64,000 nt of DNA. Origin: Arundinibacter roseus (GTDB taxonomy: Bacteria; Bacteroidota; Bacteroidia; Cytophagales; Spirosomataceae). The notes under the pieces were generated by a model that ran no database searches, was not told the origin of the DNA, and saw only the letters and a list, made by a program, of their open reading frames with translations. Made by a program: the position numbers and the translations under genes. Below are positions 1-64,000 of the stretch, in pieces (position 1 is the first letter of the stretch; each line of letters starts with the position of its first letter). The DNA lies in NCBI RefSeq assembly GCF_004348825.1, contig NZ_SMJU01000003.1, positions 62,001 to 126,000 on the forward strand. The letters are read 5' to 3'.

Positions 1-523
1 CTTCGATGTATTGGCCCAGAATGTCACTCCCTTCCGGAATCGGCAGCATCGAATCACCCGTGGTAGGAAACATCCGGTAGGTATGTCCGGTGGGTAGGTT
101 GGGCAGCCGGAACTTAGGCAATGCCGCCAGAAACTCCGGATCGGCATAGCCGCTGCGGTAGCCCGCCTTGGCCTTGACGGGCACGTACTCAATGTTTTCG
201 TGATTCTCCCCATCGACCGTAATGGCCAGCACGCGCAGGTTGCTGCCGGTCATGTACAGATCATTTCCAGCTTCCAGCTCGCGTATTTTTAACTCCGAGA
301 GCTGCGCCAAATTTACTTTCAGGAGCGTGTCTACACTGATTTTGAAGAAGTTGGAAAAATTAATATAGTCTTCCGGCTGCGGCGCTTTGGTTTGCCCGTT
401 TTCCAGCGCATTCAGCTTTGAGCGCGTCAGCGTGAGCTTTTCGGCTAATGTTTCCTGACTCAATCGCTTGCGTTCGCGCAGGAATTTGATGTTCGTCCCA
501 AAAAATATTTTTTGCTCATTCAT
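1..523 (-). CDS. XRE-family / S24 LexA-like transcriptional regulator (3' end outside window)
   Basis: A cytoplasmic DNA-binding repressor of the LexA/CI type, read on the minus strand from ATG at 523 and cut by the window edge after 174 codons. Residues 9-70 form an XRE-type helix-turn-helix (ERKRLSQETLAEKLTLTRSKL). The C-terminal half looks like a S24 autopeptidase: an Ala120-Gly121 pair inside VKAKAGYRSG fits the self-cleavage site, and Ser158 in TTGDSML fits the nucleophile. The catalytic Lys would lie beyond the edge, so self-cleavage cannot be confirmed. It diverges from dinB with a perfect palindrome between them, which suggests that it represses both itself and the polymerase operon until DNA damage triggers cleavage. 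That regulatory role is inferred from family and layout. Confidence 0.85.
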   Translation of the reverse strand, partial: MNEQKIFFGTNIKFLRERKRLSQETLAEKLTLTRSKLNALENGQTKAPQPEDYINFSNFFKISVDTLLKVNLAQLSELKIRELEAGNDLYMTGSNLRVLAITVDGENHENIEYVPVKAKAGYRSGYADPEFLAALPKFRLPNLPTGHTYRMFPTTGDSMLPIPEGSDILGQYIE

Positions 524-550
524 AATACTTTGTTATTATTACGATCAACA

Positions 551-573
551 CTTTGACACTAATCGTGTCAAAG
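551..573. promoter_or_regulatory. Palindromic operator between the S24 regulator and dinB
   Basis: CTTTGACAC-TAATC-GTGTCAAAG is a perfect 9-bp inverted repeat with a 5-bp spacer, midway in the 73-bp divergent gap. It is the obvious binding site for a dimeric XRE/S24 repressor. It does not match the E. coli or B. subtilis SOS boxes. Confidence 0.7.
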
Positions 574-576
574 GTA
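569..576 (-). promoter_or_regulatory. Possible -7 promoter element of the S24 regulator gene
   Basis: On the minus strand this reads TACCTTTG, an exact match to the Bacteroidota -7 consensus TAnnTTTG. It overlaps the palindrome, so transcription would start inside the operator, as expected for autorepression. No clear TTG -33 element was seen. Confidence 0.4.
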
Positions 577-596
577 AAATAAAATTTCATAAAACC

Positions 597-1736
597 ATGG
601 AAAGACAGGTCGTACATTGTGATTTGGATACTTTTTTTGTATCCGTAGAAAGACTTTTAAACTCATCGCTGACGGGCAAGCCCGTACTCATTGGCGGCAG
701 CAGCGACCGGGGCGTGGTGGCCTCGTGCAGCTACGAAGCCCGGCAGTTTGGTGTACACAGCGCCATGCCCATGCGCATGGCCCGGCAGCTCTGCCCGGAA
801 GCAATCGTGGTGCGGGGCGATATGGATCAGTACAGCAAATATTCAACCATGGTAACGGCCATTATATCCGAAGCCGCGCCGTTGGTCGAGAAAGCGAGTA
901 TCGACGAGCATTACATTGACATCACGGGCATGGATCGTTTTTTTGGCTGCTGGAAATGGACGCAGGAACTGCGCCACAAGATCATGCACGAAACGGGTCT
1001 ACCGATTTCGTTTGGGCTGTCGGTCAATAAAACGGTATCCAAAATCGCTACGGGCGAGGCCAAGCCCTGCGGGGAGAAAAAGGTCGATCAGGGCACCGAA
1101 AAAGTATTTCTGGCGCCACTTTCGATTCGCAAGATTCCGTCTATTGGAAACAAAACCTACATGCAACTGCGCAACATGGGGATTTCCAAAGTAGCCACGT
1201 TGCAACAAATGCCTGTGCTGACCATGCAGAAAGTGCTGGGAGCTAATGGTGTAACGATCTGGTCGAAAGCCAATGGCCTGGACGATGCGCCCGTGCAGCC
1301 TTTTTCGGAGCGAAAATCGATTGGCAAGGAACATACCTTTCAGCGCGACACCATCGACATTCCGGTGTTGCACAAGACTCTCCACGTCATGCTCGATGAA
1401 CTAACCTTTGAACTGCGCCGCCAAAAACGCCTGACCTCCTGCCTGACGCTCAAAATCAGGTACAGCAATTTTGATACGCATACCATTCAGATGCACGTAG
1501 CGTATACGTCTTCCGAGCGGGTTTTGTCCGAAAAAGCCCTCGAACTTTTCGGCAAACTTTACTCCCGTCGGATGCTCATCCTGCTGATCGGTGTCAAGCT
1601 CAGCGGACTGGTGCAGGGGAGTCATCAGGTGGATTTGTTTGAGGATACCGAAACAGACCTTAATCTGTCGCAGGCCCTCGACCTGCTGCGCGCTCGCTAC
1701 GGGATCCGGTCGGTGGTGCGGGGCATTAGCTTCTGA
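597..1736 (+). CDS. dinB: Y-family DNA polymerase IV (DinB-like)
   Basis: An error-prone translesion polymerase of 379 aa. The ATG at 597 begins MERQVVHCDLDTFFVSVE, the canonical start of the family; the reading frame is open further upstream, but that part runs back through the operator and into the divergent regulator. Metal ligands are Asp9 and Asp103-Glu104 (SIDEHYIDIT). Helix-hairpin-helix residues (KIPSIGNKTYMQLRNMG) and a little-finger domain follow. Near the C-terminus, QVDLF (344-348) fits the beta-clamp-binding motif, so recruitment to the sliding clamp is likely. The stop is 5 nt before the dnaE start, so the two are surely co-transcribed. With the S24 regulator they form a damage-response mutagenesis cassette. 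ImuB would be an alternative name, but the intact catalytic residues favour an active DinB. Confidence 0.9.
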   Translation: MERQVVHCDLDTFFVSVERLLNSSLTGKPVLIGGSSDRGVVASCSYEARQFGVHSAMPMRMARQLCPEAIVVRGDMDQYSKYSTMVTAIISEAAPLVEKASIDEHYIDITGMDRFFGCWKWTQELRHKIMHETGLPISFGLSVNKTVSKIATGEAKPCGEKKVDQGTEKVFLAPLSIRKIPSIGNKTYMQLRNMGISKVATLQQMPVLTMQKVLGANGVTIWSKANGLDDAPVQPFSERKSIGKEHTFQRDTIDIPVLHKTLHVMLDELTFELRRQKRLTSCLTLKIRYSNFDTHTIQMHVAYTSSERVLSEKALELFGKLYSRRMLILLIGVKLSGLVQGSHQVDLFEDTETDLNLSQALDLLRARYGIRSVVRGISF

Positions 1737-1741
1737 GGCTT

Positions 1742-4684
1742 ATGCTACTCAATCTACATAGCTATTACAGCCTGCGCTACGGCACCATGAGCATCGGGGA
1801 GCTTGTGGAGGGAATGCTCCAAAATGGCTACGACACAGCCGTTTTGACCGATATCAATAATAGCACGGGTGTGCTCGAATTTGTGAAAGCCTGCCGCGAG
1901 CGGGGACTCTATGGCCTGGCCGGGATGGAATTTCGCCGGGCTGATGAGCTCCTTTTTATTGGGGTGGCGATCAACGAAACCGGCTTTCAGGAACTGAACG
2001 AACACATGACGCAGGCCAACCGTGCGCATACGGAGCCGCCTGATACGGCGCCGGAGTTCAGGCAGGTGTACGTGATTTATCCCTTTGGTAAAAAACAACC
2101 CGCCGACCTGCGCGACTTTGAGTACATCGGGGTGCCCCACATGGTTCTGAACCGCCTGTCGTTTGTACCTCCCGCCGAGCTGGATCGCTACGTGATCTGG
2201 AATCCGGTGAGTTTTCAGAGCCGGGAGTCGTTTCGGCTGCACACGCAGCTGCGGGCCATTCAACACAACCTGCTGATAAGTCAGCTTGGGGTGGAGCAAT
2301 GCGCGGATGCTTCCCATTGTTTTATTCCAAAAATAACTCTGATGAGTCTTTACCGCGATTTTCCGCAGCTAATCCGGACAACCGTACGGCTCATTCAGAA
2401 CTGTTCTTTTTCCTTTGATTTTAAGGAAGTTAAAAATAAAAAAACCTTTACCGGAAATCTTTATGATGACAAACAACTCCTCTACCGCTACGCCATGGAT
2501 GGCTTGCAGCGCCGCTACGCCCACGACCACATAGAAGCCCGCGAGCGCATTGCCCGGGAATTGGAAATCATTGATAACCTGCATTTTAGTTCTTATTTTC
2601 TTATTACCGATGATATTTGCCGGTACGCCGCCCGGCGTAATTTTCACTACGTGGGCCGGGGCAGCGGGGCCAATTCCATTGTTGCCTATTGCCTGGGAAT
2701 TACCGACGTGGACCCCATCGAGCTGGATTTGTACTTTGAGCGCTTTTTGAATCCCAAACGCAAAATTCCCCCCGATTTTGACATCGATTTTAGCTGGGAT
2801 GAACGGGATGAAATGTACGACTATATTTTTCGCCGCTACCAAACGGGCCACACCGCCCTGATGGGCGCCATGAGTACGTTTCGCTCGCGCTCCATTATTC
2901 GTGAACTGGGAAAGGTGTACGGACTGCCCAAAGCTGATATTGATCGCCTGGTGCATGAGCCCGACAATATCCTGAACCGCAACGAAATCACCGACCTGAT
3001 TCTGTCGGTGTATTCACAAATGGCCGATTTTCCCAATCAGCGAACCATTCATGCCTCAGGCGTGCTGATTTCCGAAAAACCCCTTACGTGCTACTCCGCA
3101 TTGGACTATCCGCCCAAGGGCCTGCCAACGGTTCAGTTTGATATGTATACGGCGGAGGATATTGCGTTTGAAAAATTCGATATTCTTTCGCAGCGCGGCA
3201 TCGGCCACATCAAGGAGGCCGTTCGACTGATTGAGAAAAATCAGGGGAAATGGGTGGATGTATCTACTCCAAAGCCTTTTTTTCAGGACCCTCAGCTGGC
3301 AACTCAGCTCCGCAACGCCGATACCATCGGGTGCTTTTATATTGAAAGTCCCGCGATGCGGCAGCTGCTCTCCAAGCTGCGGTGCGACAACTACCTCACG
3401 CTCGTGGCGGCAAGTTCCATCATTCGGCCGGGTGTATCGTCGAGTGGCATGATGAAAGCGTACATTGAAAGGCATCATAACCCGGACGCGGTGCAGTATC
3501 TACATCCAGTCATGGAACGCGAACTCAAAGAAACCTACGGGGTCATGGTGTATCAGGAAGACGTTATGCGCATCGGCCACCACTACGGCGGGCTCGACCT
3601 GGCCGATGCGGATGTGCTGCGGCGGATGATGTCGGGCAAAAGCCGCAGTAAAAAACATCTGGAAGAAATCGAGGATAAGTTTTTTGCCAACTGCCGGCAG
3701 AAAGGCTACGCCGAAGAAACGTCGCGGGAAATATGGCGGCAAATGGAAAGTTTTGCCGGATATAGCTTCAACAAGGCTCACAGCGCTTCCTTTGCCGTGG
3801 AAAGTTACCAAAGTCTTTATCTGAAAACGTACTTTCCCCGGGAATTTATGGTGGCGGTTCTCAACAACTACGGAGGCTTCTACCCCCGCATGGTATACGT
3901 CAACGAAGCCCGCAGGGCAGGAGGGATTATCTGTTTACCTTGTGTCAATAAGAGCGAGTACCGAACCAGCATCTACGGGCGCGACATTTATCTGGGTTTT
4001 GACTGCCTGCTGAATCTGGAAGCAAAACTCGGGCAGCAGATTGCCCGGCACCGAAGAGAGCACGAAGAATTTTCGGGCCTGGAAAATTTCGTCATGCGTA
4101 CGGGGGCAGGCCTCGAACAGCTGATTATCCTGATTCGGGTCGGGGCGTTTCGGTTTACGGGCATTGGCAAAAAAGAACTGCTGTGGGAAGCACACCTGTT
4201 GATGAATTCTTCCGCCGTCGTGCCGAAAGGGCAGCCACTTTTTGAGCACCGGGAAGCGCAGAAACCTACCTTACCGCCCCTGGAAACTTCGCCGCTGGAA
4301 GATCTGTACGATGAGCTGGAACTCCTGGGTTTTCCTGTAAGTAAACCCATGTTTACCCTGACCAAAAGCGACTACACCGGCAACGTGGTAGCCCAAAGCA
4401 TGAAAAATCACGACGGGCAGCTTGTGCGAATGGTTGGAGAGTTTGTATGCTCCAAAACCGTTCCGACCCGCAACGGCAGCTACATGAAATTTGGTACATT
4501 TCTTGACATAGAGGGCAATTTCTTCGATACGGTTCACTTCCCGCCTTCCCTCAAAAGGTACCCGTTAGCGGGTCACGGTGTTTTTTTGATTGAAGGTAAA
4601 ATCATCACCGAGTTTGGCCATCCCTCGCTCGATGTACGAAAAATTGGCCGGATGCCGCTGTGGCCCGATCCCCGGAGTGAATAG
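1742..4684 (+). CDS. dnaE: DNA polymerase III alpha subunit-like polymerase (short DnaE, probably error-prone)
   Basis: A C-family replicative-type polymerase of 980 aa, shorter than the roughly 1,160 aa of E. coli DnaE. The order is an N-terminal PHP domain, a polymerase core with PDFDIDF (344-350, two catalytic Asp), a helix-hairpin-helix region, and a C-terminal OB-fold (about 890-950). The PHP metal site looks eroded: the usual HxHS near the N-terminus is NLHS, and the usual TDHG is TDIN. Proofreading or pyrophosphatase activity from this domain is therefore unlikely. It starts 5 nt after dinB, under the same regulator. This placement matches the role of DnaE2/ImuC in other phyla, where an accessory DnaE works with a Y-family polymerase in damage-induced mutagenesis. 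The chromosome should carry a separate full-length replicative dnaE. Confidence 0.9.
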   Translation: MLLNLHSYYSLRYGTMSIGELVEGMLQNGYDTAVLTDINNSTGVLEFVKACRERGLYGLAGMEFRRADELLFIGVAINETGFQELNEHMTQANRAHTEPPDTAPEFRQVYVIYPFGKKQPADLRDFEYIGVPHMVLNRLSFVPPAELDRYVIWNPVSFQSRESFRLHTQLRAIQHNLLISQLGVEQCADASHCFIPKITLMSLYRDFPQLIRTTVRLIQNCSFSFDFKEVKNKKTFTGNLYDDKQLLYRYAMDGLQRRYAHDHIEARERIARELEIIDNLHFSSYFLITDDICRYAARRNFHYVGRGSGANSIVAYCLGITDVDPIELDLYFERFLNPKRKIPPDFDIDFSWDERDEMYDYIFRRYQTGHTALMGAMSTFRSRSIIRELGKVYGLPKADIDRLVHEPDNILNRNEITDLILSVYSQMADFPNQRTIHASGVLISEKPLTCYSALDYPPKGLPTVQFDMYTAEDIAFEKFDILSQRGIGHIKEAVRLIEKNQGKWVDVSTPKPFFQDPQLATQLRNADTIGCFYIESPAMRQLLSKLRCDNYLTLVAASSIIRPGVSSSGMMKAYIERHHNPDAVQYLHPVMERELKETYGVMVYQEDVMRIGHHYGGLDLADADVLRRMMSGKSRSKKHLEEIEDKFFANCRQKGYAEETSREIWRQMESFAGYSFNKAHSASFAVESYQSLYLKTYFPREFMVAVLNNYGGFYPRMVYVNEARRAGGIICLPCVNKSEYRTSIYGRDIYLGFDCLLNLEAKLGQQIARHRREHEEFSGLENFVMRTGAGLEQLIILIRVGAFRFTGIGKKELLWEAHLLMNSSAVVPKGQPLFEHREAQKPTLPPLETSPLEDLYDELELLGFPVSKPMFTLTKSDYTGNVVAQSMKNHDGQLVRMVGEFVCSKTVPTRNGSYMKFGTFLDIEGNFFDTVHFPPSLKRYPLAGHGVFLIEGKIITEFGHPSLDVRKIGRMPLWPDPRSE

Positions 4685-4798
4685 AGCGCAGCCGGCATCC
4701 GGCAGGAGTAATTGGCCTAAAATGAGCATGTATTTTAGCCGGCTAAGGATAGAAATTTTCTCAAAAATTACTACCCGACCTGCGGCAAAAAACTAAAC

Positions 4799-6601
4799 TC
4801 AGGCAGCCGTAACAGTTTGCGACTGACCTACCTGCAGCAACTCTTCCTCAATGGCTTTTAGCTGAGCGGTCATTTCCTGCTGATAGGCCGCTGCCTGATT
4901 GCTCAGCTGCGGAATGAGCCTTTTGTAATAGTCGATACCTACCAGCAGCTGCTCTTTAAACTTGGACAGGTAGCGGGCTTTTTTATCAGTAAACTGCCGG
5001 GCGTTGAGTTCGAGATCTTTACGGTAATGTTCCAGATACAGGCTCAGCTCGTTGATAAACATGTTTGGGCGGGTCACGTGGCTAAGCAAATTCATTTTAC
5101 CATAAATATGACTAACCATTTCGTCCAGTGAATAAACCCTTGAAAACCAGGCAAGATTTGGCCCCGGACAGATCGAAACGGCTTTGTCTTCGCGCGGCAT
5201 CAGCAGCTGATTTTTGATGAGCGTTGCCGTACTCAGTCCGTCGCACAGGCAGAGTTTTTCGGTGACGGCCTCCACCTGTTGTTGCAACTCCGCTTCCGGC
5301 AGATTCTGCGCGTGGAGCTGTTTGATTTTCAGGTGTTGATACTGCCGGGAAGCCGTACAGATGGGCTCAGCAGTGAATTCGGTATTGGAAACCAGGTATT
5401 TTTTCTTGCAGGGACTGCCCGGCCGGCCTTTGGCAATGCGGGAAAGCCGCTGTCTTTCGGCACTGCTTCGCCGGAAATTATTGAACAAAACCCCCAAAGG
5501 CGATGAATTGCTGACGTAATAATCCGAGCGGTCGGCTTCTGCCAGATTTTTCAGCGTCTGATCGTCTACATTGGTAACTTCCGGAACCAGCAAAAACGGG
5601 CTCCCCCAGCCGGTGGCGTCTACTTCGTAGTGTTTGAGTAAAAATTCATTTTCCTGGGCCGTACCAATGCCGCCCTGAACGGTAATTTTCTGCACCGGCG
5701 CTACGCGTATTTCCAACTCTTTTTTGGCAAGAGCCGCCGCGTACAGACCCATCAACTCGTCGCGCATTTCCTGTTTCTTTTCCTTAAATTCTTCCAGAAT
5801 CGGCCCGAGCAAATAGCCGTCGGTGGCAAAGGCATGCCCGCCGCAGTTCAAGCCCGACTCAATCCGGAATTCAGACACCCAAATCCCTTTTTTGGCCAGG
5901 TACTTGGCCTGTATAAATGCTGAGCGGAAGTCACTGACTTTCAGAATAATCTTTTTGCGAAGCGTCCCCGTTTCATCCGGGAAAAAATCTTCAAAATGTT
6001 CGAGGTAATTATACAGTCGGGGGTTCATGCCCGCCGACAAAATCAGCGACGAGCGCAGCGTACTTTGGGCAAACCCACGCAGGGCCGCCGACGCATCCGA
6101 AAACTCATCACCCAGCGATTCTCCCAACACATCCTTATTTAACTTATCGACTTTTGACATAATATTCACATCAATATCGCCCTTCATCAGTCCGTTTCTC
6201 AGCTCGTCTTCCAGGAGTGCTTTTTGGTCCGGTGCCGTCGTTTGGAGATAGTGCAGATAGCGTTTTTTGAACGGCGAATGATCGGGCAAAAGCTCAAAAT
6301 AGCGGGTAATATCCGACCCCGGCGTGAAAGGTTGCTGCTGGATGTCGGCAAATTTTTTATCTACCATCCGCTGCATCAAATCCAGATAGGCCGTAATGCG
6401 CCGACTTCTGAAATCGGGCTCCGTGGTAGCGATTGGCGTAAACGTCTCGCCGTTTTTGATGGTATGGTACTTGCGCATCCGTTCAATCATTTCATCATCG
6501 ACGATAGAGGCCACCGAAGAAATGCCAAGAGGAGAAACTTTTAGGGGGGTATCAACCGAGTAGCCAAGTCCTAAAACCGGAATATGAAAGGTATGCATCA
6601 T
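4799..6601 (-). CDS. Conserved-looking 600-aa protein with flavin-barrel-like motifs, function unknown
   Basis: Not confidently recognised. No signal peptide or membrane segment is visible, so it is probably cytoplasmic. The N-terminus (FHIPVLGLGYSVDTPLKVSP), ESGLNCGGHAFATDG (248-262) and VQGGIGTAQENE (308-319) resemble phosphate/FMN-binding turns of TIM-barrel flavoproteins such as nitronate monooxygenase or glutamate synthase. Cys398, Cys415, Cys451, Cys453 and Cys478 cluster in the C-terminal half and could bind metal or an Fe-S centre. The last 100 residues are helical with coiled-coil character. It is convergent with dnaE, 114 bp apart, and is not part of that operon. A flavin- or Fe-S-dependent oxidoreductase is a guess from motifs only. 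The second Met (position 2) is an equivalent start. Confidence 0.6.
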   Translation of the reverse strand: MMHTFHIPVLGLGYSVDTPLKVSPLGISSVASIVDDEMIERMRKYHTIKNGETFTPIATTEPDFRSRRITAYLDLMQRMVDKKFADIQQQPFTPGSDITRYFELLPDHSPFKKRYLHYLQTTAPDQKALLEDELRNGLMKGDIDVNIMSKVDKLNKDVLGESLGDEFSDASAALRGFAQSTLRSSLILSAGMNPRLYNYLEHFEDFFPDETGTLRKKIILKVSDFRSAFIQAKYLAKKGIWVSEFRIESGLNCGGHAFATDGYLLGPILEEFKEKKQEMRDELMGLYAAALAKKELEIRVAPVQKITVQGGIGTAQENEFLLKHYEVDATGWGSPFLLVPEVTNVDDQTLKNLAEADRSDYYVSNSSPLGVLFNNFRRSSAERQRLSRIAKGRPGSPCKKKYLVSNTEFTAEPICTASRQYQHLKIKQLHAQNLPEAELQQQVEAVTEKLCLCDGLSTATLIKNQLLMPREDKAVSICPGPNLAWFSRVYSLDEMVSHIYGKMNLLSHVTRPNMFINELSLYLEHYRKDLELNARQFTDKKARYLSKFKEQLLVGIDYYKRLIPQLSNQAAAYQQEMTAQLKAIEEELLQVGQSQTVTAA

Positions 6602-6811
6602 CCTATAAAAAGTGAGTGGTTCAATGGAAAATAGTTTGGCTCAAAACTACCCGGAACTTTCCCCAAAAAAATTGACCCACACCAGCCCGATTTATGACAT
6701 AGGTCATTTTGGAGGTTGGTGTAGGGTGGTTGTGGTGCCGTTTGCCGTTATTGAATATAAGGTTGGGGGTGAAGGATTAAGGGAGAGAAATTCGTAAATT
6801 AACGAACCATT

Positions 6812-7020
<209 letters not shown>

Positions 7021-7066
7021 TAGTATAAAATACAGATTATAATCTACAAATTTATATAAATTCATA

Positions 7067-7258
7067 GATTACGTCTATCAAAATTGGCCAATTTATACAA
7101 ATGATTATCGTCAACCGATTGCATCATTAGGGCATTCCATAATTCCCACCTTCTATGAAATCCTCGAAATGCCGCTGCCTGAAATTGAATTAAAATCCAC
7201 TTACACGCATCAAACCAAACTGCTGGTTGGAGCTAGTATTCTTTTCATCTCATACTAA
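7067..7258 (+). other. Orphan ORF tail of unknown origin in an AT-rich junction
   Basis: One plus-strand frame is open from 7067 to the stop at 7256-7258 without a good start codon. It reads NWPIYTNDYRQPIASLGHSI and later EILEMPLPEIELK. It may be the tail of a gene lost when the neighbouring island inserted. The family is not recognised, and chance is possible. The rest of 6602-7249 holds only the DUF4143 remnant. Confidence 0.25.
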
Positions 7259-7756
7259 CTTAATTCGTGCTTCAATTCTTAAAATGTACTCTGTGTCGCG
7301 GAAAAACTTCTCCATTCGTCCAATTTGGCTTATTTTAAATTTTGGATGCTCACTGTTTGATATATAAGCCTTTTTTTGATTGAAACTTTCAGAAAATTCA
7401 GTCTTTTCAAAATGTTTTATTGAGTTTTTTAATTGAAGCTCAGCTTCTTCAACCCAGGAATTGCCTTTTGCACCACGTTGTTTAAGTTCGACAAAAATTA
7501 CAGTAGAGTTGTAAGTTAACATACCATCACAACGCTTTTCCATTTTTCCGTCTGCTCCCTTAATTTCAATACAGTTGTCAATTGCCGTGAAGGTAGTTTG
7601 ATGCCTATTTTCATTTTCAACCACTGCAATCCACTTAGCGCCATCAAGTTCATCAATGTAAGCAGGGTCTTTGGCAGGACCCGGGTTGTCACAAAGCCCA
7701 AAGATTTTTTTGTCAGATTGAGTCTGACAGCTGGCTATTTCAAACTCGATACTCAT
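7250..7756 (-). CDS. Putative PD-(D/E)XK-like nuclease paired with ABC-type ATPase
   Basis: A 168-aa soluble protein. Residues RCDGMLTYNSTVIFVELKQRG (76-95 region) give Asp77, then Glu90-x-Lys92 on a predicted beta hairpin, the core of the PD-(D/E)XK nuclease fold. A helix with EAELQLKNSIKHF follows, as in that superfamily. Its ATG overlaps the stop of the upstream ATPase gene by 4 nt (ATGA), so translation is coupled and the two products probably act as one complex. The base composition is visibly AT-rich compared with the flanks. The pairing suggests an ATP-gated nuclease effector for defence against phage or plasmids. The exact family was not recognised; the nuclease call rests on three residues and predicted topology. 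Confidence 0.55.
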   Translation of the reverse strand: MSIEFEIASCQTQSDKKIFGLCDNPGPAKDPAYIDELDGAKWIAVVENENRHQTTFTAIDNCIEIKGADGKMEKRCDGMLTYNSTVIFVELKQRGAKGNSWVEEAELQLKNSIKHFEKTEFSESFNQKKAYISNSEHPKFKISQIGRMEKFFRDTEYILRIEARIKLV

Positions 7757-8988
7757 ATCCCTTGCTGAATTTCCAGTAGTTGAGCAAATAGTTCATTGCT
7801 TTCATCGAGTTGTTCATTCAGTTCATTAGCGTCTGACGGAAGCCCATTTTGAGTTTCAAGTTTTGTTATAGAGCCATCTTTCTCATGTAGCTCATAAATA
7901 GCAAGTTCATCTCCATTTAAAGTCGATTTGCCTGGGACTATATCATTGAGTTTTTCCAGATCCGTATCGTTTATTATTCTGTTTTTAATAAAATTGGCCT
8001 TTACCGATAGCGATAAGCAATTAATTAGGTACGGACTATGAGTCGTAATTATCAATTTATTTCCTTTATTGATATTATTAAATTCTAAAAGACTAAAAAG
8101 CATTTTTTGTTGAGAAGAAGGAAAAAGATTTTGTTCTGGTTCTTCAACAATATTGATAAAAGCTGTTTTATTAAATTTAGATGATAAAACCGAAAGTGCG
8201 ATTCTCTTTTGTTCGTCAGTTAAGTTGTCATTGCTCCAAATATCTTCAACTCCTTTTTTAAAACGTTGCATTTCTTCACTGCTCATGGGCTCTTTATCAG
8301 AGTCACTTTGTTTCTTAACGGAATGGGCCAGGTGGTGAGAAACTAAGTACAGAGGAACAAGTGATTGGAATCCACTTGATGCTTCGGTCAATTTGACTTT
8401 GAACCCTTCTCCTTTGAGATTTAGTGTGTCATTCAGTTTATCATACTCAACTTCTGTATTATTAATTGGCAATCGGAGCAATCCTTTTAAATCATTCTTT
8501 GCGTTATCAAACTCAGTTAAAAACTCTTTTAACGAATCGGAAGAAAGTTTTAATTCTTTTGGTGTTTTGACATAAGTAATGAAATTTCTCTCCGCAGGAA
8601 CATACATTATTTGAGGAAGTTGATAGGAGGTATCATTTACTTCTTCAATGTAAAGAGAACCATTTTCATAGTTTATATTGAATGCCTCGCCTTTGTATTC
8701 AATAACAGAATGATCAATACCGTTAACTTTGAAATAGTTTTCCAGCCGATGGTAATTTAAATACTGGTTTTTGAGTTTATTTTTTCTTTCAAACCATTTT
8801 TTGTTATAATCGCCTCTCACTAAGGCTTTTTCTATCCAACTGAAAGTAGAAATAAGCTTAGCAACCGTGCTTTTACCCGAACCTTGATTTCCAATAAAGA
8901 CCGTCACTTTTTTAATTTCAATCCACCCATCATTATCCTGATAACCGTCTTTGATTGGTCCGAAATTTTTTATCTTTATTTTGCTCAT
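7753..8988 (-). CDS. ABC/OLD-like AAA ATPase of a two-gene putative defence module
   Basis: A 411-aa soluble ATPase of the AAA_15/AAA_21 (OLD/SMC-like) type. The start at 8988 gives MSKIKIKNFGPIKDG, a classic beginning of this family; the frame is open up to 9051, but those extra residues are basic and AT-derived. Walker A is GNQGSGKST (33-41), the ABC signature-like motif is SSGFQS, Walker B is INIVEEPEQNLFP, and the switch region is IITTHSPYL. All parts of the ATP site are present. There is no TOPRIM domain at the C-terminus, unlike OLD and GajA nucleases, and the nuclease-like function is on the overlapping downstream gene instead. By analogy with Septu, PARIS or Gabija it may sense invasion and license its partner. 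This role is inferred. Confidence 0.75.
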   Translation of the reverse strand: MSKIKIKNFGPIKDGYQDNDGWIEIKKVTVFIGNQGSGKSTVAKLISTFSWIEKALVRGDYNKKWFERKNKLKNQYLNYHRLENYFKVNGIDHSVIEYKGEAFNINYENGSLYIEEVNDTSYQLPQIMYVPAERNFITYVKTPKELKLSSDSLKEFLTEFDNAKNDLKGLLRLPINNTEVEYDKLNDTLNLKGEGFKVKLTEASSGFQSLVPLYLVSHHLAHSVKKQSDSDKEPMSSEEMQRFKKGVEDIWSNDNLTDEQKRIALSVLSSKFNKTAFINIVEEPEQNLFPSSQQKMLFSLLEFNNINKGNKLIITTHSPYLINCLSLSVKANFIKNRIINDTDLEKLNDIVPGKSTLNGDELAIYELHEKDGSITKLETQNGLPSDANELNEQLDESNELFAQLLEIQQGI

Positions 8989-9258
8989 TTCTGATATGGT
9001 GATGTGGTTTAAAAGTTTAATTATTTTTCTTTTTTTAAAAATTTTCGGCACATGAATATCTTGGTATAGCTAGCTGTTTTAAATTGAAAACATTTACTTC
9101 AATTTAAAAATGAGCTGATTTGAAAGCTAAATTTTCTTTTATAAAATTAACTATTAGTTATCTTAAAAGGTTTTTTACCAAGGCAGAAGTTATTTAGATT
9201 AACATTAATGATGTAGAGGAGATTTTTTTAAAATACTCATAGATCGTGGAATGTTTGG

Positions 9259-9755
9259 TTACTCAGTTAACGTCTTTTTTGTCCAATAATACTCGCCCCT
9301 ATAATCATCATAATGCGTCATATACCCTTTACTAATGCCTAATGCTATAATATGTCCCCTTTGGTTATATGGAATCTTACTTAATTGCACTACACCGCTA
9401 TGTTCGAATGCTAAATTAGCGAGGCTATCTGAATTTTCCTTGCTAAGTGAATGAAAAACCTCATAAACGGAGAATGAGGATCTTTCATCATTTTATTAAA
9501 ATCATTTATATCGAGTTTTATACTTCCACAAAATATTTTGACTCTTTCTTCTTTTCCTACCATTAATTTTAGATAATCAAACGTAGTTACTTTGGTTAAT
9601 TCTGAATATGAAATGCAATATTCTTTTCCTTCTATACTTTGAAGCACAATATATGTGGAAGACAGTGGAGAGAACGGTTCTGTTTCTCCACATTCATACT
9701 CTTTTGAGCATCCAATAAATATAAGAAACAATACAAAAGTCTTAGCGTACTTCAT
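9259..9755 (-). pseudogene. Small lipoprotein gene with a frameshift
   Basis: The ATG at 9755 begins MKYAKTFVLFLIFIGCSKE, a lipoprotein signal peptide with Cys16. The frame proceeds to DFNKMMKDPHSP, then runs to an early stop at 9411. In a shifted frame, starting at about 9460, the reading continues without a break as VYEVFHSLSKENSDSLANLAFEH, and further as KIPYNQRGHIIALGISKGYM, to a stop at 9259-9261. One indel near 9455-9465 therefore splits what looks like a single 165-residue protein. The function is unknown. A sequencing error would explain it as well as genuine decay. Confidence 0.55.
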
Positions 9756-9824
9756 TTCTGCCCTATGTAAGCTATAACCGCTATTTTGGCTTTTATGGCA
9801 AAAATAGCGGTTAAAACCAAACAA

Positions 9825-10313
9825 TCAACGCATCCGCTTGATGCTGTTGAGGATTTTGATGGCGTCTTTTTCAGCCTGCTTGTCTTCGTCGTCAAATACG
9901 ATGGCGATGAAAAAATTGGTTTGGGTGCGGGGGTCAAGCATGCCTGCAAACATAATCCGCGAGCCATCTTTGACACCTTCTACATAAAAGCCTTTCAGCC
10001 CGTTGGAAGAAACTGCCGTGGCTTCATCGATTTCGTCGAGCTCCATTTCTTCGGCACCGGCTACGGTGGCCTCTTCAAGGTCTTCGAGCGTAATGTCTTC
10101 TTCTACAATTTCCATGATCAGTTCCATGCCTTCGCCGCTCATTTCGAAGGTTTCGCTTGTGTTCTTATTTACCTTAAAATCATCAGGGACCGTGATTTCC
10201 AGGCGGTAATCTTCCCATTGAAAGGTGCTTTGTGCCTGAGCTGCCGGGGAGAGTGTACCCGTAAGTATGAGCAAACAAAGCAGGCGGGAAAGGATAGTGA
10301 AGGGGTTTTTCAT
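9825..10313 (-). CDS. Small exported protein of unknown function
   Basis: A 162-aa protein with a clear N-terminal signal peptide (MKNPFTILSRLLCLLILTGTLSPAAQAQS, cleaved after AQA), so it is periplasmic or secreted. The mature part is very acidic in its centre (EIVEEDITLEDLEEATVAG) and ends with a DDEDKQAEKDAIKILNSIK helix. This resembles Bacteroidota proteins whose C-terminus is a short alpha/beta domain of the PsbP/DUF1795 type, but no family is assigned. It lies alone, divergent from the sensor kinase at 10617. Confidence 0.7.
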   Translation of the reverse strand: MKNPFTILSRLLCLLILTGTLSPAAQAQSTFQWEDYRLEITVPDDFKVNKNTSETFEMSGEGMELIMEIVEEDITLEDLEEATVAGAEEMELDEIDEATAVSSNGLKGFYVEGVKDGSRIMFAGMLDPRTQTNFFIAIVFDDEDKQAEKDAIKILNSIKRMR

Positions 10314-10616
10314 ACGAGTTAGTTTGGATTAAATTGTGAAAAATGAGGACAAACTTAGATAAAATTTATGGCACGAAATGCAGTCCTGTCAACTATATTT
10401 TCAGTAGTAAAAAGCTCATTTAAATAGTTTTTTTTGTACCCAAAAGACACTATTTGTCGAAGCCTATACAGGCAGAAATTTTGCCTGAAATGACCGGTAG
10501 ATCGATGGCTGATTGTAATTTTTAAAAAAATCTATAACCTTTCGGTGGTATTTGGCTGGAAGAAAAAAAATGAACCCAATCGAGCCAATGATTGTACGCA
10601 CTTTTTGTTTACCTAT
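10314..10616. other. Divergent intergenic region
   Basis: 303 bp between a small exported-protein gene and the LytS-type kinase gene. It must hold both promoters. It is AT-rich with homopolymer runs (about 10423-10434 and 10519-10530); no operator palindrome or RNA gene was seen. Confidence 0.4.
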
Positions 10617-12626
10617 ATGACTCAAACGTTGGTTCGGGCCCTGTGGCTGGGGATTTTGTTTGTACTGAGCGGCAGCTTGTCGGCCTGGCCTCTCGATACG
10701 CTTGATACGCAAACTTTGCCCGACCGCTTTTATTTATATGAGCGTACGCAGGTACTTGAAACCTCCCTCGAAACCTCCCTGTCAGATGCGCTGTCGCGCC
10801 CGGGCTGGGCACCTCTTCAGCCTGACAGCCCCACCCGAAGTGACCGGGCGTACTGGCTGCGGGTTGTACTGAAAAATAGCGCTGATCAAGAGAAGAAGTT
10901 TTTCATTTATACCACAGTAAATCAAACAGTTACGGTTTATTTTTCGAGCAGAGAAAGCGCTGAATCAGTACAGGCTGGTTCGATGATCCCGACTCCCCAG
11001 TGGGCGTCGGCGGAGTCAGACATGTACATTCCGTTGGTAATTCCGGCCAAAGGAAGCCTACCGCTCACGATCCGGGTAGCCAACGCACAGAGCTGGCTGC
11101 CCTTCTGGACGGGCCTGAACTCGCCTCGACCAGCGCTGAGCCTGTTGATGGAAAGTGAGCTGTACCACTACCGCCGCCACTTTTCGGACGTACGGGGAAA
11201 TCTTCCTGAGTTTTCGTACCGCACCTGGGTGCAGGGGGCGCTGGCCTTTTGGCTGGTTTTTATAGGGTTAATTTTTCTGCGTCATCGTCACAGGCTCTAT
11301 CAGTACTACTCTTTATATGTGCTCGGCGCGTTTCTGTATGCGATTCTCAAAAGCCGGACGTACACGCCTTTGGGCCAATGGCTTAGCTATGCACCCATGT
11401 TGCGCACTCACCTGCCGGAAGTTGTACTTTGGGCGGCTACTGCGGCCTATTTTTACTTCATCAGCGAACTGCTCGAACTTCCCCAAAACCATCCCCGGAT
11501 TAATCAGTGGCTGCGGCGAGTGGCCTGGGTTTTTATGGGTTATGCGGTTTTGTATGGTGTAGTGATGAGCATGACCAACGACGGCGGGTTTCACCTGATT
11601 GCTTACCGGGCTATTCGCTTTGTTGGATTGGTAGTGCATCTATTCACCATTGGCTGGATCGCCCTGCGGGTGCAGTCGCCGCTGACGCGTTATGTCGTTT
11701 GGGGATATAGCGTGCTGGCCGTGGTGGGGATTCTGGCCTGGCTTCGCAGCAGCGAAATCCTGCTGAAGGGCGTCAAATTGCCCGGCTCGGTCGACGATTT
11801 ATTTACGATTACGTTCGGGGTTTTGCTAGAAATTCTGGTGTTTGCCCTGGCGCTGGCGCATCGCATCAAGCTGCTCAACGATGAGCGGCAGGTAAGTCAG
11901 CAGGAGCATCTGCAAATGATTGAAAAAAAGAACAGCTACGAGCGGCAATTGGCCGAAACCGAAATGAAAGCGCTGCGCAGTCAGCTGAATCCACACTTTT
12001 TATTCAACAGTCTTAATAGTCTGGAATACCTGATTTTGACCAAAGATAACACGAAGGCATCCAGTTATTTAACAAAATTTTCCAGACTGCTGCGCACGAT
12101 TCTGAATCATTCCAGGGCTAAAACCATTTCGTTGCAGGAAGAACTAAACGTACTGAAACTGTATCTCGAAATTGAGAAAAACAGATTTGGCGACGGCTTC
12201 CGATTCAGCATTGACCTTACGCCCGACATCGATCAGGAAGCGATCGTTATTCCGCCGCTTTTGTTGCAGCCCTTTGTCGAAAACGCCATTTGGCACGGCC
12301 TGATGCCCAGTCCGCTGCCCGACAAAACGTTGGCCGTACGTCTGACGTTACCTAACGAAAACACGCTGCTAATTGAAATTGAGGACAATGGCATTGGCCG
12401 CAAAAAGTCGGCAGAGATGAAGCAGCATTCACTTAAATTTCAAAAATCGCTGGGCATGGAAATTATCAATCAGCGAATCGTGCTGTTTAATCAAACCTAC
12501 GTTTCTCAGATGCAGGTTGATATTCTGGATGTCGACCCGGTCGGTACCCTCGTGCGCATTACTTACCACCTCAACTACGAATCGGAGTCGTCGGAACGGC
12601 ACGTAGATATTCCGACGGCTCCGTAA
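10617..12626 (+). CDS. LytS/YpdA-type sensor histidine kinase with 7TM-DISM sensor
   Basis: A 669-aa membrane kinase. The start at 10617 (MTQTLVRALWLGILFVLSGSL) gives a signal peptide; the open frame upstream adds an implausible basic leader. An extracytoplasmic 7TMR-DISMED2-like domain (about 30-190) is followed by seven hydrophobic segments (about 205-420), a short coiled coil, and a His_kinase (LytS) domain. The phospho-acceptor is His460 in LRSQLNPHFLFNSLNSLEYL. The HATPase N box is QPFVENAIWHGL and the G box is IEDNGIGRKKS. Such kinases usually sit next to a LytTR response-regulator gene. Here the downstream gene is convergent and unrelated, so the kinase is an orphan; the nearest LytTR regulator is 37 kb away at 49071. 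The ligand is unknown; in this fold it is often a carbohydrate. Confidence 0.88.
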   Translation: MTQTLVRALWLGILFVLSGSLSAWPLDTLDTQTLPDRFYLYERTQVLETSLETSLSDALSRPGWAPLQPDSPTRSDRAYWLRVVLKNSADQEKKFFIYTTVNQTVTVYFSSRESAESVQAGSMIPTPQWASAESDMYIPLVIPAKGSLPLTIRVANAQSWLPFWTGLNSPRPALSLLMESELYHYRRHFSDVRGNLPEFSYRTWVQGALAFWLVFIGLIFLRHRHRLYQYYSLYVLGAFLYAILKSRTYTPLGQWLSYAPMLRTHLPEVVLWAATAAYFYFISELLELPQNHPRINQWLRRVAWVFMGYAVLYGVVMSMTNDGGFHLIAYRAIRFVGLVVHLFTIGWIALRVQSPLTRYVVWGYSVLAVVGILAWLRSSEILLKGVKLPGSVDDLFTITFGVLLEILVFALALAHRIKLLNDERQVSQQEHLQMIEKKNSYERQLAETEMKALRSQLNPHFLFNSLNSLEYLILTKDNTKASSYLTKFSRLLRTILNHSRAKTISLQEELNVLKLYLEIEKNRFGDGFRFSIDLTPDIDQEAIVIPPLLLQPFVENAIWHGLMPSPLPDKTLAVRLTLPNENTLLIEIEDNGIGRKKSAEMKQHSLKFQKSLGMEIINQRIVLFNQTYVSQMQVDILDVDPVGTLVRITYHLNYESESSERHVDIPTAP

Positions 12627-12632
12627 TGGTTT

Positions 12633-14429
12633 TTACTTTTCTTCCAGCCATTCCTTTTGTTTCTTCTGAGCAGCGGCCGACGGGCTCACCTGCAACGAAG
12701 TACGGTACGATGGATCTGCCTGAAAAGTCAGGCTAGTGGTCTGCTTTTTTCCAAATCGCTCGTAGCCAACTTCAACCGTTTCGCCTACTTTAAATTCGGC
12801 CAGGAGCTTTTCTGCGGTAGTACCGGGCGCAATGGGTTTATAGCCCAGCGATACAATCCGGTCGCCTTTGGTCAGACCCGCTGCGTAGGCCGCACTGCCC
12901 TGCGTAGGATGTGAGACCAGCGTAGCTGCCTCATTCTGTACTTGCAGCGAAACGCCCAAAGCGGCGCGTGAGGCATCTTTTTGCGCAAAATCAACGCCCA
13001 CGCCAGCCAACAGACGCTTATAATCGGGCATATTGGAGGCAAAAATGTAGGTGCTAAAAAACGACTGACCAAACTCTTTTCCTGCATATGTTTCCAGCGC
13101 CAGTTGCAGGTCGCGGACAGTATAGGGCTGCTCGTGTTTGCCGTAGGTTTGCCAAACAGCCTGCATGAATCCATCAAGCGAAAGTCCGTTGTCCAGGTTT
13201 CGCAGCGACAAGTCTAGCGCCAGACCGAGCACACTGCCGTAGGTGTAGTAAGAAATAAAGGTATTTTCGCGGTTGACCGGATCGAGCGACGTAGCGGCGT
13301 CAACAAACGGTGCCTGATAACTCATTTCGATGGGCGTAAAAAAAGCTCGTGCGGGCGAATTCCAGACATAATTCAGGCTTCCTGATAGCCCTTCTACGTA
13401 TTCCTGCGAAGTAATAATCCCCGCCCGGCGCAGGATCAGGCTCGTGTAGTACTGCGTAAAACCTTCGGCAAACCACAGTTCACCCGACATGTTGGCTTCG
13501 GTATAATCAAAGGGTTGCAGCGATTTGGGCCGGATGCGCTCAACGTTCCAGCAGTGAAAAAACTCATGCGAAACCGTGCTGGCATTTCCTTTCATACCAC
13601 CGTCTTTAAGGCTTCTCGTGCTGGTTAGTACGGTAGAGTTGCGGTGCTCCATGCCGTCGCCCGACACATGTCCGAGGTAACAGGCCAGAAAGGTGTATTG
13701 ACCAAAATCAAAATCGGGCAGTTCGCCATAGACCGATTTTTCCTGCTGCACAATCCGGCGCACCTGAGCTATGTAGGTATCCAGCTCGGCCTCCGTGCCC
13801 CCGTGGTGCAGCGCAAAGCGAATGGAATAGGATTTTCCGTTGGAAGTTTCGGTAAATTCCCGGAGCGAAAAATTACTTATTTCCGTGGGGCTATCCATAA
13901 AATAGTCCAGATCCGGCGCCATAAAGACATTGTTGCCCAAGTCTTTAAGCTGCGTAGCCACTTTCCATTTCAAGTCCTGACGAACGTCAAATTTTACCCG
14001 AACGGGCCGCTGCGGATACTTCGGCGCGTACAAAAACGTGGCCGGAATGTTGAGGTGGGCGTGCGTTTCGTCGATCTGCGAATAGGTACCGTCGCCGCGG
14101 TTGGCAAAAAGCGTATAACTCACCCGCACCGTGCCGTGGTGCCCGCTGATGTCCCATTGGTAGGGGTTGGGGCGCGTCACAGTCAGAGATTTACCGTTTT
14201 CGTCGGTAGCTTTAAGATTGTAGACATTTTTGGCAAATTCATGAATGGCATAGCGCCCCGGTGAGGTGCGGCTCATGCGCAGTTCCAGCGTTTTGTCTTC
14301 CAGGCCCGTGAAGGTAGCCGCAATCTGCGCCTCGTGGTGAACTGCCTGCGGAAAAGAAATTTGATAGTCGTGATAGGTTTGGGCACATACGCTCGTGAGC
14401 GCTATACAAAACAAAAATAGATAGTTCAT
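12633..14429 (-). CDS. M61 family glycyl aminopeptidase with PDZ domain
   Basis: A 598-aa exported zinc metallopeptidase. A signal peptide (MNYLFLFCIALTSVCAQ) is followed by an N-terminal beta domain (20-170), a thermolysin-like catalytic domain with HEFFH at 288-292 and the third ligand Glu in LWFAEGFTQYY, and a C-terminal PDZ domain (about 490-580; carries GDRIVSLGYKPIAPG). This is the usual M61 order and length; family members remove N-terminal glycine or alanine from peptides. It ends 6 bp from the convergent kinase gene and is transcribed alone. A second M61 protein lies at 25450. Confidence 0.92.
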   Translation of the reverse strand: MNYLFLFCIALTSVCAQTYHDYQISFPQAVHHEAQIAATFTGLEDKTLELRMSRTSPGRYAIHEFAKNVYNLKATDENGKSLTVTRPNPYQWDISGHHGTVRVSYTLFANRGDGTYSQIDETHAHLNIPATFLYAPKYPQRPVRVKFDVRQDLKWKVATQLKDLGNNVFMAPDLDYFMDSPTEISNFSLREFTETSNGKSYSIRFALHHGGTEAELDTYIAQVRRIVQQEKSVYGELPDFDFGQYTFLACYLGHVSGDGMEHRNSTVLTSTRSLKDGGMKGNASTVSHEFFHCWNVERIRPKSLQPFDYTEANMSGELWFAEGFTQYYTSLILRRAGIITSQEYVEGLSGSLNYVWNSPARAFFTPIEMSYQAPFVDAATSLDPVNRENTFISYYTYGSVLGLALDLSLRNLDNGLSLDGFMQAVWQTYGKHEQPYTVRDLQLALETYAGKEFGQSFFSTYIFASNMPDYKRLLAGVGVDFAQKDASRAALGVSLQVQNEAATLVSHPTQGSAAYAAGLTKGDRIVSLGYKPIAPGTTAEKLLAEFKVGETVEVGYERFGKKQTTSLTFQADPSYRTSLQVSPSAAAQKKQKEWLEEK

Positions 14430-14658
14430 GAAAGGTAGATCTATAAAATAAGTTGATCATATATAAAAAACAGAAAGACGAAAATAGCCCAAATCAGAAT
14501 CTTTGCAAGATACGGATTTCACTTTCTAGACAACCGCAAGTAAAAAGCTTTTACCTTCCGGAAAAGTAATTCTGAATGAAACTTGCTTTTTTTAGGAAAT
14601 CTACCAAAAAAATTAGAGCACGATACGTGCCGCCACCATCCTTTTATCAGCCATCTGC

Positions 14659-16185
14659 ATGAAGTACCTGATTCTATTTTTTCTGGCCCCGCTGCTGGGT
14701 TTTTCGCAAACAACGGAACGGCCAAATATCGTATTTATTTTTTCGGACGATCATGCCTATCAAGCCATTGGTGCCTACGGCAACCGCATCGTCAAAACTC
14801 CGAACATTGATCGTTTGGCCCAGGAAGGAGCACTTTTTACCAATAGTTTTGTCACAAATTCAATCTGCGGACCGAGTCGTGCAACGCTGCTGACGGGAAA
14901 ATACAGTCACAAAAACGGCTACAAACGAAACGACCGCACGCTCTTTGATACCGGTCAAACGCTGTTTCCGGTGGAGTTGCAAAAGAACGGCTACCAAACT
15001 GCCTGGGTCGGCAAAATGCACCTCAACAGCCTGCCCAAAGGCTTTGATTACTGGAATATTCTGCCTGGACAGGGCCACTACTACAACCCTGACTTTATCA
15101 GTCAACCGCAGGACACCACCCGCTACACGGGCTATGTGTCCGACCTGATTACGCAGTTTTCAACCGAATGGCTCGACAAACGCGACACCAGCAAACCGTT
15201 CTTTTTGATTGTAGGCCATAAGGCCGTACACCGCGAATGGTCACCGGCGTTGGAAGATTTGGGCGCGTATGATGACGTTGATTTTCCAATTCCGGCCAAT
15301 TTTTACGACGAGTACGCCGGGCGCGAGTCGGCCCGACAGCAGGACATGACGATTGACAAAACCATGCGCCTGAAAGAAGATTTGAAGGTTGGGCCGGACT
15401 ACGATAAAGGATGGATTTATAGCCGGTTTACACCCGAACAGAAAAAAGTGTTTAAAGGATACTATGATAAAATTCAGGAAGATTTTAACCAAAAAAACCT
15501 GAGTGGAAAAGCGCTCGTAGAATGGAAGTATCAACGTTACCTCAAAGACTACTACGCCACCGCCAACGGACTGGATCGCAACATTGGGAAGCTGCTGGAC
15601 TACCTGGATAAGAAGGGATTAGCCAAAAACACCGTGGTGATTTATGCCTCGGATCAGGGATTTTATCTGGGCGAACACGGCTGGTTCGACAAACGGTTTA
15701 TCTACGAGGAATCCATGAAAACGCCCTTTCTGATTCGATATCCGGGAGTGATCAAACCGGGTTCGAGGCCGCAGGAAATGATCCTGAACATTGACTGGGC
15801 CCCCACCGTGCTGGATATTGCCCAGGTGAAAGCCCCCGCCGATATGCAGGGGAAATCGATTTTCCCGCTACTAAATTCCAGACAAACCGCCAAAACTCCC
15901 TGGCGAAAAAATGTGTATTACCACTACTACGAATTTCCGCAGCCGCACCACGTATATCCACATTTTGGCATCCGCACTACCCGCTATAAATTGGCCTATT
16001 TCTATGGAGGTGCCGATTCGTGGGAGCTTTTTGATTTGCAAAAAGATCCTTCCGAAATGACCAATCTGTACGGTAAAAAAGGAACGGAAAAAATCACTAA
16101 ACAGCTAAAAGATAGCCTCAAAATGCTCATGCAAACCTATGAAGATAAAGAAGCAATGGACGTACTTGCATCGGCAAAACAATAA
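14659..16185 (+). CDS. Exported sulfatase (Cys-type, S1 family)
   Basis: A 508-aa sulfatase with a signal peptide (MKYLILFFLAPLLGFSQ), so periplasmic or secreted. The catalytic-site motif is C70-G-P-S-R74 followed by ATLLTGKYSHKNGY. Cys70 must be oxidised to formylglycine for activity. Calcium ligands are visible as FIFSDDHAYQ near the N-terminus and YASDQGFYLGEHGW in the second half. It hydrolyses a sulfate ester, probably on a polysaccharide; the substrate cannot be read from the sequence. The gene for a formylglycine-generating enzyme starts 3 nt downstream, so the sulfatase and its maturase are encoded together. Confidence 0.93.
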   Translation: MKYLILFFLAPLLGFSQTTERPNIVFIFSDDHAYQAIGAYGNRIVKTPNIDRLAQEGALFTNSFVTNSICGPSRATLLTGKYSHKNGYKRNDRTLFDTGQTLFPVELQKNGYQTAWVGKMHLNSLPKGFDYWNILPGQGHYYNPDFISQPQDTTRYTGYVSDLITQFSTEWLDKRDTSKPFFLIVGHKAVHREWSPALEDLGAYDDVDFPIPANFYDEYAGRESARQQDMTIDKTMRLKEDLKVGPDYDKGWIYSRFTPEQKKVFKGYYDKIQEDFNQKNLSGKALVEWKYQRYLKDYYATANGLDRNIGKLLDYLDKKGLAKNTVVIYASDQGFYLGEHGWFDKRFIYEESMKTPFLIRYPGVIKPGSRPQEMILNIDWAPTVLDIAQVKAPADMQGKSIFPLLNSRQTAKTPWRKNVYYHYYEFPQPHHVYPHFGIRTTRYKLAYFYGGADSWELFDLQKDPSEMTNLYGKKGTEKITKQLKDSLKMLMQTYEDKEAMDVLASAKQ

Positions 16186-16188
16186 TTT

Positions 16189-17271
16189 ATGATAAAAATG
16201 AAATCGATTAAAATGTATAAAAAACCAGGAGGAAAAGTGGTTTGTGTGCTGGCAATGTTGGCTGTTTTACAGCTAGGTTGTCAGTCGGGTGAAGATAAAA
16301 ACAAGGATACAACCGCAAGCTCAGAATCTACGCAGGCGGAAGATAACACAGGATTTAGTCGGGTTCAGGGTGGCGACACAACGGGCATGGTCTGGATTTC
16401 GGGCGGGACATTTCTGATGGGTGCCGACGAATTTCCCGATTCCCGGCCACTGCATAAAGTGACCGTCGATGGATTTTATATGGATGCCCACGAAGTCACC
16501 AACGAGCAGTTTGCAGAATTTGTGCAGGCTACGGGTTATAAAACTGTGGCCGAACGGCCGTTAAACCCTGCTGATTATCCGGGCGTTCCGGTCGAGAAAC
16601 TCGTGCCGGGCTCAGCCGTATTTACCTCTACTTCACAGCCCGTTTCGCTGGATAATCCGTTGCAGTGGTGGGAATACGTGGCGGGGGCCAATTGGGCGAT
16701 GCCCGAAGGCAAAGGCAGTAGCTGGAAAGGTCGCGAAAAATATCCGGTGGTGCATGTTTCCTACGAAGATGCGGCTGCTTACGCCAAATGGGCGGGCAAG
16801 CGCCTGCCGACCGAAGCCGAGTGGGAGTTTGCCGCACAGGGAGGAAAGGGAAACCGTACATACTACTGGGGAGAAGAATTGAAGCCTGGTAATCAATGGG
16901 TTGCAAATATTTATCAGGGAAGTTTCCCGGATAAAAACACCACAGAAGACGGCTTTGCCAAAGCGGCACCGATTAAGTCGTTTCCTGCAAATCCGTACGG
17001 ACTCTATGATATGGACGGTAACGTCTGGGAATGGTGCTTTGATTTGTACCGGCCGGATACGTATATGAACAGCGCGGCCAAAAACCCGACGGGCCCCACC
17101 GATAGTTACGATCCCGACGAACCGGGGGTCGTGAAACGGGTACAGCGCGGGGGTTCATTCCTGTGCAGCGATAGCTACTGCGTGCGTTACAAAGCCGGGA
17201 GTAGGGGTAAAGGTGAGGTTACAAGTGGTAGCGATAATCTGGGCTTTCGCTGCGTGATGGATCGGAAGTAA
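16189..17271 (+). CDS. Formylglycine-generating enzyme (SUMF1/FGE), exported, probably a lipoprotein
   Basis: A 360-aa protein with an N-terminal signal and a lipobox-like LQLGC (Cys31), then an FGE-sulfatase domain from about residue 60 (MVWISGGTFLMGADEFPD) to the end. Unlike the many catalytically dead family members, it keeps both copper-binding cysteines: Cys326 and Cys331 in GGSFLCSDSYCVRY, with the usual LGFRC ending. It should oxidise the CxPSR cysteine of sulfatases using O2. It is encoded 3 nt after a CGPSR sulfatase and 263 bp before a second one, which are its obvious clients. Its export signal means that maturation would occur outside the cytoplasm. Starts at Met4 or Met9 are also possible. 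Confidence 0.88.
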   Translation: MIKMKSIKMYKKPGGKVVCVLAMLAVLQLGCQSGEDKNKDTTASSESTQAEDNTGFSRVQGGDTTGMVWISGGTFLMGADEFPDSRPLHKVTVDGFYMDAHEVTNEQFAEFVQATGYKTVAERPLNPADYPGVPVEKLVPGSAVFTSTSQPVSLDNPLQWWEYVAGANWAMPEGKGSSWKGREKYPVVHVSYEDAAAYAKWAGKRLPTEAEWEFAAQGGKGNRTYYWGEELKPGNQWVANIYQGSFPDKNTTEDGFAKAAPIKSFPANPYGLYDMDGNVWEWCFDLYRPDTYMNSAAKNPTGPTDSYDPDEPGVVKRVQRGGSFLCSDSYCVRYKAGSRGKGEVTSGSDNLGFRCVMDRK

Positions 17272-17348
17272 AAAAAGATATTTTATGTCAACTATTTACC
17301 TTGATATTGAAGATTTAAATCAGATCATGGAATTAAACTCTTGCCTGA

Positions 17349-17475
17349 ATTACACAAAATCAGCCTCAGCGAGGCATCCTGTTTGTAGTATCATTCTGTG
17401 TTCAAAAGCCCATCAGCTCCGTTAGGAGCGACCCGTTGGTAATGTAAATTATCCACTCCTAACAGAGGTAATGAC
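17349..17475. repeat. Candidate dispersed intergenic repeat with inverted arms
   Basis: In the gap between the FGE gene and the second sulfatase, CTCCGTTAGGAG (itself nearly palindromic) is followed by GACCCGTTGGTAATG and, after 14 bases, by ACTCCTAACAGAGGT, the near-reverse complement of the first arm. A weaker related unit (GAGGCATCCTGTTTGTAG) lies just upstream. This resembles short repeats scattered between genes in Bacteroidota genomes. Copy number cannot be judged from this window, where only one copy was found. Confidence 0.45.
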
Positions 17476-17533
17476 TTTACACAAATGCTTATAATCTAGC
17501 CTTTTAAATTATTGCAAATAAACTATTCGCTAC

Positions 17534-18964
17534 TTGAAAATGAAGAAAAAAGCAGCCATACTTTTAACACTTTTAACCGGAATATTTGGTTTAATTGCCT
17601 TTCAGTTTTCTACCAAAGAGCGCCCTCCCAATGTCGTGCTGATCTACATTGACGATATGGGTTTTGGCGATTTGGGCCGCACGGGCGCTATTGACTACCA
17701 AACGCCAAATTTTGACGACATGGCGGCCAAAGGGCTGTTCTTCTCCAACTATTACACCCCACAGGCGGTTTGTTCGGCCTCGCGTGCCGGACTTCTGACG
17801 GGTTGCTACCCCAATCGTGTCGGGTTTAGTGGAGCCACCGACCACACGGCCAAAACGGGAATCAATGCCGACGAAGAAACAATTGCCGAGCTGCTGAAAA
17901 CCAAAGGATACGCCACGGCGGCTTTTGGCAAGTGGCACCTGGGATTTCAGAAAGAATTTTTACCCGTCAATCATGGATTTGATCTATTTTTTGGCATTCC
18001 CTATTCCAATGACATGTGGCCCAATCACCCGGTCAACAAAAACTATTACCCGCCCCTGCCGCTCATTGAACAGGACAAGGTCGTGGGTACCAATCCTGAT
18101 CAGCGGCAATTTACGACCTGGTTTACTGAGCGGACGATTCAGTTTATAAAGGACAATAAGCGCAAGCCGTTTTTTGCCTATTTGGCGCATCCTATGCCGC
18201 ACGTACCGCTGTTTGTGTCAGATAAATTTAAAGGTAAATCCAAACAGGGTTTATACGGAGACGTACTCATGGAGCTTGACTGGAGCATTGGCGAGATCAG
18301 AAAAACCCTTCGCGAGCAGGGCTTAGACAAAAATACGCTGCTGATTGTGACCTCCGACAACGGCCCGTGGCTCACCTACGGGGATCATGCCGGAAGCGCC
18401 GGAGGGTTTCGGGAAGGCAAAGGAACCACCTTTGAAGGCGGCCACCGGGTGCCGTGCCTGATGGAATGGCCGGGGGTGATTCCGGCAGGCGCGGTATGTA
18501 ATTCGATGGTGGCGGGCATGGATATACTGCCCACCATTGCCGAGGCAACGGGTGCGACATTGCCCGTCAAAAAAATTGATGGGGTGAGTTTGTTGGCTAA
18601 TTTGAAAGGTAAACTTGACGCGCAGCCCCGGCAGACGTTTCTGTATTACTACCGAAAGAATTCGCTGCAAGCCGTCCGGCATGACAACTGGAAGCTCGTT
18701 TTTGCGCATCCGGGCCGTACCAATGAAGGATTTTTACCGGGGAAAGGAGGTATGCCTGGCAAAGCTAACGAGAACTTCAACCACCAAGGCGGGCTCTACG
18801 ACCTGCGGCGCGACCCCGGCGAGCGCTACAATGTTGAAAAGGAATTTCCGGAAGTAGTGGCTGCCCTGACCAAAATTGCCGATGAAGCCCGGGAAGATTT
18901 GGGGGACGATCTGACCCAGAAAACAGGAGCTAATCGCCGGGCTGTGGGACGAGTGAATGAGTAG
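17534..18964 (+). CDS. Exported sulfatase (arylsulfatase A-like)
   Basis: A 476-aa S1-family sulfatase. The N-terminal hydrophobic segment (MKMKKKAAILLTLLTGIFGLIAF) is a signal peptide or anchor. The formylglycine motif is C80-S-A-S-R84 followed by AGLLTGCYPNRVG, with Ala in place of the more common Pro. Metal ligands appear in LIYIDDMGFGDLG and VTSDNGPW. It shares only general family features with the sulfatase at 14659, so it probably cleaves a different sulfate linkage. The FGE gene just upstream is its likely maturase, although 262 bp and a repeat separate them. Met3 is an alternative start. Confidence 0.92.
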   Translation: MKMKKKAAILLTLLTGIFGLIAFQFSTKERPPNVVLIYIDDMGFGDLGRTGAIDYQTPNFDDMAAKGLFFSNYYTPQAVCSASRAGLLTGCYPNRVGFSGATDHTAKTGINADEETIAELLKTKGYATAAFGKWHLGFQKEFLPVNHGFDLFFGIPYSNDMWPNHPVNKNYYPPLPLIEQDKVVGTNPDQRQFTTWFTERTIQFIKDNKRKPFFAYLAHPMPHVPLFVSDKFKGKSKQGLYGDVLMELDWSIGEIRKTLREQGLDKNTLLIVTSDNGPWLTYGDHAGSAGGFREGKGTTFEGGHRVPCLMEWPGVIPAGAVCNSMVAGMDILPTIAEATGATLPVKKIDGVSLLANLKGKLDAQPRQTFLYYYRKNSLQAVRHDNWKLVFAHPGRTNEGFLPGKGGMPGKANENFNHQGGLYDLRRDPGERYNVEKEFPEVVAALTKIADEAREDLGDDLTQKTGANRRAVGRVNE

Positions 18965-19053
18965 TGATTGTGTAAATTTATAAAAATTAACAATTAATAA
19001 CAGGTTACAAATAGTTAATTAGTCTTTCGTATTTCAAATTACCTGTATATTTA

Positions 19054-19081
19054 AGGAGCAGTACCTACTGCTCCTTTTTTT
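19054..19081 (+). terminator. Rho-independent terminator of the second sulfatase gene
   Basis: AGGAGCAGTA-CC-TACTGCTCCT is a perfect 10-bp stem followed by a run of T. It lies 90 bp after the sulfatase stop and just before the metalloprotease gene. Confidence 0.8.
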
Positions 19082-19103
19082 CATCAATAAATACAAAAAA
19101 ACA

Positions 19104-21581
19104 ATGTTAAAATTTTACCAGTCCATAGGATGTCTCTGTCTGTTGGGAATGGCATTGGTTGCCTGTAATGTCGCCAAAACTCCACCACAAGCTGCCGCAC
19201 CAACGGCCAAAACAGAGGAAATAAAGCCTGCGGCGAAAGGAGGAATCAAAAAGTTTAAGGATGTTATCGGCAAAGACGCCGTTACGGATGAGGGAGTATT
19301 TACCATACACCGCGTCGGAGAAAAGTACTATTATCAGATTCCTGACTCATTGCTGGGCCGTGATTTCTTGTGGATCAGCCGGTTTGCCAGCCTGCCTTCC
19401 GGGCTTGGCGGCGGTTACGTAAATGCAGGTTCTTCGGTGAATGAACAAATGGTGGAATGGCAGAAATGGGGCGAGAAAATTCTGCTAAAATCCAAATCGT
19501 ACGGCTCAGTAGCGGCTGATTCTCTGCCTATTTATTTGTCGGTGAAGGCCAACAACTATCAGCCAACGCTGTATGCGTTTGATATTGCAGCGCTTGCACC
19601 TGACTCGGCAGGCTACGTTATTGACGTAACCAGGTTTTTGAGCAGCGACGTAAAAGCATTCAGCGGACTGGATGCTGACATGCGCAAAACCTACAAGGTG
19701 AGTCGGTTAGATGATACACGCAGTTTTATTTACAGCGTCAAGAGCTTTCCGCTGAACCTGGAAGTAAAGCAGGATTTTACCTATGACGCTGCTGAGCCGC
19801 CTACCAATTCAGCCACTGGAACGCTAAGTATCCTGATGAATCAGTCGATGGTGCTGTTACCCAAAGTACCTATGCAGCCGCGCATCAACGACTACCGGGT
19901 CGGCTACTTCACAATCCGACAGCTCGACTACGGCTCGGAGGCTTTGAAGGCCGATGAAAAAACCTACATCCGTCGCTGGCAACTTGTCCCTAAGGATATT
20001 GCCGCTTATAAGCGCGGCGAGCTCGTAGAACCCATCAAGCCGATTGTGTATTACCTCGATCCGGCTACTCCTGAAAAATTGAGACCATACATCAAAGCGG
20101 GAGTGGAACAGTGGCAGGAAGCTTTTGAAACAGCCGGTTTTAAAAATGCTATTCTTGCCAAATATCCCCCAACGCCCGAAGAAGACCCCGATTTCAGTCC
20201 CGAAGACGTACGGTATTCGGTCATTCGCTACGTAGCCAGTACCACGCGCAATGCGGTGGGCCCCAGTGTATCGGATCCGCGTTCAGGAGAAATTATTGAA
20301 AGTGACATCATTTGGTACCACAACCACCTGCGCTCGTACCGCAATCGCTACCTGCTCGAAACCGGAGCGGCCAATCCGGGAGCTCGTACGCTCGATACGC
20401 CGATGGAAGAGCTGGGAGAGATGATGAAAGAGGTGATTACCCACGAAGTTGGACACGCCCTGGGCCTGCCCCATAACATGAAGGCCAGTGCCGCATACCC
20501 CACCGACTCGCTGCGGTCTGGGCCTTTTACGCAGAAGTACGGCATTGCGGCTACCATTATGGACTACGCCCGCTATAACTATGTGGCGCAACCCGGCGAC
20601 CCCGGCATACGCTTCGTGCGCCAATTGGGACCCTACGACCACTATGCTATCAACTGGGGCTATCGGTATTTGCCCGATGCCAAAAGTGCCGAGGCGGAAC
20701 AACCGACTCTTTCTGGCTGGATCAATGAAAAAAGCGGCGATCCTATCTATCAGTTTGGAAGCGGAAGCGGAGGTTTTGACCCGAGCAGTCAGACCGAAGG
20801 CGTAGGAGATGACGTGGTAAAAGCCAGCACCTACGGACTTAATAATTTGAAAGTTGTGGCGAAAAATCTTTATGACTGGACCGCCGCCCAAACTAACGAT
20901 TACGATGATCTCGAAGAGCTCAACGACGAGTTGATGGGCGTATGGAGCCGGTACATCGGGCATGTGGTCACGAACGTGGGTGGTGTGTACGAAAATCGCC
21001 TGCGTCCCAATCAGCCCGGTTATAAGTATGAGGCGGTGACTGCCAATCAGCAGAAAGCATCGGTCGATTGGCTTTTGGCTCATGCGTTTACGTCACCGGA
21101 ATGGTTGCATCAGGCCAAAATTTCCCGCAACGTACATCATGCCAGCTATGTCGACGGCATCCGAAGTTTGCAGGCCCGACATCTGAACAATCTGCTTTCG
21201 CCTGACCGGATGGCGCGGTTAATGGAAAATGAAATCAACGATGTGCCTTACACGGCCCTGACGATGGTCGAACAGCTGCAAAAAGGAATCTGGAACGAAG
21301 CCTACAAAGAAACTTCCATTGATATTTACCGTCGAAATCTGCAAAAAGCTTATCTTGACCGCATGCAGTATTTGCTAAACGAAAAACCAACGGTCAGCCG
21401 CAACGGCACGCCCGTTTCGGTGAGTCAGTCGGATATCCGTTCGATTGTGCGGGCCGAGTTGGTCCAGTTGCAGCAGCAGTTAAAATCTTCCCAAAACCGT
21501 TTTAAGGATGACCTTTCGCGCTACCACGTGCAGGATGCACTCGTGAGGATTGAACGAATCCTGACGCCAAAAGGAGAATAA
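19104..21581 (+). CDS. Zinc-dependent metzincin metalloprotease lipoprotein (DUF5117/DUF4953-like)
   Basis: An 825-aa exported protease. The N-terminus MLKFYQSIGCLCLLGMALVAC ends in a good lipobox (LVAC, Cys21), so it is likely lipid-anchored. A DUF5118/DUF5117-like N-terminal half (GRDFLWISRFASLPSG) precedes the catalytic DUF4953-type region. The metzincin motif is complete: HEVGHALGLPH at 447-457, followed by the Met-turn candidate ATIMDYARYNYV. The length and order match a family common in Bacteroidota, whose physiological substrates are not well defined. It stands as a single gene between two strong terminators. Confidence 0.9.
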   Translation: MLKFYQSIGCLCLLGMALVACNVAKTPPQAAAPTAKTEEIKPAAKGGIKKFKDVIGKDAVTDEGVFTIHRVGEKYYYQIPDSLLGRDFLWISRFASLPSGLGGGYVNAGSSVNEQMVEWQKWGEKILLKSKSYGSVAADSLPIYLSVKANNYQPTLYAFDIAALAPDSAGYVIDVTRFLSSDVKAFSGLDADMRKTYKVSRLDDTRSFIYSVKSFPLNLEVKQDFTYDAAEPPTNSATGTLSILMNQSMVLLPKVPMQPRINDYRVGYFTIRQLDYGSEALKADEKTYIRRWQLVPKDIAAYKRGELVEPIKPIVYYLDPATPEKLRPYIKAGVEQWQEAFETAGFKNAILAKYPPTPEEDPDFSPEDVRYSVIRYVASTTRNAVGPSVSDPRSGEIIESDIIWYHNHLRSYRNRYLLETGAANPGARTLDTPMEELGEMMKEVITHEVGHALGLPHNMKASAAYPTDSLRSGPFTQKYGIAATIMDYARYNYVAQPGDPGIRFVRQLGPYDHYAINWGYRYLPDAKSAEAEQPTLSGWINEKSGDPIYQFGSGSGGFDPSSQTEGVGDDVVKASTYGLNNLKVVAKNLYDWTAAQTNDYDDLEELNDELMGVWSRYIGHVVTNVGGVYENRLRPNQPGYKYEAVTANQQKASVDWLLAHAFTSPEWLHQAKISRNVHHASYVDGIRSLQARHLNNLLSPDRMARLMENEINDVPYTALTMVEQLQKGIWNEAYKETSIDIYRRNLQKAYLDRMQYLLNEKPTVSRNGTPVSVSQSDIRSIVRAELVQLQQQLKSSQNRFKDDLSRYHVQDALVRIERILTPKGE

Positions 21582-21584
21582 AGT

Positions 21585-21628
21585 AAAATCCCCAAATCTT
21601 CTGAAACACTAAGATTTGGGGATTTTTT
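21585..21628 (+). terminator. Terminator of the metzincin gene
   Basis: AAAATCCCCAAATCTT, a 10-base loop, then AAGATTTGGGGATTTT and more T. The stem is a perfect 16 bp, 3 bp after the stop codon. Confidence 0.85.
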
Positions 21629-21656
21629 AATGATTGATTTTTTAGCACATTATCTG

Positions 21657-21955
21657 TTAACCGGCAAGCTGAGGTGCATTATTTCTTATTTTGATCAAAA
21701 GCTCGCTTATATATTCTCCCTCTTCCTCAATATCAAAATCATCCTGTAAGCCAAGTCAGAATTTTGGCGTCTTTCCAAAATAAGCAGCTAGTTTGAGGGC
21801 AGTATCAGCCGTAATTCTTCTTTTGCCTTTGATTGAGAAATCCGCGTCTGCGGTATATCGGTATCTTTTGATAGTCTGTAAGCCGTAATCCCAAAAGGAC
21901 GCAAAAATTCTTCATGTAAAATTTCACCAGGGTGTATGTTTGCTAGTTTTTCCAT
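21657..21955 (-). pseudogene. higA: Degraded HigA-type antitoxin gene
   Basis: From ATG at 21955 the minus strand reads MEKLANIHPGEILHEEFLRP and ITAYRLSKDTDIPQTRIS, the typical start of HigA antidotes (XRE fold). A frameshift follows near 21840. The second frame continues QIKGKRRITADTALKLAAYF with GKTPKF, then a TGA stop where Trp is normally found (PEFW), and on to LGLQDDFDIEEEGEYIS. Two disabling changes make this a pseudogene. Confidence 0.75.
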
Positions 21956-21972
21956 GTTCTATTCTTTTATAG

Positions 21973-22040
21973 TTAATGATAGTCAGTCGCTGCTTTTCAG
22001 GCTATAAACCATCAATAAAAAGTTACCCGGCAGTCTTCAA
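21973..22040 (-). pseudogene. higB: C-terminal scrap of a HigB-type toxin gene
   Basis: Upstream of the antitoxin remnant on the minus strand, pieces RVTFY, IDG and a terminal TDYH before a TAA stop match the end of RelE-like HigB toxins (WRITF...DG...VDYH), but they are split among frames. The rest of the toxin is missing. The toxin-then-antitoxin order is as in intact higBA operons. Confidence 0.45.
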
Positions 22041-22185
22041 CGGATTAGAAATTTAGTGAATGTACCTTTTTAAATTTTTCCAGGCAAATTGTTTACAACG
22101 ATTCCTTTTTTCAAAGTAAAAAGCTGAAACAGAAAATGATCGTAGCAAGGAATTACCTAAACTAAAATCTGATAATCCATTCATT

Positions 22186-24570
22186 ATGAATCGAATATAT
22201 ACACTTTTCCTGTTAATTCTGGCTCTCATTTCTGGAACAGCACGTGCCCAAACAGTCGAACCGGATGTGCTTAACAACAGCTGGCAGGCTCTTTGGATCA
22301 CCGTTCCGACGGCTACAACCGATGGGTATGGGGTATATGTTTTTAGAAAATCGGTAGATCTTCCTACCAAGCCCACAAAATTTGTGATTCATGTTTCAGC
22401 GGATAATCGCTACAAGTTGTATGTGAATGAAAAATTCGTGTCGCTGGGTCCGGCCCGAGGCGATTTGAGTCACTGGAACTACGAAACCGTGGATATTTCT
22501 CCGTATCTGAAAGCGGGAAAAAATATCATTGCCGCGCAGGTATGGAACGAAGGCAATTTTAAACCCGAAGCCCAAATTAGCTACCGAACGGGCTTTATTT
22601 TGCAGGGAGCAACGTCGGTAGAGTCAATCCTGAATACCAACACGACCTGGCTTTGTGAACAGGACCGAAGTTTTGCGCCTTTGCCATTTCAGGTAAAAGC
22701 GTACTACGTATCGGGTCCCGGGGAAATTCGGACAATGGCCAACGCATTAAAAAACTGGCAAAGCGAATCGTTCAATGACTCAAACTGGCAAAAAGCGAAA
22801 GCGATTTTTGCCGGAACGCCCAAAAACCAACTCGGGCCCTACGGTACGATGAGCGGGTGGATGCTTGTGCCTTCAATTATTCCGCCTATGGAAATGAAAC
22901 CGGAGCGGCTGCGCGCCGTGGTGTTCTCAAATGAAGGTGTTAGAATTCCGGCTGAATTTCCGTTGCAAAAAAAGGATTGGTCAGTTCCGGCCAACACAGC
23001 GGCAACGATTATTTTGGATCAAACCTATTTAACAAACGCTTACCCGCAGATAGAATTTAGCAACGGCAAAAATGCGTCGATTAGCCTGAGCTATGCCGAA
23101 ACTATGTATACGGGCTATCCTGCAAAAGGCAACAGAGACCAAACCCAAGGAAAAGTGTTTTTAGGGCGTACCGATAGTCTGATTTCTGATGGAACTACCC
23201 GGCAACTATTCACGCCGCTTACCTACCGGACCTATCGCTACGTACAGCTAAAAATTGTTACCCAAGAGGAGCCTTTGGTAGTTCATGATCTTTCGGGTAC
23301 GTTTACAGGATACCCATTTGAGTTACAATCTTCAACCACAACCAAAGACTCAGAAATCAACCAAATGCTTGCCATTGGCTGGCGTACAGCTCGCCTGTGT
23401 GCCACCGAAACCTACATGGATTGCCCCTATTATGAGCAGTTACAATACATTGGCGACGGCAGGATTCAGGCGATGGTTTCGCTCTATAACAGCGGGGATG
23501 ATCGTTTGGTAAAGAATGCGCTAAACCTGATGGATCAGTCACGGCAGCCCGAAGGCGTTACGTTCAGCCGGCACCCGTCCTACACGCCGCAGTATATCCC
23601 CACCTTTTCGCTGTGGTACATCGGAATGATTTACGATTACAGTCGCTATGGGTCAGATATTCAATACATTAAGCAAAAAGTGGGCGGTACGCGGCAGATA
23701 CTGGATTACTTTAAATCCTACCAGCAGGCCGATGGATCGCTAAAAAACCTCCCGCAATGGACCTTTACGGATTGGGTAGATGATTCGTCAAAAGGCTGGA
23801 AATCCGGGATTGGCCCGATGGGTGCCGATGGAACTTCCGCCATGCTTGATCTGCAACTTTTGTGGGCGTTTCAGCTGGCGGCCCAACTGGAAACTGATTT
23901 GGGAATTGAAGGAATTGCGGCGAGTTATCAGGTCTCAATCGAGCAGCTAAAAAAGACTATCAGAAGTAAATATTGGGATACAACAAAAAAACTATTTGCA
24001 GATCGGCAAGAGAAAGATGTGTACTCACAGCATACCAACGCCCTGGCTATTCTGACGGGCGTGGCTGCTGCACAGGAGATGAAAGGAATCGCGCAGCAGT
24101 TGCTTCAAAACAAAGAAATGGCACCGGCGTCAATATATTTTAAGTACTATTTGCATCAGGCACTTATCAGGGCCGGGCTTGGAAATGATTACCTGAAATG
24201 GCTGGATATATGGCGGGAGAACATCCAAATGGGCCTGACGACCTGGGCCGAAACCTCGGATGTGAACACGACCCGCTCTGATTGTCATGCCTGGGGATCA
24301 AGTCCTAATATTGAATTTTACCGCACAATTTTGGGTATCGACAGCGATGGACTGGGTTTTTCCAAAGTAAAAATAGCGCCTCATTTGGGAAAGTTTACCG
24401 ACATTGGCGGCAGCATCCCTCATCCCAAAGGAACGATTTCGACCACCTACAAGCAGGAAAACGGAGCCTGGAAAATTGAGATTCAGCTACCAAAAACGAT
24501 TTCGGGAAGTTTGGTGTGGAAAGGAAAAACGATTGCTTTGAAAGAAGGAATGAATCAATTGAGTTTGTGA
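22186..24570 (+). CDS. Exported alpha-L-rhamnosidase-like glycoside hydrolase (GH78)
   Basis: A 794-aa enzyme with a signal peptide (MNRIYTLFLLILALISGTARAQ). Beta-sandwich domains fill the first half (FVIHVSADNRYKLYVNEKFV is the usual GH78 carbohydrate-binding-like start). An (alpha/alpha)6 barrel begins at about residue 390 with TETYMDCPYYEQLQYIGDGR, which carries the acidic residues expected for the inverting mechanism. A C-terminal sandwich follows GLTTWAETSDVNTTRSDCHAWGSSPN. It should release terminal rhamnose or a related sugar from a polysaccharide or glycan. Together with the nearby sulfatases it hints at sulfated rhamnose-containing substrates such as ulvan, but no SusC/D pair is close. 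It is a single-gene unit. Confidence 0.85.
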   Translation: MNRIYTLFLLILALISGTARAQTVEPDVLNNSWQALWITVPTATTDGYGVYVFRKSVDLPTKPTKFVIHVSADNRYKLYVNEKFVSLGPARGDLSHWNYETVDISPYLKAGKNIIAAQVWNEGNFKPEAQISYRTGFILQGATSVESILNTNTTWLCEQDRSFAPLPFQVKAYYVSGPGEIRTMANALKNWQSESFNDSNWQKAKAIFAGTPKNQLGPYGTMSGWMLVPSIIPPMEMKPERLRAVVFSNEGVRIPAEFPLQKKDWSVPANTAATIILDQTYLTNAYPQIEFSNGKNASISLSYAETMYTGYPAKGNRDQTQGKVFLGRTDSLISDGTTRQLFTPLTYRTYRYVQLKIVTQEEPLVVHDLSGTFTGYPFELQSSTTTKDSEINQMLAIGWRTARLCATETYMDCPYYEQLQYIGDGRIQAMVSLYNSGDDRLVKNALNLMDQSRQPEGVTFSRHPSYTPQYIPTFSLWYIGMIYDYSRYGSDIQYIKQKVGGTRQILDYFKSYQQADGSLKNLPQWTFTDWVDDSSKGWKSGIGPMGADGTSAMLDLQLLWAFQLAAQLETDLGIEGIAASYQVSIEQLKKTIRSKYWDTTKKLFADRQEKDVYSQHTNALAILTGVAAAQEMKGIAQQLLQNKEMAPASIYFKYYLHQALIRAGLGNDYLKWLDIWRENIQMGLTTWAETSDVNTTRSDCHAWGSSPNIEFYRTILGIDSDGLGFSKVKIAPHLGKFTDIGGSIPHPKGTISTTYKQENGAWKIEIQLPKTISGSLVWKGKTIALKEGMNQLSL

Positions 24571-24596
24571 GAAAAGAGGAGAACGGCCTGGCATTT

Positions 24597-25202
24597 TCAT
24601 TTTCCTTTTTGTTTCTGAAATTCTTTCCAACCCAAAAGGTATTTTACTGCCAATGATTTATTGGGGCTCCATTTCTCAGCAATTTCCATCATTTGGGCTT
24701 TAAGTTTTGTTGCGGCATTCAGACCATAGAGCCTGATCATCAGTTCTTTGAGATGAAAATCATCCGCAGGAAAAATATTGGGCCGATTCAGCGTATAGAG
24801 CAGGATCATATCGATTGTCCAGTCGCCGATTCCCCGAATCGCCGATAGCTTCTTTCTGACCTGCTGATCGCTTAACGAATTCCAGTCAACAGAATTTTCT
24901 TTAAAAAAATCAACCACCGCCACCACCGTTTCAAGTTTACGCAGGGACACCTTTATGTGTACAAGTGCCTTTTCTTCAAACTGTTCAAAATTATCGGTGG
25001 TAAGAATAGTAATGTCCGCACGCTTCAGCATGCGTTCAAATATTTTTTTGGTACTTCGGTAATGAATCTGCTGTTCGATAATACAGCTCAATAAATCCTG
25101 AAAAACATTCATGGTAGAAACTACCTTCGGCTCGGGAATTTGGCTGATAATTGCCGCCAATGTGGGGTCAGCGACCGCTAAGGATTGTGCATTCGCAGGC
25201 AT
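24597..25202 (-). CDS. HhH-GPD DNA glycosylase (AlkA-like 3-methyladenine DNA glycosylase II)
   Basis: A 201-aa cytoplasmic base-excision repair enzyme. The helix-hairpin-helix LSAIRGIGDWTIDMILLYTL (119-138) is followed by FPADDFHL, with Asp147/Asp148 at the catalytic Asp position. The N-terminal segment LLSCIIEQQIHYRSTKKIFERM is the conserved helix seen in AlkA homologues. It lacks the N-terminal Ada-like extra domain of E. coli AlkA (282 aa), as many short bacterial AlkA forms do. There is no 4Fe-4S cysteine cluster, which excludes Nth/MutY. It ends 27 bp from the convergent rhamnosidase gene and is transcribed alone. Confidence 0.88.
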   Translation of the reverse strand: MPANAQSLAVADPTLAAIISQIPEPKVVSTMNVFQDLLSCIIEQQIHYRSTKKIFERMLKRADITILTTDNFEQFEEKALVHIKVSLRKLETVVAVVDFFKENSVDWNSLSDQQVRKKLSAIRGIGDWTIDMILLYTLNRPNIFPADDFHLKELMIRLYGLNAATKLKAQMMEIAEKWSPNKSLAVKYLLGWKEFQKQKGK

Positions 25203-25449
25203 TTATTTTCTTTTATTGTATGTGAAAACTTAACCCAGCCAAACGAAAGACTTCCTTCCAGGCTTGGCGTCATTAGTCGCGTAAAATCTTCCATGAAAAA
25301 TTTATGTTTACAGTTGTCCCGTTTTATCCTGAAATTTAGCCGTTTGTCCGGGTAATTCTAGTAAGAAGATACTTATTTATATTTACTTTGCGTTACAAGT
25401 GTTTACACTAATTTTTACCTGAACATTAAATAATTCTATTTTTCAAAGA

Positions 25450-27309
25450 ATGAAAACAGCAAATTATCTGATTCTCCTTGGACTGCTTACGGTCAGCCTT
25501 TCGGGATTCGCCCAAAAAGAATACCAGTTTTCTCTTGACCTGACGCAGCCAAAAGACGATAAGCTTACGGTTGAGCTGCTGACACCACCCATTAAGAAAA
25601 AAACGGCGGTTTACAATTTACCCAAAATTGTGCCGGGCACGTACTCTATCAATAATTACGGCTCCTATGCCAGTAATTTTCAGGCATTTGATAAAAAAGG
25701 AAATCCTTTGAGCGTAGAGCGCCTGGAAAAAAACAGTTGGAAAATTGCCAAAGCAAAAAAACTGCACCGCATTTCCTACCAGATTGATGATACCTGGGAT
25801 TCGCCGGAAATCAAAGAAGACGTATTTGAACCAAGTGGGACCAATATCCAGGAAGACACGATTTTTGTGTTGAATTCATTTGGCTTTTTCGGGTATTTTT
25901 CGGGCATGGAAAAAATGCCTTACCGCGTGAGCATTACCAAACCCGACGGGTTTTATGGCTCGACCGCGCTGGTCAACCAAACCAAAGGGAATGCTGGTCC
26001 GGACGTATATGTTACCAGCGACTACCACGAGCTGGCCGATGCACCTATGATGTACAACCGGCCCGATACGGTTTGGCTTAAAGTGGGCAATGCCGATATT
26101 CTTGTTTCGGTGTTTTCGCCCAACAACAAGTTCGCTACCAAAGATTTGGCTGCTGATATTTTACCGGTACTGGAAGCGCAGAAAGATTATTTGGGCGGAA
26201 CTTTGCCGATTGACAAGTATGCCTTCATCATTTACATGTCTGACCGCAAAGACCTCACCCGCTACGGTGCGCTGGAACATTCGCTGTCATCGTTTTATTA
26301 TCTTCCTGAAACTTTTTCGGCTGCCCAATTGTCGGAAACGATGAAAAATGTGGCCGCTCACGAGTTTTTTCACATCCTGACCCCTCTCAATATTCATAGT
26401 GAGCAAATTGGCAATTTCGATTACATACAGCCACAGATGTCCAAACACCTGTGGCTGTACGAAGGCCTGACCGAATACGCTGCACATCATGCGCAATTGC
26501 AGGCCGGAATCATCGATTTGACAACCTACCTGGATCGCCAAACTGAAAAAATTGAAAATGCCCGCACACGATACAGTGATACGCTGTCTTTTACGTTGAT
26601 GTCAGAAAATGTACTGGAAACCTACAAAGACGAATATGCCAATGTTTATGAAAAAGGGGCGCTGATCGGACTGAGCCTGGATCTAAAACTACGGCAGCTG
26701 TCGGGTGGCTCCTACGGAACAAAAGATTTGATGAAGGATTTATCCAAAATGTATGGAAAGGATAAATCATTTAAAGATGATGAGCTATTTGATCAGATTA
26801 CTAAACTAACCTATCCGGAAATCCGCGAATTTTTCCGTCGTCACGTAGAAGGGGGCGAGCCGCTTCCTTTGAAAGAATTGTTTGCTAACATCGGTATTAC
26901 CTTTGAAGCCGAAGGGCAAAAGCAGGAAGTAGAAAAAGCGTTTGGTGTAAATTTTGCCCTTGTTCCCGGCACAAAAAACATCATGATTGCCAACACAAGC
27001 ATGGCTACGGATTTGGGCAAACGACTGGGTTTGCAGCCAATGGATGAGATTGTGGCAATAAACGATCAGCCGTTTACAGTGGAGACTTACGCGACTGTGT
27101 TGCAGAGCTATGACGAAGAATTTAAGAAGGGTGACGTGGTATCGTTTACCGTAAAGCGCAAAGCAGCAGCCGATGAGGCTTCGGAAGTAAAACTTACCGC
27201 CGACCTGCGCGAAACGACGATTACTTTCCCAACCCTGGAACCTGTTGCGAGTCCTACGGCAAAAGAACTCGAATTGCGCAAATCCTGGATGGGTGATTCG
27301 GCCAGGTAA
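25450..27309 (+). CDS. M61 family glycyl aminopeptidase with C-terminal PDZ (second copy)
   Basis: A 619-aa exported zinc peptidase with a signal peptide (MKTANYLILLGLLTVSLSGFAQ). The catalytic motif HEFFH is at 304-308 and the downstream Glu ligand sits in LWLYEGLTEYAAHH. A PDZ-like domain occupies about 490-590 (LGLQPMDEIVAINDQPF). It is clearly a paralogue of the protein at 12633 but differs in much of its N-terminal domain, so the two are old rather than recent duplicates. It is a single-gene unit with its own terminator. Confidence 0.92.
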   Translation: MKTANYLILLGLLTVSLSGFAQKEYQFSLDLTQPKDDKLTVELLTPPIKKKTAVYNLPKIVPGTYSINNYGSYASNFQAFDKKGNPLSVERLEKNSWKIAKAKKLHRISYQIDDTWDSPEIKEDVFEPSGTNIQEDTIFVLNSFGFFGYFSGMEKMPYRVSITKPDGFYGSTALVNQTKGNAGPDVYVTSDYHELADAPMMYNRPDTVWLKVGNADILVSVFSPNNKFATKDLAADILPVLEAQKDYLGGTLPIDKYAFIIYMSDRKDLTRYGALEHSLSSFYYLPETFSAAQLSETMKNVAAHEFFHILTPLNIHSEQIGNFDYIQPQMSKHLWLYEGLTEYAAHHAQLQAGIIDLTTYLDRQTEKIENARTRYSDTLSFTLMSENVLETYKDEYANVYEKGALIGLSLDLKLRQLSGGSYGTKDLMKDLSKMYGKDKSFKDDELFDQITKLTYPEIREFFRRHVEGGEPLPLKELFANIGITFEAEGQKQEVEKAFGVNFALVPGTKNIMIANTSMATDLGKRLGLQPMDEIVAINDQPFTVETYATVLQSYDEEFKKGDVVSFTVKRKAAADEASEVKLTADLRETTITFPTLEPVASPTAKELELRKSWMGDSAR

Positions 27310-27334
27310 TTTATAACTTGTATTCTATCAAAAG

Positions 27335-27364
27335 CCGCAGAGTTCGTTCTTTGCGGTTTTTTTT
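27335..27364 (+). terminator. Terminator of the second M61 gene
   Basis: CCGCAGAG-TTCGTT-CTTTGCGG forms an 8-bp stem with one G-U pair, followed by an uninterrupted T tract. Confidence 0.75.
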
Positions 27365-27792
27365 ATAGAATCGTGAATGTATGTTTTTACAAAATAACAG
27401 ACGCAGGCAAGATCACTGAAAATAACGGCGACGTAAATAATCCGTTACTTTTCTAATTCTCACGTTCAACCGGAGTGGATTTTGTGGAATAAAATAGGTA
27501 ATGCAGTGGCTTTTACGGGCCTCTTTTCAATTATTCTGTAAGCTCACCACCAAAGGCGTATATAAACCTCAGGTAGCCCAAAAATTGTAAAGAAACTTCC
27601 AATTTCAGCTTGTATTCTATTCGGCTAGACCAGGCGATGACAGCGTAGTGGCTCAAATTCACAGAGTTGATACAATGCCTTTTACTAACTATCCTCAACT
27701 ATTCTCCAATAATTAGTAGTTTTAAAGATTATTTCCCAGGACGTCCCAAAAGCGGCAATGTTCAACCAATCCCCTAACTTAACACACTTCTT
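27365..27792. other. Intergenic region without recognisable gene
   Basis: 430 bp between the M61 terminator and the PhyH gene. A short open stretch in one plus frame (about 27598-27718) reads YSARPGDDSVVAQIHRVDTM but has no start and no recognised relatives. Nothing else was identified. Confidence 0.3.
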
Positions 27793-28803
27793 ATGAGTTT
27801 ATTAGCGAAACTGAAACGAAAAGCAACTCAGGTTCAGGCAGACCTGTTTCCTCCGACTGAGTTTGATCCAAAAAAGCTACCCTGGATCGATCATTCAGCT
27901 GCCGATGTTGCAGCGTTTGTCCGACAGTTTAAACCCCGTTTTCCTCTGACCTACAATCTGGAAGAGAAATTGAGATTCTGGCAGAAAAATGGGTATGTAA
28001 TTTTGGAGAAAGCCATTTCTGATGAGTTGATTGCGCGCTATTGGCAAGATGTGGAAGAGTTGCTGGAACATCCCGAAAAGTATAAACTCATGACTCGTAT
28101 TGACCTTCCTAAGTTTGAGCCCAATCAGGAACGGCTGATCGGCGAATTCCCCAAGGAAGATCTAAAAGGAAAGTACGTAAAGCTTAACGATTTTCATCAT
28201 TTGTCGGAGACTGGCAAAAACCTGATGACGCATCCGGCAATTACCAATTTTCTGGAAGCCATCTTTCAACAGCAGGTAGTGGTCATGCAAAGCCTGACGT
28301 TTATGTACGGGAGTCAGCAGCCTACGCATCAGGATTTTCCGTGGGTAACCGCCAAAATCGCAAGTCATTTGGCTGCGGCATGGATTCCTCTGGAAGATAT
28401 TACGATTGATTCGGGTCCGTTGTACTACTATGTGGGTTCGCACAAACTACCTAAATTTAATTTTAGCAACGGAATTTTATTCACGAACCGATCCAAAAGA
28501 ACACCGCTTGAATTTGCCAATTACCTGGATACGCAGTGCGTGGCACAAGGCTATCCAAAGGAAACCCTCCTGATAAAACGCGGGGATGTGCTCATTTGGC
28601 ATTCGGCATTGGCCCACGGCGGCGGCCTGATTACAAATCCGGATAAGACCCGCAAATCGTTTGTTTGCCATTATTCTACCAAAGAAGCCTTGCCTTTTCA
28701 TCGCTTCAAACCTCAGCAGGAACCTGTTGTTCAAACCTACAATGGTGTATCCATCTACAAACATCCTGATTACAGCGATCAGGAGAATATTTTACCTGCA
28801 TAA
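27793..28803 (+). CDS. Phytanoyl-CoA dioxygenase (PhyH) family Fe(II)/2-oxoglutarate oxygenase
   Basis: A 336-aa soluble protein without a signal peptide. The double-stranded beta-helix iron ligands are His179-x-Asp181 (THQDF) and His275 (ALAHGGG), and Arg in KTRKSFVCHY would bind 2-oxoglutarate. Such enzymes hydroxylate small organic molecules; the substrate cannot be predicted. It is a lone gene with a hairpin after it, between unrelated neighbours. Confidence 0.88.
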   Translation: MSLLAKLKRKATQVQADLFPPTEFDPKKLPWIDHSAADVAAFVRQFKPRFPLTYNLEEKLRFWQKNGYVILEKAISDELIARYWQDVEELLEHPEKYKLMTRIDLPKFEPNQERLIGEFPKEDLKGKYVKLNDFHHLSETGKNLMTHPAITNFLEAIFQQQVVVMQSLTFMYGSQQPTHQDFPWVTAKIASHLAAAWIPLEDITIDSGPLYYYVGSHKLPKFNFSNGILFTNRSKRTPLEFANYLDTQCVAQGYPKETLLIKRGDVLIWHSALAHGGGLITNPDKTRKSFVCHYSTKEALPFHRFKPQQEPVVQTYNGVSIYKHPDYSDQENILPA

Positions 28804-28868
28804 AATAAAGCAACGAAAGGAGAAAAACGTCTGCTGATGCTTTTCCAAGTACATTGTCACAAAAACGA

Positions 28869-28892
28869 GACGGTCCTGGGGCCGTCCTTTTT
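28869..28892 (+). terminator. Terminator of the PhyH gene
   Basis: GACGG-T-CC-TGG-GG-CCGTC style hairpin (GACGG pairs with CCGTC, with further C-G pairs inside), followed by CTTTTTT. Confidence 0.65.
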
Positions 28893-28923
28893 TGTAGTTT
28901 TCAAGTCAAAACATTAGTAGTGT

Positions 28924-29709
28924 ATGCAGCTTTTGAACAAACGTCCGGGTATTTTTCTTTTAGGTTTTTTTAGCTGGATGCTGCTCTCGGGTGCACAGCT
29001 TGCTCCCCGAAAGATGGATCTCTATCTGTTAATCGGCCAATCCAACATGGCGGGCCGCGGCGCAGTAGATGCTCATCAGGCAATGCCGGGAATATGGGCA
29101 ATCAATGCGGAGGGGAAATGGAAGGAGGCCAGCGATCCGCTGCACTTTGATAAACCAGGAGTTGTGGGCGTTGGTCCGGGCCTTGCTTTTGCAGAGGCCT
29201 TAAAAACCTACGGACATACGAAAGCAATTGGCCTGATTCCCTGTGCCGTAGGTGGCAGCGGAATCGACGATTGGCAACCGGGCGCCAAACATGCCCAAAC
29301 GGGGATTTACCCCTATGACGCGATGATTGAACGGGTGAAAATAGCTACCAAACAGGGACGAATCCGGGCTATTCTGTGGCATCAGGGCGAGTCGGATAGT
29401 TCTGTGCAGAAAAGCGAGGTGTACGAAAAAAAACTGGAACAATTTTTTGAACGGCTCCGCAAAGAGTTGAAGGCTCCCAAAACGCCGATACTAATCGGGA
29501 CGTTGGGAGATTTTTTTGTCAATAAACAACCACAGGCTGCCACCATCAACCAAATAATGACTCAGTTTCCGCAGTCGCATCCGAATGTATACATGGTTTC
29601 TGCTGCCGGGCTAACCGACAAAGGCGACCAAACGCATTTTGATACGGCTTCGGCCCGGGAACTGGGAAAACGATACGCAAAAATATTATGGGAAGTACAG
29701 AAAAACTAA
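28924..29709 (+). CDS. Exported SGNH/SASA carbohydrate esterase (sialate O-acetylesterase-like)
   Basis: A 261-aa esterase with a signal sequence (FLLGFFSWMLLSGAQ). The SASA/DUF303 motifs are in place: GQSNMAGRG with nucleophile Ser40, ILWHQGESDS, and Asp235-x-x-His238 (GDQTHFDT). Enzymes of this type (CE6-like) remove acetyl groups from sugars, commonly xylan or other plant and algal glycans. Its end overlaps the next gene by 22 nt, so the two are co-transcribed. With the neighbouring glycosidase and sulfatase genes it supports a polysaccharide-degrading lifestyle. Confidence 0.88.
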   Translation: MQLLNKRPGIFLLGFFSWMLLSGAQLAPRKMDLYLLIGQSNMAGRGAVDAHQAMPGIWAINAEGKWKEASDPLHFDKPGVVGVGPGLAFAEALKTYGHTKAIGLIPCAVGGSGIDDWQPGAKHAQTGIYPYDAMIERVKIATKQGRIRAILWHQGESDSSVQKSEVYEKKLEQFFERLRKELKAPKTPILIGTLGDFFVNKQPQAATINQIMTQFPQSHPNVYMVSAAGLTDKGDQTHFDTASARELGKRYAKILWEVQKN

Positions 29710-30086
29710 ATGTAATTGGAATCGATCATCCCGCAATTGCCGCTGATGATGTTGAATTTCTCAGCGCCTGGTACTGTGAATTTTTGGGGTATGAGAAATG
29801 GTTCAAACACCCAAAACCCGTTTGGATGCTGAAAGCACCGGATGGTACCTTACTGGAAGTAATGCCCAAAGATGATACGCTTCGTCAGACGCGCACTACC
29901 TGGACACCGGGCTGGTCGCATTTGGCGATTCGAGTTGCCGATATGGAGCAGGCCGTAGCATTTCTGGATCGTAAGGGAATTCGCTGGGAGAGTGAAATAA
30001 TTGAGGCAATTGGCGGGGGAAAAGTCCGTACCGCGCTGGATGGAGAAGGAAATATGATCCAAATTCTCGAACGAGGCCCCATCTAA
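29688..30086 (+). CDS. VOC/glyoxalase family protein
   Basis: A 132-aa cytoplasmic protein of the vicinal-oxygen-chelate fold: two beta-alpha-beta-beta-beta modules, the first starting NVIGIDHPAIAADDVEFLSA and the second WSHLAIRVADMEQAVAFLD. Likely metal ligands are His14, a Glu in LLEVMP, His in SHLAIRV and a late Glu near IQILERG, as in glyoxalase I-like enzymes. The reaction is not assigned. It overlaps the 3' end of the esterase gene by 22 nt in another frame, suggesting coupled translation. Confidence 0.8.
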   Translation: MGSTEKLNVIGIDHPAIAADDVEFLSAWYCEFLGYEKWFKHPKPVWMLKAPDGTLLEVMPKDDTLRQTRTTWTPGWSHLAIRVADMEQAVAFLDRKGIRWESEIIEAIGGGKVRTALDGEGNMIQILERGPI

Positions 30087-30110
30087 GCTACCTTTCTAAC
30101 GAAAATTATT

Positions 30111-30152
30111 GCCCTGCACTTTCAGGTTAAAATTTATCTGAAAGTGCAGGGC
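30111..30152. terminator. Bidirectional terminator between convergent genes
   Basis: GCCCTGCACTTTCAG, a 12-base AT-rich loop, then CTGAAAGTGCAGGGC: a perfect 15-bp stem, placed between the plus-strand VOC gene and the minus-strand haem-protein gene. Confidence 0.7.
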
Positions 30153-30158
30153 ATTTGA

Positions 30159-33023
30159 TTAAAATTGGAGTAAGTAACTAGAAATGTCGGCTAATTTCTG
30201 CTCATCCAGCCCCAACGCCGTAGGGTCGGGCATGAGCGAGTTGGGAAGCTTTTCCCGCTTTACTACCTGATCCGCTTTTAGCGTATGCCGTTGTCCGCCT
30301 GCATCTTTGACGACAATCGTTGGCCCGTCGCTAAGCAGAAAACCGAAGATACTTTCTCCTTTTTTGGTCGTAAAGGTGTAGGCCTCATATCCAAAAACCA
30401 TGCTGGCCGAAGGGTTGATGATGGCATCAAGCAGGCTTATTTTATCAAATTTTTTGTGAATCATCGTCAGGTCCGGACCAATGTCCCCACCGGACTCCCC
30501 GTGGGTATGGCAGGAAGCACAGTAGGTTGTAAACAGGGTTTTGCCCTGAGCGGGGACGGAGCTCATTCGGGCAATGAAATCAACTTTCAGCGCCTTGCCA
30601 TTGCGGGTAAAATACTGACTCGCCAGCACCCGAACGTTCTGATCCGGATTGTTGAAAAGTGTTTCACCAACGGCGTTTGAAATAGATCCGCTCAATTGTC
30701 CCTGCGATTTCATTTCGATGAGCATATTGCCACCATTTGGGTCCTGAGCCATCCGCAAAGCGGCTTGCTGACGCTCCTGGTCGGTCGCGGTTTTGTTCAT
30801 AACCACCTTTCGCAATTCTATCATTTCCTTATAGGCTGGCGTCATACTTTTTTCGGCTACTTCTTCCCAGTCATATACCTGTGACCAATCATTGGTTTTG
30901 CGGAAATCAAGCCACCAAAGTGCCATCGTTGAGACATCAGGCAAGGTAGAATTGGTCAGCGAAAGCATGGCATCGGCAGCTTCTTTTTGTGGAATAAACG
31001 CCAGAGCTGTCAGGGCTTTGCGGCGCTCCGTATCGCTTACATTCGCAGAAGAAGCCCTGATTTTAAGATCATCCACAGCTGATGAAGGATGTAGGCGCCA
31101 GGTTAGATTGGCCCGGGCGGCAGACCATTCGGTAGGTTTGGAGTCAAAGGTCTCTTTTACCAGCGCATAGACGGCCTCGGTTTTTCCGTCGGCAGCGGTC
31201 CCCAATGCTTCGAGTTCCCAGGGATCTGTACCCTGAAACCGGGAAATGAGTTCGTTAAGTATCGGTTTACTTTTCTCAAACGGAATATCCCTCAGGGCAA
31301 CACTCACCTCCCGTCGATTGGCGGCATCGGGATCACGGGCGAGGATGGTATAGATTGACAGGTCGGGGTTATTTGGGTCTTCAATGGCGCGTAAAGCGCG
31401 GAAAGCCGTCAGGCGTTGTGCGGCTTCGGGAGAACTGAGCTGTGATCTGACGATCTTTTTACCTGCCGGTCCGAGCTGCGCCAGTAGATATATGGCTCTT
31501 GCCCGGTGGTAGGGATTGGGGGCGGTAAGAAGTGCCGCCACCTGATCGGCCACTGCGTCGCCTTTGGACCGAAGTCCCTCAAAACCCAGCATTCGTACGT
31601 TTACTGCCGGACTTTTCAAGGCGTTCAGCAGTCCGGATACGGTGGTGAGATCCAGTGTAGGGGTCCGAAGTTTTTTACCTTTGGGTGTAATTCTAAAAAT
31701 TCTGCCGTATCCTTTTTTATCCTGCATGGCATGCCCGCCCACGATGGGGTCGTACCAATCGGCTACGTAAATTGCTCCATCGGGCCCCACGGCAACATCG
31801 GACGGACGGAACCATTTTCGGGTGTCGGTATCGGTCTCAAACCACTCGTAACGCTCGGAGGCTTTGGGAAAAGAACGGATAAAATCGGTTCGGTTCAGCT
31901 CAAATCCAGCGCCTTTACTAACGGGTTTATAGGAAAAAATAACATTGCGACCCGCCTCACAGCTCAGCAGAGTGCCCCGGTTCTCTGCCCCCAGCTCATC
32001 CCCTTCGTACATCACGATTCCGGTGGGAGAGCCGGCGCCGGTATTATCTCCGGCCGGCATTACACCGGGATCTTCCTGATGCCAATGCGCATCAAACATC
32101 GACTGTCCGGGTCGGCGGTCTGCCTGCCAGTAGCGGGTACCATCCGAGGAAAAATAACCGGCATTTCCATTTTCGGGCAGGAACGAAACCCGGCAGGTAA
32201 TCACCTGATCGTCGTTGTCATTTTGCCACATGTTGCCGTAGCTGTCCAGACAAACTTCGTAACTATTTCGGAAATTGTGCCCCATCACTTTAAGCCCCGT
32301 TCCATCCGGGTTGATACGCAGGGCGAGTCCGCCTACCCAAACCCGGCCATCGTCGGATTTTCTATTGCCTTGATTTGATGTACTATACGGAGTTCCTCCG
32401 TAGTATAAACTCCCGCTTCGGAGCGTCCAGCCGCTTTTGTCCGTAACGGTATGAGGCCCGGCATTTCCGGTATTGAAATAGTAGCGGCCATCCGGCCCGG
32501 CCACCAGCGAATGCAGCGAATGATCGTGGTCGAACCCTCCGAAACCCGTCAGAAATACCTCGCGCCTGTCGGGTTTGTCATCGCCGTCTTCGTCGGTATA
32601 CACAACTAAATTTGGGGCGCAGGAAACAAAGACTTTGTTGCCAATAACGGCAATACCCAAAGGCGCAGTCAGCAAAGTATCCTGCACAAAAACCGTCGAA
32701 GTTTCGGCTTTGCCATCCCCGTCACGGTCTTCAAGAATCATTATCCGGTCACCCTTGGAGGCATGCGACAAACGATCCTCGGGGTTGGTTTTAAAATCAC
32801 GATAATTCACCGCTTCGGTAATCCAAACCCGGCCTTTGGCATCAATATCCATATTCGTTGGATTGTACAGCATCGGTGCTTCGGCCCAAAGTGTGGCTTC
32901 CAGATCATCGGGCAAATACAAGTGCGATGGATCTTCGGTAGGTTGAATCAATCCTAACCCAAGCCCCCCGGCCAGTAAAAAAAAGCCGCTGAGAGCCCAG
33001 GTACTCTTTTTATTTAACTTCAT
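30159..33023 (-). CDS. PVC-type haem-binding membrane-bound dehydrogenase-like protein with HEAT repeats
   Basis: A 954-aa exported protein with an N-terminal hydrophobic signal or anchor (WALSGFFLLAGGLGLGLI). A beta-propeller of the membrane-bound dehydrogenase type (about 40-420; WITEAVNYR, RDGDGKAET, GPDGAIYVADWYDP) is followed by HEAT-like alpha repeats (about 440-800) and a C-terminal cytochrome c domain with C835-A-S-C-H839. This architecture (TIGR02604 plus TIGR02603) was described in Planctomycetes and is frequent in Cytophagales. It probably oxidises a sugar or alcohol in the periplasm and passes electrons to the haem. The substrate is unknown. It is followed by a sugar isomerase-like gene, upstream in the same direction. 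Confidence 0.88.
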   Translation of the reverse strand: MKLNKKSTWALSGFFLLAGGLGLGLIQPTEDPSHLYLPDDLEATLWAEAPMLYNPTNMDIDAKGRVWITEAVNYRDFKTNPEDRLSHASKGDRIMILEDRDGDGKAETSTVFVQDTLLTAPLGIAVIGNKVFVSCAPNLVVYTDEDGDDKPDRREVFLTGFGGFDHDHSLHSLVAGPDGRYYFNTGNAGPHTVTDKSGWTLRSGSLYYGGTPYSTSNQGNRKSDDGRVWVGGLALRINPDGTGLKVMGHNFRNSYEVCLDSYGNMWQNDNDDQVITCRVSFLPENGNAGYFSSDGTRYWQADRRPGQSMFDAHWHQEDPGVMPAGDNTGAGSPTGIVMYEGDELGAENRGTLLSCEAGRNVIFSYKPVSKGAGFELNRTDFIRSFPKASERYEWFETDTDTRKWFRPSDVAVGPDGAIYVADWYDPIVGGHAMQDKKGYGRIFRITPKGKKLRTPTLDLTTVSGLLNALKSPAVNVRMLGFEGLRSKGDAVADQVAALLTAPNPYHRARAIYLLAQLGPAGKKIVRSQLSSPEAAQRLTAFRALRAIEDPNNPDLSIYTILARDPDAANRREVSVALRDIPFEKSKPILNELISRFQGTDPWELEALGTAADGKTEAVYALVKETFDSKPTEWSAARANLTWRLHPSSAVDDLKIRASSANVSDTERRKALTALAFIPQKEAADAMLSLTNSTLPDVSTMALWWLDFRKTNDWSQVYDWEEVAEKSMTPAYKEMIELRKVVMNKTATDQERQQAALRMAQDPNGGNMLIEMKSQGQLSGSISNAVGETLFNNPDQNVRVLASQYFTRNGKALKVDFIARMSSVPAQGKTLFTTYCASCHTHGESGGDIGPDLTMIHKKFDKISLLDAIINPSASMVFGYEAYTFTTKKGESIFGFLLSDGPTIVVKDAGGQRHTLKADQVVKREKLPNSLMPDPTALGLDEQKLADISSYLLQF

Positions 33024-33050
33024 ATATCAGGTTGTTAACGAAAATTCAAT

Positions 33051-33908
33051 TCAGGAAAAAGTAAACAGACGTTCCAGAAACGCGCGGTTTTGGCGATGGC
33101 ATTCTACCATATCTACGCCTTTTGGCGTGGCCCATTCAATTTGCATCCAGCCGCTATACTCAATTTTTTTAATTGCTTCCGCGATTCGGGTCCAGTCAAG
33201 TGTACCTTCCCCAAGCCTTTGACCATTTTCTTTCATGTGAATTTCACAAATCATGTCTTTGCCCAGAAACAGAATTTCTTTATAAATATCATAGCCGGCG
33301 TCTGCCGAATTCCGGAAATCGTAGTAAACCTTTACCGCAGATGAACCTACGGCTTCAATAATCTCAACGTGTTCCTGAGCGCTCAGGTAGGATTCTATCC
33401 CGAGAGTAACACCCTGTTTTTCGGCAAAAGGCGCTACTTTTTTCAAGCGCTCAATTACCATGGTTTTCCCGGCTGAGTCGCTGCGCAGATCACCATTATT
33501 AAAAAATGCCAGCAAAACAATCGGCGCTTTCAGTGCTTTGGCAGCCTCTACACTTTGCCAAACCCATTCTTCGGTTTTGGGCTCCGATTTATAGGGAACG
33601 CGGTTAAGCTCACCGATTGCCAGGCTAGAAACCGGAATTCCCGATCGCTGTGAAGCCTGTTGAATGGATTTAAGCGTAGCCGCATCGGCTAGTCCGCGTT
33701 CGTTTTCGGATGTGTTAAAACTGATCTGCAGCCCCTGCAAACCAATTTGGCGGGCAACCTCAAAGGTTTCGACATGCATGCGCTTGCCAATAGACCAATC
33801 GCAGGCACCTAAATGGTACAGGGGCTTGAAAAGTGGCAAAGAGGGAAGAGAAAAACCGGCACCTGCCAGCAGGACCGCTTTTTTTAAGGCTTCTCGACGA
33901 TCAATCAT
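33051..33908 (-). CDS. Sugar phosphate isomerase/epimerase-like TIM-barrel protein, probably Tat-exported
   Basis: A 285-aa protein of the xylose isomerase-like/AP-endonuclease-2 fold. The start at 33908 gives MIDRREALKKAVLLAGAGFS, a twin-arginine-type signal; the open frame upstream adds an unlikely leader. Barrel landmarks are ICEIHMKENGQ and GWMQIEWA near the C-terminus, with metal-ligand candidates in TLGIESYLSAQEH. It is read in the same direction as, and 27 bp upstream of, the haem-dehydrogenase gene, so the two are probably one operon. Isomerisation or epimerisation of a sugar derivative outside the cytoplasm is inferred. Confidence 0.82.
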   Translation of the reverse strand: MIDRREALKKAVLLAGAGFSLPSLPLFKPLYHLGACDWSIGKRMHVETFEVARQIGLQGLQISFNTSENERGLADAATLKSIQQASQRSGIPVSSLAIGELNRVPYKSEPKTEEWVWQSVEAAKALKAPIVLLAFFNNGDLRSDSAGKTMVIERLKKVAPFAEKQGVTLGIESYLSAQEHVEIIEAVGSSAVKVYYDFRNSADAGYDIYKEILFLGKDMICEIHMKENGQRLGEGTLDWTRIAEAIKKIEYSGWMQIEWATPKGVDMVECHRQNRAFLERLFTFS

Positions 33909-34339
33909 ATTTTCAGGAAGTTGTATAGATAGGTAAAAGCAAAGTATAGCCCAAATCTTTAACCAAACTCCCAAAAAATATGCAGAAAATGACTAGATAT
34001 TTACAATAATAGCTAAAATGTCAGGGATGCTAAAAATATTAACTATGTATAAGTAAAGATGTCTAGGCACCAGAAGAAAGTTATTTCTAATGCCCAGACA
34101 ATCATAAATACACTCAATTACCAAAGTAGCTGTTAGGAATTAGGTCATTAGCCATTAGGGGATATGTTATTGTAAATCAAGACTTTGTGGTACTTTCAGA
34201 CATAATTTAAATTTACTCAAATACTTAAGTAATCGTGCAGAATTAGATTATACTGTTTTACACAAAAAATTTATTACAATACCCTGAAAATCAAGTAAAT
34301 AAAAAAGCTAACAGCTAATCGCTAAATGCTCATAGCTAC
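33909..34339. other. AT-rich intergenic region
   Basis: 431 bp rich in A and T. Short TTAG/CTAA-like units recur (34130-34160 and 34305-34330) but no gene, tRNA or clear palindrome was found. It must hold the promoter of the isomerase-dehydrogenase pair. Confidence 0.35.
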
Positions 34340-35203
34340 TTAAATGACGTATTTTTCAAAGAAGTCAATTGTTCGTCGCCACGCCAAAGTAGCCGCCTTT
34401 TCATCGTAACGGGCGGCAGAGGTATCATTATGAAACGCGTGATTTACTCCTTCGTACATATACATTTCGAAGGTTTTTCCGTGGGCTTTCAAGGCATCTA
34501 CATAGGCTTTGGCGCCTTCGTTGACGCGTTCGTCGAGTCCGCCATAGTGAAGCTGCACGGCGGCCTGAATTTTTGGAACTTCCGAAGTTACGGGCTGACG
34601 ACCGTAAAAGGCAACAGCCGCTTTCAGTGTGGGAACCTGAACTGCCAGGTTATTGGCCATGGCACCTCCCCAGCAAAAACCCACACAACCAAAAGCTCCG
34701 GTCGTGTCTTTTCGAGTGGATAAATAGTCAAAAGCTTTCGCAAAATTGGTGATGCTTTCCTGAGGATCGAGTTTGGGAAAAAGTGCCCGGGCTTCATCTT
34801 CATTGGCAGGTTTGTCGGGCAAAACAGAAATGGCATTGGGGGCAATTGCCAGAAATCCAGCCTGTGCGGCGCGCCGGGCAACATCCTCAATGTGTGCATT
34901 CAGGCCCCGGTTTTCGTGGATAACTACCACAGCGGGATAGGATTTTTTGGCCTTTGCATGTCCCGCTGCCGGATAGGCTACGTAGGCACGCATCGTACCG
35001 CTGACAGCCGGATAGGTGATGTACTCGGTGACAAGGTCTTCGGCGGTGGTTTGGGCCTGAGCGTAATTTCCTTCCAGCGAAGGCAAAACCGCCAAAGCGG
35101 CTGTCATTCCACCCGTTAGCTTACTGAGCCGGCCCAGAAACTCCTGTCTGCTTAGGGGTTTGTGGGTATATTCGTCGTACAGATTAATAATCTCCTGCTT
35201 CAT
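34340..35203 (-). CDS. Dienelactone hydrolase family protein
   Basis: A 287-aa alpha/beta hydrolase. The catalytic triad fits dienelactone hydrolase: Cys177 in GFCWGG, Asp224 (GGLDERV) and His255 (GVNHAFHND). The N-terminal 50 residues (PLSRQEFLGRLSKLTGGMTAALAVL, ending in AQAQ) look like an export signal, so it may act in the periplasm. Family members open cyclic esters or lactones; the substrate is unknown. A lone gene. Confidence 0.88.
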   Translation of the reverse strand: MKQEIINLYDEYTHKPLSRQEFLGRLSKLTGGMTAALAVLPSLEGNYAQAQTTAEDLVTEYITYPAVSGTMRAYVAYPAAGHAKAKKSYPAVVVIHENRGLNAHIEDVARRAAQAGFLAIAPNAISVLPDKPANEDEARALFPKLDPQESITNFAKAFDYLSTRKDTTGAFGCVGFCWGGAMANNLAVQVPTLKAAVAFYGRQPVTSEVPKIQAAVQLHYGGLDERVNEGAKAYVDALKAHGKTFEMYMYEGVNHAFHNDTSAARYDEKAATLAWRRTIDFFEKYVI

Positions 35204-35461
35204 AGCGTTTGGTTGTGATTTAGGTATGTATAAATGTACAAACTTTTAATACGAATTAAACTTTACTAATTGATAATAACTGAATCACTAATTGTCACGA
35301 GTTTACCAAAATGCGTTGTGGAAATTCTATTAAATCCTGTCATAGTTTTTTTATTAAACCGTGTTCAAAATTCAATAAATATATACGAATGAGATAGCTG
35401 GATTAGGTTTTCAGCGGGAATTGGATTTGAAAAGTTACAGATATTTATAACAAATGGCTCT

Positions 35462-37660
35462 TTACTCAACGACAAACCAGCTGTACCCCTCCGCTGCCAG
35501 CCTGACTGGTAGCTCTACTTCAAAAGCCCGGTTAAGCGTCAACGTTTGTGTAGCTCCGTCCATTTCCCGAATGCGTGCCTCCGTAGTTAGGCCGGTGTAG
35601 TAAAGAGGTATACGAATTTTGCGGGTAATGGGCTGTTTTAAGGGATTGTAGAGCATTATCAGGGCTTTTTGGGGTAGATTTGGATCTACATGCATGATTC
35701 CGTCCCAGTCGCGGCCATCGGCCCGGCGCAGGTGAATAATGTCAGCATTCAGGATCTGCCGGTAGGTTTTGTACCAACTTACGACTTGTTGTACGGTGGC
35801 TTTGGTTTCCGGCGTATCGTAAAGCCTTGGTCCGCGGTAGCAGGCCTGAACGCCCGCGCCATAGTACTGCATCATGAGCTGCAGGTAGTCGGTAAGATGT
35901 TCGCTGAGAGGTTCAAGAACGGCCTCGGGTCCGCCGCCCTGATACTTAGTCAGGGGCACAAATCCCCATCCCATCGAAGGAGTTTTTTCCCAGGTACCAT
36001 CAAAGATATTTTGCCGGTTAAGAATCTTTTGTTGCTGCCTTGAAAGGGAGAAGTTTACTTCCCGGTAACCAATCGCAATTTTGTGCGTACCATCCAGAAA
36101 ATACCAATCCGGAGCGTTAATATAGACGCCCCGTTCGTTCAGCCAGCTATAAAGTTCTTTTTGTAGCTCCATCTGCGCCCAGCGGGAATCCGCAAGACCC
36201 TGATGTCCGGCATGCATGGTGGAGGCGCACAAATCACCGGGGTAGGGGCCGTCGTGTTCGAGAAGGTCAAAGCCGGTTTTGGAAATAAACGTTTTGATTT
36301 TTTGTATATAATCCAGGCCCCACTGACTTGCCAGACAAGGCGCATGACCAAATTGGGCGCCTTTGTTGGGCAAACCCGAAACGGGGTCAATCACGTCAGT
36401 GGCATCGTCGATGCGCCGACTGCTAAACAGTGAATAGCCCCCCAGTTTAATGCCTTTGGCGTGGGCGTAGTCTGCCAGTTGCTTAAATTTCAGAATGTTA
36501 ACTGCTGATGTGTCCTCCATATTCAGGCCACTTCCGAAGCTCAGAATGACGAGTTCATAGCCTGTTTCTGCACATTGATCCACGACGGCTTTTACCTGCT
36601 CAGGCTCCGTACTGACCAAATGCATAAAAATCGGATTTTGATTGATCCAGGGTGCAATGCTCCGGTACATGCGTCGCCGGGCCAGCCCATTTCGTTCGCG
36701 GTCGTAGCCATCCAGCAGAAGTTCATAGCTTTCTACCGAGCGGATGCTTTGGCCGGGTTGTAGCGTTTGACCAATTCCGCCTTTGGGATAAACCTCCAGC
36801 AAACAGGGTGTGTCATAGTTGTAATTTACCTGCGAGCTATACAGCGAATCACGTTTCCAGTGCGTCGCCTGATCCGAAAGTTCGTAGCGCATGGCGTTAT
36901 TGAACGCGTAGGTGCTTTCCACGTACAATTTCTGCGGTTTTTTCATTTGGTCCGGCGAGCCTACCACGGCCGATTCTTCTTCGGGAGTGGCCAGAATTTC
37001 GTGAACAATCTGATCAACAACCACTGGTTTCTGGCCAATTGACTGCACCGTAACCCACTTGGAAAGTACCGGCATACCATCGTAAACAGCATAGTGTACC
37101 TGCACTAAAACCTCGGGAATTTGTAAGGATGTAAAAAATAACGTCACTTGCTGTCCTTTGAGCAAAGCCGTAGAGGAAGACCAGGTGGTAGGTTTCCAGG
37201 CTATACGAGGAGTAAAGTCAGTTATTTTGAAATCAATGAGTTGAAAATCAGAAGTATTGGCGCGCAGGGTATCAAGCCATTCTTCCCGGAAATAGGCATG
37301 TTCCCGTTGGCCATACAGCCCGCCAACGGCATGCGTTTGCCCGTTGATCGTAACCCGTGCTTCGGGCCTAAGGGAGCGAATAAATTGCTCCTGTGTTTTG
37401 AGATTCTGAAAGTCAACCGTGGCTGCATTGGGAGACAACCGGATGCGGCGTTTGATCAGTCCGTTGCCAAGCACGAGATCTTTGGCCTGCGAATCCTGAA
37501 AAATTCTGGCCGTATAAGGCTGAGAGTCAAGCAGCCAATCAGGCTGAGGATCGGTGAAAGTTTGATAAATCGGGAGTTGTTTAAGTTTGTCAGAAAGTGA
37601 TTGTGCGTGACTCGTGGTACAGACAAAAAACAACAAACCTAAAAATAGAAAATGGCGCAT
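35462..37660 (-). CDS. Exported clan GH-D-like glycoside hydrolase (alpha-galactosidase-type barrel)
   Basis: A 732-aa protein with a signal peptide (MRHFLFLGLLFFVCTTSHAQ). An N-terminal beta-sandwich (to about 300) precedes a TIM barrel whose strands read YELVILSFGSGLN, IKLGGYSLFSSRR, FDLLEHDGPYPGD and VYINAPDWYFLDG. The layout recalls GH36/GH27 enzymes; Asp in LLEHDGPYPG is the best nucleophile candidate. The usual alpha-galactosidase signature is not exact, so the sugar specificity is open. A C-terminal beta domain follows. It is a single-gene unit between unrelated genes. Confidence 0.65.
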   Translation of the reverse strand: MRHFLFLGLLFFVCTTSHAQSLSDKLKQLPIYQTFTDPQPDWLLDSQPYTARIFQDSQAKDLVLGNGLIKRRIRLSPNAATVDFQNLKTQEQFIRSLRPEARVTINGQTHAVGGLYGQREHAYFREEWLDTLRANTSDFQLIDFKITDFTPRIAWKPTTWSSSTALLKGQQVTLFFTSLQIPEVLVQVHYAVYDGMPVLSKWVTVQSIGQKPVVVDQIVHEILATPEEESAVVGSPDQMKKPQKLYVESTYAFNNAMRYELSDQATHWKRDSLYSSQVNYNYDTPCLLEVYPKGGIGQTLQPGQSIRSVESYELLLDGYDRERNGLARRRMYRSIAPWINQNPIFMHLVSTEPEQVKAVVDQCAETGYELVILSFGSGLNMEDTSAVNILKFKQLADYAHAKGIKLGGYSLFSSRRIDDATDVIDPVSGLPNKGAQFGHAPCLASQWGLDYIQKIKTFISKTGFDLLEHDGPYPGDLCASTMHAGHQGLADSRWAQMELQKELYSWLNERGVYINAPDWYFLDGTHKIAIGYREVNFSLSRQQQKILNRQNIFDGTWEKTPSMGWGFVPLTKYQGGGPEAVLEPLSEHLTDYLQLMMQYYGAGVQACYRGPRLYDTPETKATVQQVVSWYKTYRQILNADIIHLRRADGRDWDGIMHVDPNLPQKALIMLYNPLKQPITRKIRIPLYYTGLTTEARIREMDGATQTLTLNRAFEVELPVRLAAEGYSWFVVE

Positions 37661-37788
37661 GATGACAAGGGCAAGAGGTTTCGGTTTAGAAATGAAAAGA
37701 ACCGTTTTTTTTGCCTATTTCCAAACAGATTTTTTAGAAATAATGACTGCTTACTTTGCCAGTTTTACTTTTTGAACAGTTCCAGGTT

Positions 37789-38520
37789 CTACGGGTCCCG
37801 GGCAAGATTCACGCTATGGTAGAATGTCAGCCGGACAATGTCGCGTTGAAAGGACTGAGGTTTGTCGGTGATTGGCTGTTTTAAATGCAGGTAGCCAATT
37901 TCGGTAGCAAAAACAGGAGAAAATCTCTTTTCAAGGCACACGTACACCCGGTTTTGATCGAGGTCACCAAAAAGATTAGTTCCGGTTGTATTGACCAGGA
38001 TTTCGTCCGACACCCGCAAAGCAAGTTTGGCAGGTTTGAGCAGGTAACTGAATTGAAGCCGGTAGCGATGCCGGAATCGGAACGTGTAGGTTTGGTCTTC
38101 GGCAATTGGTTTTGTGCCTAAAAAACGCTGTTCCGTACGAATGCGGCCATTTAGTTCAAAGGTTGGATGCAGGAATTCTGTATTGTAAGTAAATTCCTGT
38201 ACCCCGCGAAACTCAGGTTTGGCCTGACGCGGCGATACTTGTGGATCATTAGGCCGTTGGAGCGAATGCGTAAAGCCTGCTGCTAGTTGAAGTTTCGGAC
38301 GGATTTTGTAGGCAAGCCGGCTGTGAAAAATCGCCTGATGTTGTTTATTATTACTGAAAAAATGCCGGGTATCGGCTTCATTTTGCCAGGTTAAGCGGGG
38401 CGAAAAATGGAGTGTATTGAAATACCGAATCCAGTAAAAAGACTGATGAATATCCTGCGCCTGAATATCTTGAAAGGAATTAAAGCAAATAAATAAGCAG
38501 AGAAATATTCTTGTGGCCAT
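37789..38520 (-). CDS. DUF2490 family outer-membrane beta-barrel-like protein
   Basis: A 243-aa exported protein: signal peptide (MATRIFLCLFICFNSFQDIQAQ), then alternating aromatic/basic beta strands (FYWIRYFNTLHFSPRLTWQN, HPTFELNGRIRTEQRF, YTFRFRHRYRLQFSYLL) typical of DUF2490 proteins, thought to form a small outer-membrane barrel. The terminal strand ends RLTFYHSVNLARDP. Function is unknown. It is 48 bp downstream of the cytochrome gene in the same direction, so it may be the last gene of the sulfur cluster. Confidence 0.75.
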   Translation of the reverse strand: MATRIFLCLFICFNSFQDIQAQDIHQSFYWIRYFNTLHFSPRLTWQNEADTRHFFSNNKQHQAIFHSRLAYKIRPKLQLAAGFTHSLQRPNDPQVSPRQAKPEFRGVQEFTYNTEFLHPTFELNGRIRTEQRFLGTKPIAEDQTYTFRFRHRYRLQFSYLLKPAKLALRVSDEILVNTTGTNLFGDLDQNRVYVCLEKRFSPVFATEIGYLHLKQPITDKPQSFQRDIVRLTFYHSVNLARDP

Positions 38521-38568
38521 ACACCTAAATTCTATTCGTCAGGCTAATTACATGGTAGCAACCCTACG

Positions 38569-39642
38569 CTATTTTTTGTTTGCATGTTCTTTTTTCCACG
38601 CCTGAATCGGGCCGTAGGGTCCAAATTTATGCTGTTTTTCGGAAAATGGATCTGCATAGGGACCAAACGGATGATCGAATGGTTTGGCGGCGATGTCGGG
38701 CCAATCGGCCGACAAATCTTTGGCAGGCCGGGGTTGAGAATTAACAAATGCGGCTACATCCCACGATTCTTCGTCAGTAAGTTGCGGATGTTCGTAAGTA
38801 ATGCCGAAAGGCATGTTGTACTTTACGTACCCTGCAAAATTTGAAATCCGGTAAAGCCCTGCACCGGAGTTGTAGCTGTGCTCGCCCCATAGCGGTGGGT
38901 ACGTATAGCTCTTACCGTTGGCGGCCATCACTCCTTCACCATTTGCCTGATGGCAGCTTTGGCATTTTAATTCGTACACCTGTTTACCCGCTACCGGGTC
39001 CGTTGGCCGGTCCAGATTTTTTAGTTTATATATGCCTGAACCCCGGGGAGTAGTTTTCGCAGGAACATCCGTACCCACCCAGGCAATGTAGGCCAGAATG
39101 GCCTGCATTTCACGACTTGTTGAATCCAGTGCTTTTCCGTTCAGACTTCTTTCAAAGCAGTCATTCACCCGTTTTACCTGATTTTCAACCTGCCCGGAGC
39201 GCGCTCTGAATTTTGGATAATTTGCCTGTACGGCCAGATAGTTGTTGCCCCAAGGCTGCGTTCCGGCATTTAAATGACAGTTTTGGCAGTTCATACCGTT
39301 GGAACTTGCGAGCACGCTTCCCTTCGGGCCGAGGTAGTCGGAGGTGTGCGCTATGAGTTCACGACCATATTCCACAAGTTGCCGCTGTGCCGGGGGCAGT
39401 CGCAGCAGGCGCCTTTCGGAAGGTGCGGTTAGAAGATCGGTAAAGTCAGGATTGGGTTGTTCTGCCGGGACTTCGGCCTGCACAGATTTTTGCTCAAACC
39501 AGTTTGGAATCCCAAAATAGTACATACCAATGATCCCGAGGGTTGAAAGTACCGAAAGCACAAAAAGCGTATTGAGTACTTTCAGGGTTCGAAGCAGGCG
39601 TTTGGTAAATGGGTTGGGTTCTGTTAGAGGTTTGTTTTCCAT
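38569..39642 (-). CDS. Dihaem c-type cytochrome, TsdA-like (thiosulfate dehydrogenase/tetrathionate reductase type)
   Basis: A 357-aa protein with one transmembrane helix (about 21-43) and a periplasmic part with two haem sites: C119-Q-N-C-H123 in NGMNCQNCHLNAGTQPWGNN, and C227-Q-S-C-H231 in YELKCQSCHQANGEGV. The first region, with its GYGP-free NGMNCQNCHL surroundings and the two-domain order, resembles TsdA, which interconverts thiosulfate and tetrathionate. The encoded neighbours (rhodanese and two small membrane proteins with sulfur-type contexts) support a sulfur role. Substrate identity is an inference; a generic dihaem electron carrier is the alternative. Confidence 0.75.
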   Translation of the reverse strand: MENKPLTEPNPFTKRLLRTLKVLNTLFVLSVLSTLGIIGMYYFGIPNWFEQKSVQAEVPAEQPNPDFTDLLTAPSERRLLRLPPAQRQLVEYGRELIAHTSDYLGPKGSVLASSNGMNCQNCHLNAGTQPWGNNYLAVQANYPKFRARSGQVENQVKRVNDCFERSLNGKALDSTSREMQAILAYIAWVGTDVPAKTTPRGSGIYKLKNLDRPTDPVAGKQVYELKCQSCHQANGEGVMAANGKSYTYPPLWGEHSYNSGAGLYRISNFAGYVKYNMPFGITYEHPQLTDEESWDVAAFVNSQPRPAKDLSADWPDIAAKPFDHPFGPYADPFSEKQHKFGPYGPIQAWKKEHANKK

Positions 39643-39707
39643 GCAAGAAAAAGTGGTTTTAGAAAATTAAAAATCAATCAGAGAAAGAAGGGTAGTGTGG
39701 GTAAAAA

Positions 39708-39938
39708 CTATATACTATCAGCCGACTTGCCGCCCAGCTTCTGGCTCAGATTTTCGATCAGGTCAGTTAACAAATAACCCATCAACAATCCATAAGGAAC
39801 CATCGTTTGCCACTGCGATTTGAGTGGACACGTTCCGGTCAGGCAGCCAATTTGGCTCCAATACAGGTATCCACCCAAACCACCGAGCAACGTACCGGCA
39901 ATTTTCCACTTATAAAGGCTTAACTTCTTCATAATCAA
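39708..39938 (-). CDS. Small DUF6132-like membrane protein
   Basis: A 76-aa protein with two hydrophobic segments (about 12-29 and 46-62) joined by a loop with two cysteines (GCLTGTCPLKSQ). This C-x4-C loop with following Pro is typical of DUF6132 proteins found next to rhodanese and DUF2892 genes. Its start overlaps the end of the upstream DUF2892 gene by 29 nt, or 23 nt if Met3 is used. Role unknown; a part in sulfur transport or transfer is inferred. Confidence 0.72.
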   Translation of the reverse strand: MIMKKLSLYKWKIAGTLLGGLGGYLYWSQIGCLTGTCPLKSQWQTMVPYGLLMGYLLTDLIENLSQKLGGKSADSI

Positions 39939-40158
39939 TTTCTTTTGTTTCAGCTGTATTGTCTTTGATAGAGCGTCCGGGCACCGAACAACCGGCGGTT
40001 CCGCAGCATCCGACGTTAAAAATTGCCTGATAGCCCAGGAAAGCCGCCATTACTCCAAGCCATGGCTGCTGATCGATAATGGCCGAATATCCAATCCATA
40101 GAGCCATGGCCAACCGTAATACGCGGATAAAATCCCAGTTTTTGAGTAGTGTAGTCAT
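39910..40158 (-). CDS. DUF2892 (YgaP-like membrane domain) protein
   Basis: An 82-aa membrane protein, residues 9-52 hydrophobic (RVLRLAMALWIGYSAI, GVMAAFLGYQAIFN), followed by a cysteine-rich NVGCCGTAGCSVP and a charged tail. This is the DUF2892 domain that in E. coli YgaP is fused to a rhodanese. Here the rhodanese is a separate gene 8 bp upstream in the same direction, so the pair is a split YgaP. YgaP-like proteins are proposed to move sulfur or thiocyanate across the membrane. Confidence 0.8.
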   Translation of the reverse strand: MTTLLKNWDFIRVLRLAMALWIGYSAIIDQQPWLGVMAAFLGYQAIFNVGCCGTAGCSVPGRSIKDNTAETKEIDYEEVKPL

Positions 40159-40165
40159 GATTCGA

Positions 40166-40498
40166 TCAGTAGGGCCAGCTCATGATTCCTCCCGAAAGAT
40201 TATACACTTTTTCGATGCCTGCATCAGCCATCAAACCACAGGCCCGGGCACTGCGGTTGCCGCTCCGGCAGTACACAAGATACGTTTTATCTTTGTCGAG
40301 TTGTCCGATTTTCTGGCCAAAGTCAAAGCTCATCATGTCCAGGTTGCGGGCTTTTTTTATCGCATCCTGACGAAATTCGCCTGCTGTGCGAACGTCAAGA
40401 ATCACGGCGTCAGGATTTTCCTGCATCAGTTGCTGGAATTTCTCGGCGGATGCATTTTCATATTTTTTCTTAGTCTTAAAAAAATCAAACATGGTCAT
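40166..40498 (-). CDS. Single-domain rhodanese (thiosulfate:sulfur transferase-like)
   Basis: A 110-aa cytoplasmic rhodanese with active-site loop C77-R-S-G-N-R-S in YLVYCRSGNRSARACG, preceded by DAVILDVRTAGEF and followed by GIEKVYNLSGGIMSWPY, the expected landmarks. It carries persulfide sulfur on Cys77. First gene of a run on the minus strand: rhodanese, DUF2892, DUF6132, TsdA-like cytochrome, DUF2490. The cluster likely handles thiosulfate or tetrathionate. Confidence 0.9.
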   Translation of the reverse strand: MTMFDFFKTKKKYENASAEKFQQLMQENPDAVILDVRTAGEFRQDAIKKARNLDMMSFDFGQKIGQLDKDKTYLVYCRSGNRSARACGLMADAGIEKVYNLSGGIMSWPY

Positions 40499-40650
40499 TT
40501 AGATTTACGTGATAATTAATTCTAAGACAAAGGTGAATAATTGCAATGGTCGAAAACGTGATAATTGTTACAAAGACATTTTTAATTTGATTATTCTGAG
40601 TAAAAAAACAGATACTTGCAGACGGACCCGTAAATTTTTAGGTATTTGGC

Positions 40651-40694
40651 AAAAAAGAAACGCATGCAGCGCCCAACAGGCGCTGCATGCGTTT
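40651..40694 (-). terminator. Terminator of the haem-dehydrogenase gene
   Basis: A perfect 16-bp stem (AAACGCATGCAGCGCC and its complement, loop of 5) at 40658-40694, followed on the minus strand by a T-rich stretch (CTTTTTT). It lies 14 bp after the stop of the minus-strand gene at 40709. Confidence 0.85.
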
Positions 40695-40708
40695 TGCTTT
40701 GAATTATG

Positions 40709-43700
40709 CTACCTGCTCATCACGAGCCGGGTTTGGGCTCCGCCGGATGGGGCATCCTGCAATTGAATTTTCAAAGATTCTTCCACAAACACTCCCCGGT
40801 CAATACTTACAGTGAAGGTATGTACACCTACCGGAAGGTTCGTACTCAATAGTTTGTTTTGAAGCTTCACCTCTTTGCCCATGACCCAAGCTGAAATTCC
40901 AGCGCTTGAATTAAATTCGAGCGCAAGTACACCCGCACTAACTACTTCAAGGTCAAAACGGACAAAACTATATTTTTTATTGGTGCCGGCATCAATTATT
41001 GGGAGGTCTGCCATAGGAACATCCCCGGCTACTTTACTAAAAACTGGGAAAAAGGCACTCCGGGCACTGATTTTGGCAATATAAACCGGACCTTCTGCGG
41101 CTACACTTTGCCGGGTTCCGAGTGTCGGACTGATCGTTTTCCAGTTGCGGATCAGGCGATTATTTGGAACCCGGAAAGGTCCTGATTCACCCATTTTAGA
41201 AAGGAATGCGACGAGGTTTTTAAATTCTTCCTGACTTAGACCAGCGGTTAGGGCCGGTGGCATAAGCGAGCCAGGAATTTTCTCAATCGCCTCAACCTGA
41301 CTTTTGGGTATAGATACTTCCTGCCCGCTTACATCCCGGATCACCAGATCGGCTGTGCCGTTACTCACCAGATAACCCATGGTTTCTCCTTTGTCTTTCT
41401 TAATGATCCGCTGCAATTCATAGCCTTCTTTGATGGAAAGATTGGGGTATAAAATGGAGCGAATGATCGTTTCTGCGGGAGAGCTTGTACCCAGGCTGCT
41501 CAGATCGGGGCCAATTCGCCCGCCAGCTCCTCCAATGGCGTGACAGGTTTGGCAGGCCAGGTTGCTTTGCCGGTAAATGAGTTCACCTTTGGCGGCGTCT
41601 GCCGTGGCGATGCTTTGGGCCAAACTGCTGATTTCGGCGTCGGTAAGTTCCTGAGGCATTTTTTCAATAGGCAGTACGCCCCCTGACGCTTCAAGCGCCT
41701 GAACGAGCATCAGCACGTCTTCTCCGTTTCGACGGTTAAAGGGTACCGAACGCTGAAGAATTTTCCGGCCTTCCATAGCGGCCTGTTCCGGAATATTCTG
41801 AGAATTCAAGGCAGTTGCCAGTGCTTTGGTCGCCACTTTATTTCCCAGAAATGCTTTGTATAAGTCTGTGACGTCGGTTTCAGCAGGCAGACTCCGCAGG
41901 AGTTCTGTTGCAATACGAGCGGCCTGCGGAGCATTTGCAGATGCAAGCTGTGCAGTAGCAGCCAACTTCAAATCGACCGGATTTTTGCCGGTAGTCATTG
42001 CCAGTAAGGCGGTGTTTGCCTCTTCGCTTTTCATCAAAACCAAAGCTGCCAGAGCAGCCTGACGGACGCTTTTGTTTCCTTTTTGTGCCAAACTTACAAG
42101 TTGATTATTGAGCGCATCAAGCCGCCAAAGGCCGATGAGCCGGATAGCGGAATTTTTAACGGCATCGTCTTCGTGGGTAATGAATTGGCTAATGCGAAGG
42201 ATATCGTCAGCAGGAACTACGCCCCGCCTTGCGGCATCTTCCAGCGTACTGAGTTCGTTGGCAGCATGTTTGGATTGGGTTGAAATATCCTGCACTGCTT
42301 TATTGAATAGCTGTGTTACATCAGTCGGTTTGCCAAATTTAGCGATCGAACCAAGAACATCCTTTCGGTACTCTTCCGGAATCTGATCCGTTGCATATAG
42401 TCCGGTAAGTTGTGAAACTGCCGAAGCACTGCTGGTAGATTTCAGTGCAAATACTGTTTTTTTGACATCTCCAAAATAATTTGGAGTAGTTTTCAACTGC
42501 TCAGCCCACAAAGGTTCTGATTCACGAACGGTTTGCCACAGGGCAAAATCCAGAAATTCATCCATTGGTTTATCCAACACTGAAAGTGCAGTACGGGCAG
42601 CCTCCGGCGTTTTTACCTTTCGAAGGGCGATGACACTTTCGAGCCGAACTTGCGGTTGACTATCGGTAATGGTTTTGGAAAGCAATTTTTCAGGATCTGA
42701 AAGACGCGGGAACCACAAATCCAGCGCCCGAACGGCAGCGGCTCTTGCCTGCGGTTTTTGGGCTGCCAGCAGCGTTTGAAGCAAAGGTTCGTTCAGTACA
42801 TCAAACGTTTGGTGCATCCACAGAGCTTCCAGTAAATGGTGCTCGTAGTCGGCCTGTGATTTGTCAAGGTCCTGTACCCATTTTTGCAAGGCAGGAATCA
42901 CCTCCGCTTTGCCGCGTGCTTTCAGTACCTGTTTGGCCTGTGCGCGGGTCCAGTCTTCGGGTAGTTTCAGGGCTTCCAGGAGTTCAGCAATTGTGGCTTT
43001 TACCAGATTTGGCTTTTTGACCAGGGGTCTGTTTTTTGCCACAATGCGCCAAATCCGCCCCCGCTGCTGATCGCGGCGCGGGTCATGAAAATCTACTTCG
43101 CCGTGCTGGATAATTGGATTGTACCAATCCGCTACATAAATCGCTCCGTCGGGTCCGACGGAAATGTCTACCGGTCGAAACGCCACGTGATCGGTCCATA
43201 AAAGGTCTTCCACTTGCCGGGAAGCATATCCGCTGCCTTGTTCTTCCAGCTGAAAACGATTGATGCGATTTGCCCGGAAATCGTTAGTTATCAGGCTGCC
43301 CTGCCACGAATCCGGAAGGTGCCGGCCCGAAACGATTTCCAGACCACTGTGTTTGGGCTGCCCGGGATTGAGTCCACGGAGAATCCGTGCCGCGCCGGGG
43401 GCAGTTACAAAGGTTGCTCCCGGAAAGGCATAATTGATTCCTTCGCCACCTGCTCCATCGGTAAGGAATGATTGTCCCCAACGGTCAAACTGCAAACCCC
43501 AGGGATTGATCAGCCCACGGGCGTAGACATTCATATCCAGATTTTTGGTGTTGAGCTGCCACACGCCACCGCCTTCCAGTCGTTTGACGCCAAAGGGAGT
43601 TTCTACGTGGCTAAATATATAAATCGATTGATTGAAATATAAATGTCCTTCGGGACCCCAGCGAAAAGTATGAATCAGGTGGTGCGTATCGGCCGTACCA

Positions 43701-44224
43701 AACCCATGCGCAATCCGCCGTTTTTTATCTGCTTTCCCGTCGCCATCTGTGTCCATAAAGTGCAGGATTTCGGTTGAATTAGCTACGTACACACCGCCAT
43801 CTCCCGGCAAAATCCCCGTTGGAGTAATGAGGCCCTCGGCAAAAATCGTTGATTTGTCAGCTTTCCCGTCACCATCCGTATCTTCCAGAACGAATATTTT
43901 ATCATTGGCTTCCTCGCCCGTTTTCAGGTGCGGATACGCCGTACTGCTTACCACCCACAAACGTCCTTCGGCATCCCAATTCATCTGTATAGGCTTGGCG
44001 ACAAGTGGCTCTGATGCAAAAAGTGTAACTTCAAAACCATCGGCAATTTTAAAGGATTCCAATTCCCGCTGTACATCCGGATCGGGATCATCGGAGGTGG
44101 AAACGAGCGGAGCTGTGGCGGTAATAAGTACCAAAAGTGGCAAAAAGCAGATTTTGGTCATAGTGCTTCGGGAAGCAAACCATAGGCTGCGAAATTTATC
44201 AGTAAAAAAAGAGTTGCGATTCAT
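40709..44224 (-). CDS. PVC-type haem-binding membrane-bound dehydrogenase-like protein (second, larger)
   Basis: A 1,171-aa exported protein. A signal-like segment lies near Met22 (MTKICFLPLLVLITATAPLVS). The order is a dehydrogenase-type beta-propeller (WVVSSTAYPHLKTG, EDTDGDGKADK, GPDGAIYVADWYNP), long HEAT-like alpha repeats (about 430-850), a cytochrome c site C891-Q-T-C-H895, and an extra C-terminal beta domain (about 1000-1170) absent from the protein at 30159. The extra domain may bind carbohydrate. The start at 44224 is 1 nt after the stop of the SGNH gene, so the two are translated in one operon; Met22 at 44161 is an alternative start. Substrate unknown. Confidence 0.87.
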   Translation of the reverse strand: MNRNSFFTDKFRSLWFASRSTMTKICFLPLLVLITATAPLVSTSDDPDPDVQRELESFKIADGFEVTLFASEPLVAKPIQMNWDAEGRLWVVSSTAYPHLKTGEEANDKIFVLEDTDGDGKADKSTIFAEGLITPTGILPGDGGVYVANSTEILHFMDTDGDGKADKKRRIAHGFGTADTHHLIHTFRWGPEGHLYFNQSIYIFSHVETPFGVKRLEGGGVWQLNTKNLDMNVYARGLINPWGLQFDRWGQSFLTDGAGGEGINYAFPGATFVTAPGAARILRGLNPGQPKHSGLEIVSGRHLPDSWQGSLITNDFRANRINRFQLEEQGSGYASRQVEDLLWTDHVAFRPVDISVGPDGAIYVADWYNPIIQHGEVDFHDPRRDQQRGRIWRIVAKNRPLVKKPNLVKATIAELLEALKLPEDWTRAQAKQVLKARGKAEVIPALQKWVQDLDKSQADYEHHLLEALWMHQTFDVLNEPLLQTLLAAQKPQARAAAVRALDLWFPRLSDPEKLLSKTITDSQPQVRLESVIALRKVKTPEAARTALSVLDKPMDEFLDFALWQTVRESEPLWAEQLKTTPNYFGDVKKTVFALKSTSSASAVSQLTGLYATDQIPEEYRKDVLGSIAKFGKPTDVTQLFNKAVQDISTQSKHAANELSTLEDAARRGVVPADDILRISQFITHEDDAVKNSAIRLIGLWRLDALNNQLVSLAQKGNKSVRQAALAALVLMKSEEANTALLAMTTGKNPVDLKLAATAQLASANAPQAARIATELLRSLPAETDVTDLYKAFLGNKVATKALATALNSQNIPEQAAMEGRKILQRSVPFNRRNGEDVLMLVQALEASGGVLPIEKMPQELTDAEISSLAQSIATADAAKGELIYRQSNLACQTCHAIGGAGGRIGPDLSSLGTSSPAETIIRSILYPNLSIKEGYELQRIIKKDKGETMGYLVSNGTADLVIRDVSGQEVSIPKSQVEAIEKIPGSLMPPALTAGLSQEEFKNLVAFLSKMGESGPFRVPNNRLIRNWKTISPTLGTRQSVAAEGPVYIAKISARSAFFPVFSKVAGDVPMADLPIIDAGTNKKYSFVRFDLEVVSAGVLALEFNSSAGISAWVMGKEVKLQNKLLSTNLPVGVHTFTVSIDRGVFVEESLKIQLQDAPSGGAQTRLVMSR

Positions 44225-44225
44225 G

Positions 44226-45470
44226 CTATTTCACCAGACTAAGTTGATACACATTTGATTTTGGGAGACTTTTAAGCGCAATTTGTCCTTCCAGCCATTT
44301 TATTATAAGACTATGTTCTTCCAGTCCCTGCGCATGACGTCCCTGTTCATAGGCACGAAAGCCCAGAATGTAGGTTCGGTTCAAGGGTCGGTATTGAAAA
44401 AAGAACTGTTCATTTTTTTTGATAATCATTTCCCGAATAGCAGCAGCTTGTACAAATGCAGGCCCTTCTGTTATTGAAATCCCTTTTTCCCATGCGTGTG
44501 AAGTAGCCGTTGCGACCAATTGATTATTAACCGTGAGGGCATATACACCTTTTCTTAAACCAGAAATAGCGAGGGTAGGGAGCATACCATCTGGTAGTTG
44601 GCCGGACTGAGGAGCAGGAAGCGGCAGGTAACCGGGCTCCATTGCAAAGCGTATGATGGAGTTGGGCTCTGATTCCAGGATTTGCACTGATGCCGGAGCT
44701 TTTACTCCGTTTTTTTTCATTTGCAACGAAACCGACTGTGAGCGTGGGGTCAGGCCCAGATTTTTTTCTAAAATACCCGCCAAATGGTAATATCCCAATT
44801 CGTTCAAATGAACGCCATTTTCCAGGATAGATTGTGACTTACTGATCTCTGTCAGCGGGGTCAGGATATCCACATACCGAAGTCCGCGGGTTTTGGCAGT
44901 CGCAGAAATTTCGGCGGCATAGCGTCTCAAATCAGCATTTCTTCCCGACACATTGGCCGACGAATCGGCATATTGTACCGGCGTTGGTGAAAGCAGAATG
45001 GAGGTTGCGCCCAAAGAGTCGAGGTGGTCCAGCAATTTTGTTAGTCCTTCCCTGAAACGGGGCAAACCTGATTCTCCCTCCTGCGCCTCTACACCGCCAT
45101 ACGCTACAAAAACCAGCGTTGGCTGAGCTTTATTGAGCTGATTCATAAGGTGTTGGTAGGGTGTGGGAGGATTGGTAAACGTGCTCCGGGCTTCTCCCCA
45201 TACATTATCTCCCGTCCAGCCAAGGTTTCGGAATGTAATGTTTCGACCGGCATAGCGAGTTGTCAGGGCGAGTTCGAGATAGCCAAACTGAAAGTCATTT
45301 TCAAAAATGGAATTGCCCAGAAATACCACCCGTTCCTGCTCTTTGAGTATAAAGGCGTCCGCAGAAGTAAGCGTACTTTGGGTTGTTTTTTGGGCAAAAA
45401 CGCTGCCGAAGGAAAGCGCAAGAAGTACTACAAATGGCCCACAGGCGGCCAACACCTTTTTCTGTTTCAT
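44226..45470 (-). CDS. Exported SGNH/GDSL-type hydrolase
   Basis: A 414-aa exported protein beginning MKQKKVLAACGPFVVLLALSF (start at 45470; an in-frame ATG lies 5 codons upstream). Block I reads RVVFLGNSIFEND (Ser nucleophile candidate in a GNS variant of GDS), the oxyanion Gly is in GWTGDN, and the block V His is in ENGVHLNELGY. This is the SGNH fold used by sugar deacetylases. A C-terminal beta extension (about 260-410) is of unknown role. It precedes the haem-dehydrogenase gene by 1 nt. This is the arrangement seen in Cytophagales and Planctomycetes, where SGNH proteins accompany membrane-bound dehydrogenases. Confidence 0.82.
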   Translation of the reverse strand: MKQKKVLAACGPFVVLLALSFGSVFAQKTTQSTLTSADAFILKEQERVVFLGNSIFENDFQFGYLELALTTRYAGRNITFRNLGWTGDNVWGEARSTFTNPPTPYQHLMNQLNKAQPTLVFVAYGGVEAQEGESGLPRFREGLTKLLDHLDSLGATSILLSPTPVQYADSSANVSGRNADLRRYAAEISATAKTRGLRYVDILTPLTEISKSQSILENGVHLNELGYYHLAGILEKNLGLTPRSQSVSLQMKKNGVKAPASVQILESEPNSIIRFAMEPGYLPLPAPQSGQLPDGMLPTLAISGLRKGVYALTVNNQLVATATSHAWEKGISITEGPAFVQAAAIREMIIKKNEQFFFQYRPLNRTYILGFRAYEQGRHAQGLEEHSLIIKWLEGQIALKSLPKSNVYQLSLVK

Positions 45471-45976
45471 ACAAAATGGATTCAACTCAATCGTTTGGGT
45501 ATACTAATGTGAGCAATTAGACAGAATGATTATGTAAAAATAAGTTACTAATTTGAAAATATGATCGGTCTGTTCCATAAAAAGTCCGGAACTCAATTCT
45601 TATACTAGGAAAAAAGATGTGTCTGTCCACTGGAAACTCTGAGTTTGAACTGAAAAGAGCTGGAAAATTTAGGTCGAAATTTTAAAATATAACATGTAGG
45701 CGCTTTATCTGCGCACTGGAAGTACCAAGTGTTTTCATTCACCTGTCTTTTCCAGTCCTTACCAGTTGAAAATAGTAGACTAAGTCTTCTTGCAAACCTA
45801 AAATGTCGTGCACGTCTCAATTTCAGATTATACCACCTGAAAATGGAAAAATACCTGATGACCAGGAAAGCTAACCAATTACTCAGTATACAAATTTTTT
45901 TATATAGATAGGTTTAACTTAGCAAACTGTGGAACGCTCCCGGAAAAACTTCACCCTAATAAACCCGACAAAATCT
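45471..45976. other. Divergent intergenic region
   Basis: 506 bp between the SGNH gene (minus) and the fibre-like gene (plus). A 71-codon minus-strand reading frame at 45605-45820 has no convincing start or homology and is judged noise. No RNA gene or palindrome was seen; two promoters must lie here. Confidence 0.35.
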
Positions 45977-47548
45977 ATGAAATCTCTGCTACTTTTTTTC
46001 TTCGTACTGATCGCCACTCAACTCAGGGCTCAAACTATTAGAGTTGTGGAGCCTGTTGTCAATAACTTCGGAACAGACAATATATTGATTGGTAGTTCGG
46101 CAGGAGCCGTCAACATGACAAGTCAAAATAGTGTAGTTATTGGCAAGCACGCAGGGTTAATCCTTACCACAGGTTCACACAATATAATGATCGGACGAAG
46201 TGCGGGTGGCTTTACTCAAACCGGAGGATTTAATGTTTTTATGGGTTATAATTCCGGCTTCGGCAACACCGTCGGAAGTCATAATGTTTTTTTGGGCCAC
46301 CGCGCCGGGGAGGGCAACAACACTGGTTCCATGAATGTCGCAATTGGTAGTGTTACTGGTTTTCGCAATGGCACCTTTGGCAGTATTGGCACCAACAACA
46401 TAATGGTAGGTGATAGTGCTGGTTTTAAGAATTTTGCAAGTAACAATGTATTTATTGGTGGTAAGTCAGGTCACAACAATACCACAGGATTACGAAATAA
46501 TTTTCTGGGACGGAGTGCCGGATTTCTCAATACAGTCGGACGGGACAATATATTCCTGGGAAGTTTTGCTGCCTATTACAATACAATTGGCTCCGAAAAC
46601 ATAGTGATCGGAAATTTTGCCGGACAGCGCAACCAACAGCCGGGAAGCATGGGTAGTGCCAATGTCCTGATGGGCGATAGCACGGGCTATAAAAACACGG
46701 GTGATCGAAATGTTTTTCTGGGTAAATCCGTAGGGTTTCAAAATACTGCCGGTTCGGGCAATACTTACGTTGGTTTTGGGACGGATGGCCTGGGAAATCA
46801 AGGACCCACCTTACAGCGAGCTACGGCTATTGGTCATAATGCCAAAGTGGGTGTTCAGGATGGCATGGTGCTGGGTGATACCTCACAGGTGAAAGTCGGA
46901 ATTGGCACGGCGTTTCCGAATCAGCGGCTCACTATCCGGGGGAATATCAACTTTTTGGCTTTTGACAATTCCATACAGATTCAGAATCGACCACTTTTGC
47001 AGTGGGATGAGCGAGAAAATCTGGCCTTGGGATTGGATGTTGCGCTAAATTCTGACCAAAAAAATACCTTGATCCTGGGCAATGAAGGCACAAAACTCGG
47101 CATTGGCACCCATACCCCACAGGCGAAGGTAGAAATCAATAGCGGGCAAGCGGGTAATTCAGGCTTGGTATTTTCTCAGCTTAAAAATCAGCAAACAGAC
47201 CAAAAGTTCCTTACAGTAAATCAGGATGGTTTGGTTGAAATACAGGATATTTTGGTACAGGCGGCTGATCCGAATTCCTGGGCTGATTATGTGTTTGAGC
47301 CTTCGTATAGGCTGCTTCCTTTAGCTGATTTAGAACGATTTATTCATGCCAACCGGCATTTGCCAAACTTTCCATCATCCGAGCAAATTGCACAAGCCGG
47401 TATACCACTTCAAGAATTCCTGTCCCTTCAAACCAGGAAAATTGAAGAATTGACGTTGTACATTATCGACCTGCAAAAAAGTAATGAAGAACTTGCAGCG
47501 CTTCGGCAGGAATTAAATGAATTACGACAGATAGTTCTGAAAAAATAA
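45977..47548 (+). CDS. Exported fibre-like protein with IGxxAGxxN repeats and C-terminal coiled coil
   Basis: A 523-aa protein with a signal peptide (MKSLLLFFFVLIATQLRAQ). About 290 residues consist of imperfect repeats of the form NVFLGxxAGxxNTxGSxN (IGSSAG, IGRSAG, FLGHRAG, VGDSAG, FLGRSAG), as in phage tail fibres and Bacteroidota YadA/Hep_Hag-like stalks, which form trimeric beta-solenoids. Then VGIGTAFPNQRLTI and a C-terminal segment with ADYVFEPSYRLLPLADLERF, NRHLPNFPS and a heptad coil (QTRKIEELTLYIIDLQ), the standard chaperone-like ending of this family. It is probably a surface or tail-fibre-like adhesin. The gene is alone and ends in a long hairpin. Confidence 0.75.
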   Translation: MKSLLLFFFVLIATQLRAQTIRVVEPVVNNFGTDNILIGSSAGAVNMTSQNSVVIGKHAGLILTTGSHNIMIGRSAGGFTQTGGFNVFMGYNSGFGNTVGSHNVFLGHRAGEGNNTGSMNVAIGSVTGFRNGTFGSIGTNNIMVGDSAGFKNFASNNVFIGGKSGHNNTTGLRNNFLGRSAGFLNTVGRDNIFLGSFAAYYNTIGSENIVIGNFAGQRNQQPGSMGSANVLMGDSTGYKNTGDRNVFLGKSVGFQNTAGSGNTYVGFGTDGLGNQGPTLQRATAIGHNAKVGVQDGMVLGDTSQVKVGIGTAFPNQRLTIRGNINFLAFDNSIQIQNRPLLQWDERENLALGLDVALNSDQKNTLILGNEGTKLGIGTHTPQAKVEINSGQAGNSGLVFSQLKNQQTDQKFLTVNQDGLVEIQDILVQAADPNSWADYVFEPSYRLLPLADLERFIHANRHLPNFPSSEQIAQAGIPLQEFLSLQTRKIEELTLYIIDLQKSNEELAALRQELNELRQIVLKK

Positions 47549-47565
47549 GTACCGCATTTCAAATC

Positions 47566-47611
47566 CCTGAGCAGGCTGGTGAGGCAGGTACGCCTCACCA
47601 GCCTGCTCAGG
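47566..47611. terminator. 20-bp perfect hairpin between convergent genes
   Basis: CCTGAGCAGGCTGGTGAGGC, a 6-base loop, then its exact reverse complement. It overlaps the stop codon of the minus-strand LuxR-type gene (47607-47609), so it probably ends transcription from both sides. A T tract is weak, so processing or protection is also possible. Confidence 0.6.
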
Positions 47612-48107
47612 ACATAAGCGAACTTTGTAATTGCGTGTAGGCATGAAGTGCTTCCCGGGAATTGGATGCTCCCAACATCCTATAAATCTTTTTGATGTAA
47701 TAGCGCATGCCATTGACCGAAATATTCATTTGCTGCGATATTTCCTGGTAGGTACAACCCTCATCTAATAACTGCAAAATCCGAATATCCCGAGGCTTCA
47801 GGGATTTTTGAATAGGAGCGCCAACCCGAACCACAGGCAATAGACTGGCATCTGTCGTGGAAAACATCAGCTTGCTGGAAAATCTTTGCTGTCCTTTGTC
47901 TTTTATTGACAATGAAAAATGTCGTGTATCTAAAATTTGAATTGTAAAATTTTGCTGTAGCGCATCAATGAGTGTTTCTAGTCCTACGGAGTTTTCCATA
48001 GATAAAGTGATGCTCTTTTGGCTGTTCAGTGTGTTTGAGGGTTCCATAGATAAAAGTTGTTTAAGACTACTGAAAAATGAAAATGTACGTGTTTCGGTTT
48101 GAATCAC
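47607..48107 (-). CDS. LuxR-type helix-turn-helix regulator (small, one of two relatives in the window)
   Basis: A 166-aa protein with an N-terminal domain of no known family (1-100) and a C-terminal LuxR/GerE helix-turn-helix: LKPRDIRILQLLDEGCTYQEIS and NGMRYYIKKIYRMLGASNSREAL. There is no receiver domain. It begins with GTG at 48107 overlapping the AraC stop by 4 nt (GTGA), the end of a three-regulator operon. A relative with the same DNA-binding end lies at the right edge of the window. A start at Met21 (48047) is possible. Confidence 0.8.
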   Translation of the reverse strand: MIQTETRTFSFFSSLKQLLSMEPSNTLNSQKSITLSMENSVGLETLIDALQQNFTIQILDTRHFSLSIKDKGQQRFSSKLMFSTTDASLLPVVRVGAPIQKSLKPRDIRILQLLDEGCTYQEISQQMNISVNGMRYYIKKIYRMLGASNSREALHAYTQLQSSLMS

Positions 48108-48931
48108 AAAAGTGTGCTGCTGTGTTGACGGTGACGATTGAATATTCGTAAAAATCCGGAAGGATGACTGTACCCAAGCATGTAGGCAATTTGGGAAAGA
48201 GAATACTTTTCTGATTGCAGCAACAGATCAGCGTAGGCCATTTTTTTGGTTAAAAAATGTTGATGCGGACTTTCTCCGAATAATTCCTGAAAAAGCAATT
48301 TGAACTTACTGATGCTCATGCCCGTACGTCGGGCCATTTCCTGCACCGACGGAACAGGCACATGAAAGGAGTGACTGATCCGCTCTTCCAGATCCAGAAT
48401 GAGCTGACATTCATTATCCACGGCAACATCCAGGCCAGGTTTATGCAATAACTGACTGATTTCCTGAATATACGAATAGAGTTGTTGGGCAAAGTACGTG
48501 CGGGTTAGCAAACGTGGAAAGGCACTTACCATGTAGCGTAACCGAAAATCGCGGTGACGCAAGGCAAGTATACTTTCTTCCTTTTCCCATTGAAGTGCCA
48601 ATAATCGGGCACATTCAGCAAATTTTTCCAGGGTTAGAGATACATTAAGCTCCTGGATTAACCATTGATAACTTACAAAGACATACCCTGTAAGCTGCCT
48701 ACTTTCAAGAGCAATCAGTACATGTTTGCCTGCCATCCGGGTAGTGATTTGGTTACAAATAGGTTCAATACTAAGGGGAGATTTCAAGAGAAAGCCCATG
48801 AAATGCGGTTCAAAAAGTGCGTCATTTGGTTCCAGTTGAATAATATTTTTAAGGTTCAGGTAGGAAATCTCTTCCTGACTTTCAAGGCCGTGAATGATTC
48901 GTTGATTAAGAATTATTTTGTTATCTATCAT
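48104..48931 (-). CDS. AraC family transcriptional regulator
   Basis: About 275 aa from ATG at 48931 (MIDNKIILNQRIIHGLESQ). The N-terminal 150 residues have no recognised sensor domain. The C-terminal double helix-turn-helix is clear: VQEMARRTGMSISKFKLLFQE and the second helix pair SLSQIAYMLGYSHPSGFLRIF. The reading frame is open to 49126, and earlier starts (49087, overlapping the response-regulator gene) cannot be excluded; 48931 was chosen because the upstream translation looks like non-coding. Middle gene of the operon: LytTR, AraC, LuxR-type. Confidence 0.8.
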   Translation of the reverse strand: MIDNKIILNQRIIHGLESQEEISYLNLKNIIQLEPNDALFEPHFMGFLLKSPLSIEPICNQITTRMAGKHVLIALESRQLTGYVFVSYQWLIQELNVSLTLEKFAECARLLALQWEKEESILALRHRDFRLRYMVSAFPRLLTRTYFAQQLYSYIQEISQLLHKPGLDVAVDNECQLILDLEERISHSFHVPVPSVQEMARRTGMSISKFKLLFQELFGESPHQHFLTKKMAYADLLLQSEKYSLSQIAYMLGYSHPSGFLRIFNRHRQHSSTLL

Positions 48932-49070
48932 TGTGTGTAGGAGAGGAAGTACATGCACAAGTTCAATAGATTCTATATGTGTTGAGAAAAGTCTACACAA
49001 AAAGGGTGATAACTGGATTTTTTTTGGTGATGAATTGCCAGGAAAGTAATATATACAAGTAAAAATTGAC

Positions 49071-49793
49071 CTATTTGAAGTAGGCATGAACCTCCTTGCG
49101 AAAACTTTTTCCAATCGGAAGTTCAATTTCTCCGGTTAGAATTACGGAGTTGTCCGTGATTTTTAGCACATGTAAGTTATTTATTACAAATTTATTATGT
49201 AACCTTAAAAAACTACCATCAAGGTCTTCTTCCAGCAGTCGGGCCAGCGATTTTTTAAGTACATACTTTCGTTCACGGGTGAAAAATTGAGCATAATTCC
49301 CCTCTGCTTCTATATAAACGATGTCCCGAAAATTTACCCGTTCGGTATACCCTGTTTTATGACTTAGATATATGAACTGACGGTCCAGCACTTTGTAATG
49401 TTTCGCTTGTAAATACTCTTCCAGGGTTTTTTCCAGGGCAGAATGAAGGGTGAATTTGTTTAGAGGTTTTGCCAGATAATGTAGTCTTTTATAATGCATT
49501 ACTTCCTGATAAACCGATAATTCTGAGGAGCTTGTCATCATGACAATGGGTATAGTACTGTTCTTAAGACTTTTAAGCAACTTCAACCCTTCCGGTTTAC
49601 CTTCAATAAAAATATCGGAAAGGATGAGGTCGGGTTGATGGGTTTCGAGGGCCAAGATAAGCTCTTCAAGCGAGGTACACCACGCTAGTACCCTGTATTT
49701 ATAAGTTGTGCTGATTTCAGCATTTAGCATCATTTCGATCTGTATCTGATCAATCTCATTGTCTTCGAGGACGAGTAGGGTAATATCTTGCAT
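49071..49793 (-). CDS. LytTR-family response regulator
   Basis: A 240-aa two-component regulator from ATG at 49793 (MQDITLLVLEDNEIDQIQIE). The receiver domain (1-120) has acidic residues Glu10-Asp11, phospho-acceptor Asp60 in LILSDIF and Lys in YLAKPL. The LytTR DNA-binding domain (about 140-238) carries FRDIVYIEAEGNYAQFF and LRLHNKFVINNLHVLK. It is the first gene of a three-regulator operon and is divergent from the histidine kinase at 50143, its nearest possible partner. LytTR proteins usually pair with LytS-type kinases rather than HisKA ones, so the partnership is uncertain. Confidence 0.88.
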   Translation of the reverse strand: MQDITLLVLEDNEIDQIQIEMMLNAEISTTYKYRVLAWCTSLEELILALETHQPDLILSDIFIEGKPEGLKLLKSLKNSTIPIVMMTSSSELSVYQEVMHYKRLHYLAKPLNKFTLHSALEKTLEEYLQAKHYKVLDRQFIYLSHKTGYTERVNFRDIVYIEAEGNYAQFFTRERKYVLKKSLARLLEEDLDGSFLRLHNKFVINNLHVLKITDNSVILTGEIELPIGKSFRKEVHAYFK

Positions 49794-50142
49794 GTAGGAT
49801 AGGGTAGGGGGAAGGTATGCTTTTAACCAGTTCGGCAAAGTTATGTTTTGATACATAAAAATATAATTTTTTTATGTATCTGTTTTATGAAAATTAATTA
49901 GTACTTGAATTAGCATGTTGCATATTTTATGAATAAAAAATTAAAAGAATATTTCTACATTTAGTTTAGAAAAGACTTTCGGATGAAAAATACTTGATTT
50001 TAAAAAACTAAAAAGAAATTCAATCGGCGTTTTCACCAAAAATGACTTTTTGGCTATTAAAATGACTTTTTGTAAAAAGAGCAATTCTTTAATCGCCTTT
50101 TTGTTCCGAGTAAGGAATTTTTTGTTACATACCCTCTATTTT
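49794..50142. other. Divergent intergenic region of the regulator operon and kinase gene
   Basis: 349 bp, very AT-rich. It should contain the promoters of the LytTR operon (minus) and the kinase (plus). No operator palindrome stood out by eye. Confidence 0.4.
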
Positions 50143-52038
50143 ATGAAGTATCTATTAGTTCTATTTTTTATCGTTTTGATTTTTGTTCAAGACAGCTTTT
50201 CTCAACCAAAAAAAACTACTTCTTTTCGGGATTACTTTATTGTCAACATGAATCCCGATAGTCTTGAAAAGGAAGTCTATACCCGAAAAAATGAACCGGA
50301 CCGATACCTGCACGAATTGCTGCGATTGGAATATAGTCGGTATAAAATTTCGGATCATTTCGGGAATGATCTATCCAGCATTCAGAGGTTACTTGCACGA
50401 AAGCCCTCGGGAATTGGCACGGCGATGTACCATTATATTCTAGGGTTACGCTACAAATCCGAAGATGCTCCCCGGGCACTTGGGTATTTTCAGCAGGCGC
50501 TTTCCTATTTCGAACGAACAAAAGACACATCCGGCCTGGCGCATTGTCACCTTGCGTTGGTGCGGCTGAATACCGATAATTTCAACGATAGTATTGGAGA
50601 TACAAAAGGAGCGAAGTATTATTTTGATAAAACCGTTGAGCTGGTAGAAAAGTCATCTGATGAGCGCGACCGGATTAGTCTGCTGCCCCGGTACCTTGCT
50701 GACAGAGATCTTTTTTATGAGGAAATGCCGCTTACGGAAGTAGAAAAAGAATTCAGGAAAATTATTCAATTGGTAAGAAAATACCCGGAAATGACATTCA
50801 TGTTAAAGGATATTTATCTTAACCTAAGTTACTTTTATTTAATTAATCAGAAATATACAAAAGCCATCGAAACGCTGAATTTATCTTTAAAGAACGCTTC
50901 GCATTGTAGTCCGTATAACCGGGTTACGATTTACTCAAATCTTGCGTCGGCCAACGAAGGACTAGAAGATTATGATGAAATGGAAAAACTTTTAGAGAAA
51001 ATTATTGCAACTCCATTTCCCAAAATTCATTTTCATGAATATGTATACATTGAAGCAAATTTCGGGTTGGCATTAGCTGCCATTCAAACCAAAAAGCTCG
51101 ATCGGATTATGCCCTATTTAATTGAATACGATGGCTTGAACCGGGCCCGTGCTGATCGATTAAAAACTCGTGACCTGCTAAACCTGCAAACCAAATACGA
51201 AACGGAGAAGAAACAAGCCACAATCAATACCTTGAATCTGGAAAAGCAGCTAATAGAAGATCGAAACCGGCTCATAATCGGCAGTTTGCTTGTGGCACTC
51301 CTGCTTTTGGCAATCGTTAGTTTTCTGGCTATTCGGCTTCGGTCCACCAATCGGGCCCTACAAACAATTACCCGAAGTCGGGATAAATTATTTACGGTTA
51401 TTGCTCATGATTTGCGTAGTCCGATCAATACCTATCAGGGCTTAAGTGACACTTTGGGGTATTTAATCAAAAGCCAACAGGTAGATCGTATTCAGACCGT
51501 CGCACGGCAAATTGATCAAACCGGACAGAATCTTTCTCATTTATTGACCAACCTTTTTGAGTGGAGCCGCTCGCAGTTGGGACAAATTCAGCCGCGCCTG
51601 CAAAGCATCGATGTTTCTTCCTGGCTGAATGGTTTCTTGCCTGTATATAAGGATTCCGCGTTGGTGAAAGGGGTTGAGCTGGAAACCCGGATTGCGGAGA
51701 ATATGACGCTTGTGTCTGACCCGGATATGTTGTCGGCAATTGTCAGGAATTTACTCGACAACGCCATTAAACACTGCGAACGCGGCAAGCCGGTTATTTT
51801 TTTAATGGATACCACCGCCCAACACACCCGTATCATAATTCAAAATACCGTCAGCCATTTTTCAGAAGGTAAGTTGCTGGATCTTCAGCAGCATTTATCG
51901 GGTCAAAAACCACTGATCTACGGCGAAGATAATACCGGACTTGGACTACTCCTCATCAAAGAATTTGCCGATAGTTTGCAGACATCTGTGCAGGTTTCTT
52001 ACGTGGATGGATTACTTGCCTTTGAAATACACATTTGA
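50143..52038 (+). CDS. TPR-containing sensor histidine kinase
   Basis: A 631-aa membrane kinase. The start at 50143 (MKYLLVLFFIVLIFVQDSFSQ) gives a signal peptide; the open frame before it is not used. A periplasmic region of TPR-like helices (about 60-370; FQQALSYFERTKDTSGLAHCH, YTKAIETLNLSLKNAS), a transmembrane helix (about 383-402, LIIGSLLVALLLLAIVSFLA), then a HisKA domain with His422 in FTVIAHDLRSPINTY and an HATPase domain (LLDNAIKH N box, NTGLGLLL G2). The ATPase lacks a clear G1 DxGxG, since the expected spot reads NTVSHFSEG, so activity could be weak. It is divergent from the LytTR regulator. Terminator 25 bp after the stop. Confidence 0.85.
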   Translation: MKYLLVLFFIVLIFVQDSFSQPKKTTSFRDYFIVNMNPDSLEKEVYTRKNEPDRYLHELLRLEYSRYKISDHFGNDLSSIQRLLARKPSGIGTAMYHYILGLRYKSEDAPRALGYFQQALSYFERTKDTSGLAHCHLALVRLNTDNFNDSIGDTKGAKYYFDKTVELVEKSSDERDRISLLPRYLADRDLFYEEMPLTEVEKEFRKIIQLVRKYPEMTFMLKDIYLNLSYFYLINQKYTKAIETLNLSLKNASHCSPYNRVTIYSNLASANEGLEDYDEMEKLLEKIIATPFPKIHFHEYVYIEANFGLALAAIQTKKLDRIMPYLIEYDGLNRARADRLKTRDLLNLQTKYETEKKQATINTLNLEKQLIEDRNRLIIGSLLVALLLLAIVSFLAIRLRSTNRALQTITRSRDKLFTVIAHDLRSPINTYQGLSDTLGYLIKSQQVDRIQTVARQIDQTGQNLSHLLTNLFEWSRSQLGQIQPRLQSIDVSSWLNGFLPVYKDSALVKGVELETRIAENMTLVSDPDMLSAIVRNLLDNAIKHCERGKPVIFLMDTTAQHTRIIIQNTVSHFSEGKLLDLQQHLSGQKPLIYGEDNTGLGLLLIKEFADSLQTSVQVSYVDGLLAFEIHI

Positions 52039-52063
52039 CAATTGGCACGATCATCAAAAATTT

Positions 52064-52106
52064 AAAAGTCTTAAAATTGACGAAATGAGTCAATTTTAAG
52101 ACTTTT
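52064..52106 (+). terminator. Terminator of the TPR kinase gene
   Basis: AAAAGTCTTAAAATTGAC, a 7-base loop, then GTCAATTTTAAGACTTTT: a perfect 18-bp stem with T tract. Confidence 0.88.
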
Positions 52107-52331
52107 TGTCTTCGTTATCCGTACGATTATTGCCCCTACTTTGTTTCTGCTATTTATGTACAGTGCTTTAAGCCCTACTGTACCTGCATTTGGATCTCCT
52201 GTATTCATCGAGGATCAAAATAAACTTTTTAGCCAAAAAAAGACTAAATGAGCGTCTTAAATGACGTTTTGTCTACTTCTGTGGTCGTTTGTTTGCACGT
52301 ATTTGTGTTGACACATTCAAGTTCAGAGCTT

Positions 52332-52634
52332 ATGACTGCAACAGTTTACACAGCAAAACCCCCTCTCAATTTCCTGAGTGATTGGAGGCGTAAAGGCTTC
52401 CTGTTTATTTTTCTATTGGCGATTGCCGGAAACGTCAGCGCACAGCTGTTGGCCCGGGTTGATAAAGCGGGGAGTATCCCTGAGAAAGCAATTCCGCCAG
52501 GACTCAAAAAGGCCGACCTCAGCCCTCAGCAAGTAGAAGCCATGGAAAATGCCCTGAAAAAAAAGGCCGCTATCCTGCGGTTTGAACAAAATCAGGGGCA
52601 GTTGGGCAATCAAAACGGTTCCGATTATCACTAA
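52332..52634 (+). pseudogene. N-terminal fragment of an SBBP/DUF7948-type surface protein
   Basis: About 100 codons from ATG at 52332: a signal peptide (FLFIFLLAIAGNVSAQ) followed by ILRFEQNQGQLGNQNG, the motif (F-x-E/Q-N-x-G-Q-W/L) that opens DUF7948 and precedes SBBP-repeat proteins. The frame then stops at 52634. In another frame the next residues read VPIITNADGIMVDQNLK, then a stop. The remainder of such a protein is missing and a different protein of this kind starts 330 bp downstream, so this looks like the broken or duplicated head of the adhesin. A free-standing small secreted protein is the alternative. Confidence 0.5.
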
Positions 52635-52961
52635 TGCTGATGGGATCATGGTTGATCAAAATCTAAAACCTTAATAACCAAGATTTTAGAGCCATTATGT
52701 TAAAGTAGAAGCAATGTAGATTCAAAGTCAAACAATAAACAGGCATAAGCCAATAATCTTTGAAGCATACATTCTCACTTTATATCCATAATGTTAAAAA
52801 ATGGACCAAATAGTTTACTTATTCCTTCATTCTTTCTCTTACTGAATCCACTTACAATGTTCTCAGTAATGTTTCTATTGTCAACTAATATGATAAAATC
52901 TATCCTAAATCGCCAACCATCCGGCTCGTTGCACGTCGGTTCTTTCTATTGGCTTCGGCCA

Positions 52962-55900
52962 ATGTACGCACGGCGGCACACCATGTGGTCGGCCTTGTTC
53001 AGCCTTTGGTGCGTTTTTATAGCTTCTGTCTCATTCGGGCAATCGCTCCAATGGAGTCAGTATACCGGGCATAACAACTCATTTATTAATGCCAACTCAA
53101 AAGCTTTTGCTATTGAACGAAGCTCCACGGGTTTTTTGTATGTATTGGGTTCAGGCAGGAAGGGGACCGGTGTAATACCTGTTTTTCAGACATCCGATAT
53201 TCAGTACATCGGAACAGGTGGTGTTGACCAGGCCTACGTGAGTTTGTCGAAATACTCGCCTGATGGTAGTAAATTACTTTGGGTACGTATCTTCCAAAAC
53301 ACAACCATCCTTACACCAATGGGCTTGGCTTTGAATGCGGCCGGTGAGCCACTTGTACTTTTCGCAATTAACCCTACTAGTGCAACAATCGGTGCCAGTG
53401 CCAATCCGGCCTTTATCACAGCCAATGCCTGGCAATCTACGGCAAATTTATCGAATAATGGTAGCGTTGCGGTCCTGAGTAAGTTTGATGCGAATGGAAA
53501 CCGTACTTACGGCACTTATGTGGGACCAACTGGTGGTAGTCTAACCATTAATTCAAGCGATGTTAATTCGGGCACCAATTTTAGTACATTATTCTCAGCA
53601 CCGGATGGAACCACTTATCTCAGCTTTAGGGTAACTAAATCCAGCACACAAACCGGTATCATACCGACTACGGCAGCCGCTTTTCAGTCAAACTTTACAC
53701 CCTCTACGTTAACATCGGCTGTGATGGTGATGATTTTCAAGCCTGACAATAGTCTTCAGTATTCTTCTTATTTCACTATTGGTGGAAGTTTAGTAAACAA
53801 TGCTACTATGAGTAAATCGGGAGATTTATACGTAATGATGAGTGGTTCAGGCCTGGGTGTAATGCCACCCGTAACTTCCGGAGCAGCTTCCACTACGGCA
53901 AATGGCTCGATGATTATGCGTTTCAACAAATCGGGGAGCATCGTAGCAAATACATGGCAGACACCAATTGTCGGTAGCAATTATAACATAGGCTCAATTA
54001 CTACAAATCCAACAAACGGGGATGTAGTAACGATTCAGCGGGCTACAGGCATGGTTCGAGTTTATGATGCCAACCTAACAACGTTAAAGTTAAACACAAC
54101 GCCTTTCGGAGTAGCCTCCGGTGGTATTGGGACAGTAACAAAGATTGCCATTGATGATATTGGCAGATTACACACACTGATGTCAAATGCTAATTCAACC
54201 CCAATCACGACCGGTGCGTTTCAGTCTACCATGACCAACTCAACAGACGGCTCTTACTACGGTATAACTGACTGTAGTATTGAGAAAGTTGTTTATGGTA
54301 CTTACCTCTCTGACCAAAATGACGAGGTAGCAGCGGGTACAAGTGTACCAAATGATTTTGTCTTGGATGGTTGTGATACCTATATTGTTGGACAGACAAT
54401 AACGACCATCGGCTTTCCGATAACGCCAACAGCTTATAATGACAATGGTACTGCCACTGTTTCCGGCTACCGACTCACGCCTACTAATACTTCAACGGGA
54501 GCTCAGGGCTTTATGACGAAATTTAATTACCCCGTCATGAAACCCAATACCAATGTGCTTACTACGCCCGCAATTACAAATTTCTGTGCTGATGGAGGTG
54601 TATTACCTATTGATGGAACAAAAACCATATACATTACTCCAACGATTATTGGAAATGCGGATTCAAATCCTGCACCAACACCTACCCACTACCAATGGCA
54701 AATTGCCAGTAGTGCTACCGGTCCCTGGACTGATATTCCGGATAGTGACATAGAAGACCTTTCTCCTGATGCCTCTACTGCGGGCACCTATTTTTACCGT
54801 CGTATTGTTAGGCAAACATCGTTTGACATTGCATCAAGCTGTGTACCAAACTGCGACATAGCGGATACCAGTAATGTTATTTCGTTGACATTCTCGACCA
54901 ATAAAACCCACTCAACCAATCTATCAAGTAAAACCTATGCTTTTTGTAAGAACAGCTCTCTGGCAGTATCTACAACGATTACACCTAGTGCTGATGGTTT
55001 ACAAGCTCCTTATGCTTACAAACTTACAACTTTAAGTAACTTAATAGATGTAGTGCAAGGGCAATCGGGTACGGTTTCGGCTGCTCCTTTGACAATTGAT
55101 TTAAACATTACACAAGAAGGAAAATTCCTTCTTCAGGTAACAGATTCACGTGGATGTACCAGTTTTGATACCTTAAACGTCGAGTATTTAAAACAGGATG
55201 CAGGCAGTCGTATTCAGTTTACGTGCGGAGCCACAACTATTAAATTAGGGCCTGCCTCCCCCGTAGGTGAGTATGCCAATTTCGTAACGAACACTTTCAG
55301 TTGGTCGCCAAGTACGGGTCTCGACAATGTTAATTTCGCATCTCCAACACTCTCTATATTGCCGGCGGTTGGTGCTTCAGCTGATTATTATTTAACGTTA
55401 AATGGCTGTTTAGTTGATACGGTGACAGTAAAAAACGAAAGTGTTACGCCGCTGCCTGCCCTTGCCGATATTGCCCGATGTCAGGGAGATACCGCAACGC
55501 TTGGAGTTGGTATTGTTTCCCAGGCCGGGGTAACTTATGAATGGGCACCGGGTTTAGGTTTAACATCCACAAGTACAGTCAACCCAATCTTGACAACCCT
55601 TTCCGCTCCGGCTGGTGTGAATGTAATCAACTATTATTTGAAAGCACAAAATGGTACCTCAGGCTGTGTACAATTTACTACCCAGAAAGTAACCGTTTAC
55701 CGCACGCCCAACCAGTCGTTTCAGATTAAGGAGTGTATGGAAAACAGTTGCAGTACCACTTTGCCTCTTGGAGCTTCTAATATAGGTACCGTCTCGGAGC
55801 CAGGCATCAGTTATAGTTGGCAGGCACTTATTATACCCGGCACGGCAACAACAGGTATGCCCACGGCTGCCGATGTTATTGCCGGATTGACCAATCCCAC

Positions 55901-58900
55901 CGGAGCAATGACCGATTTTGCACTCGCGAATCCAACACTTGGCAAAACGACCGGAACTTATCAGGTTTGGTTAATCAGAACCAGCTTTAACGCTGCTAAC
56001 CCAGCATGCGTTAGACAAGATACTGCATTTTATGACTACTGTTCGTGTGGCTCCGGAGGCAACATCTGTAACTTGGCATTAGGTGCAGTGCCTGCGATTG
56101 CGTGTGGCGGACCAACTAATAAAATTGGACCTATCCAATATGCATCTAAGGGAACTTACATTTGGACTCGCCTGGATGGCACGCCCATCAACAACGAACT
56201 TTTCGACCCAATAACTAAAGTAGCTTTGACTCCGGGCGGACCTCATCCAAATCAGGTGATTGCCAACCCAAGTGGTCTGGTAGCTGTCAGCTATCGCCTG
56301 ACACTGATTAACCCGGGGGCTGACACCTGTCGAATTGATATTAAAGTGTTTCCCGGAGCTATCGGTAAACCCAACGTCAATTATAGCTCGCCTCAATCAG
56401 TCTGTCAGGGAACTCCCTACACCATTGTTGGTCCTGCGGCAAATCCGGGACTCACGTACCTCTGGAGTCCGGAAAGTTTGTTGGCTACCCTTGCCGATAC
56501 CGCCATCGCCTTGCCAACCATCAAAGGCTTGGCAGCCAATACTTCGGTGTATGTTACGGTGACCGACCCATCAACGGGTTGTTCTGTGCAAGATACCGTT
56601 TCACTGGTAGTATCGCCGGTAATTGTTGAAGCAGGCGACAATGCCACCTTCTGTTCGGCAGGAGATGACATAAGTGTTGGAGCTGGAGCCGGACTTGCGG
56701 GTTATACCTATCAGTGGACGGCCGTACCTGCTTCGGGCGTTGTGTTTGGGAATCCAACTCTGGCACAAACCACTGTTTCCTTACCCGCTACCGCAGTTGG
56801 AGGAAAAATAACCTTATATCTGACGGCCACAAACGGTCAAACAGCCGCTAATTGTTCGCTAATGGATAGTGTAGTTTTTACCTCAGCCGCATCTCCGGTT
56901 ATTAGCATACCGATAACTAATAAATTGTGCGCAGGTGGTACACTCAATATTGGGCCTGTTACTCCCGCCGGACTAACCTATGCTTGGAGTGGACCTGGTA
57001 TTATTGGCTCTACTACCGGCAGTTCTATAAGTGTTAACGCCGCAGGAACATATACAGTAACAGCAACACAAGGAACTTGCGTTGGCTCAAGTTCAATCGA
57101 TGTTTCTTTGGCAACACCTCCTACGGTGACGCCCAACCCACCTGCTTCTTGTGCAGGCCCGGCAACCATTGGAGTCAATAATGCGGCTGATGCCGGCTGG
57201 ACTTATACATGGGATAAACTGGATGGTCTGAAAAGCTATGCACCTAATTTCTCAACAATTACGGTTGAACCATCCACCAATACAACTTATACTTTAACAG
57301 CAACCCATGCTTCGGGTTGTGTGCTGACTTTTCCGATTGATGTCATAGCATCAGCTTATACAGCACAATTACCTACTATATATAATTTTTGTGAAGGTGG
57401 TTCATCTACTTTGGCACTAAATACTGCTCCAAGCGGAGCAACCTACGCATGGACGGCTTCGCCCGCAGATGCTTCGGACTATCTGAGCAGTACAAGTTCG
57501 GCACAGCCTTCTGTTAATTTGTCCACCGCACCGGCAGGTACGTATACTTATACGGTGACGGTAAGCTATGGCAGTGGCTGTCAGTCGACCGCAAGCACAA
57601 CGGTTCGAGTTGGTAAAAAAATCAGCAATGTAGCTGGTTTCGATGCAGAAATTTGTAAGGGTACTTGTACAAGTATCGGTCTCACCGCCGTATCTGGTGT
57701 GAACTATGAATGGTCGGCTTCGCCTGCTGACCCAACCCTGATGAATATCTATTCGGCTAAACCAACCGTATGCCCAACCGAGACAACTACGTACACCATA
57801 AGATATTCCAACGCATCAGGGTGTGTTTTCACTGATGAAGTAGTCGTGAAAGTATTGCCTACACCTACGCTGACCGTTAAAGACGTCGTAGCCTGCGGAC
57901 CTGTAACGCTTGATTTGGCCACGGCCATTGTAAATACAACGGGAACAACAAGCACCTATTGGCTAAATTCAAGCGCAACTATCGCAGCTACAAATCCGGT
58001 CAATACATCCGGTACATATTATATTAAATTAGACGATGCTGTCTGCTCAGTGATTATGCCGGTAAATGTGACATTTTCTGATTTGCCTGATGGGACATTG
58101 AAGGTTTCCTACAATTGTGAAACCCAAAAAGGAACTTTGCAGATCAGCAACGTAACGCCCGGTGCCCGCTACGATTATACGACGGGTGCAACCTATACGG
58201 GTTCAAAAACTTTCGCCACTGCATCAATCATCGGTGGAGGTGGTTTACTATCGACAAACTTACCAACTCCTCCTATTGGTGGACAAAGTTACACGGTTCG
58301 TTTATTTGGCTCAGACAGCACTTGTTACAACGACATTACAGTAGAATTAGATAATTTATGCCCTGTCGGCAGCCTCGGCGATTTCGTCTGGAAGGACCTG
58401 AACGATAACGGTCAGCAGGATGCAGGCGAGCCGGGTGTGAATGGCGTGAAGGTAATTCTTTGGTCAGCCGTTGGCGGTGCACCGGGTGCAAAGCTTGATT
58501 CAACGACCACCGCCGGAAACGGAGCATACAGCTTTACTAATTTGGGTAAAGGCGATTATATCGTGCAGATTGACGTAACCACACTTCTTGATTCGTGCCT
58601 GATTTCTTCAAAGCAAAATATCGGTGACGACGCAAGCGACAACGATTTCTCAACCGATGGTTTGAGTGAAGTTGTTACACTTGATCCAACGCTGACTGGT
58701 CTTAACAAAGACAACCCAACAATCGACGCGGGCTTGATTTCACCAAAAGGTAGCCTGGGCGACTTTGTTTGGAAGGACCTGAACGACAACGGTCAGCAGG
58801 ACGACGGCGAGCCGGGTGTCAATGGCGTGAAGGTAATTCTTTGGTCAGCCGTTGGCGGTGCGCCTGGTGCGAAACTCGACTCAACGACCACCGCCGGAAA

Positions 58901-61900
58901 CGGAGCGTATAGCTTTACGAATTTGGGTAAAGGTGATTATATCGTGCAGATTGACGTAACCACACTTCCCGATTCGTGCCTGATTTCTTCAAAGCAAAAT
59001 ATCGGTGATGACGCAAGTGACAACGACTTTACCACCGCTGGACTTTCGACGGTTGTAACGCTTGACCCAACCCTGACGGGCTTGAACAAAGACAATCCAA
59101 CAATTGACGCGGGCTTGATTTCACCCAAAGGCAGCCTCGGCGACTTTGTTTGGAAGGACCTGAATGACAACGGACAGCAAGATGTCAGCGAACCGGGTGT
59201 GAATGGCGTGAAGGTGATTTTGTGGAGCGCCAGCGCAAGCGGTCAGCCGCTGGCCAGGCTGGATTCCACCACCACTGCCGGAAACGGAGCATATAGCTTT
59301 ACGAATCTGGGTAAAGGCGATTACATCGTGCAGATTGACGTAACGACGCTTCCCGATTCGTGCCTGATTTCATCAAAGCAAAATATCGGTAACGACGCAA
59401 GCGACAACGACTTTACCACCGATGGACTTTCGCCGGTTGTAACACTTGATCCAACGCTGACGGGCTTAAACAAAGACAATCCAACGATTGACGCGGGCTT
59501 GATTTCACCCAAAGGCAGCCTCGGCGACTTTGTTTGGAAAGACCTGAACGACAACGGGCAGCAGGACGCAGGCGAGCCGGGTGTAAATGGTGTGAAAGTC
59601 ATTCTGTGGTCAGCTGTTGGCGGTGCGCCGGGAGCAAAGCTCGACTCAACAATTACCGCTGGAAACGGAGCGTATAGCTTTACGAATCTGTTGGCGGGTG
59701 ATTATATTGTACAAATCGACGTATCGACGCTTCCCGATTCCTGCCTGATTTCACCAAAGCAAAATATCGGTAACGACGCAAGCGACAACGACTTTACCAC
59801 CGATGGACTTTCGCCGGTTGTAACACTTGATCCAACGCTGACGGGCTTAAACAAAGACAACCCAACAATTGACGCTGGTTTGATTTCACCAAAAGGTTCA
59901 CTTGGCGATTTCGTCTGGAAAGACCTGAACGACAACGGGCAGCAGGATGCCGGCGAGCCGGGCGTGAATGGTGTGAAGGTGATTCTTTGGTCAGCCGTAG
60001 GCGGTGCGCCGGGAGCAAAACTGGATTCCACCACAACCGCTGGAAACGGAGCTTATAGCTTTACGAATCTGTTGGCAGGCGATTACATCGTGCAGATTGA
60101 CGTAACCACACTTCCCGATTCGTGTTTGATTTCATCAAAACAAAATGTTGGTAACGACGCAAGCGATAACGATTTCTCAACCGCTGGACTTTCGCCGGTT
60201 GTAACACTTGATCCAACGCTTACAGGTCTTAACAAAGATAACCCAACGATCGACGCTGGCTTAATTTCACCAAAAGGTTCACTTGGCGATTTCGTCTGGA
60301 AAGACCTGAACGACAACGGGCAGCAGGACGCAGGCGAGCCGGGAGTCAATGGCGTGAAAGTGATTTTGTGGTCAGCCGTAGGTGGCGCACCGGGAGCAAA
60401 ACTCGATTCCACCACAACCGCTGGAAACGGAGCTTATAGCTTTACGAATCTGTTGGCAGGCGATTACATCGTGCAGATTGACGTAACCACGCTTCCCGAT
60501 TCGTGCCTGATTTCTTCAAAGCAAAATATCGGTAACGACGCAAGCGACAACGACTTTACCACCGCTGGACTTTCGCCGGTTGTAACACTTGATCCAACGC
60601 TGACGGGCTTAAACAAAGACAACCCAACGATTGACGCTGGTTTGATTTCACCCAAAGGCTCATTAGGCGACTTTGTTTGGAAGGACCTGAACGACAACGG
60701 GCAGCAGGATGCTGGCGAGCCGGGTGTGAATGGCGTGAAAGTGATTCTTTGGTCAGCCGTAGGCGGTGCGCCGGGAGCAAAACTGGATTCCACCACAACC
60801 GCCGGAAACGGAGCGTATAGCTTTACGAATTTGGGTAAAGGTGATTACATCGTGCAGATTGACGTAACCACGCTACCCGATTCCTGCCTGATTTCACCGA
60901 AGCAAAATGTTGGTGATGACGCAAGCGACAACGACTTTACCACCGCTGGACTTTCGCCGGTTGTAACACTTGATCCAACGCTTACAGGTCTTAACAAAGA
61001 TAACCCAACGATCGACGCTGGCTTAATTTCACCAAAAGGTTCACTCGGCGATTTCGTCTGGAAGGACCTGAACGACAACGGTCAGCAGGATGCAGGCGAA
61101 CCGGGTGTCAATGGTGTGAAGGTGATTCTTTGGTCAGCCGTAGGTGGTGCGCCGGGTGCAAAACTCGACTCAACCACCACCGCTGGAAACGGAGCGTACA
61201 GCTTTACTAATCTGTTGGCGGGTGACTACATCGTGCAGATTGACCTAACCACGCTTCCCGATTCGTGTCTGATTTCATCAAAACAAAATGTTGGTAACGA
61301 CGCAAGCGATAACGATTTCTCAACCGCTGGACTTTCGCCGGTTGTAACACTTGATCCAACGCTGACTGGTCTTAACAAAGACAACCCAACGATTGACGCA
61401 GGTTTGATTTCACCCAAAGGTTCACTCGGCGATTTTGTCTGGAAAGACCTGAACGATAACGGACAACAGGACGCAGGCGAACCGGGTGTGAATGGTGTGA
61501 AGGTGATTCTATGGTCAGCCGTGGGAGGTGCGCCGGGAGCAAAGCTTGACTCAACCACGACTACCGGAAACGGAGCGTATAGCTTTACGAATCTTCTGGC
61601 GGGTGACTACATCGTGCAGATTGACATAACCACGTTGCCGGATTCGTGCCTGATTTCTTCAAAGCAAAATATCGGTGATGACGCAAGCGACAACGACTTT
61701 ACCACCGCTGGACTTTCGCCGGTTGTAACGCTTGACCCAACGCTGACGGGACTCAATAAAGACAATCCAACGATTGACGCAGGTTTGATTTCACCAAAAG
61801 GCAGCCTCGGCGACTTCGTCTGGAAAGACCTGAACGACAACGGGCAGCAGGATGCAGGGGAGCCGGGAGTCAATGGCGTGAAAGTGATTCTTTGGTCAGC

Positions 61901-63617
61901 CGTGGGAGGTGCACCGGGTGCAAAGCTTGATTCAACGACCACCGCTGGAAACGGAGCGTATAGCTTCTCGAATTTGGGTAAAGGCGATTACATCGTGCAG
62001 ATTGACGTAACGACGCTTCCCGATTCGTGCCTGATTTCTTCAAAGCAAAATATCGGTAACAACGCAAGCGACAACGACTTTACCACCGCTGGACTTTCGC
62101 CGGTTGTAACACTTGATCCAACGCTGACGGGCTTGAATAAAGACAACCCAACGATTGACGCGGGCTTGATTTCACCCTGTGTAGCGCCAACGTTTGCTGC
62201 GACCGATGCCTCAGCTGCTACCTGCGATGGCAAAACGGCCCAAAATGATGCGTCGTTTGTGGTGACCGGAATTAGTGGTGGAAATAAATTCAGCTTCGCC
62301 ACTTCGGTAGCCGGACTGGCAAACTATTCATCCGCAACGGCGTTAACCGGATCGACTATCACCGTAGCTAATCTGCCAAACCCGGTGCAGACAACCGGAC
62401 AAACTTACATTGTCCGAATCTTCAACGGCAAGGATGACTGCTTTACGGATGTAAGCATTCTGGTTCCCTATCGTGACTGTGCCGATGTGTGTGTCAAACC
62501 AGATGCCGGACCTGCGCAAGTATTTGTTTGTCAGCCTGAAACTTCTGTAATTCTGCCTGACGCTGCGGCTGGCGAAGAATGGATCAGTGCGGCAACCAAT
62601 CCGTTTAGTATAAGTATTTCTGCCCAAACAGGAGTTGTTAGCGGGCTGAATGAAAATGGTGTGTATATGTTCATTCTTCGCGATGCTACGCTTGGCAGTA
62701 CGTGTTCGGATACGGTATTCGTCTTCCGGGGTGTGCTCGAATTGCCCAACCAAACCACCTGTTTTGACACGTTAACCCTGCCAACCGTGGCGGGTGCTAC
62801 CTGGACAGCGATGGCTGGAAACCCGGCGACGATTACGTCAAGCGGCAAAATCAGTGGCATGAATAGCGTAGCAACCAACTACTCGTTCATCATCAGCAAT
62901 GGTCAATGCAGCGATACGATTGTAGTCACTCGTCTGAATTGCAACAAGACCTATGACCTGGCGCTGGACAAAGCAATTGACAAAAAACTGGCGATGCTGG
63001 GTGAAACGCTGACTTACACGATCCGGGTTTGGAACGAAGGTGAAGCCACGGCGCATGGCATTGAAGTTACCGACGAATTAAATGCCGGAGTTCAGTACCT
63101 GAGCAGTACGGCTGACATCGGCAGCTACTCGCAGCTGACCAAAAAGTGGAGCTTCGATAGTCTCGCTGTGGGAGACACAGTAAGTCTGAAAATCAGCGTA
63201 AAAATCATCGCTGCCGGCGTATGGTTCAACACGGCTGAGATCACGAAGATGACCGAAGACGACGTAGACAGTACACCCGGCAACGGCGATGAAACGGAAG
63301 ACGACATTGATCGTGAGTGCTTTACAGTACCCGTTTTACTGTGCCGTGGACAGGGAAGTGCTCTGACGCTAAATGTACCACAGGAATACACGGGTGTGGT
63401 TTGGTTCCGCAAGGCACAAAACGGACAGCCGGTACAAGTGGCTATTGGCAATTCCTACACGGCAAGTGAAACCGAACTCGGAACTTACGAGTACACCTTC
63501 ACATCCACGTCGGGAACATGTCCTGCCGAAGGTTGCTGCCCGGTTATTATCGTGGTGGAAGACTGCTGCCCGGTAGATGTTTGCGTACCGTTTGTCATTA
63601 CAAAGAAGAAAAAGTAA
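52962..63617 (+). CDS. Giant exported adhesin with SBBP-like, Ig/PKD-like, SdrD-B and DUF11 domains
   Basis: About 3,551 aa. The start at 52962 (MYARRHTMWSALFSLWCVFI) gives a proper signal peptide; the frame is open from 52791. SBBP-like beta-propeller repeats fill about residues 30-530 (YVSLSKYSPDGSKLLWVRIF). Ig/PKD-like domains follow to about 1,800 (TYLWSPESLL, YEWSASP). Ten nearly identical SdrD-B domains come next, then more Ig-like segments and a DUF11 domain (MLGETLTYTIRVWNEGEATA). The end is CPAEGCCPVIIVVEDCC and then VPFVITKKKK, with no recognisable T9SS type A or B sorting domain. The SdrD-B repeats carry a D-x-N-D-N-G-x-x-D loop that may bind calcium, stiffening a rod. It is probably surface-exposed, in attachment or matrix. 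No gliding-motility partner is beside it. Confidence 0.87.
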   Translation: MYARRHTMWSALFSLWCVFIASVSFGQSLQWSQYTGHNNSFINANSKAFAIERSSTGFLYVLGSGRKGTGVIPVFQTSDIQYIGTGGVDQAYVSLSKYSPDGSKLLWVRIFQNTTILTPMGLALNAAGEPLVLFAINPTSATIGASANPAFITANAWQSTANLSNNGSVAVLSKFDANGNRTYGTYVGPTGGSLTINSSDVNSGTNFSTLFSAPDGTTYLSFRVTKSSTQTGIIPTTAAAFQSNFTPSTLTSAVMVMIFKPDNSLQYSSYFTIGGSLVNNATMSKSGDLYVMMSGSGLGVMPPVTSGAASTTANGSMIMRFNKSGSIVANTWQTPIVGSNYNIGSITTNPTNGDVVTIQRATGMVRVYDANLTTLKLNTTPFGVASGGIGTVTKIAIDDIGRLHTLMSNANSTPITTGAFQSTMTNSTDGSYYGITDCSIEKVVYGTYLSDQNDEVAAGTSVPNDFVLDGCDTYIVGQTITTIGFPITPTAYNDNGTATVSGYRLTPTNTSTGAQGFMTKFNYPVMKPNTNVLTTPAITNFCADGGVLPIDGTKTIYITPTIIGNADSNPAPTPTHYQWQIASSATGPWTDIPDSDIEDLSPDASTAGTYFYRRIVRQTSFDIASSCVPNCDIADTSNVISLTFSTNKTHSTNLSSKTYAFCKNSSLAVSTTITPSADGLQAPYAYKLTTLSNLIDVVQGQSGTVSAAPLTIDLNITQEGKFLLQVTDSRGCTSFDTLNVEYLKQDAGSRIQFTCGATTIKLGPASPVGEYANFVTNTFSWSPSTGLDNVNFASPTLSILPAVGASADYYLTLNGCLVDTVTVKNESVTPLPALADIARCQGDTATLGVGIVSQAGVTYEWAPGLGLTSTSTVNPILTTLSAPAGVNVINYYLKAQNGTSGCVQFTTQKVTVYRTPNQSFQIKECMENSCSTTLPLGASNIGTVSEPGISYSWQALIIPGTATTGMPTAADVIAGLTNPTGAMTDFALANPTLGKTTGTYQVWLIRTSFNAANPACVRQDTAFYDYCSCGSGGNICNLALGAVPAIACGGPTNKIGPIQYASKGTYIWTRLDGTPINNELFDPITKVALTPGGPHPNQVIANPSGLVAVSYRLTLINPGADTCRIDIKVFPGAIGKPNVNYSSPQSVCQGTPYTIVGPAANPGLTYLWSPESLLATLADTAIALPTIKGLAANTSVYVTVTDPSTGCSVQDTVSLVVSPVIVEAGDNATFCSAGDDISVGAGAGLAGYTYQWTAVPASGVVFGNPTLAQTTVSLPATAVGGKITLYLTATNGQTAANCSLMDSVVFTSAASPVISIPITNKLCAGGTLNIGPVTPAGLTYAWSGPGIIGSTTGSSISVNAAGTYTVTATQGTCVGSSSIDVSLATPPTVTPNPPASCAGPATIGVNNAADAGWTYTWDKLDGLKSYAPNFSTITVEPSTNTTYTLTATHASGCVLTFPIDVIASAYTAQLPTIYNFCEGGSSTLALNTAPSGATYAWTASPADASDYLSSTSSAQPSVNLSTAPAGTYTYTVTVSYGSGCQSTASTTVRVGKKISNVAGFDAEICKGTCTSIGLTAVSGVNYEWSASPADPTLMNIYSAKPTVCPTETTTYTIRYSNASGCVFTDEVVVKVLPTPTLTVKDVVACGPVTLDLATAIVNTTGTTSTYWLNSSATIAATNPVNTSGTYYIKLDDAVCSVIMPVNVTFSDLPDGTLKVSYNCETQKGTLQISNVTPGARYDYTTGATYTGSKTFATASIIGGGGLLSTNLPTPPIGGQSYTVRLFGSDSTCYNDITVELDNLCPVGSLGDFVWKDLNDNGQQDAGEPGVNGVKVILWSAVGGAPGAKLDSTTTAGNGAYSFTNLGKGDYIVQIDVTTLLDSCLISSKQNIGDDASDNDFSTDGLSEVVTLDPTLTGLNKDNPTIDAGLISPKGSLGDFVWKDLNDNGQQDDGEPGVNGVKVILWSAVGGAPGAKLDSTTTAGNGAYSFTNLGKGDYIVQIDVTTLPDSCLISSKQNIGDDASDNDFTTAGLSTVVTLDPTLTGLNKDNPTIDAGLISPKGSLGDFVWKDLNDNGQQDVSEPGVNGVKVILWSASASGQPLARLDSTTTAGNGAYSFTNLGKGDYIVQIDVTTLPDSCLISSKQNIGNDASDNDFTTDGLSPVVTLDPTLTGLNKDNPTIDAGLISPKGSLGDFVWKDLNDNGQQDAGEPGVNGVKVILWSAVGGAPGAKLDSTITAGNGAYSFTNLLAGDYIVQIDVSTLPDSCLISPKQNIGNDASDNDFTTDGLSPVVTLDPTLTGLNKDNPTIDAGLISPKGSLGDFVWKDLNDNGQQDAGEPGVNGVKVILWSAVGGAPGAKLDSTTTAGNGAYSFTNLLAGDYIVQIDVTTLPDSCLISSKQNVGNDASDNDFSTAGLSPVVTLDPTLTGLNKDNPTIDAGLISPKGSLGDFVWKDLNDNGQQDAGEPGVNGVKVILWSAVGGAPGAKLDSTTTAGNGAYSFTNLLAGDYIVQIDVTTLPDSCLISSKQNIGNDASDNDFTTAGLSPVVTLDPTLTGLNKDNPTIDAGLISPKGSLGDFVWKDLNDNGQQDAGEPGVNGVKVILWSAVGGAPGAKLDSTTTAGNGAYSFTNLGKGDYIVQIDVTTLPDSCLISPKQNVGDDASDNDFTTAGLSPVVTLDPTLTGLNKDNPTIDAGLISPKGSLGDFVWKDLNDNGQQDAGEPGVNGVKVILWSAVGGAPGAKLDSTTTAGNGAYSFTNLLAGDYIVQIDLTTLPDSCLISSKQNVGNDASDNDFSTAGLSPVVTLDPTLTGLNKDNPTIDAGLISPKGSLGDFVWKDLNDNGQQDAGEPGVNGVKVILWSAVGGAPGAKLDSTTTTGNGAYSFTNLLAGDYIVQIDITTLPDSCLISSKQNIGDDASDNDFTTAGLSPVVTLDPTLTGLNKDNPTIDAGLISPKGSLGDFVWKDLNDNGQQDAGEPGVNGVKVILWSAVGGAPGAKLDSTTTAGNGAYSFSNLGKGDYIVQIDVTTLPDSCLISSKQNIGNNASDNDFTTAGLSPVVTLDPTLTGLNKDNPTIDAGLISPCVAPTFAATDASAATCDGKTAQNDASFVVTGISGGNKFSFATSVAGLANYSSATALTGSTITVANLPNPVQTTGQTYIVRIFNGKDDCFTDVSILVPYRDCADVCVKPDAGPAQVFVCQPETSVILPDAAAGEEWISAATNPFSISISAQTGVVSGLNENGVYMFILRDATLGSTCSDTVFVFRGVLELPNQTTCFDTLTLPTVAGATWTAMAGNPATITSSGKISGMNSVATNYSFIISNGQCSDTIVVTRLNCNKTYDLALDKAIDKKLAMLGETLTYTIRVWNEGEATAHGIEVTDELNAGVQYLSSTADIGSYSQLTKKWSFDSLAVGDTVSLKISVKIIAAGVWFNTAEITKMTEDDVDSTPGNGDETEDDIDRECFTVPVLLCRGQGSALTLNVPQEYTGVVWFRKAQNGQPVQVAIGNSYTASETELGTYEYTFTSTSGTCPAEGCCPVIIVVEDCCPVDVCVPFVITKKKK
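58371..62177 (+). repeat. Ten tandem SdrD-B coding repeats (381 bp each, third one 384 bp)
   Basis: Units start at 58371, 58752, 59133, 59517, 59898, 60279, 60660, 61041, 61422 and 61803. Each encodes SLGDFVWKDLNDNGQQD ... LTGLNKDNPTIDAGLI. Unit 3 has one extra codon and a divergent SASASGQPLAR loop. Units 4-9 differ mainly by alternative blocks (LLAGDY or LGKGDY, NIGDD or NVGND), as if shuffled by recombination. The near-identity at DNA level predicts length variation. Confidence 0.92.
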
Positions 63618-63646
63618 TACGAGATCATACAAGGTTCGCAGTATTT

Positions 63647-63682
63647 AAAAAGGCTACCTCAATCAATTGTGGTAGCCTTTTT
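63647..63682. terminator. Bidirectional terminator after the adhesin gene
   Basis: AAAAAGGCTACC, a 12-base loop, then GGTAGCCTTTTT: a perfect 12-bp stem with A run before and T run after, so it can serve both the adhesin and the minus-strand LuxR-type gene. Confidence 0.85.
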
Positions 63683-63793
63683 AAGTAAAATAAGTTTCCA
63701 TGTACACCGAATCCAACGGACTATGTTATGCATAGAGGCGATTGTCTACCCCTGACATTTTTTTGAAGAAGCTTACAAAGCGTAAATTTAGCT

Positions 63794-64000
63794 CTATTCT
63801 TCAAAGTTATTTAATTCATTATCTGTGTTTTGTATCCAATTCTCCGGGAAAGACTTATGGTATTGATAGTACCAACTTGTTGCTTCTCTTGAATTCTGTA
63901 CATCGAGGGCTTTGTAAATTTTCTTAATGTAATACCGAACCCCATTCAGTGATATTTCAAGAATTTCAGCTATTTGGTCGTAACTACAACCTTCTGCCAA
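63794..64000 (-). CDS. LuxR-type helix-turn-helix regulator (5' end outside window)
   Basis: The C-terminal 68 residues, ending FEE at the stop 63794-63796. The visible part is the GerE/LuxR DNA-binding helix: AEGCSYDQIAEILEISLNGV and RYYIKKIYKALDVQNSREAT. It is closely related to the small LuxR-type regulator at 47607 (same spacing and NGxRYYIKKIY core). Its N-terminal part is not in the window. It faces the adhesin gene from the right, as the other relative faces the fibre-like gene from the right. Confidence 0.75.
   Translation of the reverse strand: MAEGCSYDQIAEILEISLNGVRYYIKKIYKALDVQNSREATSWYYQYHKSFPENWIQNTDNELNNFEE

What the first reader, a model, noticed from the sequence alone, without database searches (positions are those of the whole stretch)
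1..4684. S24-type repressor, dinB and short dnaE form a compact mutagenesis cassette with its own palindromic operator
The sequence shows a divergent LexA-like regulator, a perfect 9-bp inverted repeat (551-573), dinB and dnaE 5 nt apart. The layout parallels the imuA-imuB-dnaE2 mutasome of other phyla but without imuA and with a catalytically complete DinB. The operator overlaps a TAnnTTTG element of the regulator. That this is a damage-controlled mutasome of Bacteroidota is an inference.
Basis: partly seen in the sequence, partly recalled or inferred. Interest (0 to 1): 0.6.

Follow-up and report, generated by a model that had tools for sequence, protein, structure and literature searches.

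The report
LexA-like switch for swappable mutagenesis genes
This stretch is a self-contained set of genes in which a damage-cleavable repressor most likely keeps two error-prone DNA-copying enzymes off through one short DNA site; relatives use the same kind of switch for a different mutagenesis machine or for pigment genes, so the parts are of a known kind but the exchange is worth testing.

Summary
An S24/LexA-like repressor (279 aa, running off the window start) diverges from dinB (597-1736) and a short dnaE (1742-4684). Between them lies the perfect dyad CTTTGACAC-N5-GTGTCAAAG (551-573), found once in the genome at 0 or 1 mismatches.

The kind is published: non-canonical LexA of Bacteroidetes (PMC8565304) and the DnaE2B-PolY-RecA module (PMC6511836, PMC12926913).

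New here, by comparison:
(1) The repressor belongs to a subfamily with a TTTG...CAAA dyad 42-52 bp upstream of its start. Two residues of its recognition region (38, 44) go with arm bases 5 and 6 in every symmetric site.
(2) The same subfamily and operator class sit opposite alternative modules: imuA-imuB in 47, a carotenoid operon in 24 and dinB-dnaE in 6 of 80 named loci.
(3) The cassette's DnaE is closer to Pedobacter and Parapedobacter (67-69%) than to most of its own family (44-52%), while replicative DnaE1 shows the reverse, which points to horizontal transfer.

No further target of this operator was seen. Binding, damage induction, cleavage and mutagenesis are inferred. New variant of a known kind.

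The parts
1..523 (-). S24/LexA-like repressor, N-terminal 174 of 279 aa (gene continues beyond the window start, L002:7685-8524)
389..427 (-). recognition region of the repressor, residues 33-45 (TRSKLNALENGQT); residues 38 and 44 covary with the operator
161..166 (-). codons of Ala120-Gly121, predicted self-cleavage bond; Ser158 codon at 50-52; Lys198 lies outside the window
   Evidence: invariant in the 13 aligned subfamily members
551..573 (.). operator CTTTGACAC-TAATC-GTGTCAAAG
529..549 (-). degenerate second operator-like copy 23 bp from the first, on the repressor side
569..576 (-). TACCTTTG, -7-type element of the repressor promoter (promoter reading recalled); its TTTG is the operator arm
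   Evidence: TAnnTTTG recurs at this place in the dinB, imuA and crt groups
597..1736 (+). dinB, Y-family polymerase, 379 aa, catalytic acidic motifs present
1626..1640 (+). QVDLF, clamp-binding-type motif in DinB
   Evidence: a Q..[LMI][FL] motif in 77 of 78 DinB tails
1662..1733 (+). C-terminal RecA-N-terminus-like tail of DinB (...LLRARYGIRSVVRG...)
   Evidence: my pattern fits 57 of 78; resembles own RecA N-terminus (LEKLDKTYGKGTVMRL) by eye
1742..4684 (+). short dnaE, 980 aa, polymerase aspartates kept, PHP metal ligands lost (HxH to NLH, TDH to TDI)

Best explanation
A compact, self-regulated translesion-synthesis cassette. The S24 repressor binds the single dyad as a dimer. The dyad overlaps the -7-type element of its own promoter and lies 23 bp upstream of the dinB start, so one bound dimer can shut both divergent units. 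After DNA damage, RecA filaments would trigger self-cleavage at Ala120-Gly121 (Ser158/Lys198 dyad), freeing the operator. DinB (active, with clamp-binding and RecA-mimicking tail) and the short DnaE, which has lost its PHP metal site, would then be made together and act at lesions, most likely as a DnaE2B-PolY-RecA mutasome. The repressor subfamily and operator class are a portable switch that also serves imuA-imuB-dnaE2 and, in Dyadobacter, carotenoid genes; the cassette has most likely moved between Bacteroidota families. Shown by sequence: anatomy, operator conservation, residue-base covariation, different partners, transfer signal. Inferred: binding, cleavage, induction, mutagenesis, complex formation.
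For: Anatomy. Operator unique in the genome. Perfect site in 2 of 222 family genomes, both at this junction, with equal arms and a changed spacer in the second. Cleavage bond and Ser/Lys invariant in 13 of 13 aligned members. Of 88 subfamily rows, 76 have a dyad scoring 10 or more of 12 between -54 and -40; shuffled upstream regions reach that in 0.4%. Residue 38 fits arm base 5 in 81 of 81 symmetric sites and residue 44 fits base 6 in 85 of 85. Divergent S24 in 50 of 68 family dinB loci. Partners in 80 named loci: 47 imuA, 24 carotenoid, 6 dinB, 3 undetermined. A DnaE ORF lies in 43 of the 47 imuA loci. Transfer: Pedobacter cassette DnaE 69% against DnaE1 55%; Parapedobacter 67/53; same-family G005 50/72. 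Published relatives were bound by EMSA at N5-spaced dyads and induced by mitomycin C (PMC8565304, sections 15 and 16 read).
Against: No expression, binding or mutagenesis data for this genome. The genome has two further S24-type regulators (C19, 39-41% identity; C39, degenerate) that could bind instead. The tree behind the covariation is weak: 4 and 7 changes on the best tree but only 2 and 2 independent pairs on well-supported branches, below any significance. The residue classes were drawn after looking, many rows are close kin, and residue 44 alone also separates base 5 completely, so the pairing of residue 38 with base 5 is not unique. The rule fails in distant S24 repressors (L264, L266). 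18 of 68 family dinB loci lack a recognisable neighbouring S24 (one is cut by a contig end). The repressor's S24 domain is only just over the Pfam cut-off, and its NCBIfam hits, all below cut-off, are to other HTH repressors. The cassette DnaE falls below the NCBIfam cut-off for error-prone DnaE2 (470.7 of 939 bits). The subfamily is patchy: in a phylum sample of 395 genomes only 2 had a match below E 1e-100.
Confidence: 0.8

Rival explanations
1. The cassette is a subordinate part of a wider SOS regulon run by another S24 regulator of the genome, and the local repressor only tunes it.
For: Three S24-type genes in the genome; two umuDC operons and a PolIV gene beside the C19 regulator. PMC8565304 reports multi-operon regulons in related families.
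Against: No site at up to 3 mismatches lies near recA (C41:221925), either umuDC operon or PolIV. The C19 paralog has, by eye, Gly-Gly at the cleavage position, and no matching dyad was seen in its promoter.
Confidence: 0.2
2. The polymerases act separately: DinB as an ordinary Pol IV and the short DnaE as a back-up synthesis enzyme, with no joint complex and no special mutagenic role.
For: DinB keeps its catalytic motifs, so it does not need DnaE as ImuB does. No complex was tested.
Against: dinB and dnaE stay close neighbours in many relatives. The DinB tail keeps clamp and RecA-like motifs. The DnaE PHP metal site is lost. The repressor class is shared with imuA-imuB-dnaE2.
Confidence: 0.25
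3. The dyad is mainly a promoter or mRNA feature and its conservation reflects the TAnnTTTG promoter element rather than repressor binding.
For: One arm's TTTG is part of a recurrent TAnnTTTG element. Between this genome and Persicitalea the flank on the repressor side is conserved too, so that pair alone is a weak footprint.
Against: Symmetric arm bases outside that element change together with two repressor residues. The spacer differs in Persicitalea and across genera the flanks vary.
Confidence: 0.05
4. The similarity of the cassette to those of Pedobacter, Parapedobacter, Mucilaginibacter and Taibaiella reflects ancient paralogy with loss elsewhere, not transfer.
For: The family has a second, diverged dinB-dnaE lineage, so duplication and loss is possible.
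Against: The six cassettes form a clade with 100% SH-aLRT within the dinB-linked DnaE, and their identities equal or exceed those of DnaE1 for the distant genera, within a point for Taibaiella. No flanking gene of this cassette was found beside the others in the stretches held.
Confidence: 0.25

Closest known systems
Non-canonical LexA (S24, CI-type HTH) repressors of Bacteroidetes, PMC8565304; above all the Elizabethkingia anophelis repressor with site TTAC-AAATT-GTAA and an error-prone polymerase gene opposite it
   Same: CI-type HTH plus S24 domain, Ala-Gly/Ser/Lys, N5-spaced dyad in its own promoter, error-prone polymerase opposite.
   Different: Operator TTTGACAC-N5-GTGTCAAA is not GGA-N5-TCC or CTAA-N5-TTAG. 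The paper left Cytophagaceae homologs unassigned. Here I see only one divergent pair under the operator.
DnaE2B-PolY-RecA module of Bacteroidetes, PMC6511836 and PMC12926913
   Same: Active Y-family polymerase plus short DnaE2-type polymerase without ImuA or ImuB; RecA-like tail. PMC3919608 (passages) reports reduced PHP and thumb domains in Bacteroidetes DnaE2.
   Different: Those papers, in the passages read, do not treat the operator or the exchange of modules under one repressor subfamily.
lexA-imuA-imuB-dnaE2 mutagenesis cassettes (Erill and colleagues 2006, recalled; not held)
   Same: Self-regulated error-prone polymerase cassette with its own repressor, reported as mobile (recalled).
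   Different: Repressor is CI-type, not winged-helix LexA; ImuA and ImuB are absent; DinB is active.

Membership tests
Non-canonical LexA of Bacteroidetes | CI-type HTH joined to an S24 peptidase domain | tested here: met
   HTH_3 33.5 bits (cut-off 23), Peptidase_S24 23.7 bits (cut-off 23.3, marginal); phage 434 repressor among structure hits at 8.6e-4
Non-canonical LexA of Bacteroidetes | Ala-Gly cleavage bond and Ser-Lys dyad | tested here: met
   A120-G121, S158, K198 invariant in 13 of 13
Non-canonical LexA of Bacteroidetes | N5-spaced dyad in its own promoter | tested here: met
Non-canonical LexA of Bacteroidetes | one of the two published dyads (GGA-N5-TCC, CTAA-N5-TTAG) | tested here: not met
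   operator is TTTGACAC-N5-GTGTCAAA; the paper itself reports other diverged dyads
Non-canonical LexA of Bacteroidetes | repressor of a multi-gene SOS regulon including recA or umuDC | tested here: not met
   no site at up to 3 mismatches near recA, umuDC or PolIV; weaker sites are not excluded
Non-canonical LexA of Bacteroidetes | induction by DNA damage | not testable with these tools
   needs expression data
DnaE2B-PolY-RecA module | active Y-family polymerase with clamp and RecA-like motifs beside DnaE | tested here: met
   motifs by pattern and eye
DnaE2B-PolY-RecA module | DnaE distinct from DnaE1 and from ImuAB-linked DnaE2, PHP metal site lost | tested here: met
   three separate clades, 100% SH-aLRT each; PHP motifs
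DnaE2B-PolY-RecA module | membership in DnaE2 as a family | tested here: inconclusive
   below NCBIfam cut-offs (PRK05673 511 of 1002, PRK05672 470.7 of 939 bits); a tree of three groups cannot root it
DnaE2B-PolY-RecA module | physical complex with RecA | not testable with these tools
   needs biochemistry
ImuA-ImuB-DnaE2 mutasome | ImuA and catalytically dead ImuB in the operon | tested here: not met
   the operon is dinB-dnaE with active DinB; Pfam IMS finds four Y-family genes in the genome: this dinB, a PolIV and two umuC. ImuA was not sought genome-wide by its own profile.

The most novel reading that the evidence does not exclude
This S24 subfamily is a portable damage sensor with an evolvable address. 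Two residues of its recognition region set arm bases 5 and 6, so copies in one genome can be insulated from each other. The same sensor has been joined repeatedly to rival mutasomes (imuA-imuB-dnaE2 or dinB-dnaE2B) and, in Dyadobacter, to a CarH-like/crt carotenoid operon, which would make pigment synthesis part of a DNA-damage response.
Probability: 0.38. Interest if true: 0.72.

Novelty: new variant of a known kind. Interest (0 to 1): 0.5.

Why it matters
PMC8565304 described Bacteroidetes SOS control only in 2021 and left homologs in Cytophagaceae unassigned. This case gives a defined operator class, a testable residue-to-base rule, and a natural experiment: one repressor class facing either ImuAB-DnaE2 or DinB-DnaE2B suggests that the two modules are functional equivalents, which can be tested by swapping them. 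The Dyadobacter carotenoid loci would extend damage control beyond DNA repair.

Tried and rejected
Genome-wide regulon: at up to 3 mismatches the sites look like background (37 against 22 control); none lies at recA, umuDC or PolIV. Across 222 family genomes, 17 have a site at up to 1 mismatch, about as many as show the reversed control (16 by my count). Of 18 fetched site loci (L001, L003, L090-L105) only three (own, G016, G022) lie beside an S24 gene, so a one-mismatch match alone means nothing.

Dyad finder: a lax threshold (8 of 12) is met by 17% of shuffled upstream regions, so I rely on scores of 10 or more (76 of 88 rows; 0.4% of shuffles).

Universal recognition code: rejected. It fails in distant repressors (L264 has A38 with base A; L266 has A44 with base T).

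Spacer as part of the site: own TAATC is GATTA in Persicitalea when read in the dinB direction, the reverse complement; other spacers vary, so I make no claim.

Root of the DnaE tree: not resolved, three groups only.

Pfam gave no hit for ImuA; NCBIfam ImuA_translesion matched at 2.8e-14 but below its cut-off. A structure search by sequence gave nothing useful. The structure-prediction tools were not used.
Full report
1. What is there. The window opens inside a gene for an S24/LexA-like repressor on the minus strand (start codon at 523; full length 279 aa, read from the assembly). On the plus strand follow dinB (597-1736) and, 5 nt later, a 980-aa dnaE (1742-4684). Between them is CTTTGACAC-TAATC-GTGTCAAAG (551-573). 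Beyond the repressor lies a SNF2-type helicase gene, and downstream of dnaE a convergent 600-aa ORF. Neither was found beside six related dinB cassettes or the imuA locus of SCN 52-12, in the stretches held.

2. Is the dyad more than chance? Shuffling the 73-bp intergenic region gave 9-bp arms with a 5-bp spacer in 22 of 20,000 trials, and with any spacer of 0-10 in 146. The 8-bp-arm pattern occurs once in 5.83 Mb, with no other site at 1 mismatch. In 222 genomes of the family it occurs perfectly in 2, this one and G016, both between the S24 gene and dinB. The G016 repressor protein is identical to that of Persicitalea jodogahamensis. There the arms are unchanged while the spacer reads GATTA instead of TAATC; the flank on the repressor side is also largely conserved, so this pair alone is a weak footprint.

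3. The proteins. The repressor has a CI-type HTH and an S24 domain, the latter just over its Pfam cut-off. Its AKAG cleavage sequence, Ser158 and Lys198 are invariant in 13 aligned subfamily members. DinB has the SIDE acidic motif, a clamp-type QxxLF motif (a similar motif in 77 of 78 related tails) and a tail resembling the N-terminus of RecA (57 of 78 by my pattern). The dnaE product keeps the polymerase aspartates (PDFDIDF, FDILS) but has lost PHP metal ligands (alignment to solved DnaE). It forms a clade apart from DnaE1 and from the DnaE of imuA-imuB operons (42 sequences, namely own, 18 of 34 other dinB-linked, 11 of 43 imuA-linked and 12 DnaE1; 4 rows of unassigned partner were left out). 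PMC12926913 (passages and section 20 read) describes such a group in Bacteroidetes as DnaE2B-PolY-RecA. My NCBIfam scan does not by itself prove DnaE2 membership: the error-prone DnaE2 model is below its cut-off, and only the general polc superfamily model is above.

4. Conservation of the arrangement. In the family, 75 of 150 searched genomes have a dinB ortholog at E below 1e-100 by my count. I examined 68 of those 75. In 50 of 68 an S24 gene lies divergently upstream; 18 show none, one of them cut by a contig end. Apart from own and G016, these S24 genes are 27-41% identical and show various other dyads or none.

5. The repressor subfamily. A search of named genomes with the subfamily alignment (best 80 of 258 kept) found 58-71% identical repressors in Dyadobacter, Persicitalea, Pedobacter, Mucilaginibacter, Sphingobacterium, Taibaiella, Cyclobacteriaceae and Prolixibacteraceae, among others. 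Opposite them lie imuA (with imuB) in 47, a CarH-like MerR gene and/or crtI in 24, dinB in 6, and none recognised in 3. In 43 of the 47 a DnaE ORF was held in the locus. One imuA locus (L159) was checked by profile: ImuA_translesion 2.8e-14 (below cut-off), IMS 5.4e-14, error-prone DnaE2 1360 bits over a cut-off of 939. On a tree built without the recognition region, the own repressor lies in an 88-row clade (SH-aLRT 99). In that clade dinB partners occur at five places on the best tree, though well-supported branches force only two changes of the dinB label over the whole tree. The subfamily is patchy: in a phylum sample of 395 genomes only 2 matched below E 1e-100, own and G555, which also faces dinB.

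6. Operator and recognition. In 88 subfamily rows I sought the best TTTG...CAAA dyad starting between -54 and -40 from the repressor start. One row (L153) ends at the contig edge; in the other 87 the start falls at -42 to -52, 51 of them at -49. The score is 10 or more of 12 in 76 of them, which shuffled regions reach in 0.4% (8 or more in 17%). At arm base 5, residue 38 N or S goes with A, and A or Q with T, in 81 of 81 symmetric sites; the other 6 have unequal arms, with an A in one of them. At base 6, residue 44 Q or A goes with C, and H, R, N, K or V with T, in 85 of 85; 2 are asymmetric. Among residues 1-74, residue 44 taken letter by letter separates both bases completely, and residue 38 separates base 5 completely with fewer classes; so the pairing of 38 with base 5 is the simpler reading, not the only one. 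The changes number 4 and 7 on the best tree, but only 2 and 2 independent pairs lie on well-supported branches, too few for significance, and the classes were set after seeing the data. Many rows are close kin. The rule does not reach distant S24 repressors: L264 and L266 break it. Repressors in one genome can carry different operators, for example Dyadobacter luteus L149/L152 (TTTGATAC) and L204 (TTTGATAT). The arm TTTG doubles as part of TAnnTTTG upstream of the repressor, and a weaker copy of the site often lies 23 bp further toward the start codon. The promoter reading of TAnnTTTG is recalled knowledge of Bacteroidota promoters.

7. Transfer. Identity of the cassette DnaE and of replicative DnaE1 to this genome's: Persicitalea 72 and 85%; same-family G005 50 and 72%; Mucilaginibacter 69 and 66%; Taibaiella 64 and 65%; Parapedobacter 67 and 53%; Pedobacter 69 and 55% (DnaE1 found). 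Full-length cassette DnaE of other family members is 44-52% identical. G111, of genus g32 (Dyadobacter, as I infer from a shared contig length), has DnaE1 84% but cassette DnaE 40% over 429 aa. Six cassettes form a 100% clade in the DnaE tree. Horizontal transfer is the simplest reading; paralogy with loss is the rival.

8. Mechanism. Shown: anatomy, unique operator, conserved placement, covariation. Inferred from PMC8565304 (abstract, passages, sections 12, 13, 15 and 16 read): repression by a dimer, RecA-driven self-cleavage, induction by mitomycin C. Its Elizabethkingia example, bound at TTAC-AAATT-GTAA and facing an error-prone polymerase gene, is the nearest experiment. Inferred from PMC6511836 (passages) and PMC12926913: a joint complex of DinB, DnaE and RecA.

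9. Novelty. The kind is known. I found no paper describing the residue-base rule, the exchange of modules under one repressor subfamily, or the carotenoid link, in the listings of searches of an open-licence library that lacks most subscription papers. PMC8565304 contains neither 'recognition helix' nor 'carotenoid' nor 'Dyadobacter' in its main text; its supplements were not read.

Noticed in passing
L176:1313-7319 (Dyadobacter alkalitolerans); MerR and/or crtI opposite the repressor in 24 of 80 named loci: An S24/LexA-like repressor faces a CarH-like MerR gene (below cut-off), then phytoene desaturase (CrtID, over its cut-off), a phytoene/squalene synthase, isopentenyl-diphosphate isomerase, an unassigned ORF and lycopene cyclase, with a dyad TTTGATAT-N5-ATATC between: a possible damage-controlled carotenoid operon. 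Three such repressors aligned (L109, L110, L122) keep the cleavage bond and Ser/Lys, though Pfam missed the S24 domain of L109 at 0.001. The full operon was annotated in one locus only.
   Followed up: partly
G000:C19:11351-12037 (L050, L043): A second S24 repressor (39-41% identical) near a PolIV gene, with an ORF between that looks by eye like a REP-associated transposase; the repressor has, by eye, Gly-Gly at the cleavage position.
   Followed up: partly
G000:C39:352581-353573 (L044, L051): A third S24-like regulator (339 aa) that by eye lacks the catalytic Ser and Lys and gives no Peptidase_S24 hit at 0.001 in Pfam.
   Followed up: no
L137 and L138 (G000 C39 and C9): Two umuDC operons in the genome flanked by the same two ORFs in nearly identical copies, as if a block had been duplicated.
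   Followed up: no
window 560-564 (operator spacer) and L013: The 5-bp operator spacer in Persicitalea is the exact reverse complement of the one here, with identical arms.
   Followed up: no
L230, L231 (Pedobacter B4-66, Parapedobacter tibetensis): DnaE1 open frames there are 1479-1492 aa against 1188-1253 aa in the other unsplit DnaE1 frames; possibly the exonuclease-fused DnaE1 of some Bacteroidetes described in PMC3919608 (passages).
   Followed up: no
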